64,000 nt of DNA from Pseudanabaena biceps PCC 7429 (lineage in GTDB: Bacteria > Cyanobacteriota > Cyanobacteriia > Pseudanabaenales > Pseudanabaenaceae). This document shows, piece after piece, positions 1 to 64,000 of the stretch. The DNA is taken from contig NZ_ALWB01000001.1 of assembly GCF_000332215.1 (NCBI RefSeq), forward strand, positions 1 through 64,000, written 5' to 3'. A program made the position numbers and the translations under genes. The notes under the pieces were generated by a model. It had not been told where the DNA came from. It saw nothing but the letters and a program-made list of their open reading frames with translations, and made no database searches. The number at the start of each line of letters is the position of its first letter. Position 1 is the first letter of the stretch.

Positions 1-224
1 TTCCTGCTTGATGATATACCGCTTTGACTGTGATAAATGTCGCTATTGCTATGTCGCTATAGTCTTTGGATGCTCCCCGTTTGCCGCTTAATGTTTGATT
101 TTAACCATCCTTCGATTACTTCTTCGCTAATCCAAAAGGTCAGGCTTCCTCTTTGTTTCAGCCCTGCGTTATACTCTGACCAGTTGCGGATCTCATATTT
201 CTCTATCATCTTTCGGGGTCTCAT
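1..224 (-). pseudogene. IS5-type transposase, 5' part, frameshifted and cut by window edge
   Basis: Reading leftward from an ATG at 224, the product starts MRPRKMIEKYEIRNWSEYN and contains GSLTFWISEEVIEGW, a layout I recognise from the start of IS5-family DDE transposases. The zero frame stops at 57-59 after 55 residues. The neighbouring frame then continues to the window edge with typical family sequence (YSDIAIATFITVKAVYHQ), so one frameshift is present. The catalytic part lies outside the window. The element sits about 20 bp beyond the stop codon of the RHS gene, which itself lacks the end of its toxin domain, so this insertion probably trimmed that gene. Confidence 0.75.
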
Positions 225-243
225 CTCCTGCTTAATACTTAAT

Positions 244-3200
244 TTACCTTCTAACCCCCTTTTTATGCAACAACGCCGTTTCTGGTCTTAGATTTAGCCA
301 ATCTTTCCAAAACTGTTTACTATCTCTGACTCCACCATTGGCAGTCTTATCTAAACCACTGTACTGACTGGTGTCAATTGACCTACTGGGATCAGGGCGA
401 CCTGGAAATTTTGGATCAATGGGTGAGGAGTATTCTGGACCACCTACACTATTCCCAGTATTATGCACCAAAATACCAAGATCGGAGACAAAATAGGTAT
501 GAAAACCTTCTACCTTAAAGTTGTAAACCTTAACATTTTCCTCCCTGTGTTCGATGTGGTCAACAATTACACTTTCTTCTTTATCATTTTGAAGCGCATC
601 ACCAGATTGTAAATCTTTCGCTTTTACCCAGCCCTTATCTTTCACCCAGAAAGGATGTTCATCAGTTACAGAAATCTTTTCTCCATCAACATAAACATCA
701 ACTAAATTGGAAGCATTATGGACAAAAGTCTCCAGAACTTGCTTCGCTTCAATTTCGCCAAGAGTAGTTGGGTCATCAGCAATTACCCAATCGCCAACCT
801 TAATATCTTCAATCTTCTTCTCACCTTCAGTCGTAAGAATCTCTGTACCCGCAACAAAGCAATTTGAGCCTGTTACTGGCTTTCCTACAGGTTCTACCGA
901 ACTACCGACTTTCATCTGACCCCAGTTTTTGAGGCTGCCATTAACTGCTTTAGCATTAGCAATAAAAGTCTTAGCGGCAGATGCAGCGTAAGGGATAAAT
1001 GGTAACAGTAGAAATGAATCTTGCCACTCTAACCCACCAACGCCTTTGTCTCGAACTCGACTACCAGCATCATAGGCAGCAGTGAAGGTACTACCAGCAG
1101 TATGCGCTACAGCTAGCCACTGGGCTGTACCCATGCCAAATGTCAAGGTTTGTGCAACTCGTAATCCTGTCAAGAAACTCACACTAACCCCTGACAGCGA
1201 TCCCATATTCCAGAGGAATCCTTGATGATTTTGATTGGCTACTTCTCCATAAGCCCAGTTGCGGTATCTGGTTGATTGTCCAAAAGAGACTGCGTGAGCA
1301 AAACCTGCTACCCATTGGTCGGCAAAATTCAACAAGTCTTCGGGACTGCTAGCTGCTCCTGTTAGATAAGAAGCTCCAACGTACCCAACACTTCCACCTA
1401 TGCTAGCTAGAATGCCCGTAACAGCTAACCCTGCTGCAAGTTCTCCAACTGAAAAATAACCTGATGGATCGGTGTACTTCACAGGATTATTATTGGCATA
1501 GACATAAGGATTTTGACTCGTAGGGTCATCCATAAACCCACCAAAAGCATCCTTTGAGACAAACCTCCCTATAAGTGGGTCGTAATACCTAGCCCTGAGA
1601 TAATCCAAACCAGTTTCACTATCCCTCTGCTCACCCGCAAACTGCGAAGAATTACCAAAAGTACCAGATTGATCCAACAACACCCCAAAAGCATCATAGG
1701 TATAGCGGTCAGTAATTAAACCAACATTATCCGTCACTACCCTAGTCGAACCCAAAGCATCCGTATGATAGAACCCTTCAAGCCCATCATGTCGTGACCT
1801 GACTAAACCAATACCCTGAGTATAATCCGCCAAAACATTACCATCATCGTCATACTCCATCAACACCTCAGGCAAATCCCAAATAGCAGCCGTCAAATAA
1901 TTAGTCTTGACTCCATTCGTAGTACTGGACACCCTATTGCCAAAAGCATCATAAACAAAATTAGACTGCGAAGTAATACCAGCATTGTTCGTATTTACAC
2001 CAATCAAACGATTCTCACCGTCATTAATCCAATCATAGACAGTAGATTTAGTCCCATCACTCCGCAACTTCAGCGAACCATTATTGTCATAGGAGAAATT
2101 CGTAACCTTGGTTCCAGCCGTAGTATTCGTCAGTCGATTATTCGCATCATAGGCATAGGTGGTCAAACCCTCCAGCGTATCAGTCTTGCTCAAGCGATTG
2201 CTCACAAGGTCATAATTGTAGCCAATTGTGCGATCGCCCACAGTAGCATCCGTAATCTTCTCCTGCGTCAAGCGATTGACCACATCATAGAAATAATCCA
2301 CAGTTCGACCATTATTCTCCACCACCTGCGTGCGATTACCCACACCATCGAGAGTATAGCTAAAGCCAGAGAACACCGTCCCCGTAACATTCTTGGTAGT
2401 TATCTGAGTCAGACGATTTCTGACATCATATTGCCGCGACTCCACCGAACCATCAGCCAGTTTCTTTTGCGTCAAGTTCCCAACCAAATCATAATCATAA
2501 TCAGCCAACAGACGAGTTCCATCCTTCACCTTATCCAGACGATTGAGAGAGTCATAGCTATAGTTGGTTGTCGAAGCTTGAGTCGTTACCGAAGTAACGT
2601 TATTCAACAAGTCATAACCATAGGTCACTGACTTTTGGTCTGGCGTGAGCATCGTTTTGAGGCGATCGCGTTGGTCGTAACTATAGCTGGTTACACCACG
2701 CCCATCAGTGACCGTCTTTAACTGCGAAGTCACCGCATCATAGGTATAGGAAACCGTCGCTACCCTAGAATCAGTAAAGGTTTTATTTGCTAACCGCCCG
2801 ATCGCATCATAGGCATAATTAATACTATCGCCATTAAAATCAGTGGTTTTGACAGTTTGTCCAAACTTATCGTAAACCGTCAGATTGCGCTGACCCATCG
2901 GCAAAATCGTTGCAGTTTGGCGATAGAAAGCATCGTATTCATACTTAGTCACATTTTGATTAGCATCCGTAACCGCCGTTAGCCTTGCCAAATTATCATA
3001 GGTATATGTAGTCTTAGCTTGATTAGCTTGGATAATTTCCGTCAGTTGGCTGAGATTGTTGTAGCTGTAATTAGTGCTATGGGAGTTCTCATCCGTCACC
3101 TGCGTCACTCGACCAAACTGGTCATAGTTGCGTAATACCTTATCGCTATTTGCAAACTGGGTTTCAACTTGCTGTCCGTACTGGTCGTATTTGTAATTGG

Positions 3201-3807
3201 TGCTGCGTCCCAATGCATCGGTAACTTTAACTAAATTGCGACGGTTGTCATACTCAAACTCAGTGCGAGAGCGATCGGCGCTAATCACCGCTTTGACTTG
3301 ACCATAAGCGTCATATTCGTAGGTCGTCGTTTGATTGAGTTCGTTAGTTTCCGTCTTCACCCTTCCCAATTCATCATAGGTCAGCTTATAGGAAGAGTTA
3401 TCAAAGTAACTCACTTCCGTAACTCTAGCTTTGTCATCATAGATATATCTGGTAAGGCGATTTCGAGGATCGGTAGCGGTCTCGATTTGTCCACCCTGAT
3501 TGTAGGTATAGGTTGTAGCATTACCAAGCACATCTTGATAGTTAATCAGTTGCCCAATATTGTTATAGAAATACTTCTGATCATTGCCAAAAATATCGCT
3601 TTGAGTTTTGACGCGACCTGCCAATGAATAACTAGTCTTAAGGCGTGGATTATCATTCCAATTATCAGGGGTAGTATCAGGAGCGATCGTTTCGATTAAG
3701 CGCCCTAATTCATCGTAGACATAGCGGGTTTCTAAACCTGTGGGTGAGATTTCGGCAATCAGATTATTGTTCTGGTCGTACACCCGTCCGAGCGCATCGT
3801 AAGTCAT
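244..3807 (-). CDS. RHS/YD-repeat polymorphic toxin fragment with Hint domain, truncated at both ends
   Basis: Residues 1 to about 690 are YD repeats (YDxLGR..., YDANNRL...). The RHS core signature (YHTDALGSTR, GLDYLRARYYDPLIGRF, NPYVYANNNP) follows near 730-825, then hydrophobic helices around 835-1000, and a Hint autoprocessing domain at about 1015-1115 that begins CFVAGTEILT, contains VTDEHPFWV and ends VHN. The last ~70 residues are the toxin tip, ending SKQFWKDWLNLRPE...HKKGVRR. Such tips usually continue into an HNH-type nuclease core, and that core is missing here. The reading frame is also open upstream of the ATG at 3807 up to the IS end at 3821, so the natural N-terminus has been cut off by the insertion. 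In this family, RHS repeats form a shell around the toxin and Hint releases it. This copy is probably inactive. Confidence 0.85.
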   Translation of the reverse strand: MTYDALGRVYDQNNNLIAEISPTGLETRYVYDELGRLIETIAPDTTPDNWNDNPRLKTSYSLAGRVKTQSDIFGNDQKYFYNNIGQLINYQDVLGNATTYTYNQGGQIETATDPRNRLTRYIYDDKARVTEVSYFDNSSYKLTYDELGRVKTETNELNQTTTYEYDAYGQVKAVISADRSRTEFEYDNRRNLVKVTDALGRSTNYKYDQYGQQVETQFANSDKVLRNYDQFGRVTQVTDENSHSTNYSYNNLSQLTEIIQANQAKTTYTYDNLARLTAVTDANQNVTKYEYDAFYRQTATILPMGQRNLTVYDKFGQTVKTTDFNGDSINYAYDAIGRLANKTFTDSRVATVSYTYDAVTSQLKTVTDGRGVTSYSYDQRDRLKTMLTPDQKSVTYGYDLLNNVTSVTTQASTTNYSYDSLNRLDKVKDGTRLLADYDYDLVGNLTQKKLADGSVESRQYDVRNRLTQITTKNVTGTVFSGFSYTLDGVGNRTQVVENNGRTVDYFYDVVNRLTQEKITDATVGDRTIGYNYDLVSNRLSKTDTLEGLTTYAYDANNRLTNTTAGTKVTNFSYDNNGSLKLRSDGTKSTVYDWINDGENRLIGVNTNNAGITSQSNFVYDAFGNRVSSTTNGVKTNYLTAAIWDLPEVLMEYDDDGNVLADYTQGIGLVRSRHDGLEGFYHTDALGSTRVVTDNVGLITDRYTYDAFGVLLDQSGTFGNSSQFAGEQRDSETGLDYLRARYYDPLIGRFVSKDAFGGFMDDPTSQNPYVYANNNPVKYTDPSGYFSVGELAAGLAVTGILASIGGSVGYVGASYLTGAASSPEDLLNFADQWVAGFAHAVSFGQSTRYRNWAYGEVANQNHQGFLWNMGSLSGVSVSFLTGLRVAQTLTFGMGTAQWLAVAHTAGSTFTAAYDAGSRVRDKGVGGLEWQDSFLLLPFIPYAASAAKTFIANAKAVNGSLKNWGQMKVGSSVEPVGKPVTGSNCFVAGTEILTTEGEKKIEDIKVGDWVIADDPTTLGEIEAKQVLETFVHNASNLVDVYVDGEKISVTDEHPFWVKDKGWVKAKDLQSGDALQNDKEESVIVDHIEHREENVKVYNFKVEGFHTYFVSDLGILVHNTGNSVGGPEYSSPIDPKFPGRPDPSRSIDTSQYSGLDKTANGGVRDSKQFWKDWLNLRPETALLHKKGVRR

Positions 3808-3820
3808 CGCTTGACTTGTA

Positions 3821-5311
3821 CTGGAGTTTAGACTAAAAAGGAAAAAAGGCAGAGTAAAAGAGATACAAACTGCCTAAAGTAGATAGAAAAAGAAAAAGCA
3901 CATCTACAGTCATGATTATTGATAAACTACAGAACTTTCGTCAACAGGTATATAGATTTTTAGGAAACGGACGAGATGCAATATTTGACCTGATGGATGC
4001 AGTATTAACCAGTCCAAGCGTAAAGTCATTTGCGGAATTATCGTTATCTGCGGTGTATCGGCGGAAATGGTCAAGCCTGTATGAATCACTAAAGATAGTC
4101 GTCCGAGACGAGGAAGGCTTAGACGACTATGTGTAGAACAAATACCCAAAGACATTCGCCCCTTGCTAGCAGGAGACCATACAGGGTGGGGAAGACCCCA
4201 TGCCAAAACGCTAAAAGACAGGAGTTTTGTGCATCAACCGAATTTGGTTGAAGGCAACAAACCAATTGTGTTGGGGCATGACTACAGCACCTTGGGATGG
4301 GTACCAGAAATGTCAGGGAGTTGGGCAATCCCGTTATGTCACGAGCGGATCAGTAGTTTTGAGACAGCAGCCCAAAGAGCAGCCTTCCAACTGAGGCAAG
4401 TATGCCGCGATTTGTCCGTAAGACCGATCGCTACTTATGACAGTGAATATGGCAGTGCTGCCTTTATGAATTTGACCGAGGATATCCCAGCAGACTTATT
4501 GCTGCGTCTACGCCCGAATCGATGCTTATACAAAGCACCTGAACCCTATAGTGGCTCTGGTCGTCCTCGCAAGCATGGTGATAAATTCCAACTTGCCAAT
4601 GCTGATAGTTGGGGAGACTCATCGGCAACTTTTAGCTTAGAGGATGAGACGGTCGGACAGGTGCAAATCCAGCAATGGTCTGATTTGCACTTTAAAAAAG
4701 CATCCCAACGACATTTCCAAGTTATTCGAGTCACCCATCCCCATTGCTCTGGTTTATGGTTAGCTTGGGTCGGTGAACAAATGCCAACTTTAGAGCAGAT
4801 TTGGCGCTTGTACTTACGCCGTTTTGCCATCGACCATTGGAATCGCTTTGCCAAACAACGTTTACATTGGACGCTGCCACAATTACTGACTCCTCAACAG
4901 GCTTTGCGCTGGAGTGACCTCATGCCGTTACTCTCTTGGCAGTTATGGCTGGCGCGTCAACTGGTGATTGATACTCCTTTGCCTTGGCAGAAGCCTCAAA
5001 CTAATCTTACTTTTGGTCGTGTCGCTCAGGGCTTTGCCGCACTTTTAGTCAGGATCGGCTCTCCTGCTTGTTCTCCGAAACCTCGTGGTAAGTCTCTTGG
5101 TTGGAAATCTGGGCGCAAGCGCGATCCTTATCCTCGCTTTCCTATCATCAAAAACGCGCTTCTCGTCCCAAAAAGGTCAACAAAGACATCCTTAATTCCT
5201 AATCCTAAATATTCTCCTTTTCATTCTCTTGGATTTGCCCAGTTCTCCATTCTCTGGGTTACTTTTCCTGCTCTTTTCTGATTAGCTTAATCAACTTAGT
5301 CTAAACTCCAG
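3821..5311 (+). mobile_element. 1.49-kb insertion sequence, copy 1 (complete ends)
   Basis: Both ends carry the same 16-bp inverted terminal repeat CTGGAGTTTAGACTAA (3821-3836, and reversed at 5296-5311). One transposase gene fills the element on the plus strand. A second copy with identical ends lies at 34471-36382 in the same orientation. No direct repeat flanks this copy: the left neighbour is RHS coding sequence ending acttgta, the right neighbour starts ACAATAA. That right-hand 7-mer instead matches the left flank of copy 2, which indicates recombination between the copies (see findings). Confidence 0.9.
3912..5281 (+). pseudogene. DDE transposase of IS copy 1, one frameshift
   Basis: The gene starts at the ATG at 3912 (MIIDKLQNFRQQVYRFLG) and stops after 74 codons at 4136. 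The -1 frame carries the rest: RRLCVEQIPKDIRPLLAGDHTGWGR onward to 5281, with DDE-like segments LAGDHTGW, ATYDSEYGSAAF and RFAIDHWNRFAKQRL. Restoring one A in the CTAAAG stretch near 4090 would give a single protein of about 450 residues. The local sequence is not a usual slippery heptamer, so I read this as a loss-of-function mutation rather than programmed frameshifting. The type resembles the IS4/IS701-like cyanobacterial transposases; the exact family is uncertain. Confidence 0.8.
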
Positions 5312-5400
5312 ACAATAAATCGCACTACCGTTTATTTTTTATCCGACAGCAACACGACCGCTTGCCAAAAGGGGACACCCCCTTTGGGTTCCCCCTATGT
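5312..5400 (-). repeat. Palindromic dispersed repeat, copy A (split by the IS)
   Basis: This stretch resembles the reverse complement of 33521-33619: both share cactaccgttt, a T-run with TTATCC, acagcaaca, CTTGCCAAAAGGGGACACCCC. Copy A starts abruptly at the IS end. Its missing outer arm (ctatgttgcttgtcgg plus acaataa) is found at 34448-34470, directly left of IS copy 2. The CCAAAAGGGG/CCCCTTTGG part can fold as a hairpin and lies just downstream of the FtsK-like gene, so it may also act as its terminator. Confidence 0.7.
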
Positions 5401-5441
5401 TAAAAATCTAGCGATCGCCCACTCAGATTTTTTATACTTTT

Positions 5442-7085
5442 CTACTGCGCCGAAAATTCAAGCATATCCGCTTCTCCTCTAACAACCCCATGCTGATGAT
5501 CGGCAAGCCATTGAAAATATGAGCGAATTTCACCAACAGGACTATCACGGAACAAACGGATACCAGACTTAACCTGACTAGCGGTAATGAAGCAATCTTT
5601 TTCTTTTGCGTACTCCAAAATTTTAATTAGGGGCGTTGACAAAGTTGATGATGAATTGACAACAATTGACGAATTGACAAGGGTTGACACGATTGACGGG
5701 TTATCTAAATCGACATTTTGAGCAGGATTTTGTAAATTATTACCCCTTGTCAATTTGTCAAAATCAGAATCATCCGCCAATAAAGCCTGTAAGCGATCGC
5801 CATTAAAAAACAAATCACCACGTCCGAGTAACTGCGAACCATCAAAACTTTTATTCCCTAAAATTGCCTCACTCTCTGCGGAATCAGGAACGGTGAGCAA
5901 AACCCTAGCAGGACAATTTGACCTTAAACGTGGTGAGACAACTTTCTTAGGACGTTGGGTGAATACAACCAAGTGAATCCCCGCAGCTCGCGCTTTTTGT
6001 CCGAGCCTGATGATTAAGTTTTCCAGTTTATCGACTTGTACCTTTGTGCATGAATCCCAGAGATCTCCAAACTCATCGAATAAAAACAGGATGCGTGGCA
6101 ATTTCTCAGATGAACGCTGATTAAAGCCTTCAATGTTTTCTACACCTAAGCGCTCAAACATTTGATAACGCTTCTCCATCTCATTGACCATCTGCTCCAA
6201 CCAGTCGATCGCCTCGTCAGGCTGAGACATGATCGGCGCGATGAGATTTTGGCAATCTTTAAATTTAAGAAACGATACCCGCTTGGCATCACAAATCAGT
6301 AAGCCTAATTCACTCGCAGGACGCTCTAGCAACAAACTCAGTAAAAAACATTGTAAGAATACTGACTTACCCGATCCTGTAGTTCCTGCGCCCAAAACAT
6401 GACAGCTTTCAGGCTGTGAGAGGTCAATCGATACCAGTTTGTTATTAATGTCTACCCCGATCGCCGCCTCAAACTTTGATGACTTTTGCCAATAGTCTAT
6501 GAACTTAGCTGACTGCCGATCAGGACGTGGGGTATCAATGGCGATCGCCCCTTTGCTGATAGACATCACAGGCGGAAGCTCTAAACCTAGCTCTAATTGC
6601 AATTCCTGACCTGTGGCTAAAACTTGAGATACTTTGCAATTAGTTGGTTTAATTAATGTACGAATAAAAGAAGGCGATCGCAGTTCTTGGACAAAATCAC
6701 ACTCAAGTTTTAAGCCATAGAGAGCTTTGAGTATCGGATGAGTGGGAGTGGGTTTAATAATTTCCTGAGTGACTTGTGCCTCCTTTTTGGGCGGTTGCAT
6801 CGCATAATTTAGCCAAGCTTGGTATGAGGCTGCACTTTGTTGATGAGCGATCGCTTCATAGGGTTTATGAGACTCCTCCAATTTATCAAGACGTAATGAA
6901 ACAGAAACCAAACCAGTTGCGATCGCCATAGTGGTTAGTTTTTGCGCCCAATGACTAGGGATAAGCGTACTGACATACAAAGCCATTGACCCAACAAAAA
7001 TAAAGGTAGATGCTCTCCTAACGACTCGCTGAGATTCAGTAACTTGTACCGCTTGGCTAGTGTGGAATTTATCGCTTGTGAACAT
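5442..7085 (-). CDS. FtsK/HerA-like plasmid ATPase with membrane anchor
   Basis: I choose the ATG at 7085 (MFTSDKFHTSQAVQ, 547 residues), because the longer TTG-start version at 7124 would begin inside a terminator hairpin. Two hydrophobic segments lie near residues 25-75. A P-loop GAGTTGSGKS follows, then Walker B RILFLFDEFGDLW, and a sensor-like stretch HLVVFTQRP. This is the FtsK/SpoIIIE motor layout. The last ~60 residues (ITASQVKSGIRLF...YFQWLADH) look like a winged-helix DNA-binding tail. A linker rich in V, S and N just before it is encoded by closely spaced TTGAC repeats (5636-5697). It may act in plasmid segregation or DNA pumping; no conjugation gene adjoins it. A degraded paralogue of its tail lies at 33816-33955. 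Confidence 0.8.
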   Translation of the reverse strand: MFTSDKFHTSQAVQVTESQRVVRRASTFIFVGSMALYVSTLIPSHWAQKLTTMAIATGLVSVSLRLDKLEESHKPYEAIAHQQSAASYQAWLNYAMQPPKKEAQVTQEIIKPTPTHPILKALYGLKLECDFVQELRSPSFIRTLIKPTNCKVSQVLATGQELQLELGLELPPVMSISKGAIAIDTPRPDRQSAKFIDYWQKSSKFEAAIGVDINNKLVSIDLSQPESCHVLGAGTTGSGKSVFLQCFLLSLLLERPASELGLLICDAKRVSFLKFKDCQNLIAPIMSQPDEAIDWLEQMVNEMEKRYQMFERLGVENIEGFNQRSSEKLPRILFLFDEFGDLWDSCTKVQVDKLENLIIRLGQKARAAGIHLVVFTQRPKKVVSPRLRSNCPARVLLTVPDSAESEAILGNKSFDGSQLLGRGDLFFNGDRLQALLADDSDFDKLTRGNNLQNPAQNVDLDNPSIVSTLVNSSIVVNSSSTLSTPLIKILEYAKEKDCFITASQVKSGIRLFRDSPVGEIRSYFQWLADHQHGVVRGEADMLEFSAQ

Positions 7086-7107
7086 AAGTTTGCATAAATA
7101 AAAATAA

Positions 7108-7130
7108 AAACCCTTGATTAACAAGGGTTT
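7108..7130 (-). terminator. Rho-independent terminator
   Basis: A perfect 9-bp stem AAACCCTTG/CAAGGGTTT with a 5-nt loop is followed on the minus strand by a T-rich run. It closes the small-gene operon that ends at 7155 and lies just upstream of the FtsK-like gene, which therefore probably has its own promoter or depends on readthrough. Confidence 0.8.
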
Positions 7131-7154
7131 GAGTTGGTTGCAACCAGGAACGAA

Positions 7155-7475
7155 TTAACTGTTTTCAGTGCAGACTTTAAACACCAAATCATTAAGCTGT
7201 TTATCGTCAAAGCGGGACAATGCCTTGCTAGTAACTTGAGTATTAGTGCAGATTCGGTATTTAAGTTCGAGTTCGGATCGGGGTGGTATTGGTGCGGGTT
7301 TGAGGTTTATTTGTTTGGGCTTACTGTCTAATGCAGTCGCGGCGATCGCATTGTTGCTAGATACTATGGCATTGCTTTGCAAATCCCATTTAGCAAGAAA
7401 GTAGCCAACTATTGACCCGAATCCGAGCATCAAGCCCATTGCACACAGAATTAATTTAGAGTTGCGATTCAGCAT
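7155..7475 (-). CDS. Small membrane-anchored protein, function unknown
   Basis: This 106-residue product has one N-terminal hydrophobic helix (LILCAMGLMLGFGSIVGYFLA, about residues 8-28), followed by a polar region with a proline-rich stretch (KPAPIPPRSE) and two cysteines (RICTNTQ, FKVCTENS) that could form a disulfide outside the cytoplasm. Its ATG lies inside the end of the upstream acidic ORF (20-bp overlap), which suggests translational coupling. It is the last gene before the terminator at 7108-7130. I do not recognise a family. Confidence 0.6.
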   Translation of the reverse strand: MLNRNSKLILCAMGLMLGFGSIVGYFLAKWDLQSNAIVSSNNAIAATALDSKPKQINLKPAPIPPRSELELKYRICTNTQVTSKALSRFDDKQLNDLVFKVCTENS

Positions 7476-7608
7476 CTTGATCGACCTCCTCTTCCTCTAA
7501 ATCCTCATCAAGATCGCCATCTTCGTCGTCATTGTTGCTATCCCACCAATCAGGATTTGCATTAGTCAAAGCGTCCCAAAAATTCCAAGTTTTATCAGGC
7601 TGGCTCAT
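7456..7608 (-). CDS. 50-residue very acidic protein
   Basis: A short ORF, MSQPDKTWNFWDALTNANPD followed by a run of D and E residues (NNDDEDGDLDEDLEEEEVDQD), ends at 7456. Its ATG overlaps the upstream stop codon as ATGA (7605-7608), and its own end overlaps the start of the next gene by 20 bp, so it sits in a tightly coupled three-gene operon. The acidic tail resembles DNA-mimic or chaperone-like small proteins in composition only. No family is recognised. Confidence 0.55.
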   Translation of the reverse strand: MSQPDKTWNFWDALTNANPDWWDSNNDDEDGDLDEDLEEEEVDQDAESQL

Positions 7609-7877
7609 GCTGCTTTCTCCTCACCATCAGCGCTAGGGAGTGCTGCAAGTTCGGGATAAGCCGAAATATTTACGGGTGTATCGTTGCCACTGGTTAGCCA
7701 AGCAAAAAGTTTAGCAGGCGCTTTTTTGAGTAGCGCTGAGCGCACCTTTGCCCAGTCGATATTGTTTAAAAGTTCATCGACGATCTGCTCTTCAAGGTCA
7801 AAGGCGATCGCTTCAGGTGTGAGTGATTCTGGCTGTGTAGTTACTTCTACAGCCTGTTTGACGGCTTTTGCTGCCAT
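7605..7877 (-). CDS. Conserved-looking 90-residue protein, unknown
   Basis: The product (MAAKAVKQAVEVTTQPESLT...) contains a helical segment FDLEEQIVDELLNNIDWAKVRSALL and a second amphipathic stretch (KAPAKLFAWLTSG). It is the first gene of a minus-strand operon (7877 to 7155) that is divergent from the ribbon-helix-helix regulator at 8037. The 160-bp gap between them holds a palindrome that may control both. No known domain is recognised. Confidence 0.55.
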   Translation of the reverse strand: MAAKAVKQAVEVTTQPESLTPEAIAFDLEEQIVDELLNNIDWAKVRSALLKKAPAKLFAWLTSGNDTPVNISAYPELAALPSADGEEKAA

Positions 7878-7968
7878 AATATTTATATTCCTGAATGGGG
7901 ATAAATAAGGGCGATCGCTAAAGTTTTTGCGGACTGGACAGCGATCGCCTTTGTCGTTTTTAGGCTAA

Positions 7969-7978
7969 CACATATGTG
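7969..7978. promoter_or_regulatory. Probable operator palindrome in divergent promoter region
   Basis: The perfect palindrome CACATATGTG lies between divergent genes starting at 7877 (minus) and 8037 (plus), and is followed by GCGTGTACGTGTT, which repeats the GTGT/ACAC half-sites. Ribbon-helix-helix regulators such as the one at 8037 commonly bind short inverted repeats of this size, so autoregulation is a reasonable inference. Confidence 0.4.
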
Positions 7979-8036
7979 ATGCGTGTACGTGTTAAAATCG
8001 CGTCATATCGCGCTAAACAAGAGGTAATCCCGTATC

Positions 8037-8231
8037 ATGGCTTCAACTGTAGAGAATAAGCCTGTGAGTAAGAGAATTAACGTAACGCTTCCTGATAAGA
8101 CAGGGGCTTTAATAGAAAAATTAGCAAGCGTAGAGGGTCGCTCTGTCTCTAGCATGGCGGCGTACCTTATCCAGAAAGCAGTCGATGATGCTAGAGAGAA
8201 AGGCTTGATCAAGGACGAAGAAAAAGGTTAG
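8037..8231 (+). CDS. Ribbon-helix-helix (CopG/Arc-like) regulator
   Basis: This 64-residue protein has the RHH pattern: a beta strand (SKRINVTLPDKTG), then helix 1 (ALIEKLASVEG), a turn (RSVS) and helix 2 (SMAAYLIQKAVDDAREKG). An AGAGG ribosome-binding site lies upstream of the ATG. Small RHH proteins near plasmid rep genes usually control copy number or act as antitoxins. No toxin-like partner is obvious here unless the protein at 8266 is one. The upstream palindrome at 7969 is a candidate operator. Confidence 0.8.
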   Translation: MASTVENKPVSKRINVTLPDKTGALIEKLASVEGRSVSSMAAYLIQKAVDDAREKGLIKDEEKG

Positions 8232-8265
8232 CGATGGCACAAATGGAAAAATAAATAACAAAAAA

Positions 8266-8910
8266 ATGGAAAATCTCTCTATCTCCCCCCTGAATAAAAA
8301 CGAATTACTTGATTTTTTAGGTCGTATGCCTCCACAAACAAGTGATTTACATTTTGATGTCAACCAACAACAATTCTGGGGTGATTTACGTTACAGGTTG
8401 CATTGCTATTGGCTAGGACAAGCTGATATGCCTGCACATTGGACAAAGCAATACAGAGAAAAAATAGACATTCACATGATGATCTATTTGAATCTGTACA
8501 ACATCATTTTTCTGGCTTGGACAGATATCAGAGAGTTAGCAAACGAACTTGAAATTAACTTTCCACAATCAGCCCTTAATTATCTCAAACAAGTAATGTT
8601 TGAAGACTGGCTACTAAGCAAAGAAAAAAGTGAGATGCCGATTCCAACCACTGCAAGTCACTACCGTCTTGGAGTCAAACTCAAACCCAACAAATTTGAA
8701 AAATTATCCAAAATCAATAAATCAAATTTAGTAGCGGAACTCTGGAATAGAGTCCCCAAGAACTATGAAGAGATTCAATTTCTAAAACATTTTTGCTTAT
8801 CTATTGCAGAGGATAGTTCGTCCAGCATCGTTCAAACTGAGCTAAGGCACTATAACGAAGCGTGTCGCAATCGCTCTGACTTCCTAATGAAAATTGCTCA
8901 TCCCAGATAA
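8266..8910 (+). CDS. Hypothetical 214-residue protein
   Basis: The ORF starts with an ATG 35 bp after the RHH gene and ends 90 bp before a terminator-like hairpin, so both may form one transcript. It is rich in aromatic residues (QQQFWGDLRYRLHCYWLGQ; LYNIIFLAWTDIRELANELE) and looks fully helical, without signal peptide, membrane segment or known motif. Its position just before the plasmid initiator suggests a plasmid-specific role. Confidence 0.6.
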   Translation: MENLSISPLNKNELLDFLGRMPPQTSDLHFDVNQQQFWGDLRYRLHCYWLGQADMPAHWTKQYREKIDIHMMIYLNLYNIIFLAWTDIRELANELEINFPQSALNYLKQVMFEDWLLSKEKSEMPIPTTASHYRLGVKLKPNKFEKLSKINKSNLVAELWNRVPKNYEEIQFLKHFCLSIAEDSSSSIVQTELRHYNEACRNRSDFLMKIAHPR

Positions 8911-8997
8911 AAATCATGATTGTTAAATCTCGCATCCCAAATTTATTTTGCTGTTTTTTATCAATGCAAGTGCAGTAACTTATAAATGATTGGAACT

Positions 8998-9033
8998 AAA
9001 AAGCTCTCAAGCTTAACGCTCAAGAGCCTTTTT
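8998..9033 (+). terminator. Hairpin with T-run after the 8266-8910 gene
   Basis: AAAAAGCTCT at 8998-9007 pairs with AGAGCCTTTTT at 9023-9033 with one bulged C, giving a stem that ends in a T-run. It suits an intrinsic terminator on the plus strand and separates the regulator transcript from the rep leader. Confidence 0.55.
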
Positions 9034-9317
9034 AATTCAATAGCTTAAATAACAAACTGTAGGAGGGGCGTTATTTAGGCATCAACAAACAAATCGGCGG
9101 TTAAAAACCGCAGGATCTGCTACAAGTATGCCTGAAAAATCTTCAGGTTGCACACAAATTTTTAAACCTGCAACCTTTCAATATTCTAACATAAAGTCTC
9201 ATTTTAAGACTTATATTCTCTTTTTAAGCCTATATGGTTGCCTAACAGTTCTCCCATGTAGCCGAACTGCATCCAGAATCAGCGATCGCCAGACTATCTC
9301 ATTGGAGGGCGGCGATC
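9034..9317 (+). promoter_or_regulatory. Rep leader region with hairpins, candidate replication-control or origin region
   Basis: This ~280-bp non-coding stretch directly before the initiator holds a perfect stem GCGGTT/AACCGC with a 3-nt loop (9097-9111) and inverted arms AGGTTGCA/TGCAACCT (9145-9152 and 9169-9176). The second pair overlaps an alternative pairing CAGGTT/AACCTG (9144-9149 and 9165-9170). Mutually exclusive stems ahead of a rep gene are typical of attenuation or antisense-RNA copy control. The strong GGAGG before the ATG is at 9303-9307. I cannot assign an origin from the sequence alone. Confidence 0.4.
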
Positions 9318-12300
9318 ATGAGTAAATTCACTTCCACCAAAAAGGGTTTAATTTGCCCAATATGCGACGACAACACAGGCAAGTGTCGGATCGTCGATAA
9401 AATTTCACTTTGCATGAATAGTCCTGATGGAGTCATTGAGATCTCAGGATATAAATATCTCCATGCGTCCAAAGATGGGTTATGGGGTGTCTATGCCGAA
9501 GACAACAGACAAACCCATAGCAACGATGCTAAACGAGTCTACAAAGCCCAAAAAGTAGAGCGTGATTTAATCACCAAACAGAAGCATGAGGCATCCTTAA
9601 ACCTCATTGAACGCGATCGCGAGTACCGCAAATTAATTAAGCAGTTGCCGCTCACAGATCGAGCCTTGTCTGACTTATCTCGACGTGGTTTAAATGCTGA
9701 GCAGATCGAGCGGATGTTATTTGCATCCGTCGGACAATGGCATCCTTTGCGCCATGCCATGACTACCCAACTAGCAGGAGTTATCGGTAAAGGCAACAAA
9801 TTAAACGTCATGACTGATGGGTACTTAGTACCGATACCAAACATCGACGGCTTAATAGTTGGTAGTCAATATCGAGTATTTGAGCCAATCGACGGGAATA
9901 AATACCCTTGGTTGACATCCAAGACAAAAAATAATCCTGATGGCGCAACTGCTCACTTACCTAATGGTGAGCTACCGATGGGAGTTTACCGTCCTCAAAA
10001 CCTCATTAAAAAAGGTGTTGTAGGCACTATTGAGGGATACCTAAAACCCTCTATTGCTTCTGACAAAGTAGGTCACGTTTGCTTTGGTATGTCATCAGGG
10101 AACTTTGCAGCGTGTCCAGAACAGTTTGAGCAAGCCCTAAAACTAATCGAAGTAGAGCAAGGAATTAAACCCTATTTGCTTCTATATCCTGATGCAGGAG
10201 CTATTCAAAATCCTCATGTGATGAATACCTATAGCAATACATACAAACTTGCTATAAAGCTGGGCTATGAGATGAAAGTCGCATGGCATGGGCAAACATC
10301 TAAAACCAAACATCAGGACATCGACGAACTCGACAGCATCGACGGCATCAAAGAAATTAGCTGGTATGAGTTCTTAGGACTACAGCACAAAGCCTTAAAG
10401 GATGAGTCAGTAACCATCAGTCAAAGATATTTGACCGATCTAGAGATTCCCGAAAGTGCAAAATTAGTCTGTTTGCGATCGCCCAAAGGAACCAACAAAA
10501 CTGGATACATTGCCAAATATGTCGATGGTCAAAGAGGTTACAAACGATTTTTAGTAATCTGCCATCGCTCGCAACTAACCCAACAATTAGGACATCGTTT
10601 AGGACTGCGAACCCATTACGAGTTAGAAAATGCGACAGGGGATATTAAGGCGGCGATCGCTAGCGAGATATCACTATTCGGCATGGTGACGACATGGGAC
10701 AGCCTACACAAAATTAATCCTGATGACTGGAAAGATTGCGAGATTATTTTGGATGAAGCTGAGCAAAGTATTTGGCATTTACTGAACTCGACCACCGATA
10801 TCGAAAACTATCGAGTTGATACGATCGCCATGTTTAGCCAACTGCTCCAAGACTGCGATCGCACTTGGTTGCTTGATGCTGACCTGACAAATACTGCCAT
10901 CGAATTCACATCAGGACTAGTTAACCGTCCAGACTTTGAGCCTTACATCGTTCTGAATAATTATCTATTTGAAGAACCTTGGAATATAACTATTTATTCT
11001 GGGAACGAACCAACTGGACTACAGAAGAAGCTATTTGATTATTTAGGCAATCGTAAAAAATGTATCTTGCATCTCGACAGCCAACAGCGTAAAGGTAAGT
11101 ATTCGGGCGTGAACATTGAGCGGATGGTCACGCAAAAATATCCACACCTAAAAACACTTCTCATTGATTCCCACACAGTTCAAAACCCCGATCATCCTGC
11201 TTACAAGATTTTGACGGATGCGAATATCTGCGATCGCCTATCTGGTTATGACTTGGTTATTGCTACTCCAACTATCGAAACGGGTGTAAGCATCGACGCT
11301 AAAGGCTTATTTGATGCAGTATTTGGAATATTTCATGGGGTCGTATCTGCTGATAGTGCTAGACAAGCATTAGCAAGGTACAGAGAACCAGTAGAGCGTT
11401 ATATTTGGGCTAAAACCTACTCACCTATATCTGGGAATCCTGATTATAAACAAGCCCTCACAAGGCAATCTAAAGCAATTAGAGCGCACACACGAGGGTT
11501 ACAGGATGCAGACTTAGGACACATCGACGTTAATCCTAGTCCAGTTGCTTTAACCACATGGGCAAAGATACAAGCAAGGGTCAAAGCTGATGCTATTCGG
11601 TTTAGAGATGCGATCATTGACGGACTAAAAGCTGATGGTCACATTGTCCAGTCTGCTGATGACATCAATAAAGCGGAATCTAAAAAACTTTTGGAAATTG
11701 CGACAGTTAACTGTGATGAGTCCTACTCAGAAGAGTGTGAGGCGATCGCCGAGCAAGTAACCATAGACGACGAGCGAGCGAAACAAATCGAAGACTCAAA
11801 ATCTCGAACCGATGAACATAAATACCAATTACGCAAGTACAAATTAATCAAGTCCTATGGTGTGGAAGTCACGCCCAAATTAGTCCAACTCGACGACGAC
11901 GGGCTTTATAAAAAACTGCGTTTGTTCTACTTCCTGACTGATGGTAAGCAATATCTAAAACCAAGAGACAAAGCCAAGCTGTCCAACTTACTCAACAGCA
12001 AGGGACAACTATGGCAACCAACCACAAATAAAGCACTGATACGAGGTCAAATTGACTTGCTGATTAAGTTGGACATCGTAAATGTACTGATGCAACCCGA
12101 TCGGGAATATCGCGGCGCGGATGCAGATTTAGTCAAGTTCAAGAAACGAGTTATCAGACATCGCTATGCAATAAGAACCATGTTTGGCATTGTGATTGAT
12201 CCTTCTGCAAGTGCGATCGCAAGTGCTAACCAACTGCTGAGTATTTTGGGATTAAAGCTAAACCAAGTCAGTCGAGATAAATTGGTAGATGGTAAAGCAG

Positions 12301-12770
12301 GGCATCGAGTTTATAAATTTATGCCGATTTTGGCGACTGATATCCGCTATCAGATTTTGCAAAATTGGCTAAAAGTTGATGCTCAGAAATTGGCTCAAAA
12401 AATGCCTGAAATCATTGATATATCTAACATTGAGTTAGATCCACCAAAGATAATAATAAATACTATTACTGATGCTGGATCTGAGTTAGCTGGATCTGCT
12501 GTTGTAGAGATCGCCCCTATCCCGATTGCACAGACAAACTCAAAGGAAGATTTACAGCCTAGTCCAAACAACATTCCCCTAGTTCATGAGGTCGTTCCAA
12601 GCAATAAACCCACACAACCGCCAAAAAAAGCTATCCAATGGCAAAAAGGTATGAGGGCAATATATCAGGGGACTGACTGGGTTATTGGTACGCTTGGCAG
12701 TGCTACAGCGAAAATCGTTAGAAATGGCTTTGAGTTGTGGGTCGATCTTCCAGATTTAGCGATTGCCTAG
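9318..12770 (+). CDS. CyRepA1-type plasmid replication protein
   Basis: This 1,150-residue protein has an N-terminal Zn-finger-like start (ICPICDDNTGKCRIVD), then a DUF3854/toprim-like primase region (GVVGTIEGYLKP near 235, LLLYPDAGA near 290), and a superfamily-2-like helicase half with P-loop SPKGTNKTG (about residue 390), Walker B IILDEAEQSIWHLL (about 477) and a motif VIATPTIETGVSID. This primase-helicase arrangement is the one I know from the CyRepA1 family of cyanobacterial plasmid initiators. The start is set by GGAGG 11 bp upstream of the ATG. It converges with the small gene ending at 12767, with a 4-bp overlap. Confidence 0.85.
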   Translation: MSKFTSTKKGLICPICDDNTGKCRIVDKISLCMNSPDGVIEISGYKYLHASKDGLWGVYAEDNRQTHSNDAKRVYKAQKVERDLITKQKHEASLNLIERDREYRKLIKQLPLTDRALSDLSRRGLNAEQIERMLFASVGQWHPLRHAMTTQLAGVIGKGNKLNVMTDGYLVPIPNIDGLIVGSQYRVFEPIDGNKYPWLTSKTKNNPDGATAHLPNGELPMGVYRPQNLIKKGVVGTIEGYLKPSIASDKVGHVCFGMSSGNFAACPEQFEQALKLIEVEQGIKPYLLLYPDAGAIQNPHVMNTYSNTYKLAIKLGYEMKVAWHGQTSKTKHQDIDELDSIDGIKEISWYEFLGLQHKALKDESVTISQRYLTDLEIPESAKLVCLRSPKGTNKTGYIAKYVDGQRGYKRFLVICHRSQLTQQLGHRLGLRTHYELENATGDIKAAIASEISLFGMVTTWDSLHKINPDDWKDCEIILDEAEQSIWHLLNSTTDIENYRVDTIAMFSQLLQDCDRTWLLDADLTNTAIEFTSGLVNRPDFEPYIVLNNYLFEEPWNITIYSGNEPTGLQKKLFDYLGNRKKCILHLDSQQRKGKYSGVNIERMVTQKYPHLKTLLIDSHTVQNPDHPAYKILTDANICDRLSGYDLVIATPTIETGVSIDAKGLFDAVFGIFHGVVSADSARQALARYREPVERYIWAKTYSPISGNPDYKQALTRQSKAIRAHTRGLQDADLGHIDVNPSPVALTTWAKIQARVKADAIRFRDAIIDGLKADGHIVQSADDINKAESKKLLEIATVNCDESYSEECEAIAEQVTIDDERAKQIEDSKSRTDEHKYQLRKYKLIKSYGVEVTPKLVQLDDDGLYKKLRLFYFLTDGKQYLKPRDKAKLSNLLNSKGQLWQPTTNKALIRGQIDLLIKLDIVNVLMQPDREYRGADADLVKFKKRVIRHRYAIRTMFGIVIDPSASAIASANQLLSILGLKLNQVSRDKLVDGKAGHRVYKFMPILATDIRYQILQNWLKVDAQKLAQKMPEIIDISNIELDPPKIIINTITDAGSELAGSAVVEIAPIPIAQTNSKEDLQPSPNNIPLVHEVVPSNKPTQPPKKAIQWQKGMRAIYQGTDWVIGTLGSATAKIVRNGFELWVDLPDLAIA

Positions 12771-13102
12771 CATTTGGAGTTTCGCAGTTCCTTCAAAAAA
12801 TCGTCATCATCGATTCCCTCAAAAACTTGCTCCCAAAATGGGTGAGGCTTTGCATTGCTATTTTCATACGCTTGCTTCTGCTTGAGTACGATCGCCCTGA
12901 TTCGTGCCATTGCTTCATTCTCGATATCCAATCTAGCCAATATGCGGATCGGCTCAAAACTGGAATATAAGCCAGTCTTCAAAGCATTCTGGCTAACGAT
13001 CGCTTTGCCTCGCTCAGTCCGTGCGCCAGTGGATTTTTCCCACGGCTTAGTTTTAAGGCATTGTTGACGGCGGCGCTCTCTTTCAGCTTCGGAATAAGCC
13101 AT
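12767..13102 (-). CDS. Small basic protein, unknown
   Basis: I start it at the ATG at 13102 (MAYSEAERERRRQQC, 111 residues) rather than 13135, because the extra 11 residues look non-coding. The motif GARTERGKAIVSQNALKTGLYS is a pattern seen in many small phage and plasmid hypothetical proteins. The rest is helical, ending in an acidic tip (GIDDDDFLKEL). It converges on the rep gene. No function can be assigned. Confidence 0.6.
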   Translation of the reverse strand: MAYSEAERERRRQQCLKTKPWEKSTGARTERGKAIVSQNALKTGLYSSFEPIRILARLDIENEAMARIRAIVLKQKQAYENSNAKPHPFWEQVFEGIDDDDFLKELRNSKC

Positions 13103-13140
13103 ACAGTTTGTTCCTAGTTTGTTTAATAAATTCAAGGTAA

Positions 13141-13309
13141 TTCAGCGTGTTGCAGATCTGCAAATCCATACACAGAAACAATCTCAGCATCAACATCTGC
13201 GTGACGTGCAAACACGTACAAACATCTGCAAATATAGCCAAAAAATAATGCTAAGCACATTCTTACTAAGTTTTTTGAAGGTGTTTCAGCATGTTTCAGC
13301 GTGTTACAG
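13141..13309. repeat. Repeated TTCAGCGTGTT(G/A)CAG motif in a 320-bp intergenic region
   Basis: TTCAGCGTGTTGCAG at 13141-13155 recurs as TTCAGCGTGTTACAG at 13295-13309, preceded by two further GTTTCAGC half-copies at 13283-13300. The region (13136-13452) between two minus-strand genes holds no convincing ORF. The repeats may be a binding site for a plasmid DNA-binding protein, for instance the one encoded just to the right. Confidence 0.45.
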
Positions 13310-13452
13310 GTATATCTTTAAAATTTCATGCCCTAGGATGTACCTAGAAAGCATGATAGCTATAGCTTTGGTGCTATTCTACCTTAGCTAATCCTAAAGC
13401 TTACAGCGCTTAAATCAGGCTATAGGCTTAAAACTGTTGCTATGTAAGGGTT

Positions 13453-14463
13453 TTAGCTGTCAATGAGAGCATATAAGCCCGATCCTTTTTCCTTGATCAT
13501 GAATCCATACTTTTTAGCATTGGTTCTTAATGAACTCATGGATAAAGACTTACCACTTTTCTCTGAGTAGTACTTAGCAGCTTCATCGGCTGTAAATCGC
13601 TTATCTGCATTAGATTTTGCTAATTCTTTTTCCTGATATCGCAAGCTAAGAGCTTCATCCGTTGGAAAAAATTTCTCGTTAGCCCCAATCAAAGTTTTGA
13701 CTAACCCGATCGCCTTCAATTCGGCATCAGTCATCCTTTTAAGAGCTTTAAGTGTAATCCCTCTAAGCGATCGCAAAATTACAGACCCATCGCGATTAAG
13801 TTTGTAAGTAATTTTAGGCTTTGCAGTCGCGGCGATCGTATCGCTTAAACCCTTACCATTTAAGGATTTTTCAATCGATGGATCTGCGATAGTTGCATCA
13901 TCAACTTTTACCCATTTACCATCTTTAGGAGCGCCCTCCCATTCCCAAATTCCGCCAGTCTGTTCAAAAATTCTTTGCTTGACATAATCGAATTGCGTTT
14001 GGTTTTGCGCTTCAGATAAAGCCTTAATTTCCGTTTTTTGGATTGCCAATGCTTGCAGCATTTCATCAAATGAGATTCGATTCCCTTCCTTAAAAGCAAA
14101 AGTCGTGGCGATCTCATCGTTCCAACCCTCACTATCTAAGGATTTTTCAATCGTGGGAGCTGCGATAGTTTCGCTTCTAGAGGATTGCCTCTTAGTTCCT
14201 TTTTTAGCCGCTTTATCTAAATCCTTTTGTGTAAAATTGCCACTAATAGTTAGAACTGTTTCTTCTCTAGTCGGGAGAGAGATCCCATCTTTTTCTAGTT
14301 GATCGCGGTGGTAATCCTGTATCTCGATCTGCAAATCATTTATTTTATGTGTCTTGTTCGATATCTCCTTTTTATGGTGTTCAATCTCATTATCTTTAAT
14401 AGCAATAGCATTATTAAGCCGCTTAATTTCGGTTTGAAGTTCAGTTAAGCGACTATCTTCAAC
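13453..14463 (-). CDS. C-terminal part of a probable frameshift fusion: coiled coil plus DNA-binding-like tail
   Basis: The frame is open from 14463 to 13453, but its first available start codon (TTG at 14334) lies inside an obvious coiled coil (SRLTELQTEIKRLNNAIAIK...). The coding sequence therefore begins upstream, in the frame of the 109-residue gene at 14445-14774. The -1 frame is entered exactly at an A AAA AAG heptamer (14463-14469), giving a fusion of about 440 residues. The middle contains a duplicated segment, TIEKSLDSEGWNDEIATTF and SIEKSLNGKGLSDTIAAT. The tail (FTADEAAKYYSEKSGKSLSMSSLRTNAKKYGF) resembles a helix-turn-helix. Function is unknown; a plasmid DNA-binding role is likely. 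Confidence 0.65.
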   Translation of the reverse strand, partial: VEDSRLTELQTEIKRLNNAIAIKDNEIEHHKKEISNKTHKINDLQIEIQDYHRDQLEKDGISLPTREETVLTISGNFTQKDLDKAAKKGTKRQSSRSETIAAPTIEKSLDSEGWNDEIATTFAFKEGNRISFDEMLQALAIQKTEIKALSEAQNQTQFDYVKQRIFEQTGGIWEWEGAPKDGKWVKVDDATIADPSIEKSLNGKGLSDTIAATAKPKITYKLNRDGSVILRSLRGITLKALKRMTDAELKAIGLVKTLIGANEKFFPTDEALSLRYQEKELAKSNADKRFTADEAAKYYSEKSGKSLSMSSLRTNAKKYGFMIKEKGSGLYALIDS

Positions 14464-14774
14464 TTTTTTGCGGGTGCTGTAGCCTCGCTGCGAGTATTTT
14501 CGAGATCTTCTAGTCTGGCAAGCAACGGGGCGATCGCCTCATTAATAATCACTTGAATATCCACATCAGTGACGGCGCTAGATTGTCCAACATTGTTAGA
14601 AATTGTTTGACCTGACTTCACACTACGAATAACAGCAATAATCGAGCCTCCCATATTTGGTTTATCTGCTCTAATCAACTTATTAGCAGTGGCATACTCT
14701 CTCAACCAGTTCGCCACATCATCAGGCAACCGTACCGAAACGAAATTAGGATCTTTAGTCATAATGTTTAACAT
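14445..14774 (-). CDS. Ribbon-helix-helix-like DNA-binding protein, zero-frame product
   Basis: This 109-residue product (MLNIMTKDPNFVSVRLPDDV) begins with an RHH-like strand-helix segment (FVSVRLPDDVANWLREYATANKL). It ends APAKKLKIVA six codons after the slippery heptamer at 14463-14469. It is divergent from the serine recombinase at 14959. The 185-bp gap between them is packed with TTAGACAA/TTAACAAA motifs, and one motif overlaps this gene's start codon, which fits autoregulation. Confidence 0.7.
   Translation of the reverse strand: MLNIMTKDPNFVSVRLPDDVANWLREYATANKLIRADKPNMGGSIIAVIRSVKSGQTISNNVGQSSAVTDVDIQVIINEAIAPLLARLEDLENTRSEATAPAKKLKIVA
14463..14469 (-). other. Candidate programmed -1 ribosomal frameshift site (A AAA AAG)
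   Basis: On the minus strand the zero frame reads GCA AAA AAG TTG, so the heptamer A AAA AAG is in the correct phase for simultaneous P- and A-site slippage, as in bacterial dnaX. Slipping by -1 leads straight into the open coiled-coil frame (GTT GAA GAT AGT), whereas the zero frame stops six codons later. A CGCTTAA/TTAAGCG stem can form 11 nt downstream. Established knowledge concerns the heptamer type; its use here is inferred. Confidence 0.65.
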
Positions 14775-14955
14775 TGTCTAACTCATGTTTACATTATAGC
14801 TTATGTCCAACAAAGTCTAACAAAATGTTTAACAAAATCCTGTTTAACAAAACCGTTCCCTTTTGTTAAACAAAGTCTAACAAATGTCAAACAAATACTT
14901 GACAATGTTAGACAAAAGTTAGACAATGTTAAATATAGAGTAAAACAAAGTTAAA
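14769..14955. promoter_or_regulatory. Divergent promoter region with AACAATGTTAGACA-type repeats
   Basis: The region holds at least eight copies of gTCTAACAAA, gTTTAACAAA or the reversed TGTTAGACAA. Examples are at 14813-14823, 14825-14836, 14841-14850, 14867-14883 and 14905-14928. A promoter TTGACA (14899-14904), 17-bp spacer, GACAAT (14922-14927) for the recombinase lies inside the repeats. The same motif recurs within the recombinase gene (15132-15163) and around the next ORF (15621-15636, 15738-15757). This could be a res or partition site or a multi-copy operator. Confidence 0.5.
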
Positions 14956-14958
14956 CAA

Positions 14959-15624
14959 ATGAAAGCAATCGGATACATCAGAGTAAGCACTGAGATGCAA
15001 GCAAATGAAGGAGTAAGCCTCGATGCACAGAGCGCAAAAATTCGGGCTTACTGCGAACTCAATGATTTAGAGTTAGTCGAGATTGTTTGTGATGCTGGTA
15101 AGTCTGCCAAGTCTACCGATCGCGATGGTTTACAACAATGTTTAACAATGTTGTCTAACAATGAAGCCTCTGCCCTTGTGGTTTATAAGTTGGACAGATT
15201 ATCTCGCAAAGTTCTTGATGCTCTTAACCTAATCTCTGAGATTGAGTCTCATGGCGCTAGTCTGCATAGTATTGTCGAGAAACTTGATACACAGTCAGCA
15301 TTGGGTAAGTTTTTTGTAAACATGACCGCTGCTCTCTCACAACTAGAACGCGATCAAGTTTCAGAGCGTACCATCATGGCAATGGCACATAAAAAGGAAC
15401 AGGGGCAACATTGCGGATCACCTGCGTTCGGCTTTACAATGGTAGAGAAGAAGTTAGTAAAGGTTGCTAAGGAGCATGAGGCGATCGCACTCATCCAACA
15501 AATGAAAGCAGACGGGGCAAACTTACAGGCGATCGCTGATGAACTGAATAACCAAGGCATAACCACAAAGCGCGGTGCTAAGTGGCAACCTATGCAAGTT
15601 AGTCGAGTATTGGCTAGAGGTTAA
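14959..15624 (+). CDS. Serine recombinase (resolvase/invertase family)
   Basis: This 221-residue protein has the resolvase N-terminal domain: AIGYIRVSTEMQ with the nucleophile serine at residue 10, LVVYKLDRLSRK near 70-82, FFVNMTAALSQLERDQVSERT near 115-135, and a C-terminal helix-turn-helix (NLQAIADELNNQGITTKRG...WQPMQVSRVL). Length fits a small resolvase. It probably resolves plasmid multimers or cointegrates. The repeats upstream are a candidate res site. It is followed after 3 bp by a small ORF, probably co-transcribed. Confidence 0.9.
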   Translation: MKAIGYIRVSTEMQANEGVSLDAQSAKIRAYCELNDLELVEIVCDAGKSAKSTDRDGLQQCLTMLSNNEASALVVYKLDRLSRKVLDALNLISEIESHGASLHSIVEKLDTQSALGKFFVNMTAALSQLERDQVSERTIMAMAHKKEQGQHCGSPAFGFTMVEKKLVKVAKEHEAIALIQQMKADGANLQAIADELNNQGITTKRGAKWQPMQVSRVLARG

Positions 15625-15627
15625 ACA

Positions 15628-15891
15628 ATGTTAGACATAGTTACACAATCGCTAGGCTTTGCAATGGTAAGCCTAGCGCTACGAAATAAGAAACAGGTAA
15701 AAAGCTTTTCTATGGCACATCCTAGCTTAGTTAGCAAACATTGTTTGACATTGTTGGACTATTGGCAAAATGGCGGCGCTAAGGAGTATTTAGAAGGACT
15801 GGATACTGATTTACGGAATTGCCTGATATGTAATCTGATAGGTGATATCAGTGCTGATGCGATCGCAGATATGGGATTAATCGAAGTTTGA
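15628..15891 (+). CDS. Hypothetical 87-residue protein downstream of the recombinase
   Basis: The ATG is 3 bp after the recombinase stop. The product (MLDIVTQSLGFAMVSLALRN...) is helical, with SLVSKHCLTLLDYWQNGGAKEYLE in the middle, and carries no known motif. Its 5' end and interior contain AACAATGTTAGACA- and ACATTGTTGGAC-type motifs, like the recombinase promoter, so DNA-level constraints may shape part of it. Confidence 0.5.
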   Translation: MLDIVTQSLGFAMVSLALRNKKQVKSFSMAHPSLVSKHCLTLLDYWQNGGAKEYLEGLDTDLRNCLICNLIGDISADAIADMGLIEV

Positions 15892-16393
15892 CTATGTTCT
15901 GTAAATACTAAAAAATCAGATTAGATATAACCCTAAGTAGCGATTGCCAAATAAAGATATAAATGCTAGTTTAAAAGTACGGGATGCATGTGTTGAGATT
16001 TGCTTGTGGTAATCAGCTAAATGTTTTTGGTTAGGATTGAGTTGCTGGGGCTTAATCAGGACTTGATATGATCTAAAGCTTTTAGCATTGTCACAAGCAG
16101 TTCTCAAACATCATACTGACGATAATTTTCCGATTGGAAAATTTATATTAAGACAATCTAAGATGTTCTTAGGTCAAAATGACAATAAAGGCAGTAATCC
16201 TCTAGAGATTGCTGCCTTTATTTTTGGATGCTTAAAACCTATATGGGATAGGTTTCTTTTCTATATTCCGAAGGAAGAGCAGAGCGTCGCGATAATCATC
16301 TTTTCCCTAAATCTTGATACCCTTGTGCTGCTAGTCTTAAAGAATATGCTGCTGTTTTTCGACGAGTAGCTAGCGAGAATAGGAATTTTAAAT
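15892..16393. other. 500-bp region without a convincing gene; strong orphan terminator
   Basis: Short ORFs exist here on both strands, but none has a recognisable product. One of them would run through the hairpin at 16184-16222. The hairpin may end a non-coding RNA transcribed from somewhere in 15895-16180 or readthrough from the recombinase operon. The last 100 bp form the leader of the Nif11-like gene. Confidence 0.4.
16184..16222. terminator. Strong bidirectional terminator hairpin
   Basis: AATAAAGGCAGTAATC (16184-16199) pairs with GATTGCTGCCTTTATT (16207-16222): 16 bp with one T-G wobble and a 7-nt loop, then TTT. T-runs on both strands allow termination in either direction. The nearest plus-strand gene ends almost 300 bp earlier. 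Confidence 0.75.
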
Positions 16394-16609
16394 ATGGCTT
16401 TTGAGCAAATCGAAGCATTTTTAAAGAAAATGCAGTCTGAACCTGAACTTAAAAATGAGGTGGTCGCAGCATCAACCGCAGATGATGTTGCGCGAATAGC
16501 ACTAAAGCTTGGTTTTGAATTTTCAGGTGATGAGTTATTGAGAATGTCGGGTCAGAAGGTTGACAGGGTTACTGTTAGAAAAACTGATATTCCTGGAGAG
16601 TACAACTAA
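16394..16609 (+). CDS. Nif11-domain small protein
   Basis: The 71-residue product matches the Nif11 leader pattern: AFEQIEAFLKKMQSEPELKNEVVAAS, then DDVARIALKLGFEFSGDELL. Nif11 domains serve as leader peptides of ribosomal natural products (often with a Gly-Gly cleavage site) and also occur as short stand-alone proteins in cyanobacteria. Here the tail (MSGQKVDRVTVRKTDIPGEYN) has no Gly-Gly site and no cysteines, and no modifying enzyme is encoded nearby, so a classical RiPP precursor is unlikely. Confidence 0.75.
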   Translation: MAFEQIEAFLKKMQSEPELKNEVVAASTADDVARIALKLGFEFSGDELLRMSGQKVDRVTVRKTDIPGEYN

Positions 16610-16724
16610 ATACTTTTTTGCTGGGGTGATCGCATTTATCCTAAAACGGCTTAGATGTAGATTTAGACCCTCTTTTATAAATTGGTGATCGCCGACCTAT
16701 AAATTTCGTTTACTTTAACAGCGT

Positions 16725-16780
16725 GACTATTCAATTATTCGGTTAATCACTAAAATGATTAATCGAATAATTGAATAGTC
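16725..16780. repeat. Long inverted repeat beside parA operon, possible parS or terminator
   Basis: A 17-bp arm GACTATTCAATTATTCG (16725-16741) is perfectly reversed at 16764-16780, with inner arms TTAATCA/TGATTAA (16743-16749 and 16756-16762). It lies between convergent genes, but the stem is AT-rich and lacks a flanking T-run. Related TTAATCAGTTAATC repeats follow to 16805, and GATTAAGTG repeats lie on the other side of the par genes, which favours a centromere-like role. Confidence 0.5.
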
Positions 16781-16814
16781 AGTTAATTGCTTAATCAGTT
16801 AATCAACTAAGCGA

Positions 16815-17105
16815 TTATTTGTTTTCCTGTAACCATTGTTCTAAGAGCTTTGTGACTAGATCGGAAAAGTCTAAATCACTGCGCTCTAGTAGTTGTCTTT
16901 TGACTTCTAGGTTAATTTTCTTGGGTATATAGACCCCAATTTGCTCATAATCGGGATTGCTCCGTTTACCTTTTGCTCTGGATTTTTTTGGAGTTTGAGC
17001 AATTTCGGGTAGTGGCTGTACCTCATTTGCTGGTTCTGACTCTTGTTGCTCAGGTAGGACTTTACCTTTCATTGCATTGGACAAGGCACGAAATTTGTTG
17101 CTCAT
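16815..17105 (-). CDS. Small ParB-like partner of ParA (ribbon-helix-helix type)
   Basis: The start is the ATG at 17105, overlapping the parA stop as ATGA, which gives a 96-residue protein. The N-terminal half is polar and basic (KKSRAKGKRSN). The C-terminal half has an RHH-like pattern: YEQIGVYIPKKINLEVKRQLLER, then LDFSDLVTKLLEQWLQ. Small RHH proteins encoded directly after ParA act as the centromere-binding partner in type Ib partition systems, and I infer that role here. Confidence 0.75.
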   Translation of the reverse strand: MSNKFRALSNAMKGKVLPEQQESEPANEVQPLPEIAQTPKKSRAKGKRSNPDYEQIGVYIPKKINLEVKRQLLERSDLDFSDLVTKLLEQWLQENK

Positions 17106-17698
17106 TCCAGTAGCTCCTTGCATACTGCTACATATTCATTCCAAGCAATGCCAGAATTTGAGTCTTTGACTTCGTAGACGGGAACGCCTAGCAAAGCCGA
17201 TCGCTGAAAAGCTATAAATCGTCTAATCCCATTTTTGAGTAAGGGCATTCCTGATTCTGTGAGCATTTCACGGGCTTCATCCCCATCTTTAACGGGTTTG
17301 GGCGGGACGATCGTTAGTAAGACTTTATATTTATCTACTTTGATGTCTTTGAGTGCTGTGGTGGTTAGAGCGAGGGCATCGAGAGATAGGGCATCGGGAG
17401 TTGTTGGTAGTAATAAGACATCGCATCCATCGGCTAGGGCGGCGAGTTCTTCGCGATCGGGTCGAGCGGCGGTATCAATGACAATGTTTTCGTAGTTGCG
17501 GACGTGTTTGGTTGCGGATTTTTCGTCAACGACTTGAAATGGTAATGAGCCGCGATCGCGCCATGCTAGACAGCTACGATTTGGATCGCCATCGATGAGG
17601 AGGACGTTGCCTTTGGTTTGGTGTAGGTAAGTAGCAAGATGAATTGCTGTGGTTGTTTTACCGACACCACCTTTATAGGAGGTTATAGTGATAATCAT
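17102..17698 (-). CDS. parA: ParA-family partition ATPase
   Basis: This 198-residue protein carries the deviant Walker A motif SYKGGVGKTT near the N-terminus (signature lysine before GGVGKT), Walker A' region VLLIDGDPNRSCLAWRDRG, and switch NYENIVIDTAARPD. The short form without an N-terminal DNA-binding domain is the type Ib class, usually paired with a small RHH partner as found here. Direct repeats upstream of its start (17700-17777) may serve as operator and centromere. Confidence 0.9.
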   Translation of the reverse strand: MIITITSYKGGVGKTTTAIHLATYLHQTKGNVLLIDGDPNRSCLAWRDRGSLPFQVVDEKSATKHVRNYENIVIDTAARPDREELAALADGCDVLLLPTTPDALSLDALALTTTALKDIKVDKYKVLLTIVPPKPVKDGDEAREMLTESGMPLLKNGIRRFIAFQRSALLGVPVYEVKDSNSGIAWNEYVAVCKELLE

Positions 17699-17699
17699 T

Positions 17700-17777
17700 T
17701 TGATTAAGTGCTTAACCGCTTATTTGATTAAGTGAATAGGTGAATAATCGGCTAACTGATTTAGTGATTAACTGATT
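17700..17777. repeat. Direct repeats upstream of parA
   Basis: TTGATTAAGTG occurs at 17700-17710 and 17724-17734 (24 bp apart), and AACTGATT at 17754-17761 and 17770-17777 (16 bp apart). They lie in the 90-bp gap between parA and the helicase gene, whose stop is at 17788, and resemble the TTAATCA-rich repeats on the far side of the operon. Likely the parA promoter/operator and part of the centromere. Confidence 0.5.
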
Positions 17778-17787
17778 GACTGGTATC

Positions 17788-20535
17788 TTACCAGCTTTTT
17801 AGTAGGGCTTGTTTCCGATCGCTACTATCCAAAACTTGGGTGCAAGACTCCCAGTTCACTTTATTTTGAATTTGGTTGTATTTCATCTCAAAGGGATGCT
17901 GCTCAGGGAATTTATCGATAGTCTGTTTGGCAACTTCCCGATCGCCTAATGCTTCGTCAATCCAAATCGTTTGGAGTGTGTCGGGTATTTGCCCAAACAT
18001 TTGATGAATAGATTGCAAGCGATCGCTTAATAGATCGCGTACTCGATCTTCGACTGAGCCTTTGTAGCGCATATTGTAAACATAGACAGTTTCACGATTT
18101 TGTCCGATGCGTTGAATTCTGCCCTTGCGCTGTTCGAGGCGAGTGGGATTCCAAGGTAAATCGAGATTGATCAATGTACCTAAACGTTGCAAATTTAATC
18201 CTTCACTAGCGGCATCTGTACCAAGGAGCAGACGTATTTCTCCTGATTGCACCATTTCCTTGAGGTTTTCGCGATCGCAGCGAGTATATAAGCCATTGCG
18301 GATATGTCCAGATTTTTGCCCACCTGCATAAATCCCGATTATCTCTTGTGGGGAAAGGTCGCGGGTGAGTTGGTTAGCTAACCACCATACGGAGTCAAAG
18401 TACTGCGAAAAAATGATGCAGCCAAGGTCTAGCCAACCGCGATCGATTAGGATTTCTTTAACGACTGTATATTTTGGATCGTTATCCTGTTCGACTTTGA
18501 GGGATTGGATAAATTTTTCGAGCAGAATCGATTCTTCTTGGGTGATTTTGTCCGCAAACTCACTACTTTTTTGCTTGTTGATGTATTCCTCTTCATCATC
18601 ATCTTCTTCAGGATCGAGGTCTTCCTGTGAGCCTAATAGTTTTTGAGCAGTAATCATCCCTGCGTGAATCGAACTACCAACGCGCCGTAATAGCAATGTT
18701 TTTAAAAAGCCCGATCCTTTCATCCGTTGGCTAACTGACTGACAAAATTCTTCAGCGATCGCATAGGCATCTTTTAAGTACGGTGTTAAGGCGATCGCGT
18801 CACTATCATTTTCGCCAAAGAGTTGTACGCGGACAGGTTGCAAATAGGGTTCGCCTGTTTCGGGGTCGTAGGTATTTTCGAGATATTCGCGGGTGCGGCG
18901 GATGATATGGCGAATGAAGGGATTGTATTGGCTGCCATAGGTATCAGCGAGGTTGCGAATTTCTTGTTTGTCACCGAGGCGCAGTTTGTCCCAGCGATTC
19001 ATCCCTGCGTTAAAGTCAGTGTCTTTGAGGGCAAGGGTGCGGCGAATTTTGGCAAAGGTTTTATGTTCTGAAGCGGCAGGTAAAGGATTACATACCCATA
19101 ACCACAGTTGGCGATCTCGTTCGGGGTCGTTCTCTTTAAATATTTTTTCACCTCTTGCCATTGCTAAGGCTCCTTCAGCATTTCGCCAATTGCTCCACGC
19201 ATTTCCTAAGACCATCTCATTTTCTTGAGCGAGGACTTGCAGTAAGTCCCATGCTTCAACGGGATTGAGTTGGACGGGGGTAGCAGTAGCGAGTAGTAGG
19301 CTTTTGGTGCGTGGTGAAATCTCAAACAAAAATCGCAGTAAATTATTTGGTTCACAGGCTTCTTTTTCACAACCTGTAGCAAGATTTTCGCGGCGAGCGC
19401 GATGGGATTCATCGACAATCACGCATTCATACTTCAATTGCTTGAGATGTTCGGCGGCTTCAGATTTGCTGGTGATGATGCCTTGAGATACTAAACCAAT
19501 GCGACGGGGACAGTCTTTAATTCCTTCGGAGCCGATCGCAGGATAATCCAAACCATTTTCATCGACCCATTGCTTACCATTCCATACTGCTGATGGTAAA
19601 TCTAGCAAGGTTTTCATCTCTGCTTGCCATTGCCAGAGTAAGGGTTTGGGCACAAGGATCAGGATTGGTTTATCGCCATAGAGTGCCATCAACATGGCGG
19701 ACATGGCTAGCTGAACGGTTTTGCCTAAGCCCACCATATCGGCAAGGATATAACGCGCCCCATGCGGTTTTTGGTGGGCTTGAAAGGCAAGATTTACAAA
19801 ATATTTTTGATGTTCCCACAGTCCGTATTCTTGACGGTAGACAGGAGTTTCGACAATGGTTGCCCCTGCTTGGGCGATCGGATCTTCGAGTTCGCGCCAT
19901 GCTTCGATGCTAGGAATGACGGTGCGTTGGGAAATCCGCCCAATGTCTTCGATCACAAAATCAGCAAGGGGAATCGCGAGGGGATGATTCCAGAGACTAT
20001 TAAATTCTTCTTGTACCCATTGCACGGCTTCGGGTGCGTCATCTTCCCAGAGTAGTTCGTAATGTAGTTTCCAAGCGTGATAGGTTTCGTTGGTGCTACC
20101 GATAAATGATGTTTGACGACCATCGGCAAGGGTGATTACACCTGCTTTGCCATGAACTAGCCCAAATTTGTCGCGGGGTAAGACTTTGACCTCCATCTTG
20201 CCCGATCGCAATAATTTGTGGAGCTTGGCAAACCGATCTTTGCCTCCTTCATGACCATTTAAAAGTTTTTGTTCTGGTTCAGAGGCGCACCATTCACGGC
20301 GGAGGGCATAGTTAGCGGCGGATTTGGCGGCTTCGACATCGCGCACGTTTAGGTCAGAGTTACAAATAACGCGCACCATGCCTGTCATGGAGGCGATCGC
20401 CTCTCCTGCTACTTCGAGCATCGATGAACTGAAATATCCTGCGATGCGATCGTAGGACTGGGCATTTTGTAATCTGTCACATAGAAATGTGCGATCGAGT
20501 TGTTGTCGGCGTGACGAGAAGCGATTGATAGTCAT
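17788..20535 (-). CDS. Antiphage-type SNF2 helicase with N-terminal phospholipase-D nuclease domain
   Basis: Of 915 residues, the first ~190 form a PLD-type nuclease half-site (H128-G-K130 and G146-S147-T-N149). They are followed by an SNF2/superfamily-2 helicase with DMVGLGKT (about 267-273), DESH (375-378), ATATP after LLL (about 410), and a C-terminal half with SEGLNLQRLGTLINLDLPWNPTRLEQRKGRIQRIGQ. An acidic insert (DPEEDDDEEEY) lies near 640. This fusion accompanies DUF499, DUF1156 and DUF3780 proteins in defence islands. The usual partners lie on the same strand beyond three opposing genes. It probably degrades or translocates on unmodified phage DNA. Confidence 0.85.
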   Translation of the reverse strand: MTINRFSSRRQQLDRTFLCDRLQNAQSYDRIAGYFSSSMLEVAGEAIASMTGMVRVICNSDLNVRDVEAAKSAANYALRREWCASEPEQKLLNGHEGGKDRFAKLHKLLRSGKMEVKVLPRDKFGLVHGKAGVITLADGRQTSFIGSTNETYHAWKLHYELLWEDDAPEAVQWVQEEFNSLWNHPLAIPLADFVIEDIGRISQRTVIPSIEAWRELEDPIAQAGATIVETPVYRQEYGLWEHQKYFVNLAFQAHQKPHGARYILADMVGLGKTVQLAMSAMLMALYGDKPILILVPKPLLWQWQAEMKTLLDLPSAVWNGKQWVDENGLDYPAIGSEGIKDCPRRIGLVSQGIITSKSEAAEHLKQLKYECVIVDESHRARRENLATGCEKEACEPNNLLRFLFEISPRTKSLLLATATPVQLNPVEAWDLLQVLAQENEMVLGNAWSNWRNAEGALAMARGEKIFKENDPERDRQLWLWVCNPLPAASEHKTFAKIRRTLALKDTDFNAGMNRWDKLRLGDKQEIRNLADTYGSQYNPFIRHIIRRTREYLENTYDPETGEPYLQPVRVQLFGENDSDAIALTPYLKDAYAIAEEFCQSVSQRMKGSGFLKTLLLRRVGSSIHAGMITAQKLLGSQEDLDPEEDDDEEEYINKQKSSEFADKITQEESILLEKFIQSLKVEQDNDPKYTVVKEILIDRGWLDLGCIIFSQYFDSVWWLANQLTRDLSPQEIIGIYAGGQKSGHIRNGLYTRCDRENLKEMVQSGEIRLLLGTDAASEGLNLQRLGTLINLDLPWNPTRLEQRKGRIQRIGQNRETVYVYNMRYKGSVEDRVRDLLSDRLQSIHQMFGQIPDTLQTIWIDEALGDREVAKQTIDKFPEQHPFEMKYNQIQNKVNWESCTQVLDSSDRKQALLKSW

Positions 20536-20628
20536 TGGCTAGATTGTTGACAGACAGTGGGATACAAACGACAGCATTCAAGATTTGTTAAATGTCTGTG
20601 TGCTTTTGACATATACTCTTGGTACATA

Positions 20629-20657
20629 TTGACATTATTTTCGTGACTCCCTATAAG
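20629..20657 (+). promoter_or_regulatory. Sigma70-type promoter for the TIGR04255 gene cluster
   Basis: TTGACA at 20629-20634, a 17-bp spacer and TATAAG at 20652-20657 form a near-consensus promoter, placing transcription start near 20664, about 24 bp before the GTG start codon at 20688. A second TTGACA 19 bp upstream (20607-20612 region) adds a tandem element. The helicase gene is transcribed the other way from the same 150-bp gap. Confidence 0.65.
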
Positions 20658-20687
20658 TAACGATCATTTAGAGCTTAGTTAAAAGAC

Positions 20688-21521
20688 GTGGCAGATCTAA
20701 AGACCTCATCTCAAATTCATTTTAAAAAACCGCCAGTTGTAGAAGTGGCTTGTGGCATTGTTTTTAATGAACTTAAAGGTTTGCTCGTGCCACATTTTGG
20801 CTTACTGTGGGAGGAATTTAAGTCAGAATACCCTATTTGCCAAGAACAGCCAGAATTAGAAGTTAAAATTGAAACCTTTTCTGAATCAGAAATAGTTACT
20901 GGATTTGAATTTTCTGATACTCCGCCACTGCCTAGAATTTGGTTTTTACGGAATCAAAAAGATAGAATTATTCAAATACAGCGCAATCGATTTCTTCATA
21001 ACTGGAGAAAAGTAAGTCCAGATGATGAATATCCAATGTTTGATACAGTTGTACAGATTTTCAAACAACATCTACATACTTTTAAAGAATTTTTAGCTAG
21101 AGAAAAGCTTGGTGAAATTCAGCCTCTACAATATGAAATTGTATATGTAAATATCATTTCAACAGGTATAGGAGATCGTAAATTAACTGATATAGGTCAA
21201 ATTTTCCCTGATATTACTTGGCGTAAGAATCAAGATAGATTTTTACTTAATCCAGAGTTTATAAACTGGAATGCAACTTTTTTACTTCCTGATAATCAAG
21301 GAAGAGTTCATGTCAATATAAAAACTTTAAAGGGTATTGATAATCAAGAACCAAAATTTTTAATGGATATAACAGTACGTGGTATTGATAGTAATCAAAC
21401 CTCACTTGATAAATCTTTGGATTGGTTTAATCTCGCTCATGATTGGGTAGTTCAAAGTTTTGTTGATTTAACAAATATAGATATGCAAAACTTAGTATGG
21501 ATTAAAAATAATGACAACTAA
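20688..21521 (+). CDS. TIGR04255-family protein
   Basis: The GTG-started 277-residue product has the family hallmarks I recall: an N-terminal KKPPVVEVACGIVFNEL, the central QIQRNRFLHNWRK, and a C-terminal LAHDWVVQSFVDLTN. TIGR04255 proteins are sporadically distributed, of unknown function, and often lie in variable or defence-linked regions. It has a good promoter (20629-20657) and overlaps the next gene by 11 bp. The lower GC of this gene and the next compared with the island's flanks hints at separate acquisition. Confidence 0.75.
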   Translation: MADLKTSSQIHFKKPPVVEVACGIVFNELKGLLVPHFGLLWEEFKSEYPICQEQPELEVKIETFSESEIVTGFEFSDTPPLPRIWFLRNQKDRIIQIQRNRFLHNWRKVSPDDEYPMFDTVVQIFKQHLHTFKEFLAREKLGEIQPLQYEIVYVNIISTGIGDRKLTDIGQIFPDITWRKNQDRFLLNPEFINWNATFLLPDNQGRVHVNIKTLKGIDNQEPKFLMDITVRGIDSNQTSLDKSLDWFNLAHDWVVQSFVDLTNIDMQNLVWIKNNDN

Positions 21522-22119
21522 AATTTTAAATAGTTCTACTAACTTTATTATCACAAATGTTGATGGGCAATCTCTATTTGCTATTCAATCTCCTAGTATT
21601 TTTATTGAATCAAAGCAACATCGTAGTGGTAGTAAACGTCGTAAGCATATCAATAAAAATAAATTAGTAGGTTCGATTTCAACAATCCCAGAAGCTATTT
21701 ATAACAGTCTATCTGTAGCCTCTTATACTTATACAGAAAGAGAGGCTAGCTCAAATGATGGAGATAATATTTTAACTAAATTTCCTGAACTTAATCTTTC
21801 AGAAATTCGATTACAAAAACTTTCTCATCAGGTTGACACAAGAACTCTTCATACTACTTTTAAATTACTTGCTAATTTGTTTGAGATATCTCAAACAACT
21901 GGTTTGTGGTGGGGTTTACCCCTTATTAATGTTGGATTTAGTTCTGAAATTTTACTGGAATGGTGGCACAATAGTAAGAAATTAGATTTTGATATCCTAG
22001 GCTCAAACATTGAATATATGAAAGTTTGGGGCGCTGATATTGATGAAGAAATGGAAGATGGCTCTGTTGCTATTAATGAACGTGATTTAATCAGCCTGTG
22101 GAAGTGGATAAGCAACTAG
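21511..22119 (+). CDS. Unknown partner of the TIGR04255 protein
   Basis: This 202-residue protein (MTTKILNSSTNFIITNVDGQ) has no recognisable motif. A central helical segment (LHTTFKLLANLFEISQTTGLWWGLPLINVGFSSEILLEWW) is followed by an acidic stretch (GADIDEEMEDGSVAINERD). Overlaps of 11 bp upstream and 22 bp downstream put it in one operon with its neighbours, so it probably works with the TIGR04255 protein. Confidence 0.6.
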   Translation: MTTKILNSSTNFIITNVDGQSLFAIQSPSIFIESKQHRSGSKRRKHINKNKLVGSISTIPEAIYNSLSVASYTYTEREASSNDGDNILTKFPELNLSEIRLQKLSHQVDTRTLHTTFKLLANLFEISQTTGLWWGLPLINVGFSSEILLEWWHNSKKLDFDILGSNIEYMKVWGADIDEEMEDGSVAINERDLISLWKWISN

Positions 22120-22613
22120 AAGCTAAATTAGACTGTGAGCTTGAAGTATCTCTTGTAGGCGATGAAGAGTTGCTCTACAGGAGAATACTTGCGTGTAGTT
22201 CTGGCACTAACGAATATTATACAAAATCATCCGAAGGCAAAGTAAACTTTAGTAGGTTGGCATTTGCCGATCGTGGTTTAAAACCTTCGGTTGACAGAGC
22301 TTGTCTGCATGAAAATGATCCAACTAAAACCCAGTTATTCGATACTGATGGGGTAATTGGGTTAATTGCTGGCAATGTGAGAGCTATTGATGATTTGAGT
22401 AGTGGTGATGCTAAGGGGAATGTTACTGCTTTGTATAAGATTGATGTTATTCATCGACCCAAACTAGAAAACAAGGCTCATGCTCGTATAGAACCATCGC
22501 CAGAATATTCTAATGATAAGGTTTTTAAAAGATTGCAGCAAAGGTTAGCACGGTTGGCTGATGAGTATCTTCTGGCTCATGGATGGGAGATAAAGCCAGA
22601 TGGATTGGATTAG
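22098..22613 (+). CDS. Unknown 171-residue protein, third gene of the TIGR04255 operon
   Basis: It starts inside the end of the previous gene (22-bp overlap; ATG at 22098, with a possible TTG-type alternative later). The sequence contains DEELLYRRILACSSGTNEYY and ends with a helix LQQRLARLADEYLLAHGWEI. No known domain is recognised. It converges on the methylase gene, whose stop lies only 11 bp away. Confidence 0.55.
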   Translation: MEVDKQLEAKLDCELEVSLVGDEELLYRRILACSSGTNEYYTKSSEGKVNFSRLAFADRGLKPSVDRACLHENDPTKTQLFDTDGVIGLIAGNVRAIDDLSSGDAKGNVTALYKIDVIHRPKLENKAHARIEPSPEYSNDKVFKRLQQRLARLADEYLLAHGWEIKPDGLD

Positions 22614-22624
22614 CATTTGCGTAA

Positions 22625-25516
22625 TTACACATTGTCATTGTCCACCGCACCCGCCAAAAGCATCGCGGCTTTTGCATCCTGTTGCCAATGGGGGATTTTA
22701 TATTCCATTGTGCCTAGATATTTGAGGATTTCGATGATCAGTTTGCGTTGGTTCCAATAGTCTTTGATTTCGCTACGCAAGAGCATTTTGCCTTTTTGCG
22801 CGTCTTCGGTGGCGACGACTTCGCGGATGGCATAGAGGGCTGTGCGGGTGAGGGATGAGCCGAATCCTAAGTCACCAAGATTTTTATTAGCAAATTCGGT
22901 GGCAGTTTTGAGGCGGTTTTCGTTGGCTTTGCTGGTTTCTAGGCAAAATTTATAGTCTTTGAGTCCAAAGCCGCGTGCTAGTTCTTGGTATGCACCTGAG
23001 CGATATTCACCATGACTTTCGATGTCTAAGCCTTTGAGATAGAAGCGTTCTTCGGGGGTGAGGCTTTTCCAGATGAAGCTATCGAAGCTGGCGGGGACGA
23101 GGTAATCACAGGCGATTTTGACGGCATTATCGATAATTTCCACGATGGGGGATTTGTCGCCTTTTTTGCGGGTTTTGGATAGCTCGTATTGAATATCGAT
23201 ATCTTCGATATTTTGATATTGGGTGAGGACGCGTAGGGCGGCGGCGTAGGCGGCGAGTTGATAGTCGGTGTCACCAAAGTTTGGTTCTTCTTTGTCTTCT
23301 AGGCGCAACATTTCATCGAGTTGGCGTTTGACTTCGAGTTCGACTTTAGGATAAATCTCATCGAGAAAGGCGGTTTCATCGCTGGTTTGTTTGCGAAGGA
23401 TGAGTAGGACTGTCCCCTGTACATAATTTCCTGCTTTGAGCGCAGAGTCGGTTTCGGTGGCGATGCACCATGCGGCGGTAACTCTGAGTCCTGATGCCCA
23501 GAGGATGAGGGCAAGGTCTGCCCAGACGCTGGCATCTTGATGGGTAAACATGACGACTTGCATTCCGTCTTCGGGCATATTGTTGGCGAGGTTGCGATAG
23601 CATTCGCTCATGCTTTCTCGGAAGTGTGAGTCTTTGCCTGTGATGGCTAATGCGCGTTTTGAGTCGGTGTACCAGTCGGGAAATAGTTTCTTAATATGTT
23701 GTTCGTACCACGCTAAGAAAAATTCTGAGAGTTCATGATAGTTGATTGCATCGGCATAGGGTGGATCTGTGATCCATAAATCTACACAACTTTCTCTCTG
23801 TCTAGAATCGCTAGTAATTGTCTGATTATCTCCCTTAACATCACTGGCAGATAAATCAACTAGAAAGCTAGTTTTTAATAGTGTGAGAGAACGTGTGTAA
23901 TAGTTGAATAGTGTATTTAATGCTTGATTACTAAAGGTTTGTGCGCCATTCTCCTTTGTAGAATCAGCAATCCATCTAGCAAGACGAGAGTTCCAATCAG
24001 CACACCTTCCAACATTTAAAAGGCAACTAATATAGTCTGTATTGTTCTCTGATAATCTTTCAATAGTTTCTGAAAATGTTCCATTCATTAACAACTGTCT
24101 TGGATTAAAGAGATGATGCCAATGTGTCCAGCCTCTTTCACGAATAGGCTGATCGGTGTTATAACCGCCTTCAATTTTCCGACTAGGAATATAACCCCGA
24201 TCTTGCCAATCCCTAAACCTCTCTTTGAGAAGTTCTAAAACCCTCGCTTCTCGCTGCAAATCCTCAGTATCAGGGGCGCGATAATGGCGGCGCGTTTTCT
24301 CCTTACCCTTCTCATCAATGTAAGTCTCTACCCAGCGAATGCAATAGAGCCTCTCTTGCAACACATCCTCAGCACGCGGTACAAGGTCGTCATTTTTCCA
24401 CATCCGCAACCCGTAGGCACTTGATTTATCTGCCGATTTCCTATCACCCCTGATCATCGTTATCGGTGTTTCTTGATGGCAATGTGGACAGCTTAATTTA
24501 GAATCCTTCACCGTCCCTGCTTTCTTAGCCGCCTCCATTTCGGTATCAGATACTCCCGATTTGATATCCATTTGAAAATATCCACTCTCTTCACTTTCTA
24601 TGGCAACAGGAACTAATTTCGCCACACATTTAGTCTTCTCGCCAATCACCCAACTTGGCGCAAGCGGTACTTTCCAGCCACATTCAGGACAAACCGTTCC
24701 CACACAATAGAGATAAGCATCCGCACGCCAACCCAAATGATTATGCTCAATTCCCCATTCTATAATTTGCCGATCCACCGCTTCATACACCGACTTTTGC
24801 GCCGTGCGTACTTGCTCCGCTACTTCCTCACCACCACCGACAATATTTAACGCCGCCCATGTCAACAAAGCCGCTACAGGATTTAGGTCTGAGCCATAGG
24901 CTTCACAACCAATTCGCGCCGCCTCAAAGGGAATGCTACCCCCACCACAAAAAGCATCGCCCACACGGGGAATATGCCCAAACCGCTTCACCCCTAGCTG
25001 TTGTACAAATTCACTGAGGTTAGTCGCACTCGTCCCCAAATGATCGTTAATCGCTTGCCATGCTGACTCTGACAGATTTTCCATCTGTTCAGGGCGATCG
25101 CAATAAACCAACTTCTCATCATAGGAGAGCTTGCTAAATACCAATTTCTGTAAAGCTTCGCGATCATCTTTTGTTATTTGCGCTTTTAATTTCCCCTCCT
25201 CCGCAAACCATTCCTGACGCTCTTTTGCGGTCAAGCGCTCCCACATCTCTTTGAGCGAAATTGCCTTAGTTTTCCGTAGCCATAGCCCCTCCTCATCCAT
25301 CATCAACAGCTTGAGAAAGATTTCGCGATCGCGTTGCGGGTCGTCAGTTGCAGGTAATAGCAACCCCAAAATCGTTGCCCGTACTAAAATCAATGGCTTG
25401 CGTCCCCACCATTTCCCTAAGCCCGTTAGGGTCTGCGAATAGTTAGATTTGCGCTCTTTGTAAGATTCCTTAGAGAGCTTGGAAATAGGAAATTGAACTT
25501 CAATGAATGAACGCAC
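22625..25516 (-). CDS. DUF1156 adenine-specific DNA methylase of the antiphage island
   Basis: The frame is open from a TTG at 25576, but family members begin close to RSFIEVQFPISKLSKESYKERK, so I prefer the GTG at 25516 (963 residues). The DUF1156 N-terminus includes LTGLGKWWGRKPLILVRAT. The AdoMet site DAFCGGGSIPFEAARIG...SDLNPVA lies near 185-215, a Zn-ribbon has CPECGW and CPHCH, and the catalytic DPPY is at residue 584 (TDPPYADAINY). It should modify host DNA as the self-marking arm of the defence system, acting with the PLD helicase and the DUF499 ATPase. Confidence 0.9.
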   Translation of the reverse strand: MRSFIEVQFPISKLSKESYKERKSNYSQTLTGLGKWWGRKPLILVRATILGLLLPATDDPQRDREIFLKLLMMDEEGLWLRKTKAISLKEMWERLTAKERQEWFAEEGKLKAQITKDDREALQKLVFSKLSYDEKLVYCDRPEQMENLSESAWQAINDHLGTSATNLSEFVQQLGVKRFGHIPRVGDAFCGGGSIPFEAARIGCEAYGSDLNPVAALLTWAALNIVGGGEEVAEQVRTAQKSVYEAVDRQIIEWGIEHNHLGWRADAYLYCVGTVCPECGWKVPLAPSWVIGEKTKCVAKLVPVAIESEESGYFQMDIKSGVSDTEMEAAKKAGTVKDSKLSCPHCHQETPITMIRGDRKSADKSSAYGLRMWKNDDLVPRAEDVLQERLYCIRWVETYIDEKGKEKTRRHYRAPDTEDLQREARVLELLKERFRDWQDRGYIPSRKIEGGYNTDQPIRERGWTHWHHLFNPRQLLMNGTFSETIERLSENNTDYISCLLNVGRCADWNSRLARWIADSTKENGAQTFSNQALNTLFNYYTRSLTLLKTSFLVDLSASDVKGDNQTITSDSRQRESCVDLWITDPPYADAINYHELSEFFLAWYEQHIKKLFPDWYTDSKRALAITGKDSHFRESMSECYRNLANNMPEDGMQVVMFTHQDASVWADLALILWASGLRVTAAWCIATETDSALKAGNYVQGTVLLILRKQTSDETAFLDEIYPKVELEVKRQLDEMLRLEDKEEPNFGDTDYQLAAYAAALRVLTQYQNIEDIDIQYELSKTRKKGDKSPIVEIIDNAVKIACDYLVPASFDSFIWKSLTPEERFYLKGLDIESHGEYRSGAYQELARGFGLKDYKFCLETSKANENRLKTATEFANKNLGDLGFGSSLTRTALYAIREVVATEDAQKGKMLLRSEIKDYWNQRKLIIEILKYLGTMEYKIPHWQQDAKAAMLLAGAVDNDNV

Positions 25517-25605
25517 GATATTACTCTGAAAATTTGTTGATGATAAGGAAAGATGGTGAAATTTTTGCAGGAACAAAGCAATATTAGACTAATTTTATAT
25601 TGTGA

Positions 25606-26220
25606 TTATGCTTTTGATAGAAGAGAGGGACATTTTTGCTCAATTTCGTTAATATAGGCGTTTAAAGCCCCTAAAGCATTATGCTCTTCAGACTTTTCTC
25701 CCGATCCAAAAGCTGCTTGCAAAACCTTATCACAACTTCTAGCAGGGACAATTTTCTGCTTTACAAACTCAAAACCATACACTTGAATGATTTTCGTGAT
25801 TATTTGTTCGAGACAAATGACCCGACCGCTTAGTTCTTCGCGCATCGTTGCCAACTCGTTAATACCAGTTAAAGCCCGAAGACAGCGTTTATCTCCCGTT
25901 GCAAAATAAAAGGAAGGTTCGGCACTTGCTGCCACAATTAGCTTTAACTCATCATCCATATCGGGGATTTTAAGCTCAAAAAGTGGGTTATCAGCCTGTG
26001 CCTCCACAGTATGAAAATCTTTGATAATGGCGATCGCCTTTTCGATTACTGCTTCAGAATAATTTTTCTTGGTTTTGCCACTTCTAAAAGAAAATCTAGC
26101 GGTTTCTAGAACATGGATATTTGATCTGTCAATCTCAAAAGCGACGATCGCCTCATCAAACAAATCACAAGTAACTAATTTCAAAATGACATCGTTATCG
26201 ATAAAGCAGGTAATCCCCAA
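25606..26220 (-). CDS. PIN-like nuclease paired with an ImmA/IrrE peptidase
   Basis: The 204-residue product starts MGITCFIDNDVILKL, with an aspartate pair in the first strand. It contains a mid acidic segment (PDMDDELKLIVAA) and the late motif YFATGDKRCLRAL, a pattern resembling PIN-fold RNases. It begins 4 bp after the metallopeptidase gene, so both are co-translated. A peptidase/PIN pair suggests a toxin and its regulator. The alternative is an accessory nuclease of the surrounding defence genes. Confidence 0.65.
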   Translation of the reverse strand: MGITCFIDNDVILKLVTCDLFDEAIVAFEIDRSNIHVLETARFSFRSGKTKKNYSEAVIEKAIAIIKDFHTVEAQADNPLFELKIPDMDDELKLIVAASAEPSFYFATGDKRCLRALTGINELATMREELSGRVICLEQIITKIIQVYGFEFVKQKIVPARSCDKVLQAAFGSGEKSEEHNALGALNAYINEIEQKCPSLLSKA

Positions 26221-26224
26221 AATG

Positions 26225-27340
26225 CTAGACCTCGATCCCTGTCATCCGTTCTAAAAACTCCTGTGTATCATCGCTTAGATTTTCCCAATCCAAATTATCG
26301 ACTAAATATCTATTGATATAAGCAGGGGCATTTGACAGTTTTTCTATGGTTTTAAGAGATGCTCTGGCAATCTTCCAAGCTATTGCTTTTTCTTCGTTAT
26401 CTTTAGCAATATGAGCCTTGTACCAAGAATGGTTTAATACAACTGCCCCAGCATCAACACTATCAGCCTCAGCATAACTCTGGGCATATTGAGTCAAAGC
26501 TGGAGCATTCAGATTTTTGAGACTGTAATAGCTGGCATTTTTGCGCCCAAATAAAAGGGTGATCGCAAACTCATCTGCTTCTACTTCCTGCGGATCGTCA
26601 CTAGGTTCGGGCGTAATTTTTTCATCAATAATTGACTCTTCTCTGACGTGACCGCAGACAATATGCCCAATTTCATGCGCCAAGATGAATGACAGCCAAG
26701 CATGACTTTTTTCATTTTTGCCGATCGCAATCACAGGACGATTAATCGTCTGCTCTAAATTAGCTCGAAAATATCCCACCATCCCGTCAAACTTTTTCTG
26801 TTTAGGTTGTGGCTCACATGGTTCTTCAGACTTCTTGATGCGTGGACGTTTTGGGAAATGGTTGAGATGCACTACAGGAACGCCATTTTTCCAGCAAAAA
26901 TCAATTAAGCTTTCAAGAGTGACGCAAGGATAATTTTCTAAAATCTCAGTCCGAATCTCTTGGGCTGTCAGTCCTTCAATATTTTTGACTGGTTGAATGC
27001 AAGCATAAGAAACTACTTCTGCAACTCGATCGGCGATCGCTTGAGCAGGTTTCAGTTCAGCTTTTTGTGTCCCTTCACGCAATTTATATTTATGTCGCAC
27101 CGTTTCTGGCAAAGTGACTAATTCATCAGTCGAGAGCAAGGCACGAAAGTCTAAGCTAGTCCGACGTGAAATATAGGCTGCTGCTTCAACTACAGCACCT
27201 TTAGTTTGTTCAAATTCTTCACACCACCAGCTAGGTAACAGGGTGCTACTTACAAAATCTTTTGGGAAACCCAGCGCATTCATTCGGCTAAACAAGGCTT
27301 TAAGATCGATGGTTTCAGGTCTGACTTCAGTTTTTGTCAT
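26225..27340 (-). CDS. ImmA/IrrE-family metallopeptidase
   Basis: This 371-residue protein carries the zinc site H222-E-I-G-H226 (AHEIGHIVCGH) with a downstream glutamate (DPQEVEADEFAITLLFGR), typical of the ImmA/IrrE/COG2856 family. No clear XRE helix-turn-helix is visible in the N-terminal 100 residues. ImmA-type peptidases cleave repressors or antitoxins. The PIN-like gene follows within 4 bp. A strong GGAGG lies upstream of the ATG, and a 175-bp gap to the PIN gene at 27516 may hold a separate promoter. Confidence 0.85.
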   Translation of the reverse strand: MTKTEVRPETIDLKALFSRMNALGFPKDFVSSTLLPSWWCEEFEQTKGAVVEAAAYISRRTSLDFRALLSTDELVTLPETVRHKYKLREGTQKAELKPAQAIADRVAEVVSYACIQPVKNIEGLTAQEIRTEILENYPCVTLESLIDFCWKNGVPVVHLNHFPKRPRIKKSEEPCEPQPKQKKFDGMVGYFRANLEQTINRPVIAIGKNEKSHAWLSFILAHEIGHIVCGHVREESIIDEKITPEPSDDPQEVEADEFAITLLFGRKNASYYSLKNLNAPALTQYAQSYAEADSVDAGAVVLNHSWYKAHIAKDNEEKAIAWKIARASLKTIEKLSNAPAYINRYLVDNLDWENLSDDTQEFLERMTGIEV

Positions 27341-27515
27341 AGTTCACCTCCAAAGCGATCTAAGGCTTTTGTCAACTAAATCTAGAGTTACGTTAGGCTT
27401 TAGGTTAGCCTTTTATTATGACATTTTTATTAAAAATGCGTAACCCATAGATATAGCGGCTTACGTTAGCTTGAGACACTAGATGTAGTTATTTACTAGA
27501 TTTAATTTCTGGATA

Positions 27516-28199
27516 TCATCTTACCAGTAGCTTATTAAGCCTTCTAGCATTCGAGATAGCATTACCATTAGCCGTAAAGACTTGAATATTATTTACAGTC
27601 ACGTAATCTTGATCGTCTGTAATAATACGAACCTGTCCTGCCCCTGCGCGGTTAATAGCCTCAATAATAAATAGATCGTAGCCATCAAGTGATTGAGTCT
27701 CAAATCTTGTTAAAGCGGATTGAGCTACTTGGTTATTTACCATCAAGTTAGCTGGAACGGCAAACTGTTCTACTTGCCTCCACACTGACTGTACTTCATC
27801 AACAACATCAGATCTTTCAGTAGGGAAGTTGTTACGATACTCTTTAAGGGTTAGTTGAGCTAAATTATTTCTACTTTGGTATATTTTAAATTCTGTGGTC
27901 TCTATAACATGAGCTAGTTCTGAAAGCATTAGCTCTGAATAAACAAGTATTGCACCAGTAATACTTGCTTTTTTAATGTAGGTAAGATATTTAGCTATTT
28001 TTCTTTGTAATCTTCGTAAATCCTGAGAACTGCTTAAAGAGAGAGCTGATTGTGCAAGGTTCGGGACAGAATATCTAGAATATGTTTGCCACAGCCAAAT
28101 GTTGGTATCTACCAAAAAAATATCACTTGGCTGTGGGGTGTCAGAGTTAATATCAACTACATCTGCTTGGACATTGAGAGTTATCGTCATAGCTAACAA
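27516..28199 (-). CDS. PIN-domain protein coupled to the STAS-like gene
   Basis: The 227-residue protein has the PIN start FLVDTNIWLWQTY (aspartate near residue 31), a middle glutamate-bearing helix (YSELMLSELAHVIE), and the final acidic motif VRIITDDQDYVTVNNIQVFTAN. These fit a PIN RNase active site. The gene overlaps the end of the STAS-like gene by 7 bp, so it is translated with it. Position within the HATPase-STAS-PIN cassette suggests a nuclease under switch control (inference). Confidence 0.75.
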   Translation of the reverse strand: MLAMTITLNVQADVVDINSDTPQPSDIFLVDTNIWLWQTYSRYSVPNLAQSALSLSSSQDLRRLQRKIAKYLTYIKKASITGAILVYSELMLSELAHVIETTEFKIYQSRNNLAQLTLKEYRNNFPTERSDVVDEVQSVWRQVEQFAVPANLMVNNQVAQSALTRFETQSLDGYDLFIIEAINRAGAGQVRIITDDQDYVTVNNIQVFTANGNAISNARRLNKLLVR

Positions 28200-28540
28200 C
28201 TAGCCGCATACTCTTCAATTACAGCATCTATAGCTTTTTGATACTGAGCATCTGAGTAGTATTGCTTGGCACGGGTGATAACTCTCTTTAGATCACTCAT
28301 CCCTGTGTTAGGAAAATTCTTAAAAGTCAACAAATGATTTAGGTCATCTAAAGTGATATCGCGTAAAAGTGCGCCGATCGCATAGTTAAAAAATGCAGAG
28401 GCAAAAACTGTAACATCAGTGAAGTCTAACTGCACAGCTTCACCCCTAATCAAGTAGGGATGAATCAAATCATATAGTTTTTGACCACTATCAGAATCAG
28501 TGGCAAACTTACCTGTAATCTCATATACCTTGAAAAGCAT
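28193..28540 (-). CDS. STAS-like (DUF4325) protein
   Basis: This 115-residue protein has the DUF4325 pattern: an N-terminal strand, then AVQLDFTDVTVFASAFFNYAIGALL, the STAS-like strand-helix with a serine in the phospho-acceptor region (VFASAFF). DUF4325 genes often lie beside a HATPase gene, as here, and the pair resembles anti-anti-sigma factor and kinase of partner-switching systems. A 138-bp gap separates it from the HATPase; the PIN gene follows with overlap. Confidence 0.8.
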   Translation of the reverse strand: MLFKVYEITGKFATDSDSGQKLYDLIHPYLIRGEAVQLDFTDVTVFASAFFNYAIGALLRDITLDDLNHLLTFKNFPNTGMSDLKRVITRAKQYYSDAQYQKAIDAVIEEYAASC

Positions 28541-28678
28541 AGCCCTTCTCCCAACTTAAAAATATTCTAAAAGCTGATACTGTCTGCATCTCATATCTCA
28601 GAGTCTAAACAGTAATAGAGTTCATCACACCGTATGGTGATATTGATCAATGTCCCTAAAAAATTAATTTTTTGTTTT

Positions 28679-29449
28679 TTATATAACTTTATTATCTTCG
28701 ATCTTGACGTAACCGTCATTACTAAAGATTCTGAGAGTACCCTTATTACACTGTATGAATTCTTGAAGCAAATTTAGCCCTAAGCCCCTAGATACACCTC
28801 TAACTGTACTGTTGCCATAAGCAAGCGCCCAAAATAAAGCTTCTTCAGAGGAAAATTTTTTATTTTCCGTCAATGTCCTAACTTTTTCAGCAATACCAAC
28901 ACCAAAGTCAACTACCGAGAGATCTAAACAATTTTTTGCGGGATAATACTGCCCACAGCTAAATACACCAATTTGCGAATGACTATGCTCAAAAGCATTA
29001 CCGTAAATTTCTGCGACTTTTCCTGCGATAGCATTTTGTAAAGGTGTACTTATGTTGAGCCAACCTTTGCCTAGCCACTTTTCTAAAAGATACTCCATAA
29101 TTTCAGGTTTGTCATGATGACAATCGCTACGATAGGGTACAGAGTTCCCATACCAAGGTTCTTGGCTTTCACCAAAACAGTATAAAAAGCCATTCTGAGC
29201 TAAATTCATTTTTATACTTGGTGCAACGGTATCCCATAAAAAAGTAACTCTGCCGCCACGGTGCTGAATAAAGTGAGCAATCCCACCAAGAAAAGCAACA
29301 CCGTTATGTCCTAAAAATTTACAATTTTTGAACTCTAATTCAAAATCTTCATCTAAAGGTGATTTACAAATTTGCTCCCACAACTTAAAAAGCTTGTTGT
29401 AGTCCTCAGAAGCATTCCAAATTTTGGGAATTGAAAGACAAGTTGTCAT
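28679..29449 (-). CDS. HATPase-fold protein with N-terminal STAS-like half
   Basis: The 256-residue product has a GHKL ATPase C-terminal half: N-box E147-IYG-N151-AFEH, G1 box D181-FGVGI, G2 box S-R221-GLGL. The N-terminal half (ELEFKNCKFLGHNGVAFLGGIAHFIQHRGGRV) looks like a STAS-like fold. No phospho-acceptor histidine domain is present, so it is more like an anti-sigma-type kinase or a MutL/Hsp90-type ATPase than a sensor kinase. It follows DUF3780 by 18 bp and precedes the STAS-like gene. Confidence 0.8.
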   Translation of the reverse strand: MTTCLSIPKIWNASEDYNKLFKLWEQICKSPLDEDFELEFKNCKFLGHNGVAFLGGIAHFIQHRGGRVTFLWDTVAPSIKMNLAQNGFLYCFGESQEPWYGNSVPYRSDCHHDKPEIMEYLLEKWLGKGWLNISTPLQNAIAGKVAEIYGNAFEHSHSQIGVFSCGQYYPAKNCLDLSVVDFGVGIAEKVRTLTENKKFSSEEALFWALAYGNSTVRGVSRGLGLNLLQEFIQCNKGTLRIFSNDGYVKIEDNKVI

Positions 29450-29467
29450 AAATACAGATGAATTTGG

Positions 29468-30199
29468 TTACTTATTTCCCTTAGCACGAGGTTTGCGATC
29501 GCCCTTATTCACATTCTCGCTAGAGACATCACTTTTACTGTCTAACTTATCTGGCTGAAAGCTTGTGTTTGCAATATATACGGGTGGTTCACTTGCCTGA
29601 AAAATCGGCAAATTAAACCTTTCATCATAATAAGTAGAGTCAGAGACAGGATTTTCGGTCAAAGCAAATCTTATCGCCTTGCGCCAACCCTTAGCGCGTC
29701 CAGTGATGGCATGACCTGTCGCCGCATTGGTCATCGTAAATAGCCACCAACGCTCTTCAGGGGTTAGCCCTAGCCAATTACGGATCGCAGTCGAAATTAG
29801 CCCAGGGTCAGCATCCTCGATCGCCCATGCCAATAGGACTAACTCCTTACCAAATAGCCTAGAGACAGGAATCTGTCCTGTTTTCCATTGTCCTGTTTTT
29901 TGTTCAGAGCGTTTTAAGCGGTAATTAAATTCTGCTTTGACAGGATCGGCGATCGCATCCCACTTTTGCCGATTTAAAATTACACGCATTTTGTTGTCAT
30001 TCTGCCCCAAAGCAAAGCTGAGTTCGCGTTTATTAGCATTTTCATCCCATGTAAGATGCTCGCTAATTAGTACATCGTCTTTTTTGTTATTGGTGATCGT
30101 TACTAAGAAATGATGCTCAGACTCCGCAGGGATAAAGCCGAATCCTTCAATTTTTACTTTACTTTGGGCTTTGCTTTTGGCATTAGTCATGACAGTCAT
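29468..30199 (-). CDS. DUF3780 antiphage-associated protein
   Basis: The 243-residue protein (MTVMTNAKSKAQSKVKIEGFGF) matches my memory of DUF3780: FGFIPAESEHHFLVTI, a central helical LVLLAWAIEDADPGLISTAIRNWLGLTPEERWWLFTMTNAATG, and a basic C-terminal tail. Its start codon overlaps the DUF499 stop (TAATG), so the two are coupled. The family occurs almost only beside DUF499 and DUF1156 genes. Biochemical role unknown. Confidence 0.85.
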   Translation of the reverse strand: MTVMTNAKSKAQSKVKIEGFGFIPAESEHHFLVTITNNKKDDVLISEHLTWDENANKRELSFALGQNDNKMRVILNRQKWDAIADPVKAEFNYRLKRSEQKTGQWKTGQIPVSRLFGKELVLLAWAIEDADPGLISTAIRNWLGLTPEERWWLFTMTNAATGHAITGRAKGWRKAIRFALTENPVSDSTYYDERFNLPIFQASEPPVYIANTSFQPDKLDSKSDVSSENVNKGDRKPRAKGNK

Positions 30200-33100
30200 T
30201 ATTGCTTTACCTCATCGGGACGCAATTCAGTTTTAGTATCCGTCACCCAGTCCAGCAAAGTTTGTCCTGTTTCAAAACTTAGGGACTCAGATGTGATCGT
30301 GATTTCACCATTAGGCAGTAGCGATCGCAGATTGGTAATTACTGCTTCTAGCTGTTCCGCACTGATCTGTAAATCCGATGCTGTCGAAAAGTCTAACCAA
30401 CGGTTTGCACTTTCTTGAATTTCGACCCGCATCCCTACAGCCTTACCTTGAAATTTTTTCAAACGATTTAAAAATTCAAAGGACTCTTGCTTAGTGACAT
30501 AGTTTTGCGATCGCTCTAGCATCACAGGCTTAGTGCGATCGATTTCAACCTGCTTAGGATTACTAGATGTACTGATTTTACGTTGATGGACATCAGACAC
30601 GATGCCATTTTTCTCGGCAATAGCCAATACTAATACCGTTCCTCTCGGCACCACAAACGGTGCATCATACAAACCACCATTTTGTTTAGGGTCAGAGCCA
30701 TCGGTACTGTAGCGAATTTGGGCAGCGGGCGCGGATTGAATCTCCACCATTTTGTCATTGCCCTGCTGATACTCGCGAGACTTGATGGTAATCGTATTGC
30801 GCCATTTCTGTTCTTCTCCCGTCTGATGCTCTCCCTTGGAGTCCACACAAAGAAAAGAGATTTCCATCTCACTAGTTTTAAATTGTTTGGGGTTATCCAC
30901 CACCAACGAAGCCGTAGTTGCCTTGCCGCCAACTTCGTAATATATGACATCGCCATGAATGGCATTAATGCGTAAAGTTGCCTCCCCCGTCTCATCATTA
31001 CGTTGCAATAGGGATACTTGAACGGCTGTATCTGGCTTTGGGAAAGGCGGCTTTTCTACATAGCCTCCTGATTCGCGCCATTGATCTTTATTGAGAAGAT
31101 CTTCTTTGAGCCTATCAAGAGCATCAGGACGATGCCATTGCCATTGGGTCAGTGTGGCAGCACGACGCTTTATCTCTGTCCACAGCATATTTTTTTGAGT
31201 GAACAGGCGCACTTCACACTTTTTCCGAAATGTTTCACTGGCAATATCTTCAGTAAACTTTTGCTTGCTGATTAGGGTATCTCTGATTTGTTTCTCGCCG
31301 TTGTATTCATTATCCGCAAAGCTCATCACAAAATCCGCGCTCAACAAGCCCTCACTCGAAGGATAGTGCAAAGTCGAAAATGTCTCACGCATCGCACTGA
31401 GTAAAGCAAATAAGATTTTGCCTTCTAAGTCCTTTGCTCCTGTCACCTGTGGATCGCTATCTGACAATTTCTTGGACTTCATCTCTGCCAAGATATAGCG
31501 AATTGCCTTGAGTTCTGCCGCATTTTGCCACAAAGCCTCCATTGTGTCACGGTTTCCTGTAAGAAATAGAATGCGATTCTTGTAATCCAGATCTTCGTAA
31601 AATTTCTTTAAATCAGGGCTTAAGCCACCTTGATGGGGTTCAACGATCACCAAAGTGACTTTATCGACAACTAGCTTAATTTCATCTAAGGACGGAAAAG
31701 TTAAAACCTGTTGGTAACAATCTTTGAGTGAGCTAGAAATTGGCGTAAACGCATGAGATAGAAACTGCCTTAATTCTTTCCGTGAAGCTTCGCCTCGAAA
31801 AGAATCTGTGTAGCTGCTTAAGGTCGCAACTAAATTCTGGTTTTTTTGAAAATAAAGCTTGCCCTCGTTATCTGTGTGCAAATACCAAGCTTTTGTCGCT
31901 AGTGTCCCCAAAACTTCTTTAGGCAGGCGTGATAATTCCCGCCCTGGGGTACAAAGAAAGGAAATAATTTCAGGCAAAGTTAAACCCAAAATGGCATTCG
32001 GGACGTTAGCTAAGGAAGCCACATAAATTAACTTACAAGCATCTTGAGCATCGGTACTACCCAAGTGTGAATCTAGAATTTCTGCGATCGCGCTGCCATT
32101 AGAGGCTATGTCATGAGATATCGCTTCAGAAAGCGTGTTATTAATATTCTGAACTTCTTGAACAACCCAACTATCGTTAAGGTCAATATCATGGGCATGG
32201 ATAAGATACTGACGATCTGCTTTATTTTGCTCTTCACCATATAAATTTGCCACCACTGCCCGCATCAGTTTGATTAAGCCGCGAGTTTGCTGAAATCCTA
32301 TATTTTGGCGAAACCTTGCATATAAATCCCGAATTCCAAAGTGAAAAGGATAGGACTCTTGGATTTGCGAAATAAACTTTTCAGGGGAAGCATTAGTAAT
32401 ATCCATTTGCTTCGCATCGCGAACAGACTGAGAATAGGCTTGAGCAATCTTTAAAATATCGGCGCGATCGGGTAGCGTCTCAAATAAACGCTGTCTGAGA
32501 ATATGGTAAATCTCATCCGTATTCATCCCCACTGGCTCAAGTTGGACAGCCCCACGTCCCACCTCAGCCGCTAATGTTTGTAATGCTTTATTAATTTGTT
32601 CGCTGGCATCTTCATAGGTAGCATTCAGATCGGAAATAACGATACAAACGTTTTTTAGTTCTTCCGAACCAACAGCCACAAACAAATTTGCCAATGCTTG
32701 CAATGTCACATAGGACAAATCGGTGTTTCCAATTTGCTTTGCTTTTGCCCCTTGAAAATAGGGAGGTAACTCATCAAGCAATATTAATAATGGCTCTCCT
32801 TTGAGTAAATTAATCCAAGCCGTTTGCCCAGGGGCTTGCAATGGTGAGTAATAGTCATTAAAAACTTCTTTTTTGCCAAGCTGTTCAGCGATCGCCCCCC
32901 AAACACCTAACGGAGAATCCGATTCTCTGCCAGTAAAACCAACAACACGCACCGCACCGAAATTGACCTTATACAGACTGCCTAATACAGCATTTCTAAT
33001 CTCTGGGTATTTAGATAGCAACCCTAAAGCAATCATGCTGTGGGTCTTTCCTCCGCCCATTGATTGCTTTAGTAAGAAAATGCCATTATCAGAAAATCCT

Positions 33101-33282
33101 GTAAAACGCTGAAAAGCTCCCTCTAGAAGTGACTGCATCCCCTTCGTGACGTAGTTTTCTTTAAAAAAAACTTCTGGGTCGATACGCCCATCCAATAATT
33201 TTTTAAGGTCAAGAGCCGTATCTTGTTTGGAGCGATCGAAAACACTTTGTCTCGGTTTACAGGCTTGTCTGAGAGTTTTCAT
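30199..33282 (-). CDS. DUF499 large P-loop ATPase of the antiphage island
   Basis: This 1,027-residue protein opens with the DUF499 signature (ALDLKKLLDGRIDPEVFFKENYVTKGM), then Walker A QSMGGGKTHS (GGGKT at 76-80) and Walker B LLILLDELPPYF (165-173). A helix-rich middle and a C-terminal beta-rich region (about 760-880; RYSTDGSDPKQNGGLYD resembles a chitobiase/beta-hexosaminidase C-terminal-like fold) follow. DUF499 proteins accompany DUF1156 methylases and PLD helicases in defence islands. It is the first gene of a minus-strand operon running through DUF3780. It probably senses or remodels invading DNA complexes (inference). Confidence 0.9.
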   Translation of the reverse strand: MKTLRQACKPRQSVFDRSKQDTALDLKKLLDGRIDPEVFFKENYVTKGMQSLLEGAFQRFTGFSDNGIFLLKQSMGGGKTHSMIALGLLSKYPEIRNAVLGSLYKVNFGAVRVVGFTGRESDSPLGVWGAIAEQLGKKEVFNDYYSPLQAPGQTAWINLLKGEPLLILLDELPPYFQGAKAKQIGNTDLSYVTLQALANLFVAVGSEELKNVCIVISDLNATYEDASEQINKALQTLAAEVGRGAVQLEPVGMNTDEIYHILRQRLFETLPDRADILKIAQAYSQSVRDAKQMDITNASPEKFISQIQESYPFHFGIRDLYARFRQNIGFQQTRGLIKLMRAVVANLYGEEQNKADRQYLIHAHDIDLNDSWVVQEVQNINNTLSEAISHDIASNGSAIAEILDSHLGSTDAQDACKLIYVASLANVPNAILGLTLPEIISFLCTPGRELSRLPKEVLGTLATKAWYLHTDNEGKLYFQKNQNLVATLSSYTDSFRGEASRKELRQFLSHAFTPISSSLKDCYQQVLTFPSLDEIKLVVDKVTLVIVEPHQGGLSPDLKKFYEDLDYKNRILFLTGNRDTMEALWQNAAELKAIRYILAEMKSKKLSDSDPQVTGAKDLEGKILFALLSAMRETFSTLHYPSSEGLLSADFVMSFADNEYNGEKQIRDTLISKQKFTEDIASETFRKKCEVRLFTQKNMLWTEIKRRAATLTQWQWHRPDALDRLKEDLLNKDQWRESGGYVEKPPFPKPDTAVQVSLLQRNDETGEATLRINAIHGDVIYYEVGGKATTASLVVDNPKQFKTSEMEISFLCVDSKGEHQTGEEQKWRNTITIKSREYQQGNDKMVEIQSAPAAQIRYSTDGSDPKQNGGLYDAPFVVPRGTVLVLAIAEKNGIVSDVHQRKISTSSNPKQVEIDRTKPVMLERSQNYVTKQESFEFLNRLKKFQGKAVGMRVEIQESANRWLDFSTASDLQISAEQLEAVITNLRSLLPNGEITITSESLSFETGQTLLDWVTDTKTELRPDEVKQ

Positions 33283-33520
33283 AGTTTAGTTATGGTTGTG
33301 TCTTCATGACTAAGAAGAGCTAATCAAGTGCTATATGCACTGTATCAGATATTTTTTAGCTTAAACCCAGTAATACTATCAAGTCATGTAAGGAGATAAC
33401 CTGTAGTATTTTTGATTTTTTATGATTTTAGGATCAAAGTCTTTCAACGCATGTTTCAGGTACAAGCGCGTCTATATTCAAGAGGTTTCTTCGTCCCAAG
33501 TTATTACCAAATTTGTGATG
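33283..33520. other. 240-bp upstream region of the DUF499 operon
   Basis: No gene is visible. It must hold the promoter of the defence operon. A GTGC-ATATA-GCAC inverted repeat near 33331-33343 lies about 50 bp upstream of the DUF499 start and could be an operator, but I cannot assign -35 and -10 boxes with confidence. Confidence 0.35.
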
Positions 33521-33619
33521 GGGGTATCCAAAGGGGGTGTCCCCTTTTGGCAAGCGTCATGTTGCTGTTGGATAAAAAACAAACGGTAGTGCAATTTTTT
33601 GTCCGACAAGCAACATAGC
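33521..33619 (+). repeat. Palindromic dispersed repeat, copy B (intact)
   Basis: Inverted relative to copy A at 5312-5400. It contains a hairpin CCAAAGGGG/CCCCTTTTGG (33528-33550) and a larger imperfect stem between ATGTTGCTGTTGGATAAAAAA and the reversed end TTTTTTGTCCGACAAGCAAC (about 33558-33617). A short related piece (attgtccgacaaagcaag) occurs at 48581-48600. This looks like a small non-coding mobile repeat (MITE-like) of the host. It is the intact reference that reveals how copy A was split. Confidence 0.65.
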
Positions 33620-33815
33620 TCGCGAGGAGTTTTACACATACCTCAAAGCACGCAAACTCGTTGTAGAGATAGTATCGGTCAGTACAACTCTGGTAAAACT
33701 TGAGTACAACTTTGGGACAAAGCTGGAATGATTTTGGGACAACTTTGGGATAGCAAACAGACAAAATTGGGACTCACTAGCAACCAATCTAAAATCAGTC
33801 TGGCAAAGGCGATCG

Positions 33816-33955
33816 CTAATTCACAGAAAATTCCAGAGCATCATCCGCACGACGAACAACCAAATAACCTCTGTCAGCCAACCATTGAAAATATTGCCTA
33901 ATCTCACTAACAGGACTATCACGGAATAAGCGGACACCTGACCTAACCTAACTAA
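33816..33955 (-). pseudogene. Remnant of an FtsK-like C-terminal tail
   Basis: Read leftward, it encodes SGVRLFRDSPVSEIRQYF, QWLADRGYLVVRRADDALEF and then a stop. This matches the last 40 residues of the FtsK-like protein at 5442 (SGIRLFRDSPVGEIRSYFQW...), but with clear differences, so it is a remnant of a paralogue rather than a recent duplication. An in-frame stop lies just upstream. It abuts the large palindrome at 33974. Confidence 0.75.
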
Positions 33956-33973
33956 CTTCTCTTCACTGCCATA

Positions 33974-34037
33974 CATCTCCTTTGGCTTTCCCCGCAAAAA
34001 AACTTGATTTTTTTTGCGGGGAAAGCCAAAGGAGATG
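33974..34037. repeat. Perfect 29-bp-arm palindrome
   Basis: The left arm starts CATCTCCTTTGGCTTTCCCC (33974-34002, ending in an A-run). It is exactly reversed at 34009-34037, with a 6-nt loop. With T-runs at its centre rather than after the stem it is not a textbook terminator. Candidates are a bidirectional transcription block, a transposon end remnant, or a replication or recombination hairpin. Confidence 0.7.
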
Positions 34038-34072
34038 TCCCCTGAAACAGCGCAAACTCTTTCGCAAAAAGT

Positions 34073-34391
34073 TATAGGGAGTTCATAGATTCTTTGTAGA
34101 CTCCCTATAGACCTTGATAAATTCTTTGTAGACTCCCTGTAGACCTTGGATAGCAATCTGTAGTTTTTTGTTAGTTTTAGTGATAACTATTTGTTGACTT
34201 TCAGTAGATTTTTGATTGATTGTTGATAGGCTTTGTGTAGTCTTTTGTAGACTATTAGTAGTCCCTGCGTAGAGTGTCAGTAGACTTTTCGTAGATTAAT
34301 CATAAATTTTGAGTAGACCATCAGTAGTCTATAAATAGACTTCTAATAGAGATTAGCTAGACTCTCCTGTAGGCGTTCTGTATATTAGTCG
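34073..34391 (+). repeat. Iteron-like array of GTAGACT motifs
   Basis: About 300 bp are filled with GTAGACT, GTAGATT, AGTAGTC and TATAGAC units at short spacing. Examples: TTCTTTGTAGACTCCCTATAGACCTT near 34090 repeated at 34122 with one change, then units near 34204, 34236, 34247, 34257, 34269, 34280, 34291, 34313, 34323, 34336 and 34358. A 10-bp inverted pair TATAGGGAGT/ACTCCCTATA (34073-34082 and 34100-34109) opens it. There is no coding potential. Best guess: plasmid origin iterons or a centromere-like site. Confidence 0.55.
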
Positions 34392-34661
34392 TAACTTTTT
34401 GCGAACGAGTTTGCGCCGTTTGAGGGATGTGTGGGATGTGGAGCAAGCTATGTTGCTTGTCGGACAATAACTGGAGTTTAGACTAAAAAAGGAAAAAAAG
34501 GCAGAGTAAAAGAGATACAAACTGCCTAAAGTAGATGAAAAAGAAAAAGGACATCTACAGTCATGATTATTGACAAACTACAAGAATTTCGTCAACAGGT
34601 ATATAGATTTTTAGGAAACGGACGGGATGCAATATTTGACCTGATGGATGCAGTATTAACC

Positions 34662-35433
34662 GGCGTTGCACAAATGAGAGATGAATGAGTAAATAAAAGA
34701 TAACGAGTTTTAGCAATGAAAACAATGAAATGTCCAAAGTGTGGTTCAACACATATTCGTAAAAATGGGAAACGAGGAGACAAACAAAATCATATTTGTG
34801 CTGATTGCGGTCGTCAGTTCATTGATAACTACTCAGTGCTTGGATATTCGCAAGATGTCAAAAGATATGCCTAAAAATGTACTGCAACGGCATGGGATTT
34901 AGACAAATTGAGAGATGTACCGATGTTAGTCATAACTCGGTGATCAACTGGGTTAAGCAAGCAGCTCAACAATTACCAGAGCATCCCCCCATCGAAACTA
35001 TTCCTGATGTGGGTGAACTAGATGAACTCCAGACCTTTGTTGGGTCAAAAAAAACTTGATTTGGCTATGGACTGCGGTGAATCATTTTAGTCAAGGCATA
35101 TTGGCTTGGGTATTAGGGGATAGGAGTAGCCAAACCTTTAAAAACTTGTGGGCATTGATTAAAGTTTGGCAATGCTATTTCTGGGTTACTGATGGCTACT
35201 GCGTCTACAAAAATGTTTATCAACTCGGAGGATCAAATTATCAGCAAGACCTACATGACAAGAGTTGAGGGTGAAACACAAGACTTAGACATTATTTAGC
35301 CAGATTACACAGAAACTTTATGTTATTCAAAATCGGAAGAATGTTGAGGTATTCAATTCGTTTGTTAATTCACTATCTTAAGTACAAATCATTTACTACC
35401 TTTGCTTGATTCATCTTTCATTTGTGCAACGCC
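34662..35433 (+). mobile_element. IS1-type element nested in IS copy 2
   Basis: Terminal inverted repeats: GGCGTTGCACAAATGAGAGA at the left (from 34662) and the reversed GGCGTTGCACAAATGAAAGA at the right (ending 35433). Length 772 bp suits the IS1 family. No target duplication is seen, because the flanks are non-adjacent parts of the host IS, so insertion was accompanied or followed by a ~350-bp deletion. Confidence 0.85.
34716..35409 (+). pseudogene. IS1-family transposase (InsA/InsB type), degenerate
   Basis: The first ORF (34716-34874) has the InsA zinc finger MKCPKCGSTHIRKNGKR...HICADCGRQFIDNY and stops early. Shifted frames carry RQIERCTDVSHNSVINWVKQ, then IWLWTAVNHFSQGILAWVLGDRS and finally RLRHYLARLHRKTLCYSKS, ending near 35409. 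At least three frame changes make it inactive. Confidence 0.8.
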
Positions 35434-36490
35434 CAGCCCAAAGAGGTGCATTCCAACTGAGGCAAGTATGTCGAGACTTGTCTGTAAGACCGATCGCCAC
35501 CTATGACAGTGAATATGGTAGTGCGGCCTTTTATGAATTTTGACCGAGGATATTCCCGCAGACTTACTGCTGCGTCTACGTCCTAACCGATGCTTATACA
35601 AAGCTCCTGCACCCTATAGAGGCTGTGGTCGTCCCCGCAAGCATGGGGATAAATTCCAACTTGCCAATGCTGATAGTTGGGGAGACCCATCGGCAACTTT
35701 TAGCTTAGAAGATGAGACAGTCGGACAGGTGCAAATCCAGCAATGGTCTGATTTACACTTTAAAAAGCTGCCCAACGCCATTTCCAAGTTATTCGAGTCA
35801 CCCATCCCCATTGCTCTGGTTTGTGGTTAGCTTGGGTGGGAGAGCAGATGCCATCTTTAGTCCAGATTTGGCGTTTGTACTTACGTCGTTTTGCTATCGA
35901 CCATTGGAATCGCTTTGCCAAACAACGTTTACATTGGACTCTGCCTCATTTTGTTGACTCCTCAACAGGCTTTGCGTTGGAGCGATCTTATGCCTCTATT
36001 GTCTTGGCAATTGTGGTTAGCCCGTCAACTGGTTATTGATAGTCCTTTACCTTGGCAGAAACCCCAAACCAATCTCTCCTTTGGTCGAGTCGCTCAGGGC
36101 TTTGCCGCACTTTTAGTCAGGATCGGCTCTCCTGCTTGTTCTCCGAAACCTCGTGGTAAGTCCCTTGGTTGGAAATCTGGGCGTAAGCGTTCTCCTTTTC
36201 CTCGCTTTCCTATCATCAAAAAACGGGTTTCTCGTCCCAAAAAGGTCAACAAAGACAACCTTAATTCCTAACCCTCAATATTCTCGTTTTCATTCTCTTA
36301 GATTTCCTCAGTTCTTTATTCTCTGAGTTACTTTTTCCTGCTCTTTTTCTGCTTATCTCAATCACCTTAGTCTAAACTCCAGTCAAAGTTGTTAGAGCAG
36401 AAAATTGGATAAAAACTGAAAAACAAGTCAGCTATTGATCATAACTTCCAAGTTTTATTTGTTCCCAAACAAGTCTGAAACATTACCAAA

Positions 36491-38635
36491 CTACAATTTC
36501 ATCGATAAACCAATCCGTTTTAAAGATTCATTTACTTCTAAAACGCGCACTTTTACCACCTGTCCGACTTTAACTATTTGCTTCGGATCGCTGACAAAGC
36601 GATCGGCTAACTGCGAAATATGGACTAATCCATCTTGATGCACACCAATATCGACAAATGCTCCAAAGTTAGCGACATTGGTAATAATGCCTTCTATCTC
36701 CATGCCAACTTGCAGATCGGAGATTTTTTGGATAGCATCACTGAAGGTAGCGTATTTGAACTCGGCACGAGGATCTCTTCCTGGTTTTTCTAGTTCTCGC
36801 AGGATATCCCGCAAAGTCGGTTCGCCGATCGCATCAGTTACATATTGCTGCAGGTTAACCGTTTTCAGTTTATCGGCTGCCTGTGAGATGTCTGAGAGAG
36901 GGACATTTAGGTCACGGGCGATCGCTTCTACAACTTTATAACTTTCAGGATGCACGGCGGTATTGTCTAGAGGATGATCGCCACCACGAATCCGTAAAAA
37001 TCCTGCTGCTTGTTCAAAGGCTTTTGCGCCTAATTTGGGTACTTTCAACAAATGACGGCGATCGCGAAAAGCGCCATTTTGATTACGATAGGTAATGATG
37101 TTATTGGCAACGCTGGCACTCAGTCCTGACACAAAAGTAAGCAGTTCTTTGGAAGCTGTATTTAGGTCTACACCGACAAAATTAACGCAACTCTCAACGG
37201 TTTCCTCTAACTTCTTTTTTAATAATTTTTGATCTACGTCATGCTGATACTGTCCCACGCCAATCGATTTTGGATCGATCTTTACAAGTTCGGCAAGTGG
37301 ATCTTGCAGTCGTCTGCCAATGCTGATTGCACCCCGTACTGTCAAATCCAAATCAGGAAATTCCGCGATCGCCACGACACTTGCCGAATAAATTGAAGCA
37401 CCTGATTCATTAACCATTACTTTGATTGGAGGTTTCTCTAGTCCTTGAATCACTTCCATTACAAAGCTGTCAGTTTCTCGTCCTGCCGTACCATTACCGA
37501 TCGCGATTAATTGAATCTGATACTTCTCAATCAAGGTTCTCAAGGTACGGGCTGCTTGTTCTCTTTGGGCAATTGCCTGATGGGGAAAGATGGTTTGATA
37601 TTCCAGAAATTTGCCTGTCTCACTAATTACCGCAGTTTTGCAACCTGTACGGAAACCTGGGTCGATCGCGAGGGTCGGTTTCATACCTGCGGGAGCCGCT
37701 AGTAATAAATCTCGTAAGTTGGCTTCAAAAGTTTTGATTGACTCGACTTCTGCCCATGCTTTCATTTCAGCAATTACTGAAGCGATCGCGGAGGTTTTCA
37801 TCAGTCGGTTAAAGGCATCTTTAAGCATATCTTGATAAAAAGCCCTGATGGCTGGGGTTTTAGCCTGAATTTGCTGCGAATCTAGGTAAGTTAATACATG
37901 GTCTTCGTCAAAAGCTAGGGTGAGAGTAAGGATTCCTTCAGTTTCACCTCGCAATAGAGCTAGCAGGTTATGGGCAGCGATCGCTTTTACTTTTGCTTGA
38001 TAGTCGCGGTACATCTCAAACTTAGTTGTGCCAACTGGATGTGCTGCCTTGATTTTTGAGGAAAATACTCCTGTCTGGATCAGGTAGTTTCTTATGTAGG
38101 CTCGATATTCGGCATTCTCAGCGACTTCCTCAGCAAGAATATCTGATGCACCTTTAAGAGCTTCTTCGACCGTTTTCACTGGTTCAGATAAATATTTGGC
38201 GGCTTCTTGAGGCAATGAGGCAGTGTTAATGTTGGGACGATTGAATGCTTTTATAGCTTCGGCAAGTGGCTCTAATCCTTTTTCTCTAGCGATCGCCGCT
38301 TTAGTTCTTCGCTTGGGGCGATAGGGCAAATACAGGTCTTCAAGTTCTGTCTTCTGCAAACACGCTTCTATTTTGGCTTGCAGAACATCCGTAAGCTTGC
38401 CTTGCTCGGAGATTGCTTGAATGATTACAGCTTGGCGATCGCGTAGCTCGGTCAGATAGGCATAACGATCTTGCAGATCTCTTAATTGAATCTCGTTCAT
38501 TTCCCCTGTGCGCTCTTTACGATAGCGAGCAACGAAGGGGAGAGTTGCTCCTTCGGCAAATAGCTTTAGGGCATTTTTGACTTGTTCGGGGCGTAGCGAA
38601 AGTTCTTGTGCAATCAGTTGTTCAAGGTTCTGCAT
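36491..38635 (-). CDS. tex: Tex-family RNA-binding transcription accessory protein
   Basis: This 714-residue protein matches Tex end to end: the N-terminal helical region (LPFVARYRKERTGEM...LRDLQDRYAYL), KTELEDLYLPYRPKRRTKA, the YqgF-like domain (LAIDPGFRTGCKTAVI), helix-hairpin-helix segments (VGVDLNTASKELLTFVSGLSASVANNII), and a C-terminal S1 domain (GMEIEGIITNVANFGAFVDIGVHQDGLVHIS). It binds nucleic acid and affects transcription-linked processes. Tex is normally a chromosomal housekeeping gene, so its presence 100 bp from the IS junction says something about the host replicon. It appears intact. Confidence 0.95.
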   Translation of the reverse strand: MQNLEQLIAQELSLRPEQVKNALKLFAEGATLPFVARYRKERTGEMNEIQLRDLQDRYAYLTELRDRQAVIIQAISEQGKLTDVLQAKIEACLQKTELEDLYLPYRPKRRTKAAIAREKGLEPLAEAIKAFNRPNINTASLPQEAAKYLSEPVKTVEEALKGASDILAEEVAENAEYRAYIRNYLIQTGVFSSKIKAAHPVGTTKFEMYRDYQAKVKAIAAHNLLALLRGETEGILTLTLAFDEDHVLTYLDSQQIQAKTPAIRAFYQDMLKDAFNRLMKTSAIASVIAEMKAWAEVESIKTFEANLRDLLLAAPAGMKPTLAIDPGFRTGCKTAVISETGKFLEYQTIFPHQAIAQREQAARTLRTLIEKYQIQLIAIGNGTAGRETDSFVMEVIQGLEKPPIKVMVNESGASIYSASVVAIAEFPDLDLTVRGAISIGRRLQDPLAELVKIDPKSIGVGQYQHDVDQKLLKKKLEETVESCVNFVGVDLNTASKELLTFVSGLSASVANNIITYRNQNGAFRDRRHLLKVPKLGAKAFEQAAGFLRIRGGDHPLDNTAVHPESYKVVEAIARDLNVPLSDISQAADKLKTVNLQQYVTDAIGEPTLRDILRELEKPGRDPRAEFKYATFSDAIQKISDLQVGMEIEGIITNVANFGAFVDIGVHQDGLVHISQLADRFVSDPKQIVKVGQVVKVRVLEVNESLKRIGLSMKL

Positions 38636-38922
38636 TAATCGTTTTAACTTTCACTAGGCTTCTTGCTAACTTTACCAGATGTGCGATCGCCTCTGCCTGT
38701 ATTCTTGATGACCATAATTCCAAAAACAATCATTTTTGAAATTTTAGGTCTAACTTGTCACAGAAACGTCTTAGAGCAAATAATAATTACTTATCTGCCA
38801 TTAAATTTAAACGAATAAGTATAAATACTCATTGCTGCCAACGTAAATTCTAAGTTTGAGGATTTTGCTTGGCGTGTTGCGATATATTGAAGGGGTATCT
38901 GCTTTGTTAGTTAGTTGTCGTT
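38636..38922. other. Intergenic region upstream of tex
   Basis: These 290 bp hold no ORF that I can support. They contain the tex promoter region and AT-rich sequence, with no strong repeat or hairpin. Confidence 0.3.
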
Positions 38923-39133
38923 ATGCCAAAATGGTTTAATACTGCTGGTCCTTGTAAGCCTGACATTCACTACATGTTGTCAGCTACAGAGCGCTTGCCT
39001 GCGTTTGTGGACGATTGCTCAGCGTAGCGGCGAAACGTGCTTTCTTGGAGGCATCTGAACGTTTGGATTAGGTCAATGTATTTAGAGCGATTCCAATCAC
39101 AAAGGTAAATTTACAGCACAAAGCGCTTTAAGA
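38923..39133 (+). pseudogene. Remnant of a cyanobacterial AAA-ATPase-like gene
   Basis: The ATG at 38923 gives MPKWFNTAGPCKPDIHYMLS, ATERLPAFVDD and a stop at 39025. The start is that of a common cyanobacterial ATP-binding family (xxWFNTAGPCxxxIHYML...ERLP). A second degraded piece follows (RAFLEASERLD, stop, VNVFRAIPITKVNLQH) to 39133. The P-loop is absent, so this is a relic. Confidence 0.65.
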
Positions 39134-39320
39134 AATGACGACATCATAAATTTGACAGCAGTTTTTTACCGTCTGCGGCAATGAAAAAAAACAAAATTCA
39201 GTTTTACCCTGAGAATTTTTGTTTGATTACATGTAAGGCTTTTATTTTATAGACAATTTATGCTTAAACTACCTATAATTTATGTAAATTGCTTAAAAAA
39301 CAGATAAGGGTAATTGATTT

Positions 39321-42300
39321 ATGAGTCCCGATGTAAATTTTCTGAACATTGCCGCTTCACCCCTTGCTCTCAATGTTCAACCATCGAACTTACTAATTCC
39401 TACCCAACAATCAAGTAATACACTTAGTATGGCATCCTACGCCATCCGTACTGACCAAACTATTACGATAAATGGTGGTGGAGACCTAGATGGCAACCCA
39501 TTACTACCGTATGATGATGCCCTAATTTATGCAGCTAAAGGGTTTACTTTCAATAACGTCCCGATTCTTCCAGTTAACCGAACTACTACTGGTGATCCGA
39601 TATTTGACCCATTAACAGGTAAACAAGTTCTCGTCGATAATGCTGTTACAGTAGCCAGTGGCTATACCGCGATCAATGCGAATAATAATCCGTACATAGG
39701 CTTACTACCCCCTAAAGTAGTCTCCCCAGAAACGATCACTATTCCCAGTTATAGCGATACTAAAACTCAGGAATTAAATGCTCGTACTCCGCTAGGTGCA
39801 TCAACTATTACCTTCAATGCCAGTAACAATCCGATCAACAATGTTAACGACTGGAACAACAAATTTCCCCAGCCAGGAACTAGCACTAATCCAAAAGTAG
39901 TCAGAGTCACGGGTAGTGGACTCAACATACCTAACGGAGTTAATCTCAGCAACTACATCATTACTGTAGATAATGGTGATATTAACTTTAATGGGAACGG
40001 TAACATTCTCGATAACGTTGTACTCGTTACCAGCAATGGCAATATTAACTTAGGCAAAGTTCAATCTAATAATCTCTCCGTATTTGCTTCAGGTGCAATC
40101 AACATGAATGGTCAAGCCCGTTTTGGTGGGAAGACCTTGATTGCTAATAACAGTAACAATATTACTTTTGATGGAGCTACCAAAACCACAACTAATGCTG
40201 ATGCAATCAAGGTTATTTCTCAGGGAAATATTACTTTTAATGGAGCCTTAGACACTAGAGGTGATTTCCTTAGTAAAGGCACTTTCATTGCGAATGGTAC
40301 TGCTTTTATCTTTGGCAGCATCAATGCAAAGCAGAATATTATTTTTAATGGAGGGGCATATGTTACGGCAGTTAGTAGCAACTCTGCTCCGACAAATCTT
40401 TCACTCAGCAATAATACAACTCCAGAGAACGTAGTCGCAAATTCTCTAATCGGTAACTTTACAAGCACAGACCCTGATTCGGGTAACACGTTTACCTATA
40501 GTTTGGTTACAGGAACTGGTAGTACAGATAATGCTTCTTTCTCCATTGTCAACAACGAGTTACGCATCGTAAATTCTCCTGACTTTGAAGCCAAGAATAG
40601 CTACAGTATTCGGGTTAGAACGACAGATCAAGGGGGGCTATCCTTTGAGAAAGTATTTACTGTAAGTATCACTGATGTTAATGAAGCGCCGATCGCATTA
40701 GTTCTCAGCAATAATACAACTCTAGAGAATGTAGCGGTAAATTCTCTAATCGGTAACTTTACAAGCACAGATCCTGATTCGGGTAATACATTTACCTATA
40801 GTTTGGTTACAGGAACTGGTAGTACAGATAATGCTTCTTTTGCGATCATTAATAATGAGTTACGCATCGTAAACTCTCCTGACTTTGAAGCTAAGAATTC
40901 TTACAGCATCAGAGTTAAGACTACAGATCAAGGCGGTCTGACTTATGAGAAAGTTTTTACAGTCAATATTACCGACATCAATGAAGCGCCGATCGCATTA
41001 GTTCTCAGCAATAATACAACTCTAGAGAATGTAGCGGTAAATTCTCTAATCGGTAACTTTACAAGCACAGATCCTGATTCGGGTAATACATTTACCTATA
41101 GCTTGGTAACTGGAACTGGTAGTACAGATAATGCTTCTTTTGCGATCATTAATAATGAGTTACGCATCGTAAACTCTCCTGACTTTGAAGCTAAGAATTC
41201 TTACAGTATTCGTGTTAGGACTACAGATCAAGGCGGTCTATCCTACGAGAAAATATTCACAGTCAATCTCACTGATGTCAATGAAGCGCCGATCGCATTA
41301 GTTCTCAGCAATAACATTACTCCAGAAAATGTAGCAGCTAATTCTCTGATCGGCAATTTTGCAAGCACAGACCCTGATTCGGGTAATACTTTTACATACA
41401 GCTTAGCTACTGGAACTGGAAGTACAGATAATGCTGCATTCACAATTGTTAACAACGAACTCCGTATTCTAAGTTCCCCTGACTTTGAAGCGAAGAGTTC
41501 TTATAGCATCAGGGTTAGAACGACGGATCAAGGTGGTTTATCTTTCGAGAAGGTATTCACAGTAGGCATTACAGATTTCAATGAAATGAAACCTGTAGGG
41601 TTTATGCTTGATTCATTTTTTGACTCTGCACCGATTGGAGACTCTCAGACTACATTTGCAACGGTCAAGCTGGTCGGATTAGCCTTTGCAAATGCCACAG
41701 TTACTTTACAATCCACGGGAACTTCCGTTACGGCAGATGCCACGGGTAAATTTGCCTTTGATAATATCGCTCTCAGTTTGGGCGATAACTCCTTCACAGT
41801 AAATGCTATAGATGCCACTGGAAATAATGGTACATCGACCATACTTGTAAAGCGAGTTGCTCAAGATAATAGCGACGTGATTTTAGATTGGAATGCGACG
41901 CTCTTGAATGCGATCGCTATAGATAAGTCTGCCCCACCGACCGCTTCTCGCAACATGGCGATCGTGCAAACAGCCATATTTGATGCGATCAATAGCTTTA
42001 CCAACACCTATAAAAACTATCATTTCGCGGGACTAGCACCAGCGGGTGCATCGATCGAAGCCGCCGCCGCATCAGCCGCCTATCGCACACTCGTCAACCT
42101 CTATCCCACCCAAACTGTTTACTTTGACTCTGCCCTTGCCACATCCCTAGCCCAAATTGCCGATGGTACTGCTGAGGAGGCTGGTGTCGCTTTTGGTCGC
42201 GCCGTCGCCGATGATATTCTTGCCTTCCGTAGCACTGATGGGTCATCTAACCCAGCTACTTACATCCCTGGTACAACTCTCGGTGATTGGAAACCCACCG

Positions 42301-45300
42301 CTCCATCTTTTGCTACAGCATTACTCCCCAACTGGGGACTGGTGACACCCTTTGGCTTAACTAGTGGTTCGCAGTTCCGCCCAGCAGGAGATCCAGCTTT
42401 AACCAGCGACCAATATACGACTGACTTTAATCAAGTCAAAGACTTAGGCAGTCTTAACAGCACCACCCGTACTGCTGACCAAACCGAAATTGCTAAATTC
42501 TGGGCTGATGGAGCGGGAACTTATACCCCTCCGGGACATTGGAATCAAATCGCCCAAAATATAGTGGCAAATCAGGGGAATTCTTTATTAGATAATGCCC
42601 GTCTGTTTGCTTTGCTAGATATAGGGCTAGCCGATGCGGGGATTGCGGCTTGGGATGCCAAATATACCTACAACTCATGGCGACCGATTACGGCGATTCA
42701 GCAAGCTGATACTGATGGCAATTCTAATACGCTTGCCGACCCCAATTGGAAGCCTTTAATTACAACACCTCCTTTCCCAGAGTATGTTTCAGGTCACAGT
42801 ACTTTTAGTGGAACTGCTGAGACGATTTTGTCGGCGCTCTTAGGAAGCGATATCAGCTTTACGACTAATTCCCTTGGTACACCTGGCATCTATCGCACTT
42901 TCGACAATTTTACCAGTGCGGCGAATGAGGCAGGTATCAGTCGTATCTATGGTGGGATTCACTTTTACTTTTCCAATGTCGATGGATTGGCGACGGGTAG
43001 AAGTGTGGGGAATTACATTCTACAAAATGCATTGGCTCCTGTGATTACGCTAACAACTTTAAGTAATAATTCAACGATTGAGAATGTGCTTGCTGATTCT
43101 CTGATTGGTGCTTTTAACACGACATCAGAATCTAATCGTTTTACCTACAGTTTAGTAGCTGGGGTTGGCAGTACAGATAATGTTGCTTTTACTCTAATCG
43201 ACAATCAGTTACATATCATTAGTTCGCCTGATTTTGAAACAAAGAGTACCTATAGCATCAGAGTGAGAACTACGGATCGGGATGGTTCGTATGCCGAGAA
43301 AATCTTCACGATTTCGATTCTTGATGTGAATGAAAATCTCAATCCCTTAGCGATCACGGCTCAACTTCAACAAGATACGGGTAGCAATAGCAATGATACA
43401 ATCACGAGTAATCCTGCAATTACTGGTACGATAACGGCTGCGGGAACGATTGTCGAACTTAAGGCGGGATTTGGTACTACGGCTAGTTTTGATATTCTCA
43501 GCAATTATAGTAATGGCAGCTTTACCCTAGATGCTAATCGCCTGAATCAAATTGCGGGGAGTACGTTAACTGATGGGCTGAAGACGCTGAAGATTTCGGC
43601 AATGGATAACCTCGGTAATCTGAACTTCATAGATTTGGGCTTCACGCTCGATAGGAATGCGCCGCTATTTCCTAGGTTCGGTCTTGACCCCGCCTTTGAT
43701 ACATCTCCTGTAGGTGATTCTCAAACTACGGCGGCGAATGTGACGCTTACGGGGCAAACTGAAGCTAGGGCAGCAGTGACATTATTCGTTGCTGGACAGA
43801 CGACAGGGACTTCGGCAACGGCAGATGCTTCGGGTGGATTTGCGTTTGCGAATGTGGCGCTAAATATAGGAGCTAATGCCTTTACTGTTGAGGCTAAAGA
43901 TATTGCAGGAAATATCAGCACGTTTGCCAGTACTGTGAATCGCGTTGAGATTCCGCCTGAAGTTATTCAGTTGAGCGTGAAGCCTGGAGAACAGTTGAAA
44001 ATTGATTCTAAGGTTGTTTTTGGCAAAACGGCTAATTTTTCCTTATTCAGCGATCGCGACCTTCCCGTTAGTATGTTGCAAGGGGATGGCACGCTGACTT
44101 TTAAACCCACACCAGATCAAGTAGGCACGTATCAATTTAATTTGATCGCTCGCGATGGTAGTACTGTTACCACTCAGGAATTCAATTTGAATGTCGTAGC
44201 TGACTCCAATACTACTACTCGTATTTCTGGTGTGATTAAGAGTACTGATGGGGTTGGCTTAGAAGGGGTTGTGGTTACAATCGGTAATTTCTCAGTCACG
44301 ACAGGCTCAGATGGTTCATTTATCCTGACACTACCAGAAGCCCCTCCCGATGGAATTGCTTTAATCATTCAGCCCGGTCAAGAGGTCAATGGGGTAGTTT
44401 ATCCTTCCATTGCCGAGAAGTTGCCTTTACTCTTGGGGCATGATGTTTATGGGAATGTGGCAAATATCATAGACCGTCCCATTTATCTGCCAGCTATTGA
44501 TGTTGCTAATGCCCAAACTATCAACCCCAATATCAACCAAACAATTACCAGCGCTGCGATACCTGGTTCCTCTGTATTTGTTGCCGCCAACAGTCTATTT
44601 GATGAAGAAGGGTATCCCTATACCGAGCAGCTCAGCATTACCAAAGTGCCGACAGCATTAACCCCAGCCGCTTTGCCAAGCAACCTCTTCCCCGATTTGG
44701 TGGTAACGATTCAACCTGGGGAAATGAGGTTCTCAACGCCAGCCCCCCTAAGTTTGCCAAATCTAGCAGGATATCCACCAGGGACATTAATGGATTTATG
44801 GTCGATTAACCCTATCACAGGATTTTTTGACAACGTTGGTACGGGTCAAGTCAGTGCAAATGGTCAAGTCGTCAACACGATTGCTGGAGGAATTAGGAAT
44901 AGTAGCTGGCACTTCTTTGCACCACCCGCTCCAATCGCTAACGATCCCAATGCCGATCCACGCAATCCAGACGATGGATGTAATGAATGCAAAGCTACAG
45001 CGCCAGCCACATCAGAAGTACAACTGCACTCAGGATCTGTAATCGAGACCCATGAATTAATCTCTTATCAATCGCAAGGAGTTAGTCGAGGATTAACACT
45101 CAAGTTTGATTCTGAACGAGCAGATGCTAGACCAATATTGCATTTTGGCTATAACAACGTCCAGTCAGACTCTAATGTAAGACTGATGGCAGAATTGTCG
45201 ATTAGACGTGGGGATTTCAGCTTAGAAGTACCAGGTTTTGCAGGAGGAGAATATGGATTAAATGGAGGCGAAAACTTCTGGAAAATCCCTAATGGTGGCG

Positions 45301-47111
45301 GCAAGATTGATGCAGCATTGCAAGCAGATTTACGAGATTTAGCCTCTGGTCGCTATGATTATGACCTAACGACAGGATTAATGCGATTTACCAATAATCA
45401 ATTAAATGGCACAACTTCGACCAGTCAAGGTAAATTTCTGCATGTAAATACTAGCAATAGTAACTTTGGAAGTGGATGGGGATTAGCAGGATTAGAAGAA
45501 CTCGTGGTCAATCCCGATGGTTCAGTGCTAATTATTGATGGTGATGGTGGCGAATTATTATTTGAGAAGAAAGTCGATAATAGCTATGACTCACCCCCAG
45601 GTGACTACTCAGTATTAGAACAGCTGAGTGACGGCACATTCCGACGCACGATGAAAGATGAGACGGTTTATAGCTTTAATAGTGACAATTTGCTAACAAA
45701 AGTAAGCGATCGCTATGCTAACGAAACCAAATACATCTATCAAAATCGCAATTTGATCAAAATGGTTGACCCCGTGGGATTAGAAACCACCTTTACCTAT
45801 AGTGGCGATCGGATTAGTGCCATTATCGATCCCGCAGGACGCATTACCAACTTAACTTATGACAGTAACGGTAACTTGACCAAAATTACCGACCCAGATG
45901 GTACAAGTCGGACATGGGAATATGATGCAAACCATCACATGATCGCGGAAGTAGATAAGCGGGGCGATCGCGAACAGACCTTTTATGATTTTGCAGGCAG
46001 AGCCAAGAGTGCAATTCGCAAAGATGGCTCTGTATTAACATTTGATCCAGTTCAAGTGCAGGGTTTGTATGAAGCAAATCGCACAATTGATCCAGTCAAT
46101 GCACCAGTCGCTTTCCAATTAGGTCAAGTTGCATCAACCTATACCGATGCAAATGGGAACCAGACTGTTAAAGTTATCGATAAAGCAGGGCAGACAGTTT
46201 CGGCAACTGATGCAGTTGGGGTATTACCTTCAGTTCAACGCAATCAGGATAATCTGGTTACAAGACAAATAGATAGCCGTGGAAATATCACCAGCTATAC
46301 CTATGACGCAATAGGGAATGTGATCGCCACCAGCACAAGCAATGGTTCAAGGCAATATAGTTACGACCCGATTTTCAATCAAGTCACCAGCGAAACTGAT
46401 GAACTAGGCAGAAAGACACTCTACGACATCGATCCACTTACAGGGCATGTCCGCACCACCACTCGTGTAGTGGGCGCAGTCGGTGGAGATGACGACCTGA
46501 TTACGAGCTATAGCTATACAGCCAAAGGATTACAAGATATCATCATCGACCCAATGGGCAAGATCGTTGATTATGACTATGACAGCCAAGGACGCACGAT
46601 TAAGATCACTTTTGCGAAAGGAACAGCTGATGAAGCAACTCAACAATTTGAATACGATCTCGCAGGAAATCAAACTGCAACGATTGATGAATTAGGTAGG
46701 CGTACTGAGTATCGTTACGATCTGGCTAATCGTCTAATTGAAACCATCTATCCAGACGAAACGCCAGCTACATTAGCTGATAATCCTAGAACTAAGAGTG
46801 AATATGACGCATTTGGCAATCAAATTGCCACAATTGACGAACTAGGAAGACGCACTACATTTACCTATGATGCTCTTGATCGCCTAATCAAAACTACTGA
46901 ACCTGACCCCGATGGTGCAGGCGTGTTACTGTCTCCAGAAACACGTTATGAGTACGATGTGATCGGTAATCAGACCGCGATGGTTGACCAACTTGGTCGC
47001 CGCACCCAATACCAGTATGACGCTCGTAATCGTCTTATTGCCACGATTCATGCTGATGGTAGCCGAGAAACTGGTAGTCCTAAAAAGGAAAGGATGAGGG
47101 AAAATATCTAG
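39321..47111 (+). CDS. Giant cadherin-like/vanadium-haloperoxidase/RHS surface protein, 3' end truncated by IS
   Basis: Of 2,596 residues, the N-terminal ~355 are repetitive beta-rich sequence without a signal peptide. Four ~100-residue cadherin-like repeats follow (356-756; DPDSGNTFTYSL, SPDFEAKNSYSIRVRTTDQGG), then an Ig-like unit. A vanadium-dependent haloperoxidase/PAP2-type domain spans about 852-1237, with all expected residues: K1114, R1121-P, S1157-G-H1159, R1208 and H1214. A fifth cadherin-like unit, Ig-like domains, a carboxypeptidase-regulatory-like unit (about 1629-1673) and, from ~1900, an RHS shell with YD repeats to 2580 follow. The last dozen residues (GSPKKERMRENI) are encoded by the IS1-type element, so core and toxin tip are lost. 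AAGGG lies 12 bp before the ATG. Confidence 0.85.
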   Translation: MSPDVNFLNIAASPLALNVQPSNLLIPTQQSSNTLSMASYAIRTDQTITINGGGDLDGNPLLPYDDALIYAAKGFTFNNVPILPVNRTTTGDPIFDPLTGKQVLVDNAVTVASGYTAINANNNPYIGLLPPKVVSPETITIPSYSDTKTQELNARTPLGASTITFNASNNPINNVNDWNNKFPQPGTSTNPKVVRVTGSGLNIPNGVNLSNYIITVDNGDINFNGNGNILDNVVLVTSNGNINLGKVQSNNLSVFASGAINMNGQARFGGKTLIANNSNNITFDGATKTTTNADAIKVISQGNITFNGALDTRGDFLSKGTFIANGTAFIFGSINAKQNIIFNGGAYVTAVSSNSAPTNLSLSNNTTPENVVANSLIGNFTSTDPDSGNTFTYSLVTGTGSTDNASFSIVNNELRIVNSPDFEAKNSYSIRVRTTDQGGLSFEKVFTVSITDVNEAPIALVLSNNTTLENVAVNSLIGNFTSTDPDSGNTFTYSLVTGTGSTDNASFAIINNELRIVNSPDFEAKNSYSIRVKTTDQGGLTYEKVFTVNITDINEAPIALVLSNNTTLENVAVNSLIGNFTSTDPDSGNTFTYSLVTGTGSTDNASFAIINNELRIVNSPDFEAKNSYSIRVRTTDQGGLSYEKIFTVNLTDVNEAPIALVLSNNITPENVAANSLIGNFASTDPDSGNTFTYSLATGTGSTDNAAFTIVNNELRILSSPDFEAKSSYSIRVRTTDQGGLSFEKVFTVGITDFNEMKPVGFMLDSFFDSAPIGDSQTTFATVKLVGLAFANATVTLQSTGTSVTADATGKFAFDNIALSLGDNSFTVNAIDATGNNGTSTILVKRVAQDNSDVILDWNATLLNAIAIDKSAPPTASRNMAIVQTAIFDAINSFTNTYKNYHFAGLAPAGASIEAAAASAAYRTLVNLYPTQTVYFDSALATSLAQIADGTAEEAGVAFGRAVADDILAFRSTDGSSNPATYIPGTTLGDWKPTAPSFATALLPNWGLVTPFGLTSGSQFRPAGDPALTSDQYTTDFNQVKDLGSLNSTTRTADQTEIAKFWADGAGTYTPPGHWNQIAQNIVANQGNSLLDNARLFALLDIGLADAGIAAWDAKYTYNSWRPITAIQQADTDGNSNTLADPNWKPLITTPPFPEYVSGHSTFSGTAETILSALLGSDISFTTNSLGTPGIYRTFDNFTSAANEAGISRIYGGIHFYFSNVDGLATGRSVGNYILQNALAPVITLTTLSNNSTIENVLADSLIGAFNTTSESNRFTYSLVAGVGSTDNVAFTLIDNQLHIISSPDFETKSTYSIRVRTTDRDGSYAEKIFTISILDVNENLNPLAITAQLQQDTGSNSNDTITSNPAITGTITAAGTIVELKAGFGTTASFDILSNYSNGSFTLDANRLNQIAGSTLTDGLKTLKISAMDNLGNLNFIDLGFTLDRNAPLFPRFGLDPAFDTSPVGDSQTTAANVTLTGQTEARAAVTLFVAGQTTGTSATADASGGFAFANVALNIGANAFTVEAKDIAGNISTFASTVNRVEIPPEVIQLSVKPGEQLKIDSKVVFGKTANFSLFSDRDLPVSMLQGDGTLTFKPTPDQVGTYQFNLIARDGSTVTTQEFNLNVVADSNTTTRISGVIKSTDGVGLEGVVVTIGNFSVTTGSDGSFILTLPEAPPDGIALIIQPGQEVNGVVYPSIAEKLPLLLGHDVYGNVANIIDRPIYLPAIDVANAQTINPNINQTITSAAIPGSSVFVAANSLFDEEGYPYTEQLSITKVPTALTPAALPSNLFPDLVVTIQPGEMRFSTPAPLSLPNLAGYPPGTLMDLWSINPITGFFDNVGTGQVSANGQVVNTIAGGIRNSSWHFFAPPAPIANDPNADPRNPDDGCNECKATAPATSEVQLHSGSVIETHELISYQSQGVSRGLTLKFDSERADARPILHFGYNNVQSDSNVRLMAELSIRRGDFSLEVPGFAGGEYGLNGGENFWKIPNGGGKIDAALQADLRDLASGRYDYDLTTGLMRFTNNQLNGTTSTSQGKFLHVNTSNSNFGSGWGLAGLEELVVNPDGSVLIIDGDGGELLFEKKVDNSYDSPPGDYSVLEQLSDGTFRRTMKDETVYSFNSDNLLTKVSDRYANETKYIYQNRNLIKMVDPVGLETTFTYSGDRISAIIDPAGRITNLTYDSNGNLTKITDPDGTSRTWEYDANHHMIAEVDKRGDREQTFYDFAGRAKSAIRKDGSVLTFDPVQVQGLYEANRTIDPVNAPVAFQLGQVASTYTDANGNQTVKVIDKAGQTVSATDAVGVLPSVQRNQDNLVTRQIDSRGNITSYTYDAIGNVIATSTSNGSRQYSYDPIFNQVTSETDELGRKTLYDIDPLTGHVRTTTRVVGAVGGDDDLITSYSYTAKGLQDIIIDPMGKIVDYDYDSQGRTIKITFAKGTADEATQQFEYDLAGNQTATIDELGRRTEYRYDLANRLIETIYPDETPATLADNPRTKSEYDAFGNQIATIDELGRRTTFTYDALDRLIKTTEPDPDGAGVLLSPETRYEYDVIGNQTAMVDQLGRRTQYQYDARNRLIATIHADGSRETGSPKKERMRENI
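40388..41588 (+). repeat. Four tandem 300-bp cadherin-like repeat units
   Basis: Units of 300 bp starting near 40400, 40703, 41003 and 41303 are so alike that long stretches of units 2 and 3 are identical (for example ctctagagaatgtagcgg at both 40728 and 41028). This points to recent expansion by unequal recombination. A diverged fifth unit lies after the haloperoxidase domain (43055-43340), so the enzyme domain was inserted into the repeat array. Confidence 0.85.
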
Positions 47112-47903
47112 ATGGTTGTTACAGATTAAAGCAATGTCAGAGTCAAGTCCATCATGTCCATCATGTCCATCCTGCCAGTCCGTATCAGTAGGTTAAAAAC
47201 GGTAGTACTCGGCATGGACAAAACAAAATTATAAATGTCGGGACTGTGGTCGTCAATTTGTAGAAAATCCACAGTGGCAGAGAGTTTCAGAGCGTATCCA
47301 AGACACTTATGACCTTTTAGAGAGACTACTGACTAGAAAAAATCCCACTAGCTGGAATAGCTAGAGTCCTCAAGGTCTCAGAGAAATGGTTGCAGAGTTA
47401 CGTCAATCATAAATATGAAAACGTTCCTCAGCAGGTGGAGGTAGAACCAAACCAAAACGACCGTTTGATCGTACAGATGGATGAATTATGGTCTTTTGTG
47501 GACGACAAAGGCAATAAACAGTGGGTATGGCTTGCCATTGATGCCGAGACTCGTGAAATTGTCGGTTGTTATATTGGCGATCGCTCTGGGGACTCAGCTC
47601 AAAAGTTATGGGAATCGTTGCCTAGTGTCTATCGACAATGTGCGATTATTTACACTGATTTCTACTCGTCTTATCCAGTTGTCCTTCCCAGCAAACGTCA
47701 TAGGGCAGTCGGTAAAGAAACGGGAAAGACCAACTATATTGAGCGATTCAACTGTACGTTACGTCAACGAGTATCTAGACTAGTTAGAAAGACCTTATCC
47801 TTTTCTAAGAAGTTGGAAAATCACATTGGGGCCATTTGGAGTTTTATTCATCATTACAACACTTCTTTACCTGCTCGGTCATCCTTTCCTTTTTAGGACT
47901 ACC
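47073..47903 (+). mobile_element. IS1-type element at a rearrangement junction
   Basis: Its ends are a 25-bp inverted repeat beginning GGTAGTCCTAAAAAGGAAAG (from 47073, reversed to 47903); length 831 bp. The left flank is the RHS part of the giant gene. The right flank is the 5' end of a second giant gene in the opposite direction. No target duplication is seen (gaaact versus ataatt), so sequence has been lost or inverted at this element. Confidence 0.85.
47134..47896 (+). pseudogene. IS1-family transposase, frameshifted
   Basis: The InsA-like start (CPSCPSCQSVSVG) stops early. Another frame has QNYKCRDCGRQFVENPQWQR, a third IPLAGIARVLKVSEKWLQSY, and the frame 47390-47896 holds the InsB catalytic part: QMDELWSFVDDKGNKQWVW, IIYTDFYSSYPVVLP, KTNYIERFNCTLRQRVSRL. 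This DDE core is complete, but the protein is split by several frame changes and is probably inactive. Confidence 0.8.
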
Positions 47904-48319
47904 ATAATTTCAGGTGCAACTACTTTGGGTGGGAGCAGTCCGATGTAGGGATTATTATTCGCATTAATAGTGGTATATCCACTGGCTACAGTTACGGCAT
48001 TATCGACAAGAACTTGTTTTCCTGTTAATGCATCATATATGGGATCTCCATTAGTATTTCGATTGACTGGAAGAATAGGGACGTTATTGAATGTAAATCC
48101 TTTTGCTGCGTAAATCAGGGCATCATCATTTGCTAGCAATGGATTACCATCTAAATCTCCCCCACCATTAATAGTTACAGTTTGGTCTGTACGAATAGCA
48201 TAGGAAGCCATGCTCAAGGAGTTGTTTGATTGTAAAGTTGGGATTAATGAGTTTGATGTTTGAACGGGTAGGGCAAGAGGTGAAGCAGATACGTTCAGAA
48301 AATTGACATCAGGACTCAT
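47904..48319 (-). pseudogene. 5' fragment of a second giant surface/RHS gene
   Basis: Starting at the ATG at 48319 (MSPDVNFLNVSASPLALPVQ), the product is nearly the same as the first ~138 residues of the protein at 39321 (MSPDVNFLNIAASPLALNVQ...), through NNNPYIGLLPPKVVAPEI. The frame then runs into the IS1-type element, which adds VVLKRKG. The rest of this paralogue is missing here. The RHS fragment at 244-3807, also on the minus strand, could be part of it, but this cannot be shown. Confidence 0.85.
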
Positions 48320-48692
48320 AATCGTTACTTTTCTGTCTCTAGAGTGGATATTCCAATAAGCGAATATATTATGATTAATATATGGTAAACTTGCAATAAG
48401 TAAAAATACTTATTTAATTTCTGCTTTTTCCCTTGATGTATAGCTACACCATCGAAGTAAGAGATTGAGAAAACAATTGGGAATGAGTTGACTAACACAT
48501 ACCACGCACTCTTGAAAATGTTCCATTCACTATCAAAGGATATAATTATATGAAACATTACGACTAAAGGGATTAACAAATAATTGTCCGACAAAGCAAG
48601 GATAGCAGACTAAAACACCAAAAAACTCGTCAAAAAGATTGATTTGGATGCATATTTCTTTACGAAAAACTTTACAAAACGTTATTTGAAAC
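48320..48692. other. 370-bp upstream region, no supported gene
   Basis: It carries the promoter region of the truncated giant gene, an AT-rich stretch, and a short piece of the dispersed palindromic repeat (attgtccgacaaagcaag at 48581-48600). A hydrophobic minus-strand ORF of 89 codons is present, but I find no support for it. Confidence 0.3.
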
Positions 48693-48941
48693 ATGGAAAA
48701 ACTAAAAATCACCCTCACTACAGCCGATTATCGCCAATGCGTAACCTTATGCCTAAAAGGGCATGGTCACGTGTCAACGATCAATCGCGCACAAGTATTA
48801 CTAGCCCTGCATGACGGTGTGGATATCTCAGAAGTGATGCGAGTGCTGCGGGTTAAAAGAACCCGTCTCTGGCGATTGCGGAAGCAATATCTGCAAGGTG
48901 GATTAAATGATGCTTTAGCAGATCGGCGGCGGCGATCGTGA
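48693..48941 (+). pseudogene. N-terminal helix-turn-helix piece of an IS630-type transposase
   Basis: The 82-residue ORF MEKLKITLTTADYRQCVTLC continues with STINRAQVLLALHDGVDISEVMRVLRVKRTRLWRLRKQYLQGGLNDALADRRRR. This is the HTH segment that opens IS630-family transposases. It stops where the linker to the DDE domain should begin, and no catalytic part follows. It could also be a domesticated small DNA-binding protein next to the conjugation operon. Confidence 0.65.
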
Positions 48942-48980
48942 TGTTTCAAATATAGCCTAAATCGCCTGTGGGTATGACGT

Positions 48981-49121
48981 GTGGTTATTGACGAGAAAAG
49001 AACTATCGATCAGAATGCTCTTCAAGAACAAATATCCAAGGGCAAGGCGATCGCCTTGTTGTTTGTGGCTTCTGCCTATCTATGCATCACATCTCAAATT
49101 TTTCCTAGCGAAACACTATGA
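48981..49121 (+). CDS. Possible 46-residue membrane peptide at the head of the conjugation operon
   Basis: From a GTG at 48981 the frame reads VIDEKRTIDQNALQEQISKG then AIALLFVASAYLCITSQIFPSETL and stops at 49121. Its TGA overlaps the ATG of the next gene (ATGA), a hallmark of translational coupling. One transmembrane helix is predicted. It is short and starts with GTG without a clear ribosome-binding site, so it may also be the tail of a gene lost to rearrangement. Confidence 0.4.
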   Translation: MVIDEKRTIDQNALQEQISKGKAIALLFVASAYLCITSQIFPSETL

Positions 49122-49699
49122 AAAACAATCTAAGTAATCCTATGAGAATTACCCATAGTCCCCACCGCAGCAACTTCCTCAACCAAATTCAAAATCCCCA
49201 GTTAGCCGCTTTGACTGCCGCAATTGTGGGAATCATCATCACCTTTACTTGCTCTAAAGGGATGTATCTCACGGCGCTACTCGCCTTGATTGGGTTGCTG
49301 TTAGCCTTCCCGAAAGTATTGCTGATGCTCTATGGCAAATTCGAGCAACTGATTCGGCATTACAAGTACAGTCCCGTTTTATTACTGGGCATAGTGATCG
49401 GCTTTCTGATTGGTTTGCTTTTGCTCTTTACAGTAGAGCCAGCCCAAGCCCAGTTTTTCAATAAGACCCAGACATGGATGACAGGTGCAATTCCTGGTAT
49501 CAATACAGGACTAGTTGCCCTAATCTTCAACGTATTGCGAGCCTTGTTTGTAATCTATCTAGGAATTGGACTTGTGAAGGTGATTCAATCCGCCAGAAAC
49601 GATGATGACTGGCAGCAGATGGCAAGGACACCATTGATTCTGGTAGTGACGGTGACAATGGGCGACATTTTGGCAGGCATTATCACGGGTGCAGCCTAA
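49118..49699 (+). CDS. VirB2/TrbC-like pilin-type membrane protein
   Basis: This 193-residue protein has two hydrophobic helices in the N-terminal half (AALTAAIVGIIITF, YLTALLALIGLLLAF), a third (VLLLGIVIGFLIGLLLLF) that ends in a signal-peptidase-like site (PAQAQF), and a mature part with two helices (LVALIFNVLRALFVIYLGIG, TPLILVVTVTMGDILAGII). A long leader followed by a two-helix mature pilin fits VirB2. It is first in order before VirB3- and VirB4-like genes, which supports the call. Confidence 0.65.
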   Translation: MKNNLSNPMRITHSPHRSNFLNQIQNPQLAALTAAIVGIIITFTCSKGMYLTALLALIGLLLAFPKVLLMLYGKFEQLIRHYKYSPVLLLGIVIGFLIGLLLLFTVEPAQAQFFNKTQTWMTGAIPGINTGLVALIFNVLRALFVIYLGIGLVKVIQSARNDDDWQQMARTPLILVVTVTMGDILAGIITGAA

Positions 49700-50024
49700 A
49701 GTCATGACCGAAGAGTACAAATTCCGTAAGGTCAATGCCATTTTGGGTGCAAGTCCTAAGATTGGACCTTTTCCCACCGAGCTAATCATTCCTTGGGCGA
49801 TTATCAGCTTTACCCTGTTCATGATTTGCTATGTAGTCCTGAATCTGCCTTGGTTGTGGGTATTGCTGATCGTGGCTTGGGGCGATGCAACATGGTGGAT
49901 TTTGACAGGTTCAAAGCCCTATCGATTTTTATCAAAATTTGTCCCTGTACCGCGATGGACGCGAGGCGTTTATCAGTACAGGGGGATGAATAAGCAGGAG
50001 GTAAGAAAGTATGCAGAACGTTAA
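49689..50024 (+). CDS. VirB3-like conjugation protein
   Basis: The frame opens with a GTG at 49689; the ATG at 49704 (MTEEYKFRKVNAILGASPKIG) is just after the stop of the previous gene and is as likely. Two adjacent hydrophobic helices (LIIPWAIISFTLFMICYVVL, LPWLWVLLIVAWGDATWWIL) are followed by a basic tail. Size, topology and position directly before the VirB4 ATPase, with 14 bp overlap, match VirB3. Confidence 0.7.
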   Translation: MQPKVMTEEYKFRKVNAILGASPKIGPFPTELIIPWAIISFTLFMICYVVLNLPWLWVLLIVAWGDATWWILTGSKPYRFLSKFVPVPRWTRGVYQYRGMNKQEVRKYAER

Positions 50025-52758
50025 GCAGAAGAGATATAAACACTTTGAAAAAGAGCTAGCCGTAGAATGTTTGCTCAAGTTCGAGCTACGTGGTCGTGCT
50101 GTCAGTTGTTTTGTCCTCAAGCAAGGTCAATCATCTCTAGAATCATTGCAGTTTGTATTTGGTTGGGAGTCAAAGGGGATTCATACTACCCTCTCAACCG
50201 AGCAGGAGGAATCCCTATTTGAGGCAATTCAGTCAGGCTTGAAAGATATTCCTGACGGTGAAAAGCTGACAGTGCATTTTGGTTCGGTTAGCTCCGACAG
50301 CGATCGCCAACAGCAACTCCAAGAACTTTACGAACAAGCGGATACTCCGCAGCTCAAGTTTCTGGTGATGGGTGAAAAGCAAAGGGTGCAGGAGCTATCC
50401 AAATCAGGACTACGCAAACCAAAATTCCTGAGACTCTATGCCACCTATACCCTGCGTGGCTCCACGGCTGAAGGCAATGATGTTCTGGAAAAAGCACTGG
50501 CTTGGATACAGAAACTATCACAGCAACTGATGGGGCAGGAAAAGCAAATTGAGCAGGAGCGTCATGAGATTGCTTTTGCCAAAGCCTTTACCGATGGTTT
50601 CTTGAACTGGGAACAGATTCTGGTGAATCGCATGGGTTTAGACCTGCGCCCAATGACTGAGCATGAACTCTGGGAGTATCTCTGGCGGCAATTCAATAGC
50701 AGCAATCCTCCTGCGATTCCCCAACTGTTGGTGATGTCCGAGCGTGGTGTGGAGGAGCGCATCAATACCCAAGTGCATCTGAAAACAATGCTGCTAGAGC
50801 GTCCCGATTCGATTCCCTTTGCTGACAATGGGTTTGTGCATTTGAAGGGTGAATATATCGGTGTACTGACTTTCATGGATAAACCAGGCGGCTGGGTATC
50901 TAAGGGTAAGCAGATGCGCTACCTCTGGGAGGCGATCGCCCGCGACTCTGTGGCAAATACGGAAGTGTTCTGTCAGTTCACAAGAGCCAATGAAACGATT
51001 GTCAAAGCAAATATGCAGCGTGTTACCAAGCAGAGCATTGTCTCGCAAGAACAGTCTGCTTCATTGAATAACATCAATGTCAATGCATCGCTGAAGCAGC
51101 AAAAAGCGGTCAAGGCACAGGAAGCGCTTTACGAAGGCGCAATGCCAATTAACGTGGCGGTGGCGGTATTGATTCGCCGTCCTAACTTGATTACCCTAGA
51201 TGATGCCTGTCGTTATTTTTGCAGTTGCTTCCAGCGTCCAGCATGGGTAGAACGGGAAACTGAATATGCATGGCTAATGTGGAAACAGACCTTGCCAGTG
51301 ACAGTGGGTAATCTACTGGCTCAACCATTCCCCCGTCGTCATGTTTATCTATCAGATGAAGCAGTTGCTTTTACGGGCTGTGTGATGCCCAGATCGGTTG
51401 ATGAAACTGGCTTTGAATTGATTACGGAAGAAGGCGGGATGCCTTTATATATCGATGTGCGAAAGCATCGGAATATCGGTATTTTCGCGACTACTCGTGC
51501 GGGTAAGTCGGTATTGGTATCGGCGGTTTTGTCTCAAGCACTGTGTCACGAACAGCAAATTGTGGCTCTCGATTTCCCAAAACCCGATGGCACGAGTACG
51601 TTTACGGACTATACCCATTTCATAGGCGAACTGGGAGCCTATTTTGATATCAGTAAAGAGTCATCGAATTTGCTGGAACTGCCAGATTTACGCACCTTCG
51701 ATACTGAGCAAGCAGAAGAAAGGCTACGGGATTTCAAATCCTTTGTGGAATCGGCGCTGATGACGATGGTATTTGGTGCAAGTCAGCATGACCTGTCCTC
51801 ATCGGAAAGACAACTGCGGCAGTTAATCAGGGCTTTGTTAGTGCCTGTGGTCAATGCCTTTTTTGACGATCCGCAAATTAAAGTCAGATACGATCAGGCG
51901 ATCGCTGATGGATTCGGTACAGAGGCATGGAGTAATATGCCCACGCTGTCGGACTTTCTCGATTACTTTTTGACGGAGGGCAAAGCGGATATTACATCCG
52001 ATGTTGCCGATAGCGAACAGATCGATCAGGCGACGAATCAAATTGTGATTCAGCTTCGATTTTGGCTTAACTCTAGAATTGGTCGCGCCATTTCTCGTCC
52101 ATCAACTTTTCGCAGTGATGCCCGACTATTGGTGTTTGCCCTGCGAAACCTATCGGAAGCAGAGGATGCGGCGATTTTAGCTTTATCAGCATATTCCGCC
52201 GCCCTGAGACGCGCTTTATCATCCCCAGCCAGCATCCTATTCATCGATGAAGCACCGATTCTATTTGAATATCCGACCATATCCGAGATGGTAGCAAGGC
52301 TCTGTGCCAATGGCGCCAAGGCAGGAATCAAGGTAATTATCTCGGCACAAGATCCTGACACGATTGCTAGATCGCCCTCGGCTCCGAAGATTCTCCAAAA
52401 CCTATCAACCCGATTGATTGGTCGCATCCAACCTTCGGCTGTGGATAGTTTTGTGAGCATCCTCAAATATCCCAGAGAGGTGATTGCCCAGAATGCGGAG
52501 GAGCGTTTCTTTCCCAAACGCGAGGCGATCTATTCGCAATGGCTGCTGGATGATGCGGGTATTTACACTTTCGTGCGCTTTTTCCCTAGCTATATCCAAC
52601 TGGGCGTAGTGGCAAACAATCCCGATGAGCAAGAGGCGCGTACCGCTTACATGCTGGCGATGGCAGATCCCTACAAAGGGCTGGCTGCTTTTTCACGCGA
52701 GATGGCAAGCGCTTTGAGGGATGGGCGCAAGCTGAAATTACCCGAACTGGCTGCTTAA
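50011..52758 (+). CDS. virB4: VirB4/TraC-type conjugation ATPase
   Basis: This 915-residue protein has the VirB4 layout: an N-terminal ~400-residue region, then a P-loop FATTRAGKSVLVSAVLSQAL (about residue 490-510), Walker B ASILFIDEAPILFEYP (about 743), and motif IISAQDP near 775. It energises pilus assembly and substrate transfer at the inner membrane. Its ATG lies within the end of the VirB3-like gene. Confidence 0.9.
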   Translation: MQNVKQKRYKHFEKELAVECLLKFELRGRAVSCFVLKQGQSSLESLQFVFGWESKGIHTTLSTEQEESLFEAIQSGLKDIPDGEKLTVHFGSVSSDSDRQQQLQELYEQADTPQLKFLVMGEKQRVQELSKSGLRKPKFLRLYATYTLRGSTAEGNDVLEKALAWIQKLSQQLMGQEKQIEQERHEIAFAKAFTDGFLNWEQILVNRMGLDLRPMTEHELWEYLWRQFNSSNPPAIPQLLVMSERGVEERINTQVHLKTMLLERPDSIPFADNGFVHLKGEYIGVLTFMDKPGGWVSKGKQMRYLWEAIARDSVANTEVFCQFTRANETIVKANMQRVTKQSIVSQEQSASLNNINVNASLKQQKAVKAQEALYEGAMPINVAVAVLIRRPNLITLDDACRYFCSCFQRPAWVERETEYAWLMWKQTLPVTVGNLLAQPFPRRHVYLSDEAVAFTGCVMPRSVDETGFELITEEGGMPLYIDVRKHRNIGIFATTRAGKSVLVSAVLSQALCHEQQIVALDFPKPDGTSTFTDYTHFIGELGAYFDISKESSNLLELPDLRTFDTEQAEERLRDFKSFVESALMTMVFGASQHDLSSSERQLRQLIRALLVPVVNAFFDDPQIKVRYDQAIADGFGTEAWSNMPTLSDFLDYFLTEGKADITSDVADSEQIDQATNQIVIQLRFWLNSRIGRAISRPSTFRSDARLLVFALRNLSEAEDAAILALSAYSAALRRALSSPASILFIDEAPILFEYPTISEMVARLCANGAKAGIKVIISAQDPDTIARSPSAPKILQNLSTRLIGRIQPSAVDSFVSILKYPREVIAQNAEERFFPKREAIYSQWLLDDAGIYTFVRFFPSYIQLGVVANNPDEQEARTAYMLAMADPYKGLAAFSREMASALRDGRKLKLPELAA

Positions 52759-52789
52759 TTTTTCACCTCTAGAAACTCCTGACACTGCC

Positions 52790-53755
52790 ATGAACAAACG
52801 AAACCCCCGTCAGATTTCAGTCATTAGCCTCGCAACTTGTTCGCTTTTGCTATTTAGTCCCCACCCTGCGGATGCTCAAGTGCCATTACCACCTGAACTC
52901 ACAGGATTGATCCAGCAGGTCAACCAACTGATTACCTCGATCAATTCTGGCGATTTCTTAAAAGCTCAGATGGACAAACTACTGGGGCAGTATTTACCAC
53001 AGGTACAAGCCGCCATTACTCAGTCAATCGGGCAACTGGGATTACCAGATCCCAGTAAAGCCGAAGCTACTGTCCTCGCCCAGATTGAGGGAGCATTTAA
53101 CAGTGCGGGGCTAAATGGCACATCGATCAATCAAGGTGTCGTCACCTCGGCAATTACGAATACCTCGATCCAAAATGTATTGGGACAAGAAGGACAAGCA
53201 AGGCTGAAGAAAACCCTTGAAGATATGCTCGTCAATGCTCAGAAGGTCGGGCAGCTATCTTTGAATACAGCGACAGGTGCAGAAAATAGCACCGCGATCG
53301 CGGATGTCTCCCAACAGATCGCGGCGAACTCCGTCACCTTTGCTCAGAACTCATTGTCCCGTTCTCAACAGGTAGATGGCTTGTCGCAGCAGGCGCAAGC
53401 TGCTATATCGACACAGGATGTCTTGAAAATCGTGGCGCAACAAAATGCTGGTAATTCGGCAATCCTTGCCAATATTGCTTCCCAGTTTGGTAACAATGCC
53501 AATCAGGTTGGGAATGTCGCCAATCAACTGGGGTTGCTATCGGAGCAAAACTCCCAGCTTGCCGAACAGAATAGCCAACGCGCTCAGATTGATGCTCAAC
53601 AATTAGCGTTGCAAGTGCAACAAACCCAACAGGGAGCAACATCTCTGCTCAACCTCGACCAGATTAACTCCTCACTCAAGGGCGATCGCCAAGATCGGCT
53701 GATCGAGCGTAACTCCACCGTGCAACAACGGATGCCCTATACCTTTCTAAGATAG
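52790..53755 (+). CDS. Secreted VirB5/TrbJ-like protein
   Basis: A signal peptide (ISVISLATCSLLLFSPHPADAQ, cleavage after DAQ near residue 30) leads into a helical, Q- and N-rich protein with coiled-coil segments (NSQLAEQNSQRAQIDAQQLA). Position between VirB4 and a VirB6-like protein, together with the helical periplasmic character, suggests VirB5/TrbJ, the minor pilus-tip component. Sequence similarity alone would not prove it. Confidence 0.6.
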   Translation: MNKRNPRQISVISLATCSLLLFSPHPADAQVPLPPELTGLIQQVNQLITSINSGDFLKAQMDKLLGQYLPQVQAAITQSIGQLGLPDPSKAEATVLAQIEGAFNSAGLNGTSINQGVVTSAITNTSIQNVLGQEGQARLKKTLEDMLVNAQKVGQLSLNTATGAENSTAIADVSQQIAANSVTFAQNSLSRSQQVDGLSQQAQAAISTQDVLKIVAQQNAGNSAILANIASQFGNNANQVGNVANQLGLLSEQNSQLAEQNSQRAQIDAQQLALQVQQTQQGATSLLNLDQINSSLKGDRQDRLIERNSTVQQRMPYTFLR

Positions 53756-53766
53756 TGAGATAGCCC

Positions 53767-54804
53767 ATGCTGATTGCTCAAGCGATTGTCAACAATTCCG
53801 AAGAGGTGTCGCTAGCGGTTCAAGGCGCATGGCAGAACACTTGGGAACTTGCCTTTAATGGCACTCTCTATCAAGCGCTCACCAATTTGGGATTAATCAT
53901 TGCCGTGGCTTCACTGTTGCTATGGATCATCCAATTCACGAAAAACCTGATTGATGACCAGAGCTATCGTCAGTTTGGTGAGTTAATCTGGCCAGTAATT
54001 GTGATTGTGCTGCTCACCAATGGTGGTCAAAACCTGATCGGACTCACCAATGGGATGCGGACGGTGATTAACAATGCCAATAACTCAGTTTTAGGCGCAA
54101 TTACCTCCACCGCCCAATTGGAGAAAACCCTATCAGCCCTGGCTGATTTCTCAGTCACCCAAGAGCAAATCATTGCTTACCGTCAGCAATGCAATGGACT
54201 CACCAAAAATGAGGAGATGCAGGTCTGCTTGCAAGAGGTGAATACCAAAGCTCAGGCTCTGCTCGGTAATTATCAATCTAACTATGGTGCGGTTGCTGCG
54301 GCTCTGGTTGGCAAGTTACAAAAACAAATCCAGAAGGCAAGTGAAAATCCTCTCGAAGCCGTTACTAATCTCTTCCCTGGCACGGTGATTTCAAGGTCAA
54401 TTATGCTGGCGGCGATTGAGACTTTTATGGTAGCGATGCAGTCGGCGTTTCAAGCTTTGATTGAGGTCGGGTTTCTGCTTACAGGTCTACTCGGTCCTCT
54501 TGCAGTTGGTGCTTCCTTACTACCGATTGGCGCAAAACCACTCTATGCATGGATGACGGGATTCTGGTCATTGGGGATGGCAAAGCTGAGCTTGAACATC
54601 GTCACAGGACTTGCCGCCACCGCGATCGCCGCTTCAGCACAGATGGATACGCTCTCGATTGCGATTGTTCTGGGACTCCTTGCGCCAATTCTGGCGCTAT
54701 CCCTATCGGCAGGTGGTGGCATGGCAATCTTTAGCGCCATTCTCTCGGCGGCAAGTGCCGCCGCTTCCGCAGGTTTAAACATCGGTCTACGCATTTCTAG
54801 GTAA
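53767..54804 (+). CDS. VirB6/TrbL-like polytopic membrane protein
   Basis: This 345-residue protein has several hydrophobic helices: LTNLGLIIAVASLLLWII near 40, LIWPVIVIVLLTNGG near 80, and at least four in the C-terminal half (FLLTGLLGPLAVGASLLPIG..., IAIVLGLLAPILALSLSAGGGMAIFSAILSAASAAASAG). A periplasmic-like loop with two cysteines (QQCNGLTKNEEMQVCLQ) lies in between. This is VirB6/TrbL topology, forming the inner-membrane channel part. It begins 11 bp after the VirB5-like gene. Confidence 0.75.
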   Translation: MLIAQAIVNNSEEVSLAVQGAWQNTWELAFNGTLYQALTNLGLIIAVASLLLWIIQFTKNLIDDQSYRQFGELIWPVIVIVLLTNGGQNLIGLTNGMRTVINNANNSVLGAITSTAQLEKTLSALADFSVTQEQIIAYRQQCNGLTKNEEMQVCLQEVNTKAQALLGNYQSNYGAVAAALVGKLQKQIQKASENPLEAVTNLFPGTVISRSIMLAAIETFMVAMQSAFQALIEVGFLLTGLLGPLAVGASLLPIGAKPLYAWMTGFWSLGMAKLSLNIVTGLAATAIAASAQMDTLSIAIVLGLLAPILALSLSAGGGMAIFSAILSAASAAASAGLNIGLRISR

Positions 54805-54809
54805 TCCCC

Positions 54810-55643
54810 ATGAACTCATATCCAAATACAGAAGTGAATACTGAACTAAACCCAGAAACAGATGAAACTAATGCTTTCCATCGCTTTATTCCTGCTGGTC
54901 TATCCCACCGTGGTAAAGCCAAAACTCCTAAAGACGTATTGGTGGTATCGATTTTGTTCGGCATACTTGGCTTATCGGCGCTCAATAGTTTAGGGCTGAT
55001 CGCTCTGATTGGAGCCTATGCTTCCCTTGCTTCCCAGAAACCGCCTACGCTGGTGCAATTGTCGGGAGGAAAAGCGATTACGGCGATCACCAGTGAGAAT
55101 AAAACCAGATCTCCTGAAGTGGTGAAGCAGTTTGTCACGCAACAGGTGATGGCGCTAATGACGTGGACAGGCGAACTGCCCTCGGATGCTAGTCAAAATG
55201 GCAAGCCATTTTTGGATACTGGCGTAGAAGTTACGGCGGACAAGGGCTTAAAAAAGAAAATCACCACGACTGCGTGGCAAGCTAGCTTTGCTTTTTCCGA
55301 AGACTTCCGTAAGGGATTGCTTTCGTCAATCGCGGAACTCACGCCGATTGAAGTCTTCTCAGGTGGCAGCAAGGTAATCCTCGTACCGCAGACGATTACC
55401 ACTCCTGAAGAGATTGAGAAAGGGAAATGGAAAGTGAATCTGGTGGCAAATCTGGTTACTTTCAGTCCCCTCAATCAAGTTGGCGAATCGGTTCCCTTCA
55501 ATAAGGAAATCTTTATTCAGGCGATCGATGTACCAAATCTGAAAGCCGATGCTTCACCTCTGGAGCAAGCCATTTTCAAAGTGAGATCCTCTGGGCTAGA
55601 AATCTATGCCATGCGGGATCTCACCCGAAATGATTTGAAATAA
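54810..55643 (+). CDS. VirB8/TraE-like inner-membrane protein
   Basis: The 277-residue protein has a short cytoplasmic N-terminus, one membrane helix (VLVVSILFGILGLSALNSLGLIALIG, about 45-70) and a periplasmic domain with TraE/VirB8-like strands (VVKQFVTQQVMALMTW, EIEKGKWKVNLVANLVTF). It lies 5 bp after the VirB6-like gene and before VirB10, the classical neighbourhood. VirB8 nucleates the channel. Confidence 0.7.
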   Translation: MNSYPNTEVNTELNPETDETNAFHRFIPAGLSHRGKAKTPKDVLVVSILFGILGLSALNSLGLIALIGAYASLASQKPPTLVQLSGGKAITAITSENKTRSPEVVKQFVTQQVMALMTWTGELPSDASQNGKPFLDTGVEVTADKGLKKKITTTAWQASFAFSEDFRKGLLSSIAELTPIEVFSGGSKVILVPQTITTPEEIEKGKWKVNLVANLVTFSPLNQVGESVPFNKEIFIQAIDVPNLKADASPLEQAIFKVRSSGLEIYAMRDLTRNDLK

Positions 55644-55671
55644 CCTTTCCCTGTCGATACTTGAAGGAGTT

Positions 55672-57174
55672 GTGATGATTACCGAAGTTCCAGAACCACA
55701 ATCAGCAAGCTTAAGCGATGAGATTGACTTTGCTCAGTTAACTGGGTTTCAACTCGATGTTAACCATGATGCGGACTTGGCGATCGATGATTTCAGTAAA
55801 GCCCCAGATCCAGAGCAACATCGGACAATTAGGGGTATTGTTGGTAGTCCTTTTTCTAAAATGGCTTTGGTTGGTGGGGTTGGTTCTCTAGGATTTTTGC
55901 TGGTGGGGCTATTCATGAATAGCATCATGTCGCCATCTAATGCGAAGCAATTAACGGCTAAATCCAGTGATGAAAAGCTTGCCCTGACCTCGACCGCTGA
56001 TCCGAAGGATGCCGAAATTGCCAAGTTTAAAACGGATTTAGCTTTAGGCAGTCAGCTTTCTGCGGGTAAATCAAAACCGCCGCGTCCAGCAAATCTACCC
56101 AAGTCAGATGTATTGGCTTCTAAAGCTGATTCCAAAGACAAGTTAGAAGCCAATCCTGCACAGTCTACCGATCTCCCAACCGTCTCACCCGTGAGAAATC
56201 TATCGGCTCCACCCCTTGAGCCAATACCGATGCGACAGGTGATGTCACAGCCCACACCTGTGATGCTTCCGCCTCGTAACTTTTCCGCGAGTCCACCTGA
56301 AGCTAAAAATCCCGCCGATGAATGGCAGCGCTTGGCAAGTATTGGCAGTTATGGCAATCTGGCTGCACCTGCGGAAATACCGAAAGCGATCGCTGTCAGT
56401 CCCGTTGCTACGAATAGTGTTAACAATCCCAATTCTGCAAGTCCCCCGATTGAGAAGCCTTCCTTAAATTCGCTCACCAACTATCTTGCCCAAGCAGAAA
56501 AATCTTTACCAAGCGCCACACCTGCGAATACTTTGCTGGTCGGGACAACGGCTAAAGCCGCTTTGAAAACATCAGTTGTGTTCTCCACCGATGGTAGTCG
56601 GATTATGGGTAGCGCCCCTGGACTCATTCCTAAATTTATCGTCACTCTCCAAGAACCAATCACTACAGCGGATGGTAAGCCTGTGATTCCTGCGGATGCA
56701 GTTTTAATTGTCACCGCGCGTCCCCTTGATGCGAAGTCGGGACTTGCTGAATTAGATGTGGTGGGTATAGCGATCAATGGTCGCGAGTTGATTCCTCCAC
56801 CCAATGCCATCTCCATTCGTGGTGGAGATGGTTCGCCTTTAGTCGCGGACAAGTACTTCGATCGCGGGTCGGAAATTAGCGGTATGGATGTGGCAACCTT
56901 TATTACTTCGGCATTAGCGGAAGTTGGCAAACTTACCAATAGTCCCACAACTACCAGCAGCATCTCGTCAATTGGCGGTAGTGCCACGGTCAGTACTGCG
57001 CCGCCGCCAAACTATCTTGGTGCAGCGATCAGTGGTGGCTTTGGCGTTCTCTCGGAAACTTTGAATCGTCGCAGTCAAGAGGCGATCGAGGAAATCAAAA
57101 CCCGTCCTAATGTCTTCTTTATCCCCGCAGGAAAGGAACTGCAAGTGTTTGTCAATCAAACTGTGACTTTCTAG
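55672..57174 (+). CDS. virB10: VirB10/TrbI-type channel protein
   Basis: The 500-residue protein has one membrane helix (about 64-86, MALVGGVGSLGFLLVGLFM), a long proline-rich periplasmic linker (about 130-290), and the conserved VirB10 beta-barrel region (VPKFIVT-like LIPKFIVTLQEPITTADGKPVIPADAVLIV, SGLAELDVVGIAINGRELIPP, and the terminal NVFFIPAGKELQVFVNQTVTF). VirB10 spans both membranes and gates the channel. An AAGGAG site precedes the ATG. Confidence 0.85.
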   Translation: MMITEVPEPQSASLSDEIDFAQLTGFQLDVNHDADLAIDDFSKAPDPEQHRTIRGIVGSPFSKMALVGGVGSLGFLLVGLFMNSIMSPSNAKQLTAKSSDEKLALTSTADPKDAEIAKFKTDLALGSQLSAGKSKPPRPANLPKSDVLASKADSKDKLEANPAQSTDLPTVSPVRNLSAPPLEPIPMRQVMSQPTPVMLPPRNFSASPPEAKNPADEWQRLASIGSYGNLAAPAEIPKAIAVSPVATNSVNNPNSASPPIEKPSLNSLTNYLAQAEKSLPSATPANTLLVGTTAKAALKTSVVFSTDGSRIMGSAPGLIPKFIVTLQEPITTADGKPVIPADAVLIVTARPLDAKSGLAELDVVGIAINGRELIPPPNAISIRGGDGSPLVADKYFDRGSEISGMDVATFITSALAEVGKLTNSPTTTSSISSIGGSATVSTAPPPNYLGAAISGGFGVLSETLNRRSQEAIEEIKTRPNVFFIPAGKELQVFVNQTVTF

Positions 57175-57207
57175 CTAATACCAATCTTCTATCAACGATC
57201 CAGTTCT

Positions 57208-57789
57208 ATGGTTATGAACTTTTTGCCATGTCGAAAATATGCCATTTCAGGGATTGTCCCTTTTCTAGTCTTGTCACTGCCTGCGATCGCTCATGCCGAA
57301 CCGATCTTTCCTGCCAAGCGGCAGATTGGTATCAGTCAAGCGATGGGTGTAAGCGGCGTAACCTCGGTAGTTAGCCTATCGCCAATGCAGTCTTTGAATA
57401 TTAGCTTCATCAAGACAGGCGAGATTATCAAAAAGGTATGGTTGGGCAATCCTTCTAAGGTGGTCATGGATTATGACAGTCCCCTCTGTAAGGACGGCAC
57501 AAAAGACAGCAATTGCGGGGCAACGGTAATTAATCTGCGCCAACTTGCCCAACCGATTGATTTGGATATGAATCTACCTACCTCAGCACGAGGCGATCTC
57601 ACCTCTCTAACTGTAATCACTACGGGCGCAGGTGGGCTGAGAAATCTCTATCAGTTTCAATTAGTCCTGAATGTCCCCACTCCTGCCTACAGCATTTTGG
57701 AAGTCGTTCCCGATGCTCAAATCCCTCGTCTAACTCCGCTTACACCGAATGCTCCTACTCAAACGAATAAAACCTCGTTGGATTCTTAA
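57208..57789 (+). CDS. VirB9/TraK-like secreted core-complex protein
   Basis: The 193-residue protein has a signal peptide (IVPFLVLSLPAIAHAEPIF, cleavage after AHA) and a beta-rich mature part. It contains SLNISFIKTGEIIKKVWLGNPSKVVMDYDSP and VINLRQLAQPIDLD, and ends in strands with YQFQLVLNVP. This matches the N-terminal region of VirB9/TraK proteins. It is shorter than typical VirB9 (about 270). The order VirB10 then VirB9 is reversed relative to Agrobacterium, as seen in some cyanobacterial systems. Confidence 0.65.
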   Translation: MVMNFLPCRKYAISGIVPFLVLSLPAIAHAEPIFPAKRQIGISQAMGVSGVTSVVSLSPMQSLNISFIKTGEIIKKVWLGNPSKVVMDYDSPLCKDGTKDSNCGATVINLRQLAQPIDLDMNLPTSARGDLTSLTVITTGAGGLRNLYQFQLVLNVPTPAYSILEVVPDAQIPRLTPLTPNAPTQTNKTSLDS

Positions 57790-57792
57790 ACT

Positions 57793-59067
57793 ATGTTGTA
57801 TAAACGTATCGTCCAAATAACGGCGTTAGCGATCTCCTCTGGGGCGATCGCTATTTTCAATCCTGATTTTGCTACGGCTCAGTCTTTACCCATGTCCACC
57901 CAGCCGATTGGGAATACTCAATCGGTGATGATTCCTGATTTTACGAGAATCAGTTTCGAGAATTTACCGAAAATCCAAGTTACCGCCCAATTGCAGCAAC
58001 AGCTATCGCAATTACTTTCTCCAAATGCCTTAACCAATCTGGTGATCGGTAGTTATGTTAGCCCAGATCGCTACCTGACAGTAGGTTCGCTTCAGTCACT
58101 GGGGCTGGAGCAAATGAGCTTACAGGCGATCGCTAGTCGTGCTGGTGTTTCCCTTGGCAATGTCAGTCTCGGTCAACTGGGAGAACTCACTTCGCAGCAG
58201 ACGATTAATAGTTTGTTGCAGTCACTGCCAGATCTGCGAGATCGGTCTTTGAGCCAAGTTCAACCCATCCTCGCTCTGGTTACTCAGAAATCTGGATCTG
58301 CCAATCTCAACCGTCTGAGTGGTGAAATCTCTGATATGACCGTGGGACAATTAGTCAATACTTTCCCAGATCTTGGCAATTTATCCTTGGGCAGTCTTGG
58401 CGATCGGCTGAATAGCTATAGTCTTGAATCGATTGTGGGATTTTCTCAATTGCCTTTAGGCAATATCCAAGGTGCGTCGAGCGTGGTTTTATCGGATTTG
58501 AATGCTACGGGTTTAGGTAAACTCAGTCTTTCCCAATTTCCCAACGCTCCCTCATTACTGCCCAATGTCAGGTTTGGTATGGTTGATATCGCCCTTGGCA
58601 ATCGGGAGAAGAATCGCATCAATCCGATTAGCGGTGGCGTTACCGAAGCAGGATTTCAAGCGGTGGGTTGCGATGGTAATACTGATTGTCCGCATATTGA
58701 GGTTACAGACTTTGCAGGTGGTTACTACACTGGTAAACAATGGATGACCGCATCGCAGCAAGTACCCGATGGTTATGGCTTTCTAGGTAGTCTATTTGGC
58801 AATCGCGGGCCAGCAGGCAATCATCCCTTTGGTGATGCTTTTCGCGTCACCATTGAATCTCTGGATGAGGCTTCAGGCACAATTACCCTCGGTCTGCGGT
58901 TTCGTTGGTGTCAAAGGTCATGGTTTGTGGATTTAGGTTGTACTCCCTACATCACCCCTCCCCTGCCTTTGGTTGTTCTCCAAGAAAAGAGCGCGATTCC
59001 CTATGCCGTTCCCAACAATGCGACAGCCAACACGCCGATTTCCACTAGCAAACCTTTCAGCAAATAG
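57793..59067 (+). CDS. Secreted conjugation-operon protein, unknown
   Basis: This 424-residue protein has a signal peptide (ITALAISSGAIAIFNPDFATAQ) and a leucine-, serine- and glutamine-rich first half with imperfect ~20-residue repeats (VGSLQSLGLEQMSLQAIA, LGNVSLGQLGELTSQQ, VGQLVNTFPDLGNLSLGSLGDRL). The second half holds cysteine pairs (VGCDGNTDCPH, FRWCQRSWFVDLGC). No family is recognised. It lies 3 bp after the VirB9-like gene and 6 bp before the coupling protein, so it is part of the transfer apparatus, probably at the envelope. Confidence 0.6.
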   Translation: MLYKRIVQITALAISSGAIAIFNPDFATAQSLPMSTQPIGNTQSVMIPDFTRISFENLPKIQVTAQLQQQLSQLLSPNALTNLVIGSYVSPDRYLTVGSLQSLGLEQMSLQAIASRAGVSLGNVSLGQLGELTSQQTINSLLQSLPDLRDRSLSQVQPILALVTQKSGSANLNRLSGEISDMTVGQLVNTFPDLGNLSLGSLGDRLNSYSLESIVGFSQLPLGNIQGASSVVLSDLNATGLGKLSLSQFPNAPSLLPNVRFGMVDIALGNREKNRINPISGGVTEAGFQAVGCDGNTDCPHIEVTDFAGGYYTGKQWMTASQQVPDGYGFLGSLFGNRGPAGNHPFGDAFRVTIESLDEASGTITLGLRFRWCQRSWFVDLGCTPYITPPLPLVVLQEKSAIPYAVPNNATANTPISTSKPFSK

Positions 59068-59073
59068 ATTGCC

Positions 59074-61005
59074 ATGAATTTTTTGATGTTTTGGTTTAGC
59101 CAAAAGAATCCCTCAAAGAGACTATTTTTGCTGGCGATCGCGGTATCGATCGCTTGTCTCGTTCCTGTGGAGATAGCGCATTCAAAGGAGATTGACAGTT
59201 CTACGACCGCAGTAGAGAAGAAGTCTTCAGCCAATGGCTTGCCTCCCGAACTTGCTTCTATTGTTAATCAGTTATTCACACCCACAGGCGGCATTATTGC
59301 GGCTTGTGCGATCGGCATGGTCTTCTTGGGCATGAATGGTGGCGGTAATAGCAAAAATAAGTTGGCGAATGCTCACTGGGCAAATGGCGCGGAGATTGCG
59401 GCGGCGCGGAAAAAGGCTAAGGAACAGATTAATCGCCGCGAACGCAATAAGCTGTCTCTGTTTATCGTTAAGCCTAAATTAATTTTTCCACCCGAACTGA
59501 TTTCTCGCCCAGGGGTGGCTACACCCAATCACGAACTACCTGTTGCAGGACAAAAGCCTAAATTGATTCAGGTATCGCAAGCGGATCGGACGATCTGGCT
59601 CCCCGATGCTAATCGTGGCATTGCTGTACTGGGTGGGACGGGTTCGGGTAAAACCTATGGTGTGATTGACCCTGCGATTCGTAGTGCGATCGATCAGGGA
59701 TTTCCGATTATTCTCTACGATTACAAATATGCCGAACAGTCTTCACGCATTGCGGGCGTAGCGGCGGCGGCAGGCTATCAGGTTAGTATCTTTGCTCCAA
59801 GTTTTCCTGAAAGTGGCATCTGTAATCCTCTCGATTTTATTCGTGATGCTGCGGATGTGGATATGGCGCGACAGGTGGCGATCGTCCTGAATCGCAACTT
59901 CAAATCAGGTGGCAAAGGTAGTGAAGATCCCTTCTTTACCAATAGCGGCGACCAGTTGATTCAAGCGGTGCTATTACTAGCAAAGACTACTCCCTATCCC
60001 GATATTATTTTCTGTGCCAAGGCTTTGGGTGCGAATAATCTCCCTGCCAGAGTCCAGAATGCGAACTTACCAACTTGGGTGGAAACCAGTTTTGGGCAGT
60101 TGATTTCGATGGCGGATTCTGAGAAAACCGTTGCGTCTGTAATCTCGACTGCGAGTATTCTCTTTAGCCGTTTCATGTCTCCTGATATCCTCAGCGTTTT
60201 CTGTGGCAAGACGACGATTCCTTTGCAGTTGAAAGGCAAGCAATTGCTGATTATCGGTATGAAGCGGGAAAAACAGGATGTGGTTGCACCGTTGTTGGCG
60301 ACAGTTTTACATATGATTGTCACCCGTAATGTGGTGTCTACTAAACGCGAAGATCCTTTACTGGTGGCGATCGACGAATTACCAACGCTTTATTTGCCGA
60401 GCCTTGTCCAATGGCTGAACGTTCACCGTGAGGATGGATTGTCCTGTATGTTGGGTTTCCAGAATCTCGTACAACTCGAAGAAACCTATGGCAAGGAGGT
60501 ATCGAGAGCGATCTTTGGGGGCTGTGCGACTAAGGCGATTTTCAATCCCCTTGAGCCTGAATCAGCAAAGATTTTCTCTGATTATCTCGGCGATGAGCAT
60601 TTGAAGTACAAGTCTAAATCCCGTAGTTCGGGTGGTGGTCGGACTAGCAGCAGTACATCGGATCAGGAACGCACGCGCAAACTATTTGCTCCAGAGGATT
60701 TTCTCAAGTTACCGCAAGGTAATTGTATTCTCATTTCCCCAGGCTATAGCTCTAAGAAAGAAGCGAATGTGCCTCGGCGTTGCCATATTAAAATTCCCAA
60801 AGTTGATGCAGAGAGGGCAGATAAGAGCAAGTCTAAATGGGAAGCTCTGAAGCTTAAATTAGTGCAGCAAGGACATCAAGTAGCAATTACGGATGGGGCG
60901 ATCGCTTTGCGTAAGGATTATTTTCAAGAGCATTTTCCTTTACCTGCGAAAGATGCTCCTAATGCCCCCAAGTCCACTGTCCCTGCTTGGGCTGAAGGTT
61001 TATAG
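59074..61005 (+). CDS. virD4: VirD4/TraG-type coupling ATPase
   Basis: The 643-residue protein has two N-terminal hydrophobic segments (about 16-35 and 72-90), then P-loop LGGTGSGKT (186-194), YDYKYAEQ, Walker B LLVAIDELPTLYLPSL (about 427-440), and GLSCMLGFQNLVQLEETYG. These are the type IV coupling-protein signatures. It connects the relaxosome to the channel. No relaxase gene is visible in this window, so it must be encoded elsewhere. Confidence 0.9.
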   Translation: MNFLMFWFSQKNPSKRLFLLAIAVSIACLVPVEIAHSKEIDSSTTAVEKKSSANGLPPELASIVNQLFTPTGGIIAACAIGMVFLGMNGGGNSKNKLANAHWANGAEIAAARKKAKEQINRRERNKLSLFIVKPKLIFPPELISRPGVATPNHELPVAGQKPKLIQVSQADRTIWLPDANRGIAVLGGTGSGKTYGVIDPAIRSAIDQGFPIILYDYKYAEQSSRIAGVAAAAGYQVSIFAPSFPESGICNPLDFIRDAADVDMARQVAIVLNRNFKSGGKGSEDPFFTNSGDQLIQAVLLLAKTTPYPDIIFCAKALGANNLPARVQNANLPTWVETSFGQLISMADSEKTVASVISTASILFSRFMSPDILSVFCGKTTIPLQLKGKQLLIIGMKREKQDVVAPLLATVLHMIVTRNVVSTKREDPLLVAIDELPTLYLPSLVQWLNVHREDGLSCMLGFQNLVQLEETYGKEVSRAIFGGCATKAIFNPLEPESAKIFSDYLGDEHLKYKSKSRSSGGGRTSSSTSDQERTRKLFAPEDFLKLPQGNCILISPGYSSKKEANVPRRCHIKIPKVDAERADKSKSKWEALKLKLVQQGHQVAITDGAIALRKDYFQEHFPLPAKDAPNAPKSTVPAWAEGL

Positions 61006-61014
61006 AGGTGAATT

Positions 61015-62226
61015 ATGGTTTTTATGCAGACATCGGAAGCGTCTCAGGCTAACGCTCAGCAATTGGCGATCGCGCAAACTACGATTGAAGCTTTGGCGGA
61101 ACTGCTGAGGCAATTGTTAGCCAAGCAGGAAGATCAATTGCACAATCCTGAAGGCAATAAACAACAGCCTGATGCTCCATCATCGGGATTCAGTGATGCG
61201 GAGTGGGATCGGGTGTCTCAGCAATGGGATCGGGACATCATGGATGATTGGTGGCGCAGATATCAGGCTGCACCAGATCGCTCGGCTGCTCCTGAGACTT
61301 CACAGGCTTTGACTGTCACCTTGAGTAATCCTCGGGATAAAGGCGATCCAGATTTTGCGATACTTCCCAATGCACCCATTCAGCCATCGCCTCTATCTGG
61401 CAGTAATCTACCACCATTGCCTGTCTCTGTGGAACAGAACTATATCGATGTGGATTGGCGAGAACTCCCCAAAATTGAGTTAGCAGAGTTACTGCGGCGC
61501 GATTTGGATGGGGATGGAATTACTGATGTGGATGAACTGCGGATGGGACTCAATCCTCGCAGCATTGATACCGATGGCGATGGCATCAGCGATCGCGATG
61601 AGTTGGGACATTCTAATCCTCTATCATTTAATGACTTCCGACAACAGGTGATGGCGGCGGTATCGGTTGCCCTAGTTGCAAAATTGGGTATCGATGGCAG
61701 GTATGAGGCGGAAAATTATCGCATTCAATCTCAGGATAATCTCTATGAAATTTCTAATCTTGATGGTGAAGCGATCGCTAAGTTTGAACTACAAAGCGAT
61801 CGAGCTGTGTTTATTGAAGATCGGACAACAGTTAATCAGCAAATTGACTTTACGAAAACTGCCTTTAGAACAAGTACTGTGGATATGGCAAGTTTGACTC
61901 AGAATCAGGGCTATCTCGCAGCGATCGATAAGCTGGGAGATCTAGCTCCTGCTGGGGCTAGGGGTGTGGTGGTCGTTGAAAGCGTCCTTAATGAGACTGG
62001 TCAGGAGTCTTTCAAGGGTGGGTTTTATGATTTCCAAAGGAATCAGGATGGTGATATTGCCATTGTCAATAACCATACTGGCGAAGATATTTTGCGGACT
62101 ACTGAAGGTCAAATCTCTCTTCAAGCTATGACACCCAATGATTTAAATAACTTCCAGCAAGCATTTCAACGGATGAATTCACCTCAGCCCATGCTAGAGC
62201 AATCTAGTCCAGATTTAGAGCGTTAG
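61015..62226 (+). CDS. Conjugation-linked protein with calcium-binding-type DxDGDG repeats
   Basis: This 403-residue soluble protein contains two adjacent EF-hand/thrombospondin-type-3 loops near 164-200 (RDLDGDGITDVDELRMG, SIDTDGDGISDRDELG), an N-terminal helical, Q-rich region (SQANAQQLAIAQTTIEALAELLRQLL) and a C-terminal part of alternating strands (NLYEISNLDGEAIAKFELQSDRAVFI). There is no signal peptide. An AGAGG site precedes the ATG. It directly follows the coupling protein, so a secreted effector, relaxosome factor or adhesin role is possible. Confidence 0.6.
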   Translation: MVFMQTSEASQANAQQLAIAQTTIEALAELLRQLLAKQEDQLHNPEGNKQQPDAPSSGFSDAEWDRVSQQWDRDIMDDWWRRYQAAPDRSAAPETSQALTVTLSNPRDKGDPDFAILPNAPIQPSPLSGSNLPPLPVSVEQNYIDVDWRELPKIELAELLRRDLDGDGITDVDELRMGLNPRSIDTDGDGISDRDELGHSNPLSFNDFRQQVMAAVSVALVAKLGIDGRYEAENYRIQSQDNLYEISNLDGEAIAKFELQSDRAVFIEDRTTVNQQIDFTKTAFRTSTVDMASLTQNQGYLAAIDKLGDLAPAGARGVVVVESVLNETGQESFKGGFYDFQRNQDGDIAIVNNHTGEDILRTTEGQISLQAMTPNDLNNFQQAFQRMNSPQPMLEQSSPDLER

Positions 62227-62235
62227 GTAAAAGCA

Positions 62236-62943
62236 ATGATTACTGCGAACCCAGAGCTTGATATGGCTCAGTTCATGACTGTGTTTAACCAAGTTTTTGA
62301 ACTGCATAGCGCCCATATTTTAGCGATCGCTGAACGAGAAATGTCTTCTAGTACTTTGACGGATTTAACAATGATCGATAAAGATGATGTATTTGAGGAA
62401 GAGTGGCAACCATCTCAGGTGCGGAGCAAAGGTAACGATCCTAATTCGGGTAATGCTGATGCTCAACAGGTAAATACTGTTACTCAAGAACAGAACCAGA
62501 TAAATTATGCAACCCAGATTCAGAATTTGGCTCTATCAATGTTTGATAGGTTGAGTAGTCTGCGTAAAGATAACTCTGACAGTAAATCTGAAGATGTTGC
62601 AACTGCTGCTATTCCCAGTTCTCCTAATCAAGTTACCGATGCAGAGCGAGATCTGAAACTGGCGCGTGATTGTCGCGAACTGTTGCAAGTAAAAGGCAAA
62701 GATGATGGTAATAATCTTATCTTTGAGCGTCCTGATGGCAAGGGAACTTACAAGTTCAGTTTAGAGAAAGCTTCGGATACAATGACTTTAAACGCGAAGG
62801 ATCGTCCTGTTAATCCGATTCTGGTGGAGTCGCAGGGTACAGTTGTGGAATCTCACGTTACCGATCTTGATGCGGCAAATATTGCCAGAGCCGTGGAGCT
62901 GTTAAATGCACAGCAGACCAAACCTCTTGAAAATCAGAAATAG
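62236..62943 (+). CDS. Unknown protein related in its C-terminus to the preceding one
   Basis: This 235-residue protein starts 9 bp after the previous gene. The second half (LARDCRELLQVKGKDDGNNLIFERPDGKGTYKFSLEKASDTMTLNAKDR) has the same strand-like style as the C-terminal part of its neighbour (YRIQSQDNLYEISNLDGEAIAKFELQ), and both end with a helix ending in LLNAQQ/NNFQQAFQ. The similarity is weak and seen by eye only. It is the last gene of the transfer operon in this window. Confidence 0.55.
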   Translation: MITANPELDMAQFMTVFNQVFELHSAHILAIAEREMSSSTLTDLTMIDKDDVFEEEWQPSQVRSKGNDPNSGNADAQQVNTVTQEQNQINYATQIQNLALSMFDRLSSLRKDNSDSKSEDVATAAIPSSPNQVTDAERDLKLARDCRELLQVKGKDDGNNLIFERPDGKGTYKFSLEKASDTMTLNAKDRPVNPILVESQGTVVESHVTDLDAANIARAVELLNAQQTKPLENQK

Positions 62944-62998
62944 CAATGTTTACTAAATTTCAATTACCCACTGAGGCTTGTATCATGCACAACACAAG

Positions 62999-64000
62999 TT
63001 AATCAGAGCGATCGCTCTCATCCAAAAGCCTCCTCAACTCCTGCTTTAAAGCCTCTACATCGGGCAGATAAAGCTGATATCTCGATACAAAAAGCTGATT
63101 GGAAATTCCTCCCGTGGCATACTCCACTAAAATCTCATCCTTATCTCGCGCCAACACAATGCCAATCGGCTCATTATCGTCTTCCATATTCTCTTCGGCA
63201 CGAAAATAGTTTAAATACATATTCATCTGCCCTATATCTTCATGACGCACCGCCCTTGTTTTCAAGTCAATTAAGACAAAACATTTCAAAATACGGTGAT
63301 AAAATACTAAATCGACATAAAAATGCGTATTATTTAACGTAATTCGGTACTGTTGCCCAATAAATGCAAATCCCTTCCCCAGTTCTAGTAAAAACTTCTC
63401 TAACTGCACAATCAACCGATTTTCTAATTCACTCTCAAGGTAATTGCGATCTGGCAAATCCAAAAACTCAAACACATAGGGATCTTTCACCACATCCCGC
63501 GCTGAATCGATAATCTGTCCTTTCTGAGACAAAGCCAAAATCTCTGCTCGATCCTTACTCATGGCAACTCGCTCAAACAAAGCCGAATCCTTTTGACGCT
63601 TTAGTTCCCTCACACTCCAGCGATCGCGTATGCATTGCTGCTCGTAAAACGATCTCGCTAAATCATCCGAAATCGCCAAAAGCTCCGTGTAATGTGACCA
63701 ACTCAATTTGCCAGACAGTGTTTGGCAATTCTTATAGGACAAGTAAAATAGACGCATATATTGCAAATTAGAACGACTAAATCCCTTGCCATAAGCTGTT
63801 TTCAAATCCCGTGATAATTGAGTTAACAGTTTTGAGCCATATTCCGCTCTCTCATTCCCCTTTTGCTCAAACTCCACAATGTACTGCCCAATTTGCCAAT
63901 AAGTTTCTACCAAAAGCGTATTAACCTGCTCAAAGGCTCGTTGCTGTCCCTTTTCCAAGCATTCGCCAATGCGATCGATTAATTGTTGATAGGAATCGAT
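62999..64000 (-). CDS. DUF1016/YhcG-family PD-(D/E)XK nuclease, 5' end beyond window
   Basis: The frame is open to the window edge; upstream of a TTG at 63958 it reads IDSYQQLIDRIGECLEKGQQ, so the true start is outside. Residues visible include the N-terminal helical domain (TYWQIGQYIVEFEQKG...YGSKLLTQLSRDLKTAYGKGFSRSNLQYMRLFYL) and the nuclease core (FAFIGQQYRITLNNTHFYVDLVFYHRILKCFVLIDLKT, with D and E/D-x-K residues). YhcG-type nucleases are often associated with restriction-modification and defence loci. It converges on the transfer operon. Confidence 0.9.
   Translation of the reverse strand: MDSYQQLIDRIGECLEKGQQRAFEQVNTLLVETYWQIGQYIVEFEQKGNERAEYGSKLLTQLSRDLKTAYGKGFSRSNLQYMRLFYLSYKNCQTLSGKLSWSHYTELLAISDDLARSFYEQQCIRDRWSVRELKRQKDSALFERVAMSKDRAEILALSQKGQIIDSARDVVKDPYVFEFLDLPDRNYLESELENRLIVQLEKFLLELGKGFAFIGQQYRITLNNTHFYVDLVFYHRILKCFVLIDLKTRAVRHEDIGQMNMYLNYFRAEENMEDDNEPIGIVLARDKDEILVEYATGGISNQLFVSRYQLYLPDVEALKQELRRLLDESDRSD

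Follow-up and report, generated by a model that had tools for sequence, protein, structure and literature searches.

A plasmid-borne gene family of Pseudanabaena with a candidate programmed -1 frameshift between an RHH-like head and an exchangeable coiled-coil tail

The minus-strand gene at positions 13453 to 14774 of the window (the whole stretch of 64,000 nucleotides of Pseudanabaena biceps PCC 7429 analysed here, part of the 70.5-kb contig G000:C1) very likely uses programmed -1 ribosomal frameshifting, a reading to which we assign a probability of about 0.88 on comparative sequence grounds. The preliminary description of this DNA had proposed such a shift, yielding a short product and a fusion of about 440 residues, and the proposal now finds support in nine out-of-frame members that carry a slippery heptamer and in the constant spacing of an upstream GAGG; the repeat array, the recombinase that is swapped together with it and the exchange of modules described below were absent from that account. 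The elements are the following:

14445..14774, minus strand: zero-frame ORF giving the short product, with an RHH-like DNA-binding head of type A (weak Arc, CopG and repressor matches; head type in keeping with the upstream array).
14463..14469, minus strand: slippery heptamer A_AAA_AAG, in phase, kept in all nine out-of-frame members as A_AAA_AAG or A_AAT_TTT.
14483..14486, minus strand: SD-like GAGG, 13 nt 5' of the heptamer.
14417..14454, minus strand: stem-loop AGUCGCUUAA/UUAAGCGGCU, a candidate stimulator, beginning 8 nt past the heptamer.
13453..14463, minus strand: -1 frame tail, with coiled coil, central region and C-terminal winged-helix-like domain, reached only via the shift.
14765..14957, no strand: about 13 copies of an operator-like repeat, TGTYTAACA, helically phased and lying between head gene and recombinase.
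14959..15624, plus strand: small serine recombinase, divergently oriented (Pfam Resolvase, E 3.9e-40), co-varying with array and head type.

The RHH-like ORF (14774-14445) ends, in sequence and in translation, with GCA CCC GCA AAA AAG TTG AAG ATA GTC GCT TAA, and the heptamer lies within it at 14469-14463 in the X_XXY_YYZ phase, as had been described, with five codons past the heptamer region before the stop TAA. A slip of one base backwards at this point indeed enters a frame that remains open for 336 codons, from 14463 to 13453, and the overlap offers no start codon in that frame; in agreement with the earlier statement that none precedes residue 43, the first codon that could serve as one, a TTG, stands at 14334, 43 codons into the tail. 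Because the homologues begin MTKDPNF or MAKDPNF, the true start of the window gene is probably M5 (14762), which would give products of about 105 and about 436 aa.

The heptamer and the GAGG are each uncommon where they stand: an efficient in-phase heptamer is expected by chance in a 30-codon overlap with P ~0.035 (2-5% per overlap across the members), or with P ~0.007 if only the A6G and A3T4 heptamers are counted in the same overlap, and a GAGG or GGAG 9-14 nt upstream with P ~0.027. Both heptamers found in the family belong to classes that are efficient in E. coli, namely V_VV.A_AA.R, which covers A_AAA_AAG, and H_HH.U_UU.Y, which covers A_AAU_UUU (PMC4066793), and the spacing of SD elements that stimulate -1 shifts is 9-14 nt (PMC5009743). 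The end of the GAGG lies exactly 13 nt 5' of the heptamer in 12/12 heptamer-bearing members, and the first base of the heptamer, which is the third base of a four-fold degenerate codon, is A in all 12 (GCA, TCA and ACA, for three amino acids) against a base rate of ~0.25. The anti-SD CCUCC is present at the 16S end of two congeners (G021 and G012); no such sequence was seen in the window's genome (G000) or in P. galeata (G022), where the 16S end may be unassembled.

Downstream structure is likely a further element of the cassette, with less certainty than the other two, since in G012, G010a and G001b the simple hairpins are ordinary for the genes concerned (ranks 0.13-0.23), G021 has no simple hairpin starting 5-8 nt past the heptamer, and covariation in the stem is weak (A_AAT_TTT group). 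The stem CGCTTAA/TTAAGCG that had been pointed out in the window is real and in full comprises 10 bp, in which AGUCGCUUAA (14454-14445) pairs with UUAAGCGGCU (14426-14417); compared with 116 background sites it falls in the top 2.6%, and it recurs identically in P. galeata. Stems begin 6 or 8 nt past the heptamer in most members, structure is strong in the window gene, G013, G001a and G024a, and that of G013 is the most striking (11 bp, -17.3 kcal/mol). These ranks are taken against background sites, z-scores of hand-picked hairpin windows having been set aside as selection-biased; an Rfam scan gave no match.

An alignment of homologues had been proposed beforehand as the test of heptamer and phase, and its outcome favours the shift. 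Thirteen further homologues were found, all in Pseudanabaena, and every out-of-frame member (9/9 with the window gene included, 9/14 of all members) has a canonical heptamer in phase: A_AAA_AAG in seven (the window gene, G022, G012, G001a, G001b, G010a and G021) and A_AAT_TTT in two (G013 and G024b). Two unrelated canonical heptamers in the same place and phase, at a constant distance from the SD-like element, thus support ribosomal frameshifting, even though the nine members, being kin within one genus, are not independent. At least three relatives lie on labelled plasmids (pPg_01 of P. galeata and two contigs of P. biceps O153). Among the databases searched, plasmid records yielded P. galeata as the only match, IMG/VR no relatives, and GTDB contigs only congeners, of which one is catalogued under Phormidium tenue FACHB-1050; the full profile, run over 390 genomes of the class, found the congeners and one broken out-group match in G279, and the tail profile matched in 1/160 genera. 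A pattern match in G204 was rejected as unrelated in sequence, and profile matches in G007, G011 and G020 as chromosomal coiled coils. In G010 and G016 (L074, L075) the central motif LPIIEAVENIAAPTVQNPLPDQ also survives as isolated remnants, flanked by little of the gene. The public annotation of P. galeata (L081, 79-1019) makes two hypothetical proteins of the halves, WP_281009577 and WP_281009578, and mentions no frameshift.

The remaining five members (G024a, G016, G017, G010b and G003) are single-frame fusions, and it is from these that one might argue for a frameshift mutation or sequencing error, whereby one ORF would have been broken by an indel and the run of A would be coincidental. 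Uninterrupted homologues, which had been named beforehand as evidence of this kind, do therefore exist (5/14); none of the 14 members, however, mends its frame through a longer or shorter run of A, the indels lying elsewhere. G024a and G016 keep A_AAT_TTT and have one added base farther on, their former zero-frame tail being still visible in the +1 frame; G017 keeps A_AAA_AAG; G003 has no slippery site; and in G010b the heptamer is mutated in place to AAATACT and GAGG is replaced by GACG, so that the single-frame members support a functional fusion rather than an error. Moreover, an identical junction is found under another head in P. galeata, whose plasmid is complete and independent, and this rules out a sequencing error; seven further out-of-frame homologues keep an in-phase slippery heptamer, and the dN of the tail is well below its dS. 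The homologues have thus largely refuted this explanation already, as far as their sequences can tell, and we regard it as extremely improbable.

Slippage during transcription, producing mRNAs with one base more or less so that the ribosomes would not have to shift, could likewise account for the seven out-of-frame members that have a run of six A. Six A are nevertheless short, the poly-A sites cited for such slippage being runs of more than seven (PMC3711429); the two other out-of-frame members use A_AAT_TTT, a sequence other than a homopolymer, and this speaks against slippage of the polymerase; and a conserved SD at -13 is meaningful for ribosomes only. We consider this explanation very improbable.

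The comparison of the window gene with P. galeata (dN 0.128, dS 0.446; dN < dS in other pairs also) indicates that the tail is under purifying selection and evolves as protein. The tail could alternatively be translated independently of the head, either from an internal start or through reinitiation once the short ORF has ended, in which case the GAGG would act as coupling signal; TTG or ATG codons inside some tails, together with the two separate proteins annotated by NCBI in P. galeata, fit that idea. Against it, no member has a start codon in the overlap, the first candidates lie 17-57 codons downstream in unrelated places, the tail of G010a has no start codon at all, the coding region ahead of the candidate starts is conserved, and the natural fusions join head and tail; we deem a separate tail highly unlikely. 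Since these parts occur as single-frame fusions in five relatives, we take the long product of the frameshifting gene to be real.

The architecture of this product can be judged from the AF2 model of one natural fusion, G024a, which has two head helices (14-26 and 37-49), a coiled coil modelled with confidence (69-130) and, with fair confidence, a C-terminal H-H-H-strand-strand domain of winged-helix-like appearance; Foldseek with this model gave no significant match, and the model of the tail is poor (pLDDT 58). Searches of Pfam, NCBIfam, PHROGs and PDB returned weak matches only, among them, for the head, Pfam Arc (E 0.086) and CopG antitoxin (E 0.09) and, for another head type, a PHROGs Arc-like repressor (E 0.0032); profile searches found no transposase domain in the window tail. 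In G003 (L042, single-frame), and only there, an InsA-like zinc ribbon replaces the winged-helix-like end (Pfam E 2e-4).

In the window the array of 8-10 bp repeats, about 13 of them of the TGTYTAACA type spaced at 10-12 and 21-23 bp, accounts for 18 repeat matches against 0.7 expected, and relatives with the same head type carry the same repeats (17-19 matches against <1 expected), while other heads stand beside TGTAAAACA (type B), TGTAACAGT (C), TGTATAGAT (D) or GTGTATACA (E); in G024b, of type B, only two array matches are left. The recombinases show the same division into A and B, with 86-97% identity within and 51-54% between. Because the array changes with head type and recombinase, the head is very probably the binder of the array, and these two travel as a unit with the recombinase. 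The window gene shares its tail with G022, which has a B head, and its head with G012, G001a and G024a, a distribution from which we read that tails exchange separately from heads; exchange occurs at the SEATAPAKK hinge, which holds the frameshift cassette. Two more perfect copies of the repeat, TGTTTAACA and TGTCTAACA, lie within the recombinase coding sequence at 15139-15160 of the window. The recombinase is missing in L014 (G024b) and L023 (G022), and upstream of the array these have a reverse transcriptase of group II intron type (G024b) and a Tn3 transposase (G022). The neighbours of the head gene in the window are the serine recombinase and a DUF3854-type gene, with no adjacent NTPase partner; a separate ParA lies at 17102-17698, and by position the gene is therefore not the ParA partner of the plasmid. 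Each of three two-copy genomes holds different head and array types (A and B in G001, L005/L015, and in G024, L003/L014; B and E in G010, L007/L019), which is suggestive of incompatibility, in only three genomes and with a chance of ~40% that it would arise at random.

The cassette, its conservation, the coding constraint on the tail, the natural fusions and the co-variation of array, head and recombinase are all properties of the sequences, and from them we infer slippage at some rate, DNA binding, repression, bridging and a role in maintenance. Most ribosomes would pass GCA AAA AAG and terminate within a few codons, thereby releasing the short RHH-like DNA binder, whereas some, slowed by the GAGG 13 nt upstream and the stem-loop 8 nt downstream, would re-pair one base back and continue into the tail, giving the product of about 436 aa with its head, coiled coil and second, winged-helix-like domain. 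The head would bind the repeats that separate its own gene from the divergent recombinase. Probably the short form would coat this array and repress both promoters (autoregulation); the long form, in a ratio set by slippage, would contribute an oligomerising arm or a second one that binds DNA. A role in plasmid control is a plausible hypothesis; that the long form bridges plasmid sites for maintenance, by resolution or segregation, is a tentative proposal, somewhat below even odds. Equally conjectural is the wider picture of a modular plasmid-maintenance gene, in which the cassette would be the hinge between exchangeable halves, the recombinase, array and cognate head setting plasmid identity or compatibility and the tail bringing a second DNA-binding domain, with the rate of slipping fixing the ratio of short, coating to long, bridging forms and the fusion hard-wired in some lineages. 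The short products of L004, L005, L007, L015 and L039 end in VIAA, RAA, EAA, LAA and LAA, and the host tmRNA tag is ANNIVSFSRKAAPVAA, ending in -VAA before its stop; an SsrA-like degron on the short form is not claimed, as -AA before the stop falls out of the SS[ILV]E codons of the other frame.

The best known bacterial genes with -1 frameshifts are those of insertion sequences and dnaX. With E. coli dnaX (tau/gamma) the gene shares A_AAA_AAG, an upstream SD-like element, a downstream stem-loop and two products with a common N terminus (PMC3711429, PMC5009743). It differs in that the E. coli shift gives the short product, whereas in the nine members here it would give the long one, and the gene families are unrelated; G024a, G016 and G017, being in frame, would resemble dnaX provided that slippage still occurs in them. 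With orfA-orfAB of IS3/IS911 it has in common a short product that binds DNA (OrfA there) and a longer one made by shifting (OrfAB), a site of the A_AAA_AAG type, and SD and structure (PMC4066793); the window tail, in contrast, has no transposase match, and the gene adjoins a serine recombinase and a repeat array, on plasmids. The gene works like dnaX or IS911 orfAB and belongs to neither, because the window tail contains no transposase and the genes are unrelated.

As regards the array, omega of pSM19035 and ParR, which are RHH binders, also have short repeats arrayed beside their genes, and in C. perfringens ParR and parC form type-specific pairs of binder and array (PMC9499535, PMC9426499). 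These centromere-binding proteins differ from the present case, in which there is no neighbouring ParA or ParM, the partner gene is a recombinase, the repeats are of 8-10 bp in 10-12 bp phase, and the tail is frameshifted. To our knowledge KfrA is encoded in a single frame, has another head and lacks a tail of this sort. It is likewise a plasmid DNA-binding protein of alpha-helical coiled-coil structure (PMC7783346), and our gene has no profile match to it. A literature search of partial coverage returned no description of frameshifting in a gene of this kind, and a family of plasmid DNA-binding proteins with a full dnaX-like cassette is apparently undescribed. Its natural variants act as controls, with two heptamers and with fused-frame members, one of them free of the signals, thereby making the cassette directly testable and suggesting that a frameshift ratio can tune a regulator of plasmid maintenance.
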